36,270 nt of DNA from Actinomycetes bacterium. GTDB taxonomy: Bacteria > Actinomycetota > Acidimicrobiia > Acidimicrobiales > Bog-793. The position numbers and the translations under genes were made by a program. The notes beneath the pieces are model-generated. The model saw nothing but the letters and a program-made list of their open reading frames with translations, made no database searches and was not told the origin of the DNA. The stretch spans positions 1 to 36,270 of the forward strand of contig JAKACA010000016.1 in assembly GCA_021796455.1 (NCBI GenBank). Reading direction: 5' to 3'. Positions 1-36,270 of the stretch are shown piece after piece (position 1 is the stretch's first letter; each line of letters opens with the position of its first letter).

Positions 1-1
1 C

Positions 2-898
2 GGCTGGTTGAGCGCCCATTTGGAAGAGCTCGGTGACGAGGTGGTGCTAACCGACTCCGACGTCGACGTCACGGACGCCGACGCGGTCGCCGCGTCGGTG
101 CTGCGCGTCGATCCCGACGTGATCTATCACCTCGCGGCCCTCTCTCACGTGGGCCGGTCCTGGACCGATCCCGTTCGTACCTTCGAGGTGAACGCCCTAG
201 GAACCTTGCACGTCCTTGAGGCAGCGGCACGATGCTCGGTGTTGCCCGCCGTCGTTGTCGTGAGCTCGGCAGAAGTGTACGGCCAAGCTGCAGGAGACGG
301 ACCCATCAGCGAGGGCGCCGAGCTGCGGCCGGTGACGCCGTATGCGGCGAGCAAGGTGGCCGCCGAGTTCCTCGCCCTCCAGGCGTGGCTGGGACGGCAG
401 GTGCCAACAGTTCGCGTGCGCCCCTTCAACCACGTCGGCCCTGGACAGTCGCCCGACTTCGTCGTCTCTGCCCTCGCGCAGCGGATCGCCCGCGTCGAAC
501 GGTCTGGGGGAGGCGACGTGAAAATAGGTAATCTCGCGGCCGCGAGGGACTTCACCGATGTACGCGACGTCGTGCGCGCCTATCGGCTGCTCGCCTCGGC
601 CGTCCTCGAGGACCCCGCGATAGCCGGGCAGGTCTACAACGTCGCCGCCGGCAAAGCCGTCACTATCGCCGAGATCGCCCAAAGGTTGTGTGCCATGGCC
701 ATGGTACCTGTCGACCTCGTGTCGGATCCCTCCCTGTTTCGTCCTATCGACGTTCCCGTCTTCACCGGGGATGCCGCCCAGCTTCGGCATGCCACCGGCT
801 GGGAGCCTTCGATACCGCTCGAGTCGACGCTCGAGGAGATGTTCGAGTTCTGGCGTCGTGACGTCCCTGGCCCCGAGGTCAGCCGGCAAGTGACGTGA
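2..898 (+). CDS. NAD-dependent epimerase/dehydratase (GDP-mannose 4,6-dehydratase / GDP-4-keto-6-deoxymannose reductase-like), 5'-truncated by window
   Basis: Frame is open to the window edge (ggc tgg ttg agc gcc cat...). Motifs DVIYHLAALSHVG, SSAEVYG, PYAASKVAAEF, RPFNHVGPGQ are typical of extended SDR sugar epimerases; the N-terminal Rossmann glycine motif lies outside the window. Confidence 0.85.
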   Translation, partial: GWLSAHLEELGDEVVLTDSDVDVTDADAVAASVLRVDPDVIYHLAALSHVGRSWTDPVRTFEVNALGTLHVLEAAARCSVLPAVVVVSSAEVYGQAAGDGPISEGAELRPVTPYAASKVAAEFLALQAWLGRQVPTVRVRPFNHVGPGQSPDFVVSALAQRIARVERSGGGDVKIGNLAAARDFTDVRDVVRAYRLLASAVLEDPAIAGQVYNVAAGKAVTIAEIAQRLCAMAMVPVDLVSDPSLFRPIDVPVFTGDAAQLRHATGWEPSIPLESTLEEMFEFWRRDVPGPEVSRQVT

Positions 899-1289
899 GG
901 AAGGAACGAAGCTGATCGCGAGCGTCCTTGGCCTGCGAGATGACGGCCCGCGCACCAGGAGGGAGCCGTTCAGAGAGCGGTTCGATCGCGCCATCCCAAC
1001 GCTCGATCAGCTCGCCGACAGTGTGGTCGACTTCCTTCACGGCCCTTGCCAGCTCCTGCGCCATGTCCCTCACCGGCAGCTCGCCCGCGTGCACAAAGTG
1101 GCCCGGGTGCCCACGCACTCCATCGAGCCGGCTACTGATCTCACGGCGCCGGACTTGAGCCTTCTGGAGACCGAGCACGGCCAGCCCGATTGCTACATAT
1201 GCTGCGTCCTTCGCGACAGTTGTCAGATCCGTTGCCGCCGCCGCGATCTCTTTCCTGGCGCTTTGCTCTCCGCTTGCCCTGCTGACCAT
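879..1289 (-). CDS. Hypothetical protein with central hydrophobic segment
   Basis: Reverse ORF; probable start MVSRASGEQSARKE preceded by AAAGGAGTG Shine-Dalgarno; convergent 20-bp overlap with the epimerase. Confidence 0.6.
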   Translation of the reverse strand: MVSRASGEQSARKEIAAAATDLTTVAKDAAYVAIGLAVLGLQKAQVRRREISSRLDGVRGHPGHFVHAGELPVRDMAQELARAVKEVDHTVGELIERWDGAIEPLSERLPPGARAVISQAKDARDQLRSFLTSLAG

Positions 1290-1358
1290 GGCAGCACTCC
1301 TTTTGTTCAAGCCTTCGGCAGAGCAGCTACCACGAGCCGAGCAACCTGCCGTCTGCAC

Positions 1359-1388
1359 GCAACTGTAGCACAACGTGCTAACAGTTGC
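1359..1388. repeat. Near-perfect inverted repeat in divergent intergenic region (13 bp stem, one bulged base, 3-nt loop)
   Basis: GCAACTGTAGCAC-AAC-GTGCT(A)ACAGTTGC read directly. Confidence 0.75.
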
Positions 1389-1420
1389 AAGCGCTGCTGA
1401 GCGAGTAGCCTTGGCCCTTC

Positions 1421-4400
1421 ATGCCGGAGGAGTACGTACCACCGGTCGTCGCAGTGGTGGTCAGCACGGCTTCGGCGGCGGGACTGGACCAGTGCCTTGA
1501 GTCTCTCGCAGCTCAGGACTATCCGAGCTTGGATGTCCTTGTTGTAGACACCGGGACAGGCGACGACCTGACAACCCAGGTGGCAAAGTTCCTCCCGGGC
1601 GGGTTCGTGCGCAGGCGCCCTGACGCGACGGGGTTCGCGGCGGCAGCAAACGAGGTGCTCAGCGGGATCGAGGGGGCAAGCTTCTTCCTGTTCTGCCACG
1701 ACGACGTCGCGCTTGCTCCCAGTGCCGTCCGACTGATGGTCGAGGAGGCGTTCCGCTCCAACGCCGGCATCGTCGGCCCGAAGCTCCTTGACTGGGAGAC
1801 GCCCGATCGGATACTGCAGATCGGCCTCGGCATGAGCCGGTTCGGGTCTCCGGTTGCCCGCATCGAAGAAGGTGAGCTCGACCAGGCACAGCACGACGAG
1901 GTCAGAGAGGTCTTCGCCGTGCCGAGCGCGTGCATGCTCGCAAGGGTTGATCTCTTCGCCGCGATCGGTGGCTTCGATTCGGAGATCGGCGCCTACGGCG
2001 AAGACGTCGACCTGTGCTGGAGAGCACAGCTGGCCGCCGCGCGCGTCGTCATCGCGCCTCGCGCCGTCGCGCGCCATCGCCAGTCGACCGCCGCTGGCGA
2101 GAGGCCGATCGGGAACGAGACCGCGATCCGCCGGCGAAACGAGCTGCGCTCGGTCCTCAAGAACTACGGGCTCCTGCGCAGGTTGACGGTCGCTCTGGAG
2201 CTCGCCATCTTGGTGGTCCTCGACTCGGTGGCCGCCCCCCTCACAGGGAGGAGGGACCGCGCCAGGGCGGCGCGCTCGGCGTGGCGATGGAACATTGACC
2301 ACCGGCGGTCGCTGCGTGAGGCGCGCCAGGTGGTTCACGATGTGAGACAGGTGAGCGATCGGCCCTTGGTCAGCCGCATGGCACGGCGCAGCTATCTCCA
2401 CCGGCTGACCGATCCGCAAAACCAGGGCGACGGCTCTGCGGTGCGACACCATCGTGGCGCACCATCTGGTCGCGTAACGGCGGGTCCCGGCGCCGGACCG
2501 CACGTCCAACGAGACGACCGGGCCCGCGAGGTCGACAAGCTGACGGCTCTGTACGAGCGAGCTCGGAGCGGAGAGATGAAGTCAGGGCGGGCGGTCGTTG
2601 CCATCCTGATCAGCCTGCTTGTTCTGGTGGGAGTACGCGGCCTGCTCTTTGGCCACCTACCGGTCATCGGCGACCTTGTCGTCGCCCCGAGCGCGCTTCA
2701 CCTCCTCGGCCAGTGGGTGGGCGGCCGCAGTGACCCGGGCTGGGGGCCAGCGCAGGTGAGCCCATCTGCCTACGGTCTGATCGGGCTCGTCGGCATCGTC
2801 CTTGGTGACAGCTCTGCGGTCGCGCTCAAGTTTGCCCTGCTGAGCGGGATCGTCGTCGGCTCGATTGGAACCTGGCGACTACTCGATGCTTTTGGCTCTC
2901 ATCGCGCCCAGTTGGTTGGCGTCGTCGTGTTCGTCTCGTCGCCGCTGCTATGGAACGGGCTCGGCACAGGTGACATCGAGTCGTCGGTCGCCCTGGCGGG
3001 CCTGCCCTTCGTCCTTCGACGCCTGGCGCGCTCTAGTGGGCTCGAGCCGTTCGGGCGACCGGGTGGTGCGCCCGGAGGTGGCTGGGGCCCGAGAGATCTC
3101 ATCGCCGAGATCGCACCTCTCGGGCTCCTCCTGGCAGCCATGATCGCCCTTTCTCCACCTGTCGTGCTCGATGTCGGCGTCGTGGCGGTCATGTCGCTGG
3201 TCGCGAGTGCCGCCGTCGGAGGTTGGCGCGCGATGCTTCGTGCTGTCTCGGTGGGGTCAGCAGGAGTTGTCGTGGCGTTTGCCTGCTGTCTGCCCTGGTC
3301 GGTGACTTGGTTCCAGAGTGGGGCGAGGTGGAGCCTGTTCTCCGGAAGCGTCTCGTCTGCGGGATCGGCACTTTCTCCAGCTGACCTTCTGCGGGGGCAC
3401 ACCGGAGCAATAGGCGGCTTCTGGGGGGTGGCCGGACTGGTTGGGTTTGCTGCGTTCGGTTTCCTCTGGGCCAGGGGACCGCGGCTCGCCTGGGTGACTC
3501 GCTGGTGGCTCTGCGCGCTCGGATCGGTGCTGCTCGCTTGGATAGCGGGCGAGGGCTGGCTCGGCGCCGGTGGTGGAAGAGTCGAGGTGCTGGTGGCTCC
3601 CGCCGCGGTCGCTTTCGCAGCTTGCTGTGGGATCGGGACGGCCGCGTTCGAGTCCGACCTGAGGCGGCATCGCTTCGGATGGAGGCAGATAACCGGGGTG
3701 CTGGCTGCGCTTTGCCTGGCTCTGGGGGTTGTGCCTGCTCTGGGTGCTCTGCTCGGGGGACGAGCGGGGATGCCGGGAATCGGTTTCGAAGAAGCGTCAG
3801 CCGAGTTCACGACCCCCTTTCCGCCTGGGGCTCGCGTCCTTTGGATCGGCAATCCGCTGGCGCTGCCAGGCACGGCATTCCAGGCGGCCAAGGGCCTGGC
3901 TGCGTTCGTCACGACTGCGGGGCTTCCCACCGTGGCCACGCTCTGGCCGGCTGCCAACCCGGGACCTGCCGGCGGAGTGTCCGAGGATGTGGTATCAGCT
4001 ATGGCGGGCCGCACTCTTAGACTTGGAGCCCTGGTCGCCCCGGCCGGGATCCGCTACATAGTCGTACCGACAGCCGGTGCGCCAGCGCTCATAGGTGAGC
4101 AGGCGCCGGTGCCGGCGTTGCCTCCGAGAGGACTTGTCACTGGCCTCGAGGCCCAGACCGACCTGCGCCAGCTGCCAAACGATGACGGGATGCTTGTCTG
4201 GGCGAACGCCCGCTGGACACCGCAGGACGGGCTGGGGACTCTCTCGGGACCAGGCAGCGCGTCCCTCGGCGGGTTCGCACTGGTCGGTGTCGCGGCCGGG
4301 CTCCTCGTGATCTGCTCGTGCATAGTCGAAGGAGTGCTGCGGAGGCGGCGGCCGCGGCCGCGTCGCGCGTCTGTGGCAGCCGCCGGTGGGAACGCGACGG

Positions 4401-4609
4401 CCCGGGCGGTAGCCGACGTAGCCCGGCTGGCAAATGCCGAGCCCACCGAGCCCACCTCAGCCGAGCCCGCCTCAACCGAGGTGCCCGAGGCACCGGCCGA
4501 GCCCACCTCAGCCGAGGCGCCCGAGGCACCGGCCGAGCCCACCCAGATCCCGGCTCCATCGTCGCCTCGCCACCACCGCCTGCGGAAGCGACTTCGCGAT
4601 GCAACCTGA
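1421..4609 (+). CDS. Glycosyltransferase family 2 with large C-terminal multi-TM region
   Basis: PPVVAVVVSTASAAGLDQCLESLAAQDYPSLDVLVVDTGT, FFLFCHDDVALAPSAV, GYDSEIGAYGEDVDLCWR-like GT2 motifs followed by many hydrophobic segments; Pro/Glu/Ala-rich repeated tail. Confidence 0.85.
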   Translation: MPEEYVPPVVAVVVSTASAAGLDQCLESLAAQDYPSLDVLVVDTGTGDDLTTQVAKFLPGGFVRRRPDATGFAAAANEVLSGIEGASFFLFCHDDVALAPSAVRLMVEEAFRSNAGIVGPKLLDWETPDRILQIGLGMSRFGSPVARIEEGELDQAQHDEVREVFAVPSACMLARVDLFAAIGGFDSEIGAYGEDVDLCWRAQLAAARVVIAPRAVARHRQSTAAGERPIGNETAIRRRNELRSVLKNYGLLRRLTVALELAILVVLDSVAAPLTGRRDRARAARSAWRWNIDHRRSLREARQVVHDVRQVSDRPLVSRMARRSYLHRLTDPQNQGDGSAVRHHRGAPSGRVTAGPGAGPHVQRDDRAREVDKLTALYERARSGEMKSGRAVVAILISLLVLVGVRGLLFGHLPVIGDLVVAPSALHLLGQWVGGRSDPGWGPAQVSPSAYGLIGLVGIVLGDSSAVALKFALLSGIVVGSIGTWRLLDAFGSHRAQLVGVVVFVSSPLLWNGLGTGDIESSVALAGLPFVLRRLARSSGLEPFGRPGGAPGGGWGPRDLIAEIAPLGLLLAAMIALSPPVVLDVGVVAVMSLVASAAVGGWRAMLRAVSVGSAGVVVAFACCLPWSVTWFQSGARWSLFSGSVSSAGSALSPADLLRGHTGAIGGFWGVAGLVGFAAFGFLWARGPRLAWVTRWWLCALGSVLLAWIAGEGWLGAGGGRVEVLVAPAAVAFAACCGIGTAAFESDLRRHRFGWRQITGVLAALCLALGVVPALGALLGGRAGMPGIGFEEASAEFTTPFPPGARVLWIGNPLALPGTAFQAAKGLAAFVTTAGLPTVATLWPAANPGPAGGVSEDVVSAMAGRTLRLGALVAPAGIRYIVVPTAGAPALIGEQAPVPALPPRGLVTGLEAQTDLRQLPNDDGMLVWANARWTPQDGLGTLSGPGSASLGGFALVGVAAGLLVICSCIVEGVLRRRRPRPRRASVAAAGGNATARAVADVARLANAEPTEPTSAEPASTEVPEAPAEPTSAEAPEAPAEPTQIPAPSSPRHHRLRKRLRDAT
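4478..4543 (+). repeat. 36-nt in-frame direct repeat (~1.8 copies) encoding EVPEAPAEPTSA / EAPEAPAEPT
   Basis: gaggtgcccgaggcaccggccgagcccacctcagcc followed by gaggcgcccgaggcaccggccgagcccacc. Confidence 0.85.
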
Positions 4610-6281
4610 CAGCGACGCGACCCCGGCAGCCGTGCGCCTGCGCTCGAGAGCAGGTCGCGAGGCAAACGGCGCCGAGGTACGAGTCCGCGTGCGAGCGATC
4701 CTGCTCGTAGCTGTGATGCTGGCCGGCATCTTGACAGCTGGGGCGGTCGTGCGCACTGGCGTACCTCGTGCCGCCAACATGCCTCGAGGGGGGCAGCTTC
4801 CTGTAGTGAACCTGGCGTCATCGACCTCGATCGAGTGGGAATGTCCCGGCCCGCTCCCAGCGGGGTCATCGTCTAAGCAGTCATCTGTCGTCATAGACAA
4901 CCCAGGGCGGGCTCTTGCCCGCGTCCAGGTATTTGTCGACGCCGTAGCCGCTGTCCCGAGGAGAGCTGAGCGCGCCTTGCCATCCTGGAGCACGGAGCTA
5001 GCTCTGGCTCCCCGTACCCAAAGAGTCGTAGCGCTGCGCAGGACCGGGCCGCGCCAGGACGACGCCGTCAGCGTCCTCGAGACCGCCGGCTCGGTCGCGG
5101 TCTTCGAGTCGACCGTCACCGTGCCACGGGCGGCAGCCTCCTCCGGGGGGAAGAGACGCGCCCCGAGGTCCTTGCCGAGCCCGACCCAGCAAGAGTCCCC
5201 TTGCGCAACTGGTGGCACCACCAGCTCCTATATCGCCGCGGGATCGACCAGCGGCCGCTCCGATATCCTCGTCGCGCTCTTCGATCCGACCGCAACTCAG
5301 GCCGTGGTCGGGATACGTGCCTCGACCGCTTCGGGAGTTGTCGTCCCTCCCGCCCTGCAGGGTCTGATCATCAGGCCCTATTCGCTCCAGGTGTTCGACC
5401 TCGCACGTTTGGTCGTGCAGCAGGCCCTAGTCGCGATCTCCGACGAGACGTCGATGGGCCGGGTCGTTCTCGGCGCCTATGAGACAGTTGCCTCGGATCC
5501 AACGGCGGCGACGGCACTGCACGGGCAGGCTCTTGTGATCGGTGTAGGGTCCCCCCGTTCCTCTTGGGTGATGACTCCAGGGCCCGTGGCACGGAGCGGA
5601 ACCGTCTCTGTTGACGTGTACGACCCAGGGTCGCGGGCCGCCGACGTGAGCATCTCGTCCCGCTCCGCGTCGTCGCAGGGGAGCGGCCGGCCGGTAGTCG
5701 AGATCTCGGCAATCGTGCCTGCCGGCGACGTACGCGAGATAACGCTGCCGTCGCCCAGCGTGCCGCCGGCGCGGACCCCCAAGCCGACCCCGCGTCAGAT
5801 CCTCCGGGGCCCGATCGTCCTGAAGGCCGCCGGAGGCGTCGGCGTGGTGGTGGCTCGAAGTGGCGTGCAGCAGGTTGCTGCCCATGCCCAGACGGTGGCT
5901 CTGCTGGCGGCGACTTGCGAGCCTGCTTCCGAGTGGCTCCTTCCTGTTGCTGCTTCATCGATCGCGAGCACAGGTGGGTCGTTGCCAGAACGCGGCGGCA
6001 TCGTTGTCAGCGACCCGGGGGACGTGCCGGCCACGATCGAGGTGGTGCGACTTGCAACCGATGGGCCGAGCCGCTCTCACCTGGCGGTTATGTCCCTCGC
6101 TCCGGGCGCCACCGTGACTTTGACACTGAGCCTGCCCGGCCCTGGCACAGCCTTTGCCGGACTCGAGCTGATCTCGAGCTCACCTGTCGTCGCTGAGCAG
6201 GACTTGTCAAGTGTCGCGCCACCTCACAGGGTCGTCATGTTCGCGCCGGCGCCCCTGGAGGGGATTCCGCTGCTGCCCTGA
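4599..6281 (+). CDS. DUF5719-like secreted/membrane-anchored protein
   Basis: ATG at 4599 overlaps the GT2 stop; N-terminal TM (AILLVAVMLAGILTAGAVV), then Ser/Val/Ala-rich beta-type sequence; position after a GT2/membrane protein matches actinobacterial DUF5719 genes. Confidence 0.6.
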   Translation: MQPDSDATPAAVRLRSRAGREANGAEVRVRVRAILLVAVMLAGILTAGAVVRTGVPRAANMPRGGQLPVVNLASSTSIEWECPGPLPAGSSSKQSSVVIDNPGRALARVQVFVDAVAAVPRRAERALPSWSTELALAPRTQRVVALRRTGPRQDDAVSVLETAGSVAVFESTVTVPRAAASSGGKRRAPRSLPSPTQQESPCATGGTTSSYIAAGSTSGRSDILVALFDPTATQAVVGIRASTASGVVVPPALQGLIIRPYSLQVFDLARLVVQQALVAISDETSMGRVVLGAYETVASDPTAATALHGQALVIGVGSPRSSWVMTPGPVARSGTVSVDVYDPGSRAADVSISSRSASSQGSGRPVVEISAIVPAGDVREITLPSPSVPPARTPKPTPRQILRGPIVLKAAGGVGVVVARSGVQQVAAHAQTVALLAATCEPASEWLLPVAASSIASTGGSLPERGGIVVSDPGDVPATIEVVRLATDGPSRSHLAVMSLAPGATVTLTLSLPGPGTAFAGLELISSSPVVAEQDLSSVAPPHRVVMFAPAPLEGIPLLP

Positions 6282-6365
6282 GGAGTCCTGTGGTCGCACT
6301 GTGGCAGGCGGTGACCTCAGCAAAGCGTCGATGCCCAGTCGCTCGACTGCGGGCCGCGGAGGACC

Positions 6366-8402
6366 TCAGTCCATTCCGGGCGCTACCCTCGGTCCGTCCA
6401 CGGAAAGCCCGCTCGAGCCCGAAGGCACCGGCGGGGCCGAGACGGCGAGAGGAGAGGGCTCCGAGCTCCCGCCCACGAGCGAAGTGGCAAAACGAGTCGA
6501 GTCAGACACTTCCTCACCGGCCGGAAGCTCGTGCACCGGGCGACCGTAAGCCTCGTCCACCATGCGGGCAATCTCGCGACCGTCGATCGTCTCGTGCTCG
6601 AGAAGGGCCGCGGCGACAGCATCGAGTCCATCGCGATGATCGGTCAGCACCTGCTCCGCGCGAAGCTCCTGGGCTCGAAGGATTCGCTCGATCTCTTCGT
6701 CGACGACGCGGCTCGTGTCCTCGGAGTAGTCACGCGTGTGCATGAGGTCCTCGCCGAGAAACACCGTCCCCTGCTGCCCCCAGGCCATCGGGCCGATCCG
6801 GTCGGACATGCCCCACTCTCGGACCATCTTGCGAGCCAGCTCGGTGTTGCGCTGCAGGTCGTCGCTCGCACCGGTGGAGAGGCCGTCGTAGACGAGCTTC
6901 TCGGCCACCCGGCCACCCATGCGCACCGCGAGGGAGTCTTCTATGTACTCGCGGGGGTAGATGTGCCGCTCTTCGGCCGGCAGCTGCTGGGTGACGCCGA
7001 GGGCCATACCGGTGGGGATGATGCTGACTTTCAGCAGAGGATCGGCATGGGGCAGGACGTAGGCGAGCACGGCGTGTCCACCCTCGTGGTAGGCGACGCG
7101 CTCTTTCTCATCGGGAGAGAGTGCCATCGACTCTCTCGGCATCCCCATGAGCACGCGGTCACGAGCCGCGTCGAAGTCCCGCATCTGGATCCACTGGCTC
7201 CCACGCCTCACGGCGTGCAGCGCCGCCTCGTTCACGAGGTTGGCGAGCTCTGCCCCGCTCATGCCCGGAGTGCCGCGTGCGACGATCGACAGGTCCACGT
7301 CGTCGCTCACGCGCTTGTCGCGGCAGTGGACTTGGAGGATCGGCAGGCGCTCGTCGAGGTCCGGGAGCGGCACGACGATCTGGCGGTCGAAGCGCCCCGG
7401 CCGCAGCAGGGCCGGGTCGAGGATATCGGGGCGGTTGGTCGCGGCCATTATGACCACGCCCTCCGTCGGGTCGAAACCGTCCATCTCGTTCAGCATCTGA
7501 TTGAGCGTCTGCTCCCGCTCGTCGTGGCCGCCGCCGAGCCCTGCGCCGCGCTTTCGCCCGATCGAGTCGATCTCGTCCACGAAGATGATCGCTGGGGCCT
7601 GCTTGCGGGCGGTCTGGAAGAGGTCACGTACCCGGCTCGCGCCGACGCCTACGAACATTTCCATGAAGTCTGAACCGCTCACCGACAAGAATGGCACTCC
7701 GGCCTCGCCGGCGACTGCTCGGGCGAGCAGTGTCTTGCCGGTGCCGGGAGGACCCACGAGCAGCACACCTTTCGGCACGCGCGCGCCGATGTCCCTGAAG
7801 CGGGCTGACGACTTGAGGAAGTCGACGACTTCGCTTATCTCCTGTTTCACGCCCTGGTAGCCGGCGACGTCGTTGAAGGTCGTACGGGGCCTCTCCGTCG
7901 TGTAGACCTTGGCCCGCGAACGGCCTATCGACATGATGCCGCTCATCTGGCCCTGGGCGCGTCGGCTCATCCAGAGGAAGAACGCCACCAGGAGCACGAG
8001 CGGGAGCACCCAGACGATCAGGCTCTGGAGGATGCCGGTCGACGGGCTCGAGAATGTCAGCTCCGCGTTGTCGGCGTGCAGCGTGTTGACGATGCTCGTC
8101 GGCATCCCTTGACCGGGACCGGTGGTGCTGAAGTTGGTTCCGTTGCGTAGCTCTCCGGAGATCCCAGCATTCGTGTTGTTGTAGTTGACGCTTGCCACGA
8201 GGTTGTGGTTGACGTCGTTCACGAACTCCGAATAGCGGATCGGCTTGGCTGTGCTGCCATGCATGGCCGAGGTGACGAGCAGGACGAGGATGACCACGGC
8301 GCCAAGGGCGATCAGCCAGCGCCATGACTGGTCTGGCCCGGAGGACCCCGCACCCGGGCGTCCCTGACCGCTCGGGCGCATGTCTTGGGGTTGACGGCTC
8401 AC
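6366..8402 (-). CDS. ftsH: ATP-dependent zinc metalloprotease FtsH
   Basis: Walker [23 protein letters not shown], Walker [44 protein letters not shown] zinc motif, two N-terminal TM segments. Confidence 0.98.
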
Positions 8403-8488
8403 CCCAACATCGTAGGCGTGCCGTCGGGGTATGTGGGCATCGTGCCCGCGAGTTGACCGCGGGGCCCGATTCGGGCGACGCTCGGGCC

Positions 8489-9283
8489 ATGGGCGACAGC
8501 AGCTCGAGAGCGCCCGGCAACGCTTTTGGCCTCTGGGAAGCAGCCTTCGGATTGGCGGTCGGCTTCCTCCTGGCGATAGTGGCGGTGTCGGCGTACGACT
8601 CCATCGCTGGACCGCACCCGAGCCCGCTCGGCACCGATGTCGTGGACTTCGGGGCGTTGTGGGCGGGATTCGTCGGTGCCGCCGTTGTGGCCAGCCGGAC
8701 TCGCGGCCTCGTGCCGGCGGGGCTGGAGCCGGTCACCGCCGGGAGCGGGCCGGTGCCCGGCAGCTTGGCCCGCTTCGTCGCGGACTACGGCCTGCGAATC
8801 CGCCCCTGGCCGGATCTCCCCCTCGGCATAGTGATCGGAGTCGCGTCTCAGTACCTCCTCGTACCGCTGCTCGAGCTGCCGCTGCAGCCCTTTGTCCATA
8901 ACCTCGACTCGAAGCTCGCTCACCCGGCGCAGCAGCTCCTGTTGCCGGTCAACTACGACACTGCCAGCTTCGTGGTGGTTAGCGTGCTCGTATGCGTGGG
9001 CAGCCCCGTCGTCGAAGAGCTGTTCTTTCGCGGGCTGCTGCTCAGGGGTCTCCTCGGGCGTCTTTCCCACCTCGGGTCGCGCATAGCGCCCGCGCTCTCG
9101 AGCGTCATCACCGGCCTCGTGTTCGGCCTCGCACATTTCGAGGCCCTGCAGTTCCTTGCCCTCGCGGGCTTTGGGATGGTGCTCGCTTACGTGGCGTACC
9201 GGACAGGGCGTCTCGGCCCGACCATCGTCGCTCACGCAGCCTTCAACACGACGACGATCATCGCGTTTGCTCTCCAGCGTTGA
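8489..9283 (+). CDS. CPBP family intramembrane glutamic endopeptidase
   Basis: VVEELFFRGLLLRGL (EExxxR), GLVFGLAHFE, VAHAAFNTTT motifs; ATG at 8489 chosen after the non-conserved upstream extension. Confidence 0.85.
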   Translation: MGDSSSRAPGNAFGLWEAAFGLAVGFLLAIVAVSAYDSIAGPHPSPLGTDVVDFGALWAGFVGAAVVASRTRGLVPAGLEPVTAGSGPVPGSLARFVADYGLRIRPWPDLPLGIVIGVASQYLLVPLLELPLQPFVHNLDSKLAHPAQQLLLPVNYDTASFVVVSVLVCVGSPVVEELFFRGLLLRGLLGRLSHLGSRIAPALSSVITGLVFGLAHFEALQFLALAGFGMVLAYVAYRTGRLGPTIVAHAAFNTTTIIAFALQR

Positions 9284-9300
9284 CCTAGGCTCCTTCGACA

Positions 9301-10728
9301 ATGCCCCTTGCCGCCGAGAACCCATCCGACTTCCGAGGCCGCCTCGCAGCGATCTTCAAGGCCTACGACGTGCGCGGCACCGTGCCCGATCAGCTGGACG
9401 GCGCCCTGGCCGCCGCGATCGGGGCGGGTTTCGCCCGGTTCGCTCGCGAGAGCGAAGGTGCCCGCGCGATGGTGGTCGGCCGGGACATGCGCTCCTCGGG
9501 CGTAGAGCTGTCCCAGGCGTTCGCCTCAGGCGTGCTGTCAGAGGGGCTCGAAGTGCTCGATGTCGGCCTCGCCTCGACCGACCTTGTCTACTTCGCCTCG
9601 GGCAGCCGCTCGATGCCCGGAGCGATGCTCACGGCTTCGCACAACCCGGCGGCCTACAACGGCATCAAGCTCTGCCTGGCGGGGGCGAAGCCGGTCGGCA
9701 AGGACACCGGACTTGGGGAGATTCGCGCCGGCGCCGAGCGGTTCCTGGCAGGCGACTCGCTCTCCAAGCTGGCGGATCCTGCCAGTGATCCGCGCTACCG
9801 CAGGGCAGATCTCCTTGACGAGTTCGCCGCGCACGTCCGCTCCTTCATCGACGACTCGAGGCTGCGCCCGATGCGCGTCGTCGCGGACACCGCCAACGGG
9901 ATGGGCGGGCTCGTGGTGCCCCGGGTGTTCTCCGGCCTGCCGATCGAGCTGGAGATCCTCTTCGGCGAGCTCGACGGCACGTTCCCCAACCACCCGGCCG
10001 ACCCGATCCAGGCGGCGAACCTGGTGGCGCTTCGCGCGCGCGTGCTCGAGGTCGGTGCTGACGTGGGCCTCGCGTTCGACGGGGACGCGGATCGCGTGTT
10101 CCTCGTCGATGACAAGGCCGTGCCCCTGTCGGGATCTCTCACGACTTCCATAGTTGCTGCGGCAGTGCTCGACAAGCACCCCGGAGCCACCATCCTCTAC
10201 AACCTCATCTGCTCGAAGTCGGTGCCGGAGGTGATCATCGAGCGCGGCGGCATGCCGGTGCGGACCCGGGTCGGGCACTCGTTCGTGAAGGCGACGATGG
10301 CCGAGACGGGAGCGGTGTTCGGGGGCGAGCACTCGGGCCACTACTACTTTCTCGACAACTACCGGGCCGACTCGGGCATCGTCGCCGCCATGACCGTGCT
10401 GGAGCTCATGTCCAAGTCCGCGCGCCCGCTGTCGGAGCTGCGCGTGGCTTTCGAGCGGTACTTTGACTCCGGAGAGATCAACACCACAGTAAGCGACACC
10501 GATGCCGTTCTCTCGGCTGTGGAGGCCCGTTACAAGGAGGCCGGAGCGTCGCTCGACCACCTGGACGGCCTCACGGTCGACCTTGGCACGTGGTGGTTCA
10601 ACCTGCGCCCGTCGAACACGGAGCCATTGCTCCGCCTGAACCTCGAGGCCGGCTCGGCCCAGGAGTGCGAGGACCATCTGGCCGAGGTGTCCCGTCTCAT
10701 AGCAAGCCTTGAAAACCCCGAAGACTGA
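9301..10728 (+). CDS. manB: Phosphomannomutase/phosphoglucomutase
   Basis: TASHNPAAYNGIKLC, FDGDADRVF, GGEHSGHYYF, RPSNTEPLLRL motifs of alpha-D-phosphohexomutases. Confidence 0.93.
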   Translation: MPLAAENPSDFRGRLAAIFKAYDVRGTVPDQLDGALAAAIGAGFARFARESEGARAMVVGRDMRSSGVELSQAFASGVLSEGLEVLDVGLASTDLVYFASGSRSMPGAMLTASHNPAAYNGIKLCLAGAKPVGKDTGLGEIRAGAERFLAGDSLSKLADPASDPRYRRADLLDEFAAHVRSFIDDSRLRPMRVVADTANGMGGLVVPRVFSGLPIELEILFGELDGTFPNHPADPIQAANLVALRARVLEVGADVGLAFDGDADRVFLVDDKAVPLSGSLTTSIVAAAVLDKHPGATILYNLICSKSVPEVIIERGGMPVRTRVGHSFVKATMAETGAVFGGEHSGHYYFLDNYRADSGIVAAMTVLELMSKSARPLSELRVAFERYFDSGEINTTVSDTDAVLSAVEARYKEAGASLDHLDGLTVDLGTWWFNLRPSNTEPLLRLNLEAGSAQECEDHLAEVSRLIASLENPED

Positions 10729-10750
10729 CCGAGGACTCGGAGGCCACGTC

Positions 10751-10999
10751 ATGGCACTTGACCCGCTCCTGCTCGAAATCCTGGCCTGCCCGGAGGACAA
10801 GGGGCCGCTGCTGTACTTCGCGGACGAGGACACGCTCTACAACCCTCGGCTGCGCCGCCGGTATCGCATTGTCGACGACATCCCGGTAATGCTCGTCGAC
10901 GAGTCCGAGACCGTGAGCGATGACGAGGATGCCCGTCTTAGGGCAAAGGCGGAAGCGGAAGGGACCAGCCCGAATTTCGGGCCGCCGCCAGAGCGGTGA
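10751..10999 (+). CDS. Trm112 family protein
   Basis: MALDPLLLEILACPEDKGPLLYFADEDTLYNPRLRRRYRIVDDIPVMLVDES. Confidence 0.9.
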   Translation: MALDPLLLEILACPEDKGPLLYFADEDTLYNPRLRRRYRIVDDIPVMLVDESETVSDDEDARLRAKAEAEGTSPNFGPPPER

Positions 11000-11128
11000 C
11001 GCTCGCGTGATCGACGTCGAGGGTCACGGTCGACGGCGCCTCTCCCGGACGTGGATGGCATCATCCTTCGCTGTCGGCCTCGTTCGGCGCGCGCGCGTCC
11101 TGCAGGCTCGCCCCCTAGACTGCGAGGC

Positions 11129-11345
11129 GATGGGTGTGCATGGGTCTGTGGTTGCGAGTCGATGCCAGTCGCAGGCGAAACGACCCACGTAAGGCGACTT
11201 GTGGTCGCTGAGCATGGTGCGGCTTAGAGGTAAGCCCTGCCCGTCGAGGTGCCGGCTGTCGGTGCCAGGCGGAGAGAGGGTGAAGCGTGTCGATGGCGAC
11301 GTGGAAGGACCGGGACGCGCACCGCTCGCGGTGCGCCACCAGGGC
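11129..11345 (+). ncRNA. Candidate structured non-coding RNA upstream of hpf/raiA (possible raiA-motif RNA)
   Basis: Four successive hairpins: TGGGTC(11141-46)/GACCCA(11182-87) enclosing TGCGA/TCGCA; GCGAC-ttgtg-GTCGC (11194-11208); GGCTTA-gagg-TAAGCC (11223-11238); GCGCACCG-ctcg-CGGTGCGC (11317-11336). No convincing protein in any frame; TAGACT -10-like hexamer at 11116-11121. Confidence 0.4.
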
Positions 11346-11441
11346 GCCCACGGCGGGCATGTGAGCTCTTCAGCAGGCGAGTGTGGGGCCAAAGACCAGG
11401 TCAGCCGTGCGCACCCATCTCGAGCGACGGAGGGAGGCGGC

Positions 11442-11834
11442 GTGAGGCAAGTGGAGCTGGATGTCGTCGTCACAGCTAGGCATCTCGACCTCGACGATGC
11501 CCTGAAAGAGGTTGCCAGGAGCAAGGTCGGCCGGCTCGGCCGTTTCCTCGGCGGGATGGAGCGGGCGGAGGTCTGTTTCTCGCGGACACCGACAGGTCAC
11601 CTGGGCGACCCGGTCACCTGCGAGATCGTGCTCGAGGGTCACGGGCATGCGGTCAGGGCAGGTGGCAGCGGCAACCGACCCGCGGCTGCCTTGGATGCGG
11701 CCCTCGAGAAGGCCGAGCTGCAGCTGACTCGTCTGAAGGTCAAGCTTGTCGAACGGTCCCGTCCGCGACACGGCAGCGCGAGCCGTCATCTCGAGGGCTC
11801 AGAGGGACCGTTCGAAGGGATCACCGAGCTCTGA
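11442..11834 (+). CDS. hpf: Ribosome hibernation-promoting factor / RaiA, short form
   Basis: GTG start with GGAGGGAGGCGGC SD; VELDVVVTARHLDLDDALKEVARSKVGRLGRFL...CEIVLEGHGHAVRAGGSGNRPAAALDAALEKAELQLTRLKVKLVER. Confidence 0.85.
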   Translation: MRQVELDVVVTARHLDLDDALKEVARSKVGRLGRFLGGMERAEVCFSRTPTGHLGDPVTCEIVLEGHGHAVRAGGSGNRPAAALDAALEKAELQLTRLKVKLVERSRPRHGSASRHLEGSEGPFEGITEL

Positions 11835-12796
11835 GCTCTGGCCGCCCGCTCTCCGATCTCGCTCTTGTTGGTGCTACGGCGACTGGCAAGACGGCTCTCG
11901 CCCACGAGCTCTGGCGTCGCGTGCGCGGCCTCGAGCTCGTGTCCATAGACGCGATGGCTGTCTATCGGGGGCTCGACATCGGGACCGAGACTCCCTGTGA
12001 CTCTCCTGCGCCGTGGCATCTTGTCGACATTGCCGATCCGCACGAGGAGTTCTCGGTGGCACGGTTCCAGGAGGCGGCCCGTGAGGCGCTTGGATTGATC
12101 CGTGCTCGCGGCCATCTCGCGGTTCTTGTGGGCGGTACCGGCCTGTACCACCGCGCGGTTATCGACGACCTCGATCTTCCCGGCCGGTTTCCCGCCGTCG
12201 CCGCCGAGATCGAAGCCGAGCTGGCCAGTGGTACGGGCCCGACCGCCCTGGCAGGCCTATATGAGCGTTTGCAGCTGCTCGATCCCCTGGCTGCGGGGCG
12301 CATCGAGCCAGGCAATGCCCGGCGCATCCTGCGAGCCCTCGAGGTGACGCTGGGCAGCGGAAGACCCTTCTCTTCCTTTGGCCCAGGCCTCGCCAATTAC
12401 GAAGCGCCGGCGGTGGTGACGATGGCGGGACTCACGCTCGAGCGTGCAGAGCTGGACCGCCGCCTCGAGGCACGCCTGGATGGACAGATGGATCGGGGCT
12501 TCTTGGAAGAGGTGGCCGCGCTCTCGGCCCGCCCCGGGGGCATCTCTCGGACTGCACGCCAGGCCATCGGCTACCGCGAGCTGCTGAGCGTGGTCGAGGA
12601 GGGTGTCTCGCTCGCGGAGGCCAGGAAGTCGATCATACGGCGGTTGCGGGTCTTTGCACGCCGCCAGGAAGCCTGGTTCCGGCGCGATCCGAGGGTGAGG
12701 TGGTTCGATGCCTCCGACATGCACCTGTCCGAGGCGGTGCTCGACTGGTGGAGGAGCTCGGGACCCGCGGCGTCATGGGAGACTGGCGGACGGTGA
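11831..12796 (+). CDS. miaA: tRNA dimethylallyltransferase MiaA; start codon probably CTG
   Basis: Frame includes LALVGATATGKTALAHELWRRVRGLELVSIDAMAVYRGLDIGTETP; the P-loop lies upstream of the first ATG/GTG/TTG (GTG 11921). CTG at 11831 overlaps hpf TGA, with GAAGGGA at 11814-11820. Confidence 0.88.
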   Translation: MSSGRPLSDLALVGATATGKTALAHELWRRVRGLELVSIDAMAVYRGLDIGTETPCDSPAPWHLVDIADPHEEFSVARFQEAAREALGLIRARGHLAVLVGGTGLYHRAVIDDLDLPGRFPAVAAEIEAELASGTGPTALAGLYERLQLLDPLAAGRIEPGNARRILRALEVTLGSGRPFSSFGPGLANYEAPAVVTMAGLTLERAELDRRLEARLDGQMDRGFLEEVAALSARPGGISRTARQAIGYRELLSVVEEGVSLAEARKSIIRRLRVFARRQEAWFRRDPRVRWFDASDMHLSEAVLDWWRSSGPAASWETGGR

Positions 12797-13659
12797 CAAC
12801 CGCAGCGCTCGCCAAGTACCAGGCTCTCGGCAACGACTTCCTCGTGGCTCTCGATCCAGTTGGGCTTCCCGGGACCGATGAGCTGCCCGAGGACTTCGTC
12901 ATAGCTGTCTGCGACCGCCATCGCGGTATCGGAGCAGACGGCATCATCGTCGTCCGGCCCGCTGGCGAGGAGATGGCTGCCGACGGGCGCGACCTGCCGT
13001 GCGTAGCGATGGAGCTGCGGAACGCGGATGGGGGGCGAGCAGAGACCAGTGGGAACGGTCTGGCTTGTCTGGGGCTGGCGCTCGTCGACGCCGCGCTCGT
13101 TGCCGGACCACAGGTGTGCGTCGTCACCGACGCGGGGCCGCGGCTCGTGACGGTTCTCGAGCGAATCGACGGTGTCAGCGCCCTGGTGCGTGTCGAGATG
13201 GGCTCCATGGCCGTGGGCGAGGCCGAGCCGGTGCAGCTTCTCGGTGGGTCATTCCAGGCGCGTCACGTCGGGGTTGGCAACCCCCATCTCGTCGTCTGGG
13301 GGTCGTCTCTCCAGGGCCTTGACGTCGCCGGCCTCGGCGCCAAGCTCGAATTGGCGACACCCGGCGGTCAAAACGTCGAGTTCGTGGCACCCGACGGCGA
13401 GGGCGGGCTCGAGCTGGTCGTCTGGGAAAGAGGTGCCGGGGTGACTCGGGCCTGCGGGTCGGGGAGCTGCGCCGCGGCCGGCGCCGCGCGCGCTTCGGGG
13501 ATGGTGGGAGACCGGGTCGTCGTGCGCAACCCGGGGGGAAGCCTGGTTGTGGATCTCGAAGGAGAGGATCTGCTGGCACCTGTCGCCTTCCTTAGCGGGA
13601 GGGCGACCAGGGTGTTCGCCATAGAGCTCCGACAACACGAGATCGAAGCGCTGCGTTGA
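12775..13659 (+). CDS. dapF: Diaminopimelate epimerase DapF
   Basis: KYQALGNDFLV, CDRHRGIGADGI, NADGGRAETSGNGLAC, VGNPHLVVW, GVTRACGSGSCAAA; start could also be GTG 12793 overlapping the miaA stop. Confidence 0.9.
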   Translation: MGDWRTVTTAALAKYQALGNDFLVALDPVGLPGTDELPEDFVIAVCDRHRGIGADGIIVVRPAGEEMAADGRDLPCVAMELRNADGGRAETSGNGLACLGLALVDAALVAGPQVCVVTDAGPRLVTVLERIDGVSALVRVEMGSMAVGEAEPVQLLGGSFQARHVGVGNPHLVVWGSSLQGLDVAGLGAKLELATPGGQNVEFVAPDGEGGLELVVWERGAGVTRACGSGSCAAAGAARASGMVGDRVVVRNPGGSLVVDLEGEDLLAPVAFLSGRATRVFAIELRQHEIEALR

Positions 13660-13678
13660 GCGGGCGCGCGGCGCGGCC

Positions 13679-14941
13679 ATGAGTCTTATTGACCGGAGCT
13701 TTCGGGAGAAGATCGTCCTCGTTGGTGTCGTCTCGCGGCCCAGATCTACCGAAGAGGTCGAGGCGAGCCTCGATGAGCTGGCGTTGCTCGTAGACACCGC
13801 CGGCGCTGACGAGGTCGGTCGCGTGATCCAGCGCCGCGACGCCCCGGACGCCGCCACTTACGTTGGCCACGGAAAAGCCGAGGAGCTACGGCGGCTTTCC
13901 GAAGCCCTCGATGCTGACACGGTCGTGTTCGACGAAGAGCTTTCACCAGCCCAGCAGCGGAACCTGGAGAAAGTGCTCGGGCGGACCGCCATAGACCGGA
14001 CCGCCGTCATCCTCGATATCTTCGCTCAGAACGCCCGCACGGAGGAGGGAAAGGCGCAGGTCGAGCTGGCGTTGTCGCAGTACCGGTTGCCTCGCCTGCG
14101 GGGACGGGGCATCGCGCTCTCCCAGCAGGCCGGCCGGATCGGCACCCGGGGTCCGGGTGAGACTCAGCTCGAGGAGGACCGGCGCAGGATCACGCGCCGG
14201 ATGCGAAAGCTCGAGGCCGAGCTCAAGAACCTGGAGGCGACGCGGAGAACCCAGAGGCGCTCTCGAGGGCGGAGCGCTTATCGCGAGGTGTCCCTCGTTG
14301 GCTACACGAACGCGGGAAAGTCCACGCTTCTCAACTGTTTGGCGGGAGCCGACGCGCTGGTCGAGAACAGGCTTTTCTCCACCCTCGACCCGCGAACTCG
14401 CCGGCTCGAGCTTCCCGGGGGGGAAGCGGTGCTCGTATCCGACACGGTGGGTTTCGTGAGGAAGCTGCCGCACCTGCTCGTCGATGCCTTCCACGCGACG
14501 CTCGAGGTCGTGAGCACCGCCGATCTTCTTGTCCACGTTGTTGACGGCTCGGCTGCCGATCCACTCGGCCAGATCGAGGCTGTCCATAGCGTGCTCGCGG
14601 AGATAGGCGCGACTGAGGTGCCTGAGCTTCTCGCGGTGAACAAGGCCGATCGCTCACCGCGCGCTGCCGCCAGGCTGGCAGCGTCCTACCCGGGATCGGT
14701 GGCGCTGTCGGCGAAAAGTGGTCGCGGCGTACCCGAGCTTCTCCGTGCGGTTGCGGACAGGCTGCGCGCTTTCGACCGCACTGTGGAGCTGTCGGTGCCG
14801 GTCGCACGGGGTGACATCGTGGCTGCCCTGCACCGTCAGGGTGAGGTGCTCGCCGAGGTCTACGAGGGCGAGGCCGTTCGCGTGCGTGCCAGGCTCGATG
14901 ACGAGGGTGTGCGGCGATTCGAGGAATTCGTGAGACGATGA
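13679..14941 (+). CDS. hflX: GTPase HflX
   Basis: YVGHGKAEEL, GRGIALSQQAGRIGTRGPGETQLEEDRRRI, VGYTNAGKSTLLN, DTVGFVRKLPHLLVDAF, NKAD. Confidence 0.97.
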   Translation: MSLIDRSFREKIVLVGVVSRPRSTEEVEASLDELALLVDTAGADEVGRVIQRRDAPDAATYVGHGKAEELRRLSEALDADTVVFDEELSPAQQRNLEKVLGRTAIDRTAVILDIFAQNARTEEGKAQVELALSQYRLPRLRGRGIALSQQAGRIGTRGPGETQLEEDRRRITRRMRKLEAELKNLEATRRTQRRSRGRSAYREVSLVGYTNAGKSTLLNCLAGADALVENRLFSTLDPRTRRLELPGGEAVLVSDTVGFVRKLPHLLVDAFHATLEVVSTADLLVHVVDGSAADPLGQIEAVHSVLAEIGATEVPELLAVNKADRSPRAAARLAASYPGSVALSAKSGRGVPELLRAVADRLRAFDRTVELSVPVARGDIVAALHRQGEVLAEVYEGEAVRVRARLDDEGVRRFEEFVRR

Positions 14942-16107
14942 GCTTGCTCGGCTCCGACACCACGCGCGGCGGTTTCGTGCCTCCTGTGTACCCCTTCGAC
15001 AAGCTCGGCGAGCTCGCCGAGCTCGCCGCGGCTCACGACGGTGGCGCAGTCGATCTCTCGGTCGGGACTCCGTGTGATCCACCGCCTCCTCAGGTGGTGA
15101 GAGCTCTCGGGCACTCCGGAAGAGAGCGCGGCTATCCCACCTCGATCGGCTCAGTCGAGCTCAGGGAGGCGGCTGCCGCGTGGATGGAGAGGCGCTTCGG
15201 CGTCAGCGTCTCGCCCTCGGCCATTGCTGCCTGTGTCGGGACCAAAGAGCTCGTGGCCGGCGTTCCGCACTGGCTGCGGCTTCGTCGTCCGTCTCAGGAC
15301 ACGGTGCTGTGCCCTGCGCTCGCCTATCCCACATATGAGATGGGGGCTTTGCTCGCAGGCTGTCGGGCGGTCCCGGTGCCGGCCGGCTCCGACGGATCCA
15401 TGCAGCTGTCGGCCGTCGACGAACAAGACGCCGAGCGAGCGCTCTGCCTCTGGGTGAACAGCCCGGCGAACCCGAGCGGTCAGCTCGATGACCTCGGGGC
15501 CGCTGCGCGGTGGGGGAGGGAGCGGGGGATCCCGGTGTTCTCTGACGAGTGCTACGTCGAGTTCACCTGGTCATCGGCAGGCCGGACGATTCTCGAGCAC
15601 GGTGATTCCGGCGTCGTCGCGGTGCACTCTCTGTCCAAGCGGTCCAATCTTGCCGGCCTGCGCGTCGGGCTCTTTGCCGGAGATCCCGAGCTGGTGGAGT
15701 ACCTTGCCGCGCTGCGGCGGCACGCAGGCTTCATGGTGCCTGGCCCCGTGCAGCATGCGGGAGCGGTCGCTCTTGGCGACGACCTGCACGTGCTCCGCCA
15801 GCGTGAGATCTACCTCGAGAGGCTGCAGCGCTTCGCGGCATCGCTGGGGGGGCTCGGGATTCCGGCAGAGGTGCCTGCGGGAACTTTCTACCTCTGGGTA
15901 GCGGTTCCCGATCGCTTCGCAGGGGGTGGCGGTGACCAAAGTCCTGCTTTCGCCTTCGGTCGCCACCTGGCGAGGGCCGGCGGCATCCTCTCGAGTCCCG
16001 GAGACGCGTATGGTCCTTCTGGCAGGGGCCATGTCCGCCTGGCGATGGTGCAGCCGGTGGATCGTCTCGATCTTGGCCTAGAGCGTCTTGGGCGGTTCGC
16101 CGACTAG
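14938..16107 (+). CDS. dapC: Succinyldiaminopimelate transaminase (PLP aminotransferase class I/II)
   Basis: DLSVGTPCDPPPPQV, LCLWVNSPANPSGQL, SDECYVEFTW, SLSKRSNLAGLRVG; ATGA overlap with hflX and dapD/dapE downstream. Confidence 0.9.
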   Translation: MSLLGSDTTRGGFVPPVYPFDKLGELAELAAAHDGGAVDLSVGTPCDPPPPQVVRALGHSGRERGYPTSIGSVELREAAAAWMERRFGVSVSPSAIAACVGTKELVAGVPHWLRLRRPSQDTVLCPALAYPTYEMGALLAGCRAVPVPAGSDGSMQLSAVDEQDAERALCLWVNSPANPSGQLDDLGAAARWGRERGIPVFSDECYVEFTWSSAGRTILEHGDSGVVAVHSLSKRSNLAGLRVGLFAGDPELVEYLAALRRHAGFMVPGPVQHAGAVALGDDLHVLRQREIYLERLQRFAASLGGLGIPAEVPAGTFYLWVAVPDRFAGGGGDQSPAFAFGRHLARAGGILSSPGDAYGPSGRGHVRLAMVQPVDRLDLGLERLGRFAD

Positions 16108-16966
16108 TAGCTTCGCGGGCGTGGACGCTCTGCGCGAAGGGATCGAGCAGCTCTGGGGGCGGCGGTCCGAGCTGTCGCCGGCCGATCGAGAGGCGCGAGC
16201 TCTCGTCGCTGAGGCCATCAGTCTCTTGGACTCCGGCGAATGCCGGGTTGCGGAGCCGCTGCCCGAGTGCACGGGCTCAGGGGACCGAGGGCCGGTAGTG
16301 GTGAATGAGTGGCTGAAGCAGGCGATCCTGCTTTGGTTCCTTCTCGGCGAGATCTCGACGATAGAGCTCGGCCCGTTCGAGTATGCCGACAAGGTACCGC
16401 TCAAGCGCAACTTCGCCCTGGCTGGCGTGCGAGTCGTCCCCGGGGCCTCGGCGAGATGGGGCTCGTTTCTGGGGCGTGGCGTGATCCTCATGCCCAGCTA
16501 TGTGAACATCGGCGCTCGCGTCGGCGCCGGCACCATGGTCGACACCTGGGCAACTGTCGGGTCGTGTGCCCAGATCGGTGAGAGAGTTCACCTGTCGGGC
16601 GGCGTGGGAATAGGCGGAGTCCTCGAGCCTGCCAACGCGGTCCCTGTGGTCGTGGAGGACGACGTGATGGTCGGCAGCCGGTCGATGATCACCCAGGGGG
16701 CGAGGGTAGGACGGGGATCAGTGCTGGGGGAGGGCACGATCCTGAACCCGTCCATCCCGGTCGTCGACGGTGAGACGGGCGAGGAGCTGAGCCGCGGAGT
16801 CGTGCCGCCGTGGTCCGTCGCGGTGGGCGCGATGCGACGAAGGCAGCTTCCCGGCGGCGAGTTCTTCCTTCCCTGCGTGCTCGTCCTGCGACGCCTGAGC
16901 GAGGGCGAGCGCCACGACAAGGCGCGCCTGAACGAGATCCTCCGCCACCATGGAGTCTCGGCGTGA
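16088..16966 (+). CDS. dapD: Tetrahydrodipicolinate N-succinyltransferase DapD
   Basis: GPFEYADKVPLKRNF, hexapeptide-repeat region MPSYVNIGARVGAGTMVDTWATVGSCAQIGERVHLSGGVGIGGVLEP; GTG 16121 is an alternative start. Confidence 0.93.
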   Translation: MGGSPTSSFAGVDALREGIEQLWGRRSELSPADREARALVAEAISLLDSGECRVAEPLPECTGSGDRGPVVVNEWLKQAILLWFLLGEISTIELGPFEYADKVPLKRNFALAGVRVVPGASARWGSFLGRGVILMPSYVNIGARVGAGTMVDTWATVGSCAQIGERVHLSGGVGIGGVLEPANAVPVVVEDDVMVGSRSMITQGARVGRGSVLGEGTILNPSIPVVDGETGEELSRGVVPPWSVAVGAMRRRQLPGGEFFLPCVLVLRRLSEGERHDKARLNEILRHHGVSA

Positions 16967-17079
16967 CTGGCGCCCCGGCGTGACTGGTGCCTCGGCGTGA
17001 CTGGTGCCCCGGGTGACTGGTGCCCCGGGTGACTGGCGCTCCGGCGTGACTGGCGCCCCGGCGTGACTGGGGCCCCGGG
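16963..17079 (+). repeat. Tandem array of 16/17-nt unit GCGTGACTGGYGCCCCG, 7 copies
   Basis: GTGACTGG at 16963, 16980, 16997, 17013, 17029, 17046, 17063; spacings 17,17,16,16,17,17. First copy contains dapD stop, last contains the likely dapE start. Confidence 0.95.
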
Positions 17080-18166
17080 TCTCGTGGCGCCTTCTCGTGA
17101 CTTGCTTGCCCTCACGGTTGAGCTCGTGGACATTCCGTCCGTGAGCCACAACGAGACGGCCATGGCCGATCGGCTCGAGGAGCTGCTACGCGGTGCGGCT
17201 CACCTCGAGGTGAGGCGCCTTGGTGACAACGTGCTCGCGAGGACTTCGTTCGACCTTCCGATGAGGCTCATACTGGCGGGACACCTCGACACTGTCCCGC
17301 CCAATGGGAACGAGCGTGCCACCATCGCCGGGGACGTCTGCCACGGGATCGGCTCCGCGGACATGAAGGGCGGCCTCGCCGTGATGGCCCAGGTAGCCCT
17401 CCAGGCGGTCTTGCCGGCTGTCGACATCACGTTCATCGCCTATGTGTGCGAGGAGGTGGACCAGAGCTATTCCGGCCTCGGTCAGATCGAGGCGGAGATG
17501 CCGGAGTGGCTCGGCGGAGACGCCGCGGTTCTCGGCGAGCCGACGGGATCGGTTGTGGAGGCCGGCTGCCAGGGGGTGCTTACCGCCGAAGTGGAGATGA
17601 GAGGCGAGCGCGCCCACGCCGCGCGCCCCTGGACAGGGGTCAATGCCATCCAGCGTCTTGCTCCGGTCCTGGCAGCGGTAGCCGCGTACGAGTCGAGGTG
17701 TCCCGTGATAGACGGCTGTCGGTTCCGGGAGGCGCTGCAGGCCGTCGCGGTGGCAGGGGGTGTTGCCAACAACGTGGTGCCTGACTCGGCACATGTCGTG
17801 CTGAACCACCGCTTCGCGCCCGACCGCAGCATCGACGACGCCTTTGCTGCTCTCGGCGAGCTCATCTCACCTGTCCTCGATTCGGCCCGAGGGGACAGCT
17901 TGCGGCTCGTCGACGCAGCCCTGCCCGCGGCCCCGGGCCTGGGCCATGCGCTCCTGGCGCGTCTCGTCGACTTCTCAGGGACGGCACCTCGCGCGAAGCT
18001 CGGCTGGACAGACGTGAGCTTTTTTGCCGCACGTGGCATGCCGGCCGCCAACTTCGGCCCCGGAGATCCGAACCTCGCTCACTCAGCGGGCGAGCGCGTC
18101 GACCGGGACGACCTGCTCAGGTCCTTTTCGACCTTGTTGCGCCTAGCCCTCACCGGCATCAGATGA
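17063..18166 (+). CDS. dapE: Succinyl-diaminopimelate desuccinylase (M20 peptidase)
   Basis: LILAGHLDTVPPNGN, GIGSADMKGGLAVM, VCEEVDQSYSGLGQIE, GEPTGSVVEAGCQG, RAHAARPWTGVNAIQ. Confidence 0.93.
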   Translation: MTGAPGLVAPSRDLLALTVELVDIPSVSHNETAMADRLEELLRGAAHLEVRRLGDNVLARTSFDLPMRLILAGHLDTVPPNGNERATIAGDVCHGIGSADMKGGLAVMAQVALQAVLPAVDITFIAYVCEEVDQSYSGLGQIEAEMPEWLGGDAAVLGEPTGSVVEAGCQGVLTAEVEMRGERAHAARPWTGVNAIQRLAPVLAAVAAYESRCPVIDGCRFREALQAVAVAGGVANNVVPDSAHVVLNHRFAPDRSIDDAFAALGELISPVLDSARGDSLRLVDAALPAAPGLGHALLARLVDFSGTAPRAKLGWTDVSFFAARGMPAANFGPGDPNLAHSAGERVDRDDLLRSFSTLLRLALTGIR

Positions 18167-18292
18167 GCGGCCGGAGCACCCGCGCCTGAGCTTCGGCTCG
18201 GCTCCATTGCTGCGGGCAGGTCGCGGCTGACCACCTCGAAGCGACCCGGTGCGCAAGCGGTCCAGGTGTCCGGACGACCGGGGGAGGTTCAG

Positions 18293-18925
18293 TCAAAGGC
18301 GGCGAAGCACGGTGACGACTTTGCCGTAGATCTCCACCTCGTCGGGATGAAACTCCATCTCGCTCAGCTGCGCGTTGGCAGGTACGAGGACGACGTTGCC
18401 CCGGCGCCGCTTGAACTTCTTCACCGTGGCTTCCTCGCCGTTGATCCCCGCGACGACGGTCTCGCCGGGCTCGACCTCGCTTTGGCGCCGCACGACGACG
18501 TAGTCACCGTCCAGGATGCCGGCTTCGATCATCGACTCCCCACGGACTCTCAGCATGAAGAGCTCTCCTTGGCCGGTGAAATCCTGCGGCAGCGGCAGCA
18601 CTTCCTCGACGGATTCCTCGGCCAGGACACCCGTGCCGGCCGCGACGCTTCCGACGAGGGGGACATGAGCAACTGGACGGACTCCGACCGCGGCACCGGA
18701 CTGCGGCTCGAAGCTGACGACGATCGTCCTCGGCCGGTCGGCGTCCTTGCGGAGGAACCCGTCGCGCTCGAGCACCTTCAGGTGGGTGTGAACCGTCGAA
18801 GGTGAGGTCAAGCCGACGGCCTCGCCGATCTCGCGGACCGAGGGAGGATAGCCCCGCTCGCGGATGGACTGGGCGATGAACTCGAGGATCCTCCGGCGCT
18901 TGCCGCTCAAGCTCGACTCGGACAC
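18293..18925 (-). CDS. lexA: LexA repressor
   Basis: GYPPSVREIGEAVGLTSPSTVHTHLKVLERDGFL HTH; AG cleavage site VAAGTGVLAEE; VRGESMIEAGILDGD Ser and ATVKKFKR Lys; GTG start with AGAGGAGG SD. Confidence 0.97.
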   Translation of the reverse strand: MSESSLSGKRRRILEFIAQSIRERGYPPSVREIGEAVGLTSPSTVHTHLKVLERDGFLRKDADRPRTIVVSFEPQSGAAVGVRPVAHVPLVGSVAAGTGVLAEESVEEVLPLPQDFTGQGELFMLRVRGESMIEAGILDGDYVVVRRQSEVEPGETVVAGINGEEATVKKFKRRRGNVVLVPANAQLSEMEFHPDEVEIYGKVVTVLRRL

Positions 18926-18983
18926 ATTTACCTCCTCTGTCGACCGTACGCACCTAAAGCGTACCAACTCGAGGAGCCACTGG

Positions 18984-18997
18984 CAAACATCAGTTCG
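18984..18997. promoter_or_regulatory. Candidate LexA box, one mismatch to CGAAC-N4-GTTCG
   Basis: CAAACATCAGTTCG; overlaps a TTGCCA-N17-TACGCT lexA promoter candidate on the minus strand. Confidence 0.5.
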
Positions 18998-19027
18998 TGA
19001 AACGTGCGTTCGCTGCCGCCTTGACAT

Positions 19028-19041
19028 CGAACAGTAGTTCG
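19028..19041. promoter_or_regulatory. LexA (SOS) box, perfect palindromic half-sites
   Basis: CGAACAGTAGTTCG in the divergent region; directly follows TTGACA (19021-19026). Confidence 0.88.
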
Positions 19042-19057
19042 TGTTGGATATAGCTGA

Positions 19058-19071
19058 CGAACAAGCGTACG
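19058..19071. promoter_or_regulatory. Candidate LexA box, one mismatch
   Basis: CGAACAAGCGTACG (GTTCG to GTACG). Confidence 0.45.
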
Positions 19072-19123
19072 CTCGAGGCCTGGCTGATGCACCGATGCAG
19101 GCGCCGGGCAGAGGGAGCCAGCA

Positions 19124-19849
19124 ATGACAGCGACAGCGACAGCGTGGAGCGCTCGACCCACCGAAGCTGGCTGGGCTCGACCGGACGGCTCGGGCGACCG
19201 TCGCGGGCGCTCGGCAGCCAATCCAGCCAAGCAAGCACCGACGGCTCGGCGCGCGAAGCGCCCGAAGTCATGGAACGTCCTTGCCGAGGAGATCGTTCCC
19301 TTCCGCGATGTCCGGGGCCGTGGTGGCGAGGCTTGGCTGGAGCGCGAGCTTCTCGTGCTGAGGTATCTGGCGGACAGCGGGTACCCGGTTCGTCACGTGG
19401 GCGCACCGATCCCGACAGGCGCACCGATCCCGATAGGCGCACCGGGGGGGGCGCGACGGGCTGCGGCGGAGCGCTCCGGTGGGGCCGCAGTTGCAGTCCG
19501 GCCACGGCGGCAGGGCAGAGGCCGTACCCGCTCCATCGGGCGGTCCTGGCCAAGGCCGCGAGGCATCCTGTCGAGACTGCTGCCTGGCAGCGCGACACTG
19601 CTCGTCATAGTCGGCATTTGGCTTGGAGCCGGCATGCTCTCCTCGATCAACTCTCCCGCGATGGCCGTCCTTCCCGGATCGGTGAAGGTGCCGGGCGGCT
19701 ACGAGTACGTCGTCCGTCCCGGAGACACGCTGTGGTCGATAGCCAGCAGGCTCGAGCCTGGTGGTGACCCGCGGGCTCTAGTGGCCGAGCTCGGGAACGA
19801 GACACATGGGACGACGCTGATGCCAGGCACCGTCTTGCACCTGCCATAG
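19124..19849 (+). CDS. LysM-domain single-TM protein, positional analogue of SOS cell-division suppressors (ChiZ/DivS/YneA)
   Basis: TM ATLLVIVGIWLGAGML, then YEYVVRPGDTLWSIASRLEPGGDPRALVAELGNETHGTTLMPGTVLHLP LysM; divergent from lexA and upstream of nrdR as for M. tuberculosis Rv2719c. Confidence 0.85.
   Translation: MTATATAWSARPTEAGWARPDGSGDRRGRSAANPAKQAPTARRAKRPKSWNVLAEEIVPFRDVRGRGGEAWLERELLVLRYLADSGYPVRHVGAPIPTGAPIPIGAPGGARRAAAERSGGAAVAVRPRRQGRGRTRSIGRSWPRPRGILSRLLPGSATLLVIVGIWLGAGMLSSINSPAMAVLPGSVKVPGGYEYVVRPGDTLWSIASRLEPGGDPRALVAELGNETHGTTLMPGTVLHLP
19400..19443 (+). repeat. 18-nt in-frame tandem repeat (GAPIPT/GAPIPI/GAPG), ~2.4 copies, followed by G8
   Basis: ggcgcaccgatcccgaca / ggcgcaccgatcccgata / ggcgcacc; G8 run at 19444-19451. 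Confidence 0.88.
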
Positions 19850-19885
19850 ACACCCAGCCGGCGCTGGCGGCGCTACGGTCACGGT

Positions 19886-20368
19886 GTGCGGTGCCCGTGG
19901 TGCGATGCGGTGGAGGATCGTGTAGTCGATTCGCGAGAGGTGGAGCAGGGCTCGGCCATTCGCCGGCGTCGCGAGTGCCTGTCGTGCTCGCGGAGGTTCA
20001 CTACCTATGAGCGGCCAAGCCGGGCTGTGGCAGTGGTCGTCAAGCGATCGGGCCAGCGAGAGCCTTTCGAGCGCCGCAAAGTAGTCGCGGGCATACGAGC
20101 CGCGTGCAAGAACCGTCCGGTCGACGAGGAGGCCATCGAGACGCTCGCATCAGATGTCGAGGATGTCGTCCGATCACGCGGGCCAGAGATAACGAGCGAG
20201 GGAGTGGGCCTCGCGGTGCTGGAACGGCTCCGTCTCTTGGACGACGTCGCTTCGGTTCGTTTCGCGAGTGTTTACAAGGGTTTTGACGACGTCGGCGATT
20301 TTGCCCGTGAGCTCGGGCTGCTCCGTGAGGACAGGGGACGCAAGGAGACCGTACCTGAAGATGGCTGA
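19886..20368 (+). CDS. nrdR: Transcriptional repressor NrdR
   Basis: MRCPWCDAVEDRVVDSREVEQGSAIRRRRECLSCSRRFTTYER Zn finger plus ATP-cone. Confidence 0.97.
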   Translation: MRCPWCDAVEDRVVDSREVEQGSAIRRRRECLSCSRRFTTYERPSRAVAVVVKRSGQREPFERRKVVAGIRAACKNRPVDEEAIETLASDVEDVVRSRGPEITSEGVGLAVLERLRLLDDVASVRFASVYKGFDDVGDFARELGLLREDRGRKETVPEDG

Positions 20369-21068
20369 GCTGCTCACTGAGGCTCCGAGGCGAGTGCTGG
20401 CTGTCTATGCCCACCCCGATGATGCCGACATCTCGTGCGGAGCATCACTCGCGAAATGGGCCCGCGCCGGCAGCCAGGTCCACGTCGTGATCTGCGCGGC
20501 AGGGGAGAAGGGGTCAACCAACGGTCTCGCTGACCCTTTCGAAGTCAAGGCCGAACGCGCTCGCGAGGTCCAGGAGTCGGCTCGGATCTTGAACCTGACG
20601 GGTCTTCACATGCTCGAGCGTCCAGATGGCGAGTTCGAGAACGATGTCACGCTACGGCGGGAGCTGGTGCGGCTCATGCGGAGCCACCGGCCGGAGGTTG
20701 TCGTCTGCCCGGACCCGACGGCTGTGTTCTTCGGGTCACATCATTACAATCACCGCGACCATCGCGTCGTTGGATGGGCCGCCCTGGACGCCGCGGCACC
20801 CGCGGCTGCATCCGCCCTCTACTTCCCCGGAACTGGCAGCCCGCATCCGATTCCCATGGCCCTGCTCTCCGGATCGCTTGAAGCCAACGTCTGGGTCGAC
20901 GTGGAAGCAACGCTCGAAGAGAAGCTGCGAGCCGTGGCCTGTCACAGGAGCCAGCTTGTCGACGCGAACGACTGGTTCGCCTCCGCGCTGCGCGACGGTG
21001 CCGAGCAGGCCGGACGCCAGGCGAACGTCACTTACGCAGAAGGCTTCCGGAGAGTGTGGCTGGCATGA
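20361..21068 (+). CDS. PIG-L (LmbE/MshB-like) deacetylase
   Basis: VLAVYAHPDDADISCGASLAKWA, HHYNHRDHRVVG motifs. Confidence 0.9.
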   Translation: MAELLTEAPRRVLAVYAHPDDADISCGASLAKWARAGSQVHVVICAAGEKGSTNGLADPFEVKAERAREVQESARILNLTGLHMLERPDGEFENDVTLRRELVRLMRSHRPEVVVCPDPTAVFFGSHHYNHRDHRVVGWAALDAAAPAAASALYFPGTGSPHPIPMALLSGSLEANVWVDVEATLEEKLRAVACHRSQLVDANDWFASALRDGAEQAGRQANVTYAEGFRRVWLA

Positions 21069-22396
21069 CGGTCATGGCCGGTGGCTCCTCCGAGAGGGAT
21101 GCAAGGACTGGCGTCGATGTGCTGCATGTAGACATGGACTGCTTCTATGCGGCTGTGGAGATCAGCGACGACCCATCTCTTCGCAACAAGCCGGTGATCG
21201 TTGGCGGGACCGGGCCTCGAGGCGTCGTGGCCTCGTGCTCGTACGAGGCAAGGGCGAAGGGCGTGCGCTCGGCGATGGCGATGGCGGAGGCACGGCGCCG
21301 CTGCCCCGAAGCCGTCGTGCTTGCAGGCAGCCACGGTCGTTATGGCGAAGTCAGCGCGCGGCTCAACGCCATCTTTCGCAGGTACACCCCGGTCGTGGAG
21401 TCGATCGCGCTTGACGAGGCGTACCTGGACGTGTCTGGGAGCCACCGGCTCTTCGGGTCGAGCCACGATATTGCTGTCGCGGTGCGCGAGACAATCCGCG
21501 ACGAGCTTGGTCTTCAGTGCTCGGTCGGGATCGGCAGCTCGAAGCTGATCGCCAAGCTCGCTTCCGAGGCGGCCAAACCGCGCACCACTGCGACGGGACC
21601 CCAACCAGGAAGGGGAATAGTGGTGGTCGCTCCCGATCGCGAGATCGAGTTCCTCCACCCGCTCCCGGTGTCCGAGCTCGCGGGTGTCGGTCCGCGTACC
21701 GCCGACCAGCTCAGCCGTCTCGGCATCCATACGATTGGCGAGCTTGCGCGGATCGATCAAGGTTTGCTGTGTCGCGCTGTCGGGCGAGCGGCCGGCGTGC
21801 AGTTGCACGCGCTGGCGTCCGGGCGTGACGACCGGCCAGTGGTCGCGCACAGGACGGTCAAGTCGATCGGCCACGAGGAGACCTTCCCGTCCGACGAGTA
21901 TGACGGCTGCCGTCTCCGCCAGGAGGTCCTGCGGTTGGTCGATTCCGTGGCCACCAGGATGAGGGTGGCGGAAGTCGAGGGCCGGACGGTCACCCTCAAA
22001 GTGCGTTTCGGGGATTTCGCGACGATCACCAGGTCGCACTCGCTTCCCGGTAATTTCCTGTCGAGCTCGGAGATGGCGCAGCTCTGCTGCTCTCTTCTCG
22101 ACTCAGTCGAGTTATCGGGCGGCGTCCGCCTCATCGGAGTGAGCGTGTCATCCCTGGAGCCGAGAGGCTCCGGCCGAGGTCGCCAGCTCGGGCTCCTCGA
22201 CCCCTCGGGCGAGGTCGAGGGGGGGGCACTCGATACCGCAGTGGGTGCGATCCGCGATCGCTATGGAGCCGATGCCCTGGCCACTGCCGCGCTCGTCGCA
22301 TCGCGCAGGGCGGGTCGTGCCGGCAACGGTGACGTCCCCGTCGGGGCGGTATCGCACGATCGGCGCGCCGGCGGCAGGGCTGCGCGTGGCCGGTGA
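21065..22396 (+). CDS. dinB: DNA polymerase IV
   Basis: VLHVDMDCFYAAVEISDDPSLRNKPVIVGG, SIDEAYLDVSG-type motif (SIALDEAYLDVSGSHRLFG), CSVGIGSSKLIAKLASEAAKP; ATGA overlap with preceding gene. Confidence 0.95.
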   Translation: MTVMAGGSSERDARTGVDVLHVDMDCFYAAVEISDDPSLRNKPVIVGGTGPRGVVASCSYEARAKGVRSAMAMAEARRRCPEAVVLAGSHGRYGEVSARLNAIFRRYTPVVESIALDEAYLDVSGSHRLFGSSHDIAVAVRETIRDELGLQCSVGIGSSKLIAKLASEAAKPRTTATGPQPGRGIVVVAPDREIEFLHPLPVSELAGVGPRTADQLSRLGIHTIGELARIDQGLLCRAVGRAAGVQLHALASGRDDRPVVAHRTVKSIGHEETFPSDEYDGCRLRQEVLRLVDSVATRMRVAEVEGRTVTLKVRFGDFATITRSHSLPGNFLSSSEMAQLCCSLLDSVELSGGVRLIGVSVSSLEPRGSGRGRQLGLLDPSGEVEGGALDTAVGAIRDRYGADALATAALVASRRAGRAGNGDVPVGAVSHDRRAGGRAARGR

Positions 22397-22527
22397 GGTT
22401 TCGCGGGAGCGCCATTGTCCAAGGGTGTGCGGTGTGCAAAGATCTTCGCGTTGCTGTAGAGCTACGACGCAGCGGAGGGCTAATCTTTACTTGCAGGAAC
22501 AAGTGCCGGGAAGATTGTGTCGCCAAG

Positions 22528-22557
22528 TGAGCAGGAAGCTTCAAGGTGAGCAGGAAT
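22528..22557 (+). repeat. Direct repeat GTGAGCAGGAA, two copies 19 bp apart, in intergenic region
   Basis: 22528-22538 and 22547-22557. Confidence 0.7.
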
Positions 22558-22603
22558 ACGCAGGGTAAGTCAGAGTCCCGAGCGGTCGGAGAGGGGGTGA
22601 GAC

Positions 22604-22978
22604 GTGCCGCTTTCCGAGCATGAGCAGCGAATCCTGCAGGAGATGGAGCAGACGCTACGGGAGCACGACCGTGAGTTCGTCGCCCGCGTCGATCACAGCT
22701 CTCACCGTCTTGATGCCGCAAGGAGCGGCAGGTGGAGCATTCTCGGAGCCCTTGCCGGCTTCGTCCTATTGCTCTCGACCTTCAGGTTCAGCGTGGGGTT
22801 GAGTGCCGTCGGCTTCGTTCTCATGGTTGTGTCCACCCTGCTCTTCGCTCAACACCTCCGCCAGGCTGCAGCCGCGCAAGGCACTCCCGGGCGATCCGCT
22901 ACCCGCGGGGTGGGCAGTGACTGGTCCGGGGTGCGCCGGCGCATACGGTCGCGCTTCTCGAACCACGACGGGACCTGA
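22604..22978 (+). CDS. DUF3040 family membrane protein
   Basis: MPLSEHEQRILQEMEQTLREHD signature plus two TM segments; strong SD GAGAGGGGGTGAG. Confidence 0.9.
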   Translation: MPLSEHEQRILQEMEQTLREHDREFVARVDHSSHRLDAARSGRWSILGALAGFVLLLSTFRFSVGLSAVGFVLMVVSTLLFAQHLRQAAAAQGTPGRSATRGVGSDWSGVRRRIRSRFSNHDGT

Positions 22979-22981
22979 TCG

Positions 22982-23908
22982 CTGACTCCTCCGGACCGTG
23001 GCCGCGACCTCTGCCTGGCCATCGACATAGGTGGAACCAAGATCGCGGTGGGCATCGTTGACCGTCTCGGCGAGATTGTCTGGGCGGATCGGGGTCTTAC
23101 GCCCACCACTCGCGACGCCGATGTCGTGGCCGGCGCGCTTGGCGATCTGGTTGCTCGGGCTGGCGTCGCGGCGACGGGCATCGGAGAGCTCGCCGCCTGT
23201 GGTGTGGGATGCGGCGGACCTATGACCTTTCGGGGCGAGACCGTGTCCCCGCTCAACATCCCCGCATGGCGAAGCTTTCCGCTGCGCGAGCGGCTGTCAG
23301 CCTCTCTCGCCGAGAGCTTCGGGACAACGCGCGTGGCGATCAACATCGACAACGACGCCAAGGCGTTGGCGCTCGCAGAAGGTTGGCTCGGCGCAGCACG
23401 TGGTGTCAGCAACTACATCGCCATGGTCGTCTCCACAGGTGTCGGCGCAGGGATCGTCTTAGAAGGCCGTCTACTCAAGGGTGCCAGCGGGAATGCCGGG
23501 CACATCGGCCACGTGATCGTCGAACCTGGTGGTCGATCCTGTAGTTGTGGAGCAAGGGGCTGCCTCGAGGCCGAGGCGTCCGGAACAGCCATAGCTGTGG
23601 CCACCGGGGACCCGGCAGAGATGGCCTCAGCGCAGGTGCAAGAGCGGACCGGCCGGCTGGTCGGGCGAGCCGTGGGATCGGTCGCCAACCTGCTCGACCT
23701 GCGCCTGGCAGTGGTCGGTGGCAGCGTCGCGCTGGGGTACGGGGCAAGGTTCTTCCAATCGGCCCAGCACGAGACAGATGCCGTGGCGCGACTCGACTTC
23801 TCGAGAGGTTGCCGAGTCGAACCAGCGGGTCTCGGCCCTGATGGCCCACTCGTCGGGGCAGCCGCGCTTGGCTGGGCCGCCCTCGACCCAGGGAGCTCAC
23901 GGCCATGA
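22982..23908 (+). CDS. ROK family sugar kinase (glucokinase-like); start codon probably CTG
   Basis: LCLAIDIGGTKIAVGIVD phosphate motif, NIDNDAKALALAEGWLG, GNAGHIGHVIVEPGGRSCSCGARGCLEAEASG ROK zinc motif. The AIDIGGTK codons lie upstream of the first ATG/GTG/TTG (23048), with only a TGA (22976-78) before. Confidence 0.88.
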   Translation: MTPPDRGRDLCLAIDIGGTKIAVGIVDRLGEIVWADRGLTPTTRDADVVAGALGDLVARAGVAATGIGELAACGVGCGGPMTFRGETVSPLNIPAWRSFPLRERLSASLAESFGTTRVAINIDNDAKALALAEGWLGAARGVSNYIAMVVSTGVGAGIVLEGRLLKGASGNAGHIGHVIVEPGGRSCSCGARGCLEAEASGTAIAVATGDPAEMASAQVQERTGRLVGRAVGSVANLLDLRLAVVGGSVALGYGARFFQSAQHETDAVARLDFSRGCRVEPAGLGPDGPLVGAAALGWAALDPGSSRP

Positions 23909-24186
23909 CCAGGCAGGTCGGCTCGCCTCGCTGGTGGCCGACCGCCTTCGTCGCGGTCGCGAAACGGCCCGAGCTGTGGTGGGTGGCTGCCGTAGAAACC
24001 CGCTCTCTTCTTGCCAGGAACTGGTGGCGATCCTGGCCGCCCCTGCCGCGCCCCGCGCGGGCCTGGCTCGAGTTCCGGATGGAGACCGCCTATGGAGACC
24101 GGCGCGCTCGGCCCTCTCCGGGTGACGTCGTGGCCTGGCTCGGCTGGTGTCGCGAGAGACGTCAGGGCTCGGTCCGGCAAAGGTAG
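23905..24186 (+). CDS. Small Trp-rich conserved hypothetical protein
   Basis: ATGA overlap with ROK gene; MTRQVGSPRWWPTAFVAVAKRPELWWVAAVETRSLLARNWWRSWPPLPRPARAWLEFRMETAYGDRRARPSPGDVVAWLGWCRE. Confidence 0.75.
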   Translation: MTRQVGSPRWWPTAFVAVAKRPELWWVAAVETRSLLARNWWRSWPPLPRPARAWLEFRMETAYGDRRARPSPGDVVAWLGWCRERRQGSVRQR

Positions 24187-24287
24187 CCTCCCCCAAGGGT
24201 GGACATCAGGACCGCAAGGGTGAGGTAACGTCGGCGGATGCGACGCCCGGTAGGACGCCTGCGTCTCCGAGGACGCCCGAGGCCGAG

Positions 24288-24806
24288 ATGAGCGGCCGCG
24301 CGCTCGTCCTCAACACTTCGTTCGAGCCGCTGTCAGTCATTACCGCCCGTCGAGCCTTGGTGCTCGTCCTGTCCGAGCGGGCGGTGCTCCTCGAGGGCAG
24401 CGGCGCGGAGCTCAGATCCATAAGCCGCTCTTTCGCAGAGCCATCGGTGGTGAGGCTCGTTCACTACGTGCGTGTGCCTCATCAGACGCGTGTCGCTGTA
24501 ACGCGCCGCTCGGTGTTCGTCCGGGACGGTCATCGCTGCCAGTACTGCGGGGCACAGGCCGAGAACATCGACCACATCGTGCCGCGCAGCCGAGGTGGAG
24601 CTCACTCCTGGGAGAACGTGGTCGCCTGTTGCCGGAGGTGCAACACGAGAAAGGAGGACCGTCTCTTGGAGGAGGCAGGGTTCTCCCTCACCAGGCAGCC
24701 GAGGGCGCCCCGCTCGAGGCTATGGCTCATGGCGGTGAGCGGCGAGGTCCAAGAGGAATGGGTGCCCTACGTCGCCCCGGTGCTCGAACAGGCGGTTGCC
24801 GTCTGA
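24288..24806 (+). CDS. HNH endonuclease family protein
   Basis: VFVRDGHRCQYCGAQAENIDHIVPRSRGGAHSWENVVACCRRCNTRKEDRL. Confidence 0.93.
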   Translation: MSGRALVLNTSFEPLSVITARRALVLVLSERAVLLEGSGAELRSISRSFAEPSVVRLVHYVRVPHQTRVAVTRRSVFVRDGHRCQYCGAQAENIDHIVPRSRGGAHSWENVVACCRRCNTRKEDRLLEEAGFSLTRQPRAPRSRLWLMAVSGEVQEEWVPYVAPVLEQAVAV

Positions 24807-25498
24807 CGCAGTCCGACGCGCGGGACTTTGTCACGCTAAGGCTGAGCGGTCCGCCGCCGCACCTGCTGGCTCGCAGGGTCGTTTACCTGCCGACTGCAGT
24901 CGTCTGCGAGCCGACTTCCCCGGCAGTCGTGATCGGGAGCACCCAGCCGGAGTCCGACGTCGATCGGGCAAGGTGCTCTCGCGAGGGCATCGAGGTTGTG
25001 AGGCGTCGAAGCGGGGGCGGCGCCGTGCTCGTCCGACCGGGAGCCCAAGTCTGGATCGACGTCTTCATACCGCGCGGCGATCCCCGTTTCCGCGAGGACG
25101 TGCTCAAGTCATTCGCATTTCTCGGGCAGGCTTGGAGGGCTGGGCTCGCCGCGGCGATCGGTGCACCGCTCCATTCGCTGGCGGTGGTCGCCGGGCGCAC
25201 CGGCAAGGCGATGCCTTGGTCCGCCAAGGCGTGCTTCGCTGGTCTGGGGGCCGGAGAGATACTCCTTGACAATCGCAAAGTGGTCGGCATCTCCCAGCGA
25301 CGGGATCGCTCCGGCGCTTGGTTCCACTCGATGGCGATGCTGGACTTCGACCCGGGTGAGCTTCCCGGGCTCTTCGACCTGTCTGAGGCGGAGCGGCACG
25401 CAGCGGGCGCGCGCCTTGCAGCAGCCGCCGCGTCTGTCCCGGGCGGACGAGCTGTGGCGGGCGCTCTCGTCTCTGCGGTGCTCGGGGCTTTGTCGTGA
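24803..25498 (+). CDS. Lipoate-protein ligase A-like (BPL/LplA/LipB) protein; start uncertain (CTG 24803 or ATG 24758)
   Basis: VVRRRSGGGAVLVRPGAQVWIDVFIP, GEILLDNRKVVGISQRRDRSGAWFHSMAML. Confidence 0.8.
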   Translation: MTQSDARDFVTLRLSGPPPHLLARRVVYLPTAVVCEPTSPAVVIGSTQPESDVDRARCSREGIEVVRRRSGGGAVLVRPGAQVWIDVFIPRGDPRFREDVLKSFAFLGQAWRAGLAAAIGAPLHSLAVVAGRTGKAMPWSAKACFAGLGAGEILLDNRKVVGISQRRDRSGAWFHSMAMLDFDPGELPGLFDLSEAERHAAGARLAAAAASVPGGRAVAGALVSAVLGALS

Positions 25499-25516
25499 CA
25501 GCGGCCGAGGCCTCGG

Positions 25517-25572
25517 TGGGTCCTGGTGGTTGTGAGTGGAGAGAAAGAAAGCTATGGTGGGGGAGAGTGGTG
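25517..25572 (+). promoter_or_regulatory. dcw promoter with candidate MraZ boxes (10-bp-phased TGGNN)
   Basis: TGGGT 25517, TGGTT 25527, TGGAG 25537, TGGGG 25558, TGGTG 25568; overlapping TTGTGA (25530-35)-17 nt-TATGGT (25553-58). Confidence 0.6.
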
Positions 25573-25616
25573 GCTAGGGGAGCTGGCCCTTAACGCTGAG
25601 AGGGTGCCGCAGAGAG

Positions 25617-26021
25617 TTGGTCTTGGTTAAAGGTCGCGACGAGCGCTCACTAGATCCAAAGTCGAGGGTCATTGTTCCCCAGCGGTTCCGGCCTATGTTC
25701 ATGCCCGAGGGCGTTCTCGCGCCCCACGAGGACGGGTGCATCGCTTTGTGGACGGTGGATGCGTACGCCGAGGAGTCGCTCCGTCAACACTTGCGCTCGA
25801 AGGAGAGCGCGCTTGCCGGCCACGAGGTGAGGCGCTGGTTCTCCATGTGCAGCGATTTCTCGCTCGACCAGCAGGGCCGCATGCTCGTGCCTCCGGGCCT
25901 GCGCGAGCACGCCCAGATCAGTTCCGAGGTGCTCTTCTTCGGCGTGTTCGACCGCGTGGAACTGTGGGCCAAGCAGGTTTGGGAGGCACGCGAGCTCTCT
26001 TTTGGGAGCACGGGGTCGTGA
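25617..26021 (+). CDS. mraZ: Transcriptional regulator MraZ
   Basis: KGRDERSLDPKSRVIVPQRFRPMF, FSMCSDFSLDQQGRMLVPPGLREHA (double SpoVT/AbrB); TTG start at 25617 or 25623. Confidence 0.93.
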   Translation: MVLVKGRDERSLDPKSRVIVPQRFRPMFMPEGVLAPHEDGCIALWTVDAYAEESLRQHLRSKESALAGHEVRRWFSMCSDFSLDQQGRMLVPPGLREHAQISSEVLFFGVFDRVELWAKQVWEARELSFGSTGS

Positions 26022-26059
26022 GCCATGCGATCACCTGGGAGAGCGTCCCTACCGGTAGT

Positions 26060-26190
26060 TCCCGGGTCATCCGCAGCCCCTTGGCCGGTGCGCAGGATGG
26101 CTCATCCCTCTCCGCCAGAGCACTCCATCCCCGCTCGGGTATACGACCGTCGTATATCGAAGTGGCCGGGGGGCTGCGGATGACCCGGGA
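26060..26190. repeat. Perfect 21-bp inverted repeat (arms 26060-26080 and 26170-26190) enclosing an 89-nt loop with a nested 7-bp hairpin
   Basis: TCCCGGGTCATCCGCAGCCCC ... GGGGCTGCGGATGACCCGGGA; nested TATACGA-CCG-TCGTATA at 26140-26156. Confidence 0.95.
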
Positions 26191-27193
26191 CAGCCTGGCT
26201 CCCAACGGCGAGGAGTTCGCGCACCTGCCGGTCATGGTGCGCGAAGTGGTCGAGCTGCTTGCCGGCACCCCCGGCGGGGTTGTGCTGGATGCCACCGTCG
26301 GAGGCGGGGGCCACGCAGCCGCACTGCTCGCAGCCTCGAGCAGTCACCGGCTCATCGGGCTCGATCGCGATCTCGATGCCATCAGCGCGGCTTCTGCCAG
26401 GCTTCGAGCTTTTGGCGCCAGAGCCGTCGTGGTGCATGCTCGCTTCGACCGGCTCGCAGATCTGCTCGACGAGATTGCGCCCCGAGAGCCGGTCTCCGGG
26501 GTCCTCTTCGACCTCGGAGTGAGCTCCAGGCAGTTCGACGAGCCGAGCCGGGGCTTCTCCTACCGCTTTGACGGTCCGCTGGACATGCGCATGGACAGAG
26601 GTGAAGGACTCACTGCAGCCGAGCTCGTCAACTCCATGGCCGAAGATGATCTGGCTCGACTGTTCGCCGCGAGCGGCGAGGTCCGCTTCGCTCATCGCAT
26701 AGCCCGCGCAGTTGTCGGCGCACGGCCCGTGACTACGACACTGCAGCTCGCCGAGATAGTCCGCTATTCCATCCCGTCCGCCGCTCGCAACCGTGGCGGT
26801 CACCCTGCGAGGCGTGTATTCCAGGCGCTCCGCATCGCCGTCAACGACGAGCTCCAGCTCCTCGGCCCCTCACTTGACGCCGCGATGGACGTGCTTGTCC
26901 CGGGGGGGCGTTGTGTGGTGCTGTCCTACCACTCCGGCGAGGACCGGCTCGTGAAGGATCGATTTGCGGCCGCTGCAGCTGGATGGTGCACCTGTCCACG
27001 AGAGATCGGATGCGTCTGCGGAGCGGTACCTGCCATGCGGGTTCTCACGCGCGGTGCCCGCCTGCCGAGCGCGTCCGAGCAGCTGAGCAACCCACGATCG
27101 TCGAGCGCGCGTCTGCGCGCGGCCGAGCGTCTGGACGCTCCGTTCCAGAGGGCCTCCAGACCCGATGTCCCCCGGCCCCGCGAGGAGCAGTGA
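26180..27193 (+). CDS. rsmH: 16S rRNA (cytosine1402-N4)-methyltransferase RsmH
   Basis: FAHLPVMVREVVELL, VVLDATVGGGGHAAALL, GVLFDLGVSSRQFDEPSRGFSYRFDGPLDMRMD, VLSYHSGEDRLVKDRF. An alternative GTG start at 26018 overlaps the mraZ stop in the same frame. Confidence 0.95.
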   Translation: MTRDSLAPNGEEFAHLPVMVREVVELLAGTPGGVVLDATVGGGGHAAALLAASSSHRLIGLDRDLDAISAASARLRAFGARAVVVHARFDRLADLLDEIAPREPVSGVLFDLGVSSRQFDEPSRGFSYRFDGPLDMRMDRGEGLTAAELVNSMAEDDLARLFAASGEVRFAHRIARAVVGARPVTTTLQLAEIVRYSIPSAARNRGGHPARRVFQALRIAVNDELQLLGPSLDAAMDVLVPGGRCVVLSYHSGEDRLVKDRFAAAAAGWCTCPREIGCVCGAVPAMRVLTRGARLPSASEQLSNPRSSSARLRAAERLDAPFQRASRPDVPRPREEQ

Positions 27194-27651
27194 TGGCTAC
27201 GAGACAAGCCCTGCTCGAGCGGAGCCACGACAATGCGCGACCGCAACCGGCACCGCAGCCCGAGAGAGCTCCCAGGCCTGACCTCGGCGTCCTCGACAGG
27301 CGTCACCTTGCCGCTCGGGCGAAGCGTCGTCAGGCGCGTTTGCTCCAGATCCTGGCGGCTGGGTCCGTGGCGGGAGCTCTCCTGCTCGTTGCCCTGGGCC
27401 ATGCCTTTGTCGCCTCCGAGCAGGTGCGCGCCGATGCGATCCAGTCCGAGGTCGCCCAAGCTCTCTTGGCCCAGCAGGACTATCAGTTGCAAAAGGCCGA
27501 GCTCATGGCGCCGACGCGGATCTTGGCGATCGCAGAGACCCGCCTCCATATGGTCGTCCCGGCTGGGATCACCTATCTGTCACCGGTCAGCACTGGCGAG
27601 ACGGTGGCACAGGCACACCGTGTGTCTAGGGGCAGGACCCAAAAGCCGTGA
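27193..27651 (+). CDS. FtsL-like septum formation protein
   Basis: Short protein between rsmH and ftsI; one TM then coiled-coil; LMAPTRILAIAETRLHMVVPAGITYL. Confidence 0.75.
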   Translation: MATRQALLERSHDNARPQPAPQPERAPRPDLGVLDRRHLAARAKRRQARLLQILAAGSVAGALLLVALGHAFVASEQVRADAIQSEVAQALLAQQDYQLQKAELMAPTRILAIAETRLHMVVPAGITYLSPVSTGETVAQAHRVSRGRTQKP

Positions 27652-29582
27652 CCGAGGACCGGCGCCAGAGCCCGCAGGCAAGAGGCGAGCGCGCTTCGCC
27701 GCGAGCGGGCGGACCACGGAGGGCCGGGGGCGTACGGCGTTCACCGTACATAGACAACGGCGGCGTCCGAGCACCGCGCCAACCTCGCCAGCCGTCGGGC
27801 CGCCCGTCGTCGAGCCGCCAGTCGTCGAGCCGCCAGTCGTCACAACGGAGCGGCCAACAGGGGACGGCCCAGCCCCGGAGAACCAGTCAGGCGCGCCGCA
27901 CGGCTGGCGTATCGCACAGGCGCCGTATTCACGGTCTTGTGTTCGTGGCGTTCGTGCTCGTCTCCCTGCTCCTGGCAAGGGTGGTCGACGTCCAGGGGCT
28001 CGGTGCAGCTCGCTACGCAGCCTACGGGAACTCAGAGCTCTACCAGAAGGTGACGCTGCCGGCACTTCGAGGCGCAATCTACGATCGCAACGGCAATCTC
28101 ATCGCGGTGTCGGTGCCGCGTGTCGACGTCGTGAGCGACGACTTCCTCGTGAGCAACCCCTCCACCGACCTCGGCGCCCTATCTCGCATCCTCGGCCTGG
28201 CGCCCTCGGCTCTTCGCTCTGCCCTCACGCAGCGCCGTGGCTACGTGACCCTTGCGCGCCAGGTCAGTCCAGCTACCGAGGCCGCGGTCCAGGCTCTCAA
28301 CCTCCCGAACCTCACTTTCATCCCCGACCCCGAGCGGATCGATCCCGCCGGGAATCTCTTCGCGCCTGTCCTCGGCGTGGTTGGGTTCGCGGGCACGGGG
28401 TTGTCGGGGCTCGAGTACCAGGACCAGAGCCTCCTGCAGGGCATCCCGGGCAGCGAGGAGGTCGCGGTCGGTGCCCAGGGGGAAGCCATGCCACAGGGCC
28501 CGCGAGATGTCAGGAGCGCGCGCCAGGGTTCGGGGCTCGTGCTGACGCTCGACCAGCCGCTCCAGTACGAGGTGACAAAGGTGCTGAGTGCGCGCCTCAA
28601 GGCGACTGACGCCGCGAGCGGCACGGTGGTGGTCCTCGATACCAAGACGGGAGGGATCCTGTCGATGGTTGACCTGGTGCGAAGCAAGAGCGGCGTGGTC
28701 TCGCCCGCGCCCCAGAACCTCGCGGTCACGGCGGAGTACCAGCCAGGATCGGTCATGAAGCTGGCGACGTTCTCGGCCGCGCTCCAAGACGGCGTCATCA
28801 CCCCTAATTCCAAGCTCACGGTGCCTTTCACGATCTACCTCGGAGGCTGGCCGTTCCAGGATGCCGAGTTCCATCCGACCGAGGTCATGCCGGTACGCCA
28901 GATCCTCGCCCAATCATCCAACGTCGGCACGATCGAGATAGCGGCCCGCCTTGGCGCACGCCGGCTCTACAACCAGCTCAGGAACCTCGGCTTTGGCCAG
29001 CGCACGGATCTGAACTGGCCTGGCGAGACGGCAGGAGACGTTCCACCCCTGTCCACTTGGTGGGCATCATCCATGGGCACGATTCCCATCGGTACCGGCG
29101 AGGCCGTGACCGCGCTCCAGATCGCAGACGCCTACAACGCGGTCGCAAACGGCGGTGTCTACGTGCCGCCCCGTCTCGTGCAGGCGACCGTGTCTCCAAA
29201 TGGGGTCGAAAAGCTCGTGACTCCACCGCCGACTCACCGGGTCATTGCCGCTGCTACGGCGCGCGAGCTCGTTCCGATGCTCGAGCTCGTCACTCTCGAC
29301 GGGACTGCGGTGGCCGCGCAGATCCCCGGCTACTCCGTTGCCGGCAAGACTGGAACGGCCCAGATCCCCAACGGGCACGACGGCTATACACCGGGGGCGT
29401 GGATGGCGACTTTCGTCGGCTTCGCCCCAGCTCAGGCCCCCCGCCTCACCGCGATAGTCACGATCAACCATCCGAATGACTTCTACGGCGGCTCTGCTTC
29501 GGCACCGGTCTTCTCGACGATCATGAACTACGCACTGCGCCACTTCGACGTCCCGCCTACAGCTGGCACCGGCCGAAGCTGA
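27648..29582 (+). CDS. ftsI: Penicillin-binding protein 2/FtsI (peptidoglycan transpeptidase)
   Basis: RGAIYDRNGNLIAVSVPRVDV, EYQPGSVMKLATFSAAL (SxxK), AQSSNVGT (SSN), VAGKTGTAQIP (KTG). Confidence 0.95.
   Translation: MTEDRRQSPQARGERASPRAGGPRRAGGVRRSPYIDNGGVRAPRQPRQPSGRPSSSRQSSSRQSSQRSGQQGTAQPRRTSQARRTAGVSHRRRIHGLVFVAFVLVSLLLARVVDVQGLGAARYAAYGNSELYQKVTLPALRGAIYDRNGNLIAVSVPRVDVVSDDFLVSNPSTDLGALSRILGLAPSALRSALTQRRGYVTLARQVSPATEAAVQALNLPNLTFIPDPERIDPAGNLFAPVLGVVGFAGTGLSGLEYQDQSLLQGIPGSEEVAVGAQGEAMPQGPRDVRSARQGSGLVLTLDQPLQYEVTKVLSARLKATDAASGTVVVLDTKTGGILSMVDLVRSKSGVVSPAPQNLAVTAEYQPGSVMKLATFSAALQDGVITPNSKLTVPFTIYLGGWPFQDAEFHPTEVMPVRQILAQSSNVGTIEIAARLGARRLYNQLRNLGFGQRTDLNWPGETAGDVPPLSTWWASSMGTIPIGTGEAVTALQIADAYNAVANGGVYVPPRLVQATVSPNGVEKLVTPPPTHRVIAAATARELVPMLELVTLDGTAVAAQIPGYSVAGKTGTAQIPNGHDGYTPGAWMATFVGFAPAQAPRLTAIVTINHPNDFYGGSASAPVFSTIMNYALRHFDVPPTAGTGRS
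27806..27845 (+). repeat. 15-nt in-frame direct repeat encoding SSRQS in FtsI N-terminal tail
   Basis: gtcgtcgagccgcca x2 then gtcgtc; repeated region of PSSSRQSSSRQSSQRS. Confidence 0.8.
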
Positions 29583-29594
29583 ACGTGGCCAACC

Positions 29595-31097
29595 TTGGGA
29601 GTGGTCGATCTCGGGCAGGTGTCGATCTTGCGTAGGCCGGCAGGCGCTCTGGACAGCGATGTGGTCCCCCTCGGCGCGGTCATAGACAGGTTGCGCCCGC
29701 TCATGGTGCTCGGCGACCCTTCCGGGGTGCTCGTGAGCGACGTCTGCTTCGACCACCGCGACGTGCGTGCTGCTTCCAAGGGCGGTGACCTCTTTTGCTG
29801 TGTGCCGGGCGAGCTGCGCGACGGACATGACTTTGCCGACGAGGCGTTCGCCGCAGGAGCGGTCGCCTTCATCTGCGAGAGGCCGCTGACAGGGCCGGCC
29901 CGCAACGCCCCCCAGATCGTCGTGGGAAGGGCTCGGGCGCGTGCAGCCATGGCCGTCGCGGCCTGCACAGTCCAGCACGATCCCGCCTCCAAGCTGCGGA
30001 CTGTCGGGGTGACCGGGACGAACGGCAAGACGACCACCACCTACCTGCTGAAAAGCGTCCTCGAGGCCGAGGGCTGGGCGACATCGGTGGTCGGTACCCT
30101 TGGTGGCGCGCGTACCACCCCGGAGTCACCCGACCTGCAGCGCCAGCTGGCCACCGCGGTTCTCGAGGGCAAGCAAGCCGTCGCGTTGGAGGTGACCTCG
30201 CACGCCCTCGTTCAGCACAGAGTCGATGGATACCGCCATGATGTCGCCGTGTTCACGAACTTGAGCCAGGACCACCTTGACTACCATCTCACGATGGAGA
30301 GCTACTTCGAGGCAAAGGCGTCTCTGTTCACGCCGGAACATGCCCGCCTGGGGGTCGCCAGCGCCGACGACCCCTATGGCGCGCGACTGCTCAGGAGATC
30401 TCTTGTCGCGATGGAGCCCTACGAGCTGGCAGACGCGGTGCAGCTCGAGATGGACATCGCTTCGTCTCGCTTCCTCCTCGAGGGACACCGCGTCCACCTG
30501 CATCTCACCGGTGAGCACAACGTGCACAACGCGCTCGCGGCAGCAGCAGCAGCTCGGGCTCTTGGCGCGAGTGCCGAGAGCGTGGCGGCCGGGCTGTCGG
30601 CTGCAGCCGCGGTGCCGGGCCGGTTCGAGAGAGTCGGCAACGACCTTGGCGTCACCGTGGTCGTCGACTACGCGCACTCGCCCGCGGCGCTGGCAGAGGT
30701 CCTGAGAGCGGTCCGCAGGCTCGCGGGTGGGGGACGCCTGATCGCGGTGTTCGGCGCCGGTGGAGACCGCGACAGACGCAAGCGCCCGCTGATGGGTCGG
30801 GCGGCGACTGCTCTCGCGGATGTCGTCGTGCTTACCTCGGATAACCCGCGCCACGAGGAACCCCTCGCGATCATCGCGGAGCTCCAAGCCGGCGGCGACG
30901 GCCGTGCCGAGGTCCTAGTCGAGCCGGACCGGCGCAGGGCGATCGCTCTCGGTCTCGGCGTAGCCGGGCCAGGTGACGTCGTCGTGGTAGCGGGCAAGGG
31001 TCACGAGACCAAGCAGCAGATAGGAGATTACCTCTATGACTTCGACGACCGGGAGGTCGTAAGGACTGAGGCTGCCCGGCTGGCAGCGGGGCGATGA
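29595..31097 (+). CDS. murE: UDP-MurNAc-tripeptide synthetase MurE
   Basis: GVTGTNGKTTTTYLLKSVLEAEGW, HALVQHRVDGYRHDVAVFTNLSQDHLDYH, TSDNPRHEEP (DNPR diaminopimelate motif). Confidence 0.95.
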   Translation: MGVVDLGQVSILRRPAGALDSDVVPLGAVIDRLRPLMVLGDPSGVLVSDVCFDHRDVRAASKGGDLFCCVPGELRDGHDFADEAFAAGAVAFICERPLTGPARNAPQIVVGRARARAAMAVAACTVQHDPASKLRTVGVTGTNGKTTTTYLLKSVLEAEGWATSVVGTLGGARTTPESPDLQRQLATAVLEGKQAVALEVTSHALVQHRVDGYRHDVAVFTNLSQDHLDYHLTMESYFEAKASLFTPEHARLGVASADDPYGARLLRRSLVAMEPYELADAVQLEMDIASSRFLLEGHRVHLHLTGEHNVHNALAAAAAARALGASAESVAAGLSAAAAVPGRFERVGNDLGVTVVVDYAHSPAALAEVLRAVRRLAGGGRLIAVFGAGGDRDRRKRPLMGRAATALADVVVLTSDNPRHEEPLAIIAELQAGGDGRAEVLVEPDRRRAIALGLGVAGPGDVVVVAGKGHETKQQIGDYLYDFDDREVVRTEAARLAAGR

Positions 31098-32128
31098 TCT
31101 CTCTCTTCACCGCCGGCGGCGTCGCGATCCTCGTCGCCGTGTTCGGCACGCCGCTGCTCTTGCGCGGTCTCATCCGCTGGCGCATAGGCCAGCAGGTCCG
31201 TGACGACGGTCCTGCCCAGCACGCGGCAAAGCAGGGCATACCGACGATGGGTGGGATAGCCATGCTCGCTGCGATCCTCGTCGGCTACATCCTCGGCCAT
31301 GTCGGCACCGGTGCGAGCTTCACCGCTTCGGGGTGGCTCGTGATGCTGGCGGTCATCGGCACTGGCCTCGTCGGTGCTGCCGACGACTGGCTGAAGGTCA
31401 GCCGCCGGCGAAGCCTTGGTCTCAACAAGCGTGCCAAATTCGCGCTTCAGATCGCCGTCGCGCTCGGCTACGCGATCGGCGCGCTCTACTGGGCAGGAGC
31501 GGACACCACGGTGTCGTTCACCCGGTACGACCTGCCTGGCTGGCAGCTCGGCAAGGTGGGATGGGCGATATGGGCGGTGATCATCATCGTCGGGGCGTCG
31601 AACGCCGTGAACCTCACCGACGGACTCGACGGTTTGGCGGCCGGCTCCTCGACATTCGCGTTCACCTGCTTCGCGATAATCGGCTACTTCCAGCTTCGCC
31701 ACGTCTCGATCTACCACCTGACCGTGGCCCACTCCCTTGATCTCGCCATCTTGTCGATGGCCGTCGCCGGAGCCTGTGTCGGCTTCCTCTGGTGGAACGC
31801 CGCCCCTGCCCGCATCATCATGGGCGACACCGGGGCCCTGGCCCTCGGGACGGGACTGGCGTGCGTGGCACTCGCGATGAACGTCCAGCTGCTGCTCTTG
31901 ATAATCGGAGGCCTGTTCGTGATCGTCACACTCTCAGTTGTTGCCCAGGTGGTGAGCTTTCGGGTGTTCGGAAGGCGGGTCCTCAGGATGGCGCCCCTCC
32001 ACCACCACTTCGAGCTGAGCGGATGGCCGGAGACGACCGTGACGATCCGGTTCTGGATCTTCTCGGGATTGTGCGCCGGAGCGGCTCTCGGGTTGTTCTA
32101 CGCGGACTTCATCTCGGTGAGTCGTTGA
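31094..32128 (+). CDS. mraY: Phospho-N-acetylmuramoyl-pentapeptide transferase MraY
   Basis: GIPTMGGIAML, NAVNLTDGLDGLAAGSS, MGDTGALALGTGLA, APLHHHFELSGWPE. Confidence 0.96.
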   Translation: MISLFTAGGVAILVAVFGTPLLLRGLIRWRIGQQVRDDGPAQHAAKQGIPTMGGIAMLAAILVGYILGHVGTGASFTASGWLVMLAVIGTGLVGAADDWLKVSRRRSLGLNKRAKFALQIAVALGYAIGALYWAGADTTVSFTRYDLPGWQLGKVGWAIWAVIIIVGASNAVNLTDGLDGLAAGSSTFAFTCFAIIGYFQLRHVSIYHLTVAHSLDLAILSMAVAGACVGFLWWNAAPARIIMGDTGALALGTGLACVALAMNVQLLLLIIGGLFVIVTLSVVAQVVSFRVFGRRVLRMAPLHHHFELSGWPETTVTIRFWIFSGLCAGAALGLFYADFISVSR

Positions 32129-32129
32129 C

Positions 32130-33332
32130 ATGAGTGCTGTCACTACAAATTCGCCGCTGCGCGAGAAGCGCGCGCCCGGCCCGAGGGGCCGCGCGATCGC
32201 TGCACGCGACCAGTCGGCCAGGCTCGCCGCCACCACGGTCGAGCAGCGGGTGCTCTTCGTATCGGTGGCCTGCCTCTGCCTGATCGGGCTCCCGATGGTG
32301 CTTTCGGCGTCCTCGGTGCTCTCGATCGAGTCGGGTGGAGCACCATATGCGCTCTTCGAGAAGCAGTGCATGTTCCTCCTCGCCGGCCTTGCTGTCGCCG
32401 TCGTGGCGTACCGCTTCGTCCCGATGTCTGCGTTGCGCCGTCTCCGTCTCGCCCTTCCGATCGGAACGATGGCGCTGCTCGTCGTAGTCTTCCTGCCGGG
32501 CATCGGACACGTGGCGGGAGGCTCCAGTCGCTGGATCGGTGTCGGGCCCATCCAGGTGCAGCCGTCCGAGCTGATGAAGATCTCGATGGTCGTCTTTGCC
32601 GCGGACCTTCTCGCCAGGCGGTGGAAGCGAAGCGACCACTGGGCTGCGATCGTGCGACCCATGCTCACCGTCCTTGCAGTGGCCGCGGCCCTGATAATGG
32701 CCCAGCCCGACCTTGGTACCACCATCGTCGTCGCGTGCATCACCTATGTGATGATGTACTCGGCCGGCGTTCCCGCCCGGCTGCTGGGCCAGACGATCGC
32801 CGTGCTGGCCCTACCCGTCGGGTACTACACGCTGCACGCCGCCTACCGCCGTGACCGATTTCTCTCCTTCATCAACCCTTTTGCCCATGCGAGCACGAGC
32901 GGGTACCAGGTCGTGCAGTCGCTTTCGACCCTGGGTATGGGTGGTCTCGGGGGCAACGGAGTGGGCGGATCCGCGGCGACCTGGGGTTTCCTGCCCAATG
33001 CGCACACAGACTTCGTCTTTGCAATTATCGGTGGCAACTTCGGCATTCTCGGATCCATCACGGTGATCGGGCTCTTCGGGCTATTTGCCTGGGCCGGCTT
33101 CCGGATCGCAGCCAGGGAGACCGACCCTTTCAGCCGGTTCGTGGCCGTGGGGATCACGTGCTGGATCACTTGCCAGGCTGTCATCAACGTAGGCGGTGTG
33201 ATCGATGCGCTCCCGGTCACCGGCATTCCGCTCCCGTTCATCTCATATGGGGGCTCCGCACTCGTATCCGAGCTGGCCGCCACCGGGTTGCTGCTGGGAA
33301 TCGCGCGACGTCAGGGCAGCTTCGGGCGATGA
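32130..33332 (+). CDS. ftsW: SEDS glycosyltransferase FtsW
   Basis: GSSRWIGVGPIQVQPSELMKISM, PNAHTDFVFAIIGGNFGILGS, GIPLPFISYGGSALVSELAATGLLLGIAR. Confidence 0.95.
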   Translation: MSAVTTNSPLREKRAPGPRGRAIAARDQSARLAATTVEQRVLFVSVACLCLIGLPMVLSASSVLSIESGGAPYALFEKQCMFLLAGLAVAVVAYRFVPMSALRRLRLALPIGTMALLVVVFLPGIGHVAGGSSRWIGVGPIQVQPSELMKISMVVFAADLLARRWKRSDHWAAIVRPMLTVLAVAAALIMAQPDLGTTIVVACITYVMMYSAGVPARLLGQTIAVLALPVGYYTLHAAYRRDRFLSFINPFAHASTSGYQVVQSLSTLGMGGLGGNGVGGSAATWGFLPNAHTDFVFAIIGGNFGILGSITVIGLFGLFAWAGFRIAARETDPFSRFVAVGITCWITCQAVINVGGVIDALPVTGIPLPFISYGGSALVSELAATGLLLGIARRQGSFGR

Positions 33333-34459
33333 GCTGTTTCGCCGTGATCGGCGGGGGTGGGACGGGTGGTCACGTCCAGCCGGCGCTGGCGGTGGCCGAG
33401 GCGCTCGTAGCCCGCGGCCATGATCGCGCCAGCCTGCGCTTTGTCGGGAGCAAGCGTGGTATGGAGGCGACGCTCGTGCCCGAGGCAGGCTTCGAAGTGA
33501 CCCTCCTGCCGGGTCGAGGCATCCAGAGGAGAGTGACATTGGAGAACCTGGGAGCGGCCAAGGGCATCGCGCAGGCTTGTTGGGACGCGCTGTCGCTGTT
33601 ACGGCAGCTCCGGCCCGCGGTGGTCGTGACAGTGGGAGGCTATGCAGGTTTTGCTCCTGCCTTTGCCGCTCTCGTGGAGAAGATCCCCGTTCTCGTCGTG
33701 AGCTACGACGCCGTCCCGGGCACCGCCAACCGTCTGATAGGGCGTTTCGCGGCGTGCAACGCCGTGGCGTTTCCAGGCGCCGGTCTGCCGAGAGCGCGGG
33801 TCACGGGACCCCCCGTGCGCTCGAGCGTCCTCGCGCTCGACCGGACTACGGTCGGTCGGCGGGCCGCCTGCGCCGAGCTCGGCCTCGATCCGGACCGGCT
33901 CTTGGTGCTTGCCACTGGAGGCTCCCTCGGGGCTCAGGCCCTCAACACTGCAGTCGTATCGTTCTGCGGCTCCTGGCGCGCTCACGCCGAGCTCGCCGTC
34001 TACCACGTCGCCGGTGAGCGCAACTTCGAAGATGTTCGGCGGGCCGCAGCCGAGAGCGGGCTGTTCGACAGAGGTTCCGGGCTGGACTACCGGCTTGCCG
34101 GCTTCGAGCGGCGGATGCCCTTGCTGCTCGGAGCATGTGACCTCGTCGTAGCACGCGCGGGAGCTTCGACGGTCGCGGAGCTGACGGCCCTCGGACTGCC
34201 GAGCGTGCTCGTGCCGCTGCCGCATTCGCCCTCTGACCACCAGACCAAGAACGCTCTCGTGCTCGCTGAAGCCGGGGCTGCCGTCGTCGTCGCCGACTCG
34301 CAGCTGACCGGCGAGCGCCTGGCCGAGGTGGTCGAGCCGCTCCTATCCGAACCTGTTCTGCGAGCCTCGATGGGCCAAGCGGCCTCGCGGCTCGGCCGAC
34401 GGGACGCGGCGGACCAGATCGCGTCGCTGGCCGAGGCAGTAGCAAGGAGGGCCGCATGA
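33329..34459 (+). CDS. murG: UDP-GlcNAc:undecaprenyl-PP-MurNAc-pentapeptide transferase MurG
   Basis: FAVIGGGGTGGHVQPALAVAEALVARGHD, GGYAGFAPAFAALV, ATGGSLGAQALNTA; ATGA overlap with ftsW. Confidence 0.95.
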   Translation: MSCFAVIGGGGTGGHVQPALAVAEALVARGHDRASLRFVGSKRGMEATLVPEAGFEVTLLPGRGIQRRVTLENLGAAKGIAQACWDALSLLRQLRPAVVVTVGGYAGFAPAFAALVEKIPVLVVSYDAVPGTANRLIGRFAACNAVAFPGAGLPRARVTGPPVRSSVLALDRTTVGRRAACAELGLDPDRLLVLATGGSLGAQALNTAVVSFCGSWRAHAELAVYHVAGERNFEDVRRAAAESGLFDRGSGLDYRLAGFERRMPLLLGACDLVVARAGASTVAELTALGLPSVLVPLPHSPSDHQTKNALVLAEAGAAVVVADSQLTGERLAEVVEPLLSEPVLRASMGQAASRLGRRDAADQIASLAEAVARRAA

Positions 34460-35892
34460 GCGACGGCAGCCTCCAGCGGGCGATGGACCTCGAACGCAAG
34501 CAGCATATTCACATAGTCGGTGTCGGTGGAGCCGGCATGAGCGCCATCGCGGTGGTGCTCGCCGCCATGGGCCATGAGGTCACTGGTAGCGACATCAAAG
34601 CCTCTGCGGTCTTCCAACGGTTGAAAAGTCTCGGTCTCTCTCTCGAGGTGGGCCACGATCCGGTGAACGTCGTGGGCGCTGACGCCCTCACGCTTTCGAG
34701 CGCGATAGATCCGTCGAACAGCGAGGTGGCAGAAGCTCGGCGCCTCGGCATCCCGATATTCTCTCGCGCCGACGTTCTTGCCGGCATCACGGGGCTCCGC
34801 CGTACGATCGCCGTGGCAGGAACCCACGGCAAGACGACTACGGCGTCGATGCTCGCGGTGGTTCTAGTCGAGGCGGGTTTCCGGCCGAGCTTCATAATCG
34901 GAGGAGATCTCAACGACATCGGGACCAACGCGGTGTGGGACACCGGCGAGTGGCTCGTCGTAGAGGCCGACGAGAGCGACCGCACGTTCCTAAGGCTCTC
35001 GCCCGAGGTAGCTGTAGTGACGAGCATCGAGCCCGATCATCTCGAGACATACGGCTCGTTCGCCACCCTGCGCGATGCCTTCGCGACATTCATGGCTGGA
35101 GCGTCAAGGGTGGTGGTCTCCGCCGACGACAGGACGGCGATGGAGCTTGCACCGAGCGCAGCAACATCTTTCGGGAAAAGCGATGGGGCAAGCTATCGCA
35201 TCAGCGCCCTGCGGCCCGAGCGGAGCCAGATCACCTTCGCTCTGGAGCATCGCTCGCCGAGAGCTCGCTCGGCAGATCGGGGATCGGCTGGTGGCACCTT
35301 GGGCCCCACTAGCCTCGGCGAGTTCAGCGTTGCCGCGCCCGGTGAGCACAACGCCCGCAATGCTGCTGCGGCGATCGTCGCGGCTCTCTCGGTCGGAGCC
35401 GAGCCCGACGCCGCCCGCCGGGCGCTCGGGCGCTTCGGGGGCGTCGCCCGCAGGTTCGAGTTCCGCGGAACTCGCGACGGGGTCACATTTGTAGACGACT
35501 ATGCCCATCTTCCCTCGGAGGTGAGGGCCGCTTTGGCTGCGGCCCGAAGCGGTGGCTTCGAGCGTGTCGTGTGCGTTTTCCAGCCCCACCGCTACTCGCG
35601 CATTGCCTCTCTCGCACCCGACTTCTCCTCTGCGTTCGTCGACTGCGACCTCCTCTTTGTCACCGACGTCTATTCCGCGGGTGAAAGGGCCCGCCCGGGT
35701 GTGACGGGTCACCTTGTGGTCGACGCGGTGCTGGGGGCTCATCCCGAGGCGGACGTCGTCTATACCGCGACTCACGAGGAGCTCCTCGGCCATCTCCGCG
35801 CAAGCCTGCGATCTGGAGACTGCTGTATCACTCTCCAGGCTGGCGACCTCACTGACCTCGCCGACGAGCTGCTCGCTGGCGCCACATGGTGA
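34456..35892 (+). CDS. murC: UDP-MurNAc-L-alanine ligase MurC
   Basis: IHIVGVGGAGMSAIAVVLAAMGHEVTGSDIK, AVAGTHGKTTTASMLAVVL, FVDDYAHLPSEVRAAL, VFQPHRYSR. Confidence 0.96.
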   Translation: MSDGSLQRAMDLERKQHIHIVGVGGAGMSAIAVVLAAMGHEVTGSDIKASAVFQRLKSLGLSLEVGHDPVNVVGADALTLSSAIDPSNSEVAEARRLGIPIFSRADVLAGITGLRRTIAVAGTHGKTTTASMLAVVLVEAGFRPSFIIGGDLNDIGTNAVWDTGEWLVVEADESDRTFLRLSPEVAVVTSIEPDHLETYGSFATLRDAFATFMAGASRVVVSADDRTAMELAPSAATSFGKSDGASYRISALRPERSQITFALEHRSPRARSADRGSAGGTLGPTSLGEFSVAAPGEHNARNAAAAIVAALSVGAEPDAARRALGRFGGVARRFEFRGTRDGVTFVDDYAHLPSEVRAALAAARSGGFERVVCVFQPHRYSRIASLAPDFSSAFVDCDLLFVTDVYSAGERARPGVTGHLVVDAVLGAHPEADVVYTATHEELLGHLRASLRSGDCCITLQAGDLTDLADELLAGATW

Positions 35893-36270
35893 TCCGCGAA
35901 GTGTCGGGAGAGTTGGATCGGCTTGCGGCCGCTCTCGGCGGTCTGGCTTGCCGGGAGGTGCCGATCGGGTCTCTCACCACCTACCGGGTGGGAGGTGCTG
36001 CCCGCCTCTACTGCGAGATCTCGGCCGAGGACGACCTCGATCGAGTCCTCAAGGCACTTCACGGATCCGCGGTCCGCGTGCTCGTGATCGGTAAGGGATC
36101 GAATCTTCTCGTTGCTGACCGGGGGTGGGACGGCATCTGCTTGAAGCTCTCCGGGCAATTCGAGTCGATCGCTATCGCTGGGCCCAGTGGTCTCGATGGG
36201 CCCAGTGGTCTCGATGGGCCCAGTGGTCTCGATGGGCCCAGTGGTCTCGATGGGCCCAGTGGTCTCGATG
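35886..36270 (+). CDS. murB: UDP-N-acetylenolpyruvoylglucosamine reductase MurB, truncated by window (not in the ORF track)
   Basis: Translated from ATG 35886: MVIREVSGELDRLAAALGGLACREVPIGSLTTYRVGGAARLYCEISAEDDLDRVLKALHGSAVRVLVIGKGSNLLVADRGWDGICLKLSGQFESIAIA(GPSGLD)5; TYRVGGAA and GKGSNLLVAD are MurB FAD-binding motifs. Confidence 0.9.
   Translation, partial: MVIREVSGELDRLAAALGGLACREVPIGSLTTYRVGGAARLYCEISAEDDLDRVLKALHGSAVRVLVIGKGSNLLVADRGWDGICLKLSGQFESIAIAGPSGLDGPSGLDGPSGLDGPSGLDGPSGLD
36180..36270 (+). repeat. 18-nt perfect tandem repeat GGGCCCAGTGGTCTCGAT, 5 copies and continuing past window end, in frame in murB
   Basis: Copies start at 36180, 36198, 36216, 36234, 36252; translates as (GPSGLD)n. 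Confidence 0.97.

Follow-up and report, generated by a model that had tools for sequence, protein, structure and literature searches.

The window, by which we mean the whole 36,270-nucleotide stretch of actinobacterial DNA analysed here, carries a Trm112-like protein gene, a short hpf (raiA) gene for ribosome hibernation and miaA in that order on the forward strand (Table 1). The 442 bp between the stop codon of the Trm112-like gene (10999) and the GTG of hpf (11442) had been described in the initial annotation as about 440 bp without a convincing protein, and a structured RNA occupies this interval. A cmscan search with all Rfam 15 families matched RF03072, the raiA RNA, over the full length of its model at 141.9 bits, 40 bits over the gathering score of 101.3 (E = 2.7e-35, computed over the window), and no other Rfam family matched in the window. 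The element is clearly a raiA-motif (ModT) noncoding RNA, a family already known from bacteria. The raiA-motif candidate proposed for the Trm112–hpf gap from position and size alone is thereby borne out, with the published pseudoknots and helices present and covarying; the alternative offered alongside it, a novel class of structured RNA, is ruled out by the RF03072 match. Taken alone, the RNA of the window is an ordinary addition to the raiA family.

Table 1. Features of the raiA RNA locus and its neighbours (window coordinates).
Feature	Position	Strand	Details
Trm112-like protein gene, upstream	10751..10999	+	PF03966
TAGACT, -10 element (TANNNT) of the RNA	11116..11121	+	TANNNT conserved in 43/43 loci
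raiA (ModT) RNA, P1 lengthened 6 bp past the Rfam ends	11129..11419	+	RF03072 plus covarying flanks
RF03072 match	11135..11413	+	model 1-209, 141.9 bits
P1, 5' strand	11129..11153	+	extension 11129-11134, P1a 11135-11143, P1b 11146-11148, P1c 11149-11153
P1, 3' strand	11394-11419	+	pairs with 11129..11153
P3 hairpin	11158..11184	+	P3a 11158-11161/11181-11184, P3b 11164-11166/11174-11176; 100% paired, n = 43
pk-1, 7 bp	11167..11224	+	AGTCGCA 11167-11173 with TGCGGCT 11218-11224
P4	11185..11188 (5' strand, CCAC); 11383-11386 (3' strand, GTGG)	+	invariant, n = 43
P5 hairpin	11193..11209	+	99.5-100% paired; both-side changes in 5/6 pairs
pk-2, 2 bp	11215..11216 (5' half); partner 11390-11391	+	95.3% paired
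P6/P7/P8 domain, larger 'variant 2' form	11236..11377	+	covariation
P6	11236-11240/11373-11377	+	
P7	11241-11272	+	
P8	11273-11372	+	includes window-specific hairpin 11317-11336
hpf/raiA, short form, 130 aa	11442..11834	+	PF02482, 54 bits; S30AE domain only
miaA (tRNA dimethylallyltransferase), open frame	11831..12796	+	PF01715, 211.8 bits

The Rfam match ends just 28 nt before the start codon of hpf, which is GTG 11442 or, by alignment of the relatives, GTG 11451; the ribosome-binding site of hpf sits outside the conserved fold. No PF16321 C-terminal domain was found in the window's genome. Long HPF proteins with the C-terminal dimerisation domain were observed in outgroups (G033, G032, G039, G028 and G025), at the RNA or elsewhere, and in the window and its family HPF is reduced to the S30AE domain alone; in this family the protein was apparently shortened first and lost later. 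G019, G022, G005, G028 and G034 encode a second, divergent HPF-like protein (loci L065, L067, L068 and L060), about 255 aa long, in which two PF16321 domains accompany a weak S30AE domain. We take it to resemble the mycobacterial RafH type.

The structure that we tested (P1, P3a/b, P4, P5, P6, P7, pk-1 and pk-2) follows the cryo-EM description, from which the names of the P3 elements are also taken (PMC11751092), and the alignment comprised the window RNA and 42 relatives of the same order. Helices P1, P3, P4, P5 and P6 and both pseudoknots of the cryo-EM structures all form in the window. Across the 43 sequences standard pairs filled 94.3% of cells and 30 of the 59 pairs changed on both sides, and none of 500 shuffles attained the observed pairing or covariation values. 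Shuffle statistics can be inflated by related rows; in a control that preserves relatedness, sliding the partners by 1–3 columns lowered pairing to 32–48% and left 13–19 pairs changed on both sides. Changes on both sides affected 14 of the 18 outer pairs of P1, whose inner five pairs are invariant, and its extension, in which GATGGG (11129–11134) pairs with CCCATC (11414–11419), is paired and covaries in most relatives. The P3 loop (11167–11173) forms one half of pk-1, which is 99.7% paired with both-side changes at two pairs; UA and CG exchange at one pair of pk-2 and in P6. In the P6–P8 arm, both-side changes occurred at 24 of 35 predicted pairs among 21 family members, and an E-loop has been described in this variant 2 arm for some raiA RNAs. 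P1c, P3b and P4 never vary in the 43 sequences, so that covariation neither supports nor contradicts these helices, and P4 was for this reason assigned from the published structure.

Measured against this fold, the local stems listed in the initial annotation all exist as complementary segments and are only partly right as conserved structure. Its GCGAC-N5-GTCGC stem is the covarying P5, and its 8-bp hairpin at 11317–11336 (GCGCACCG/CGGTGCGC) caps the variable P8 in this genome only. TGGGTC/GACCCA and, nested within it, TGCGA/TCGCA do not hold up as conserved stems: 83% and 69% of cells were paired, covariation was absent, relatives break the pairing, and the bases belong to P1, P3/P4 and pk-1. 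Nor does GGCTTA/TAAGCC, which actually lies at 11221–11236 rather than 11223–11238, gain anything over shuffled sequence (96.5% versus 96.4% pairable), and it clashes with pk-1.

The suggestion of a -10-like TAGACT just upstream proved sound. A TANNNT hexamer begins 14–25 nt 5' of the RNA in all 43 loci of the order, a near-fixed distance, compared with 7 of 927 same-size windows farther upstream (0.8%), and beyond the order it was found within 30 nt upstream in 27 of 30 further actinobacterial loci. This conservation points to a putative housekeeping-type promoter belonging to the RNA itself, and a transcription start near 11129, where the lengthened P1 has its base, would fit a self-standing RNA gene. 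No -35 box was recognisable upstream of TAGACT at the window locus; missing -35 boxes are common in high-GC actinobacterial promoters. No intrinsic terminator was found in 10950–11950. A T-run follows the extended P1 in low-GC actinobacteria (L101, L087, L077, L089 and L094) and is absent in the window; in those organisms P1 may therefore act as an unusual terminator stem whose loop is the entire RNA.

The raiA RNA was present in 32 of 40 relatives, in 16 of 149 genomes sampled across the class and in 103 of 298 sampled across the phylum. An hpf gene is present in 16 of the 43 genomes of the order that carry the RNA, and adjoins it in 15. In 26 no HPF gene was detectable; completeness is 90% or higher for 24 of these. 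The absences rest on PF02482, a clade-tuned model built from 15 sequences, and PF16321; PF02482 covered the f1/order set and six f20 genomes, and the remaining f20 genomes rest on the clade-tuned model and PF16321. G019, whose sole HPF-type protein is the divergent 255-aa paralogue described above, was left out of the 26. That a generic model had overlooked hpf was rejected as an explanation, because neither PF02482 nor the clade-tuned model nor PF16321 gave a match in any of the 26. Among the RNA-bearing genomes sampled from the phylum, only members of this order (7 of 103) carried the RNA without hpf, and elsewhere in actinobacteria the two can lie far apart on one contig (86 kb in G206 and 1.7 Mb in G433).

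Where hpf does not adjoin the RNA, the following gene is miaA at 13 loci in the family of the window, that of G019 among them, so that in relatives without hpf miaA stands directly after the RNA, and secA at ten f20 loci and in G006; other genes follow at four loci, including, as judged by eye, a LuxR-type response regulator in G036 and G037. G006, in which the RNA precedes secA and a separate contig carries a short hpf (L018, L056), is intermediate between the hpf-adjacent and secA arrangements. A second TANNNT lies between the RNA and secA at all 11 loci, mostly at +28, indicating that the two form separate units at these loci; of the 15 loci with hpf next to the RNA, only one has such a hexamer in between. 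A near-constant CCGGTAGGGT about 28 nt past the RNA, directly before secA, was observed in f20 (L034, L036–L041 and L043) and looks like the secA promoter. The difference between the miaA and secA contexts implies at least two separate losses of hpf with the RNA retained; within the window's family a single loss is enough on the MiaA tree, where it is weakly supported (51/79). Retention of the RNA and its putative promoter after loss of hpf argues for an independent function rather than a switch of hpf.

We consider it likely that the locus holds a self-standing raiA RNA gene, the product of which would, by analogy, act in trans. The RNA would be transcribed from its own TAGACT promoter, starting near 11129, and would fold compactly, with the long P1 joining the ends, pk-1 docking P3 on the pk-loop, P4, P5 and pk-2 in place, and the large P6–P8 arm extending the fold. 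As with ModT of Clostridia, it may be a stable, abundant RNA that helps to adjust the cell to growth phase. Because neither an intrinsic terminator nor, as a rule, a second promoter separates the RNA from hpf in the clade, hpf would probably be made by read-through on the primary transcript of the RNA, from which cleavage at P1 would release the mature RNA.

The short gap to hpf in the window means that a cis effect on that gene is possible, and the RNA could be a riboswitch-like leader, its fold sensing a signal and controlling read-through into hpf or hpf translation. In the window and at 14 other loci, RNA, ribosome-binding site and hpf follow one another closely in tandem, no second promoter intervenes at 14 of the 15, and Rfam types RF03072 as a cis-regulatory riboswitch; like riboswitches and cis leaders, the RNA immediately precedes a gene of its own orientation. 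Unlike them, it has a downstream gene that varies or is absent, the constant hpf association failing in the 26 HPF-less genomes, and in f20 the downstream secA has a -10 element of its own. Neither an expression platform nor a terminator was found and the ribosome-binding site is outside the fold, although a non-canonical platform is conceivable. A review judges the placement of the motif inconsistent with a riboswitch, so the case against that role has already been argued in print (PMC11477304). A cis leader fits the window in isolation, not its relatives, and we regard it as unlikely; the evidence stands against control of hpf as the main role of the RNA, despite the name raiA.

Slightly less probable still is a double role, in which a trans-acting RNA also serves as the 5' leader that tunes the next gene, hpf or, after its loss, miaA. 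In hpf-less members of the family the miaA match (tblastn) begins 95–196 nt after the RNA with no second TANNNT in 12 of 13, and in L024 possible start codons occur already directly after P1. Such closeness may merely reflect compact genomes, however, and no conserved helix blocking the ribosome-binding site was observed. That there is no RNA gene at all, the hairpins being chance products of GC-rich DNA or the region coding from 11199 into hpf, can be practically dismissed: such DNA does fold readily (shuffles average -129 kcal/mol) and an in-frame ORF (11199–11834) does run into hpf, but the Rfam score, the folding energy (z = -2.4) and the invariant loops speak against chance, the initial methionine of HPF homologues aligns with 11451, and the covariation refutes both versions.

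Compared with ModT of Clostridium acetobutylicum and C. difficile, the self-standing RNA proposed here shares the full-length model, P1, P3–P6, pk-1, pk-2 and the invariant junctions, the variant 2 P6–P8 arm, a promoter of its own (here putative) and a downstream hpf/raiA. It differs in having a Trm112-like gene upstream rather than comFC, in length (279 nt at the Rfam ends versus about 210, with longer P7 and P8), in lacking a U-run terminator after P1, and in that relatives keep the RNA after hpf is lost. ModT is abundant, stable and trans-acting and has a SigA promoter, and among raiA RNAs hpf/raiA has been reported downstream in 66% and comFC upstream in 74% (as quoted in PMC11706538); the window has the former and not the latter, and neither is obligatory in the family. 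Three cryo-EM structures have been published for the family, and the RNA is a compact monomer (PMC11751092, PMC12286853). OLE, ROOL and GOLLD are likewise large, highly structured bacterial noncoding RNAs without a known biochemical role, but they are unrelated in sequence and have no Rfam match in the window, and raiA RNA is monomeric (PMC12286853).

The raiA RNA is among the most widespread structured RNAs without a known biochemical role, and the lineages described here narrow what that role can be. In C. difficile the influence of ModT on sporulation passes through c-di-GMP (PMC11706538). GGDEF domains were absent in 11 of 37 RNA-bearing actinobacterial genomes, picked with small genome size in mind, and all 11 are at least 96% complete, so that the c-di-GMP link behind the sporulation phenotypes cannot be a universal function. 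Lineages that keep the RNA without HPF and without diguanylate cyclases imply that its core role can need neither. It is doubtful, if conceivable, that the RNA of this order has turned into, or has been from the outset, an independent stationary-phase or ribosome-related factor that can persist, and perhaps compensate, after loss of all HPF-type proteins and of c-di-GMP signalling, with a core function older than both.

Soares 2024 is one of two genetic studies of the raiA/ModT RNA. Part of the decoupling of RNA and hpf may already have been reported (Soares et al. 2024, Weinberg et al. 2017); in the literature covered, we found no prior statement of genome-wide absence of HPF and GGDEF in RNA-bearing lineages and no genetic test of any actinobacterial raiA RNA. 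Acetohalobium arabaticum, presented as the Actinomycetota orthologue in the ModT paper, belongs to Bacillota in the NCBI taxonomy, and that paper therefore tested no actinobacterial ModT (PMC11706538). The lineages lacking HPF and GGDEF have small genomes (1.5–2.2 Mb) and can be used for a gene co-occurrence search. In G022, a second, partial raiA match (L111, G022:C125:5894-5975) stops at the contig end and is probably not a second gene but a fragment of the assembly or a variant from another strain.
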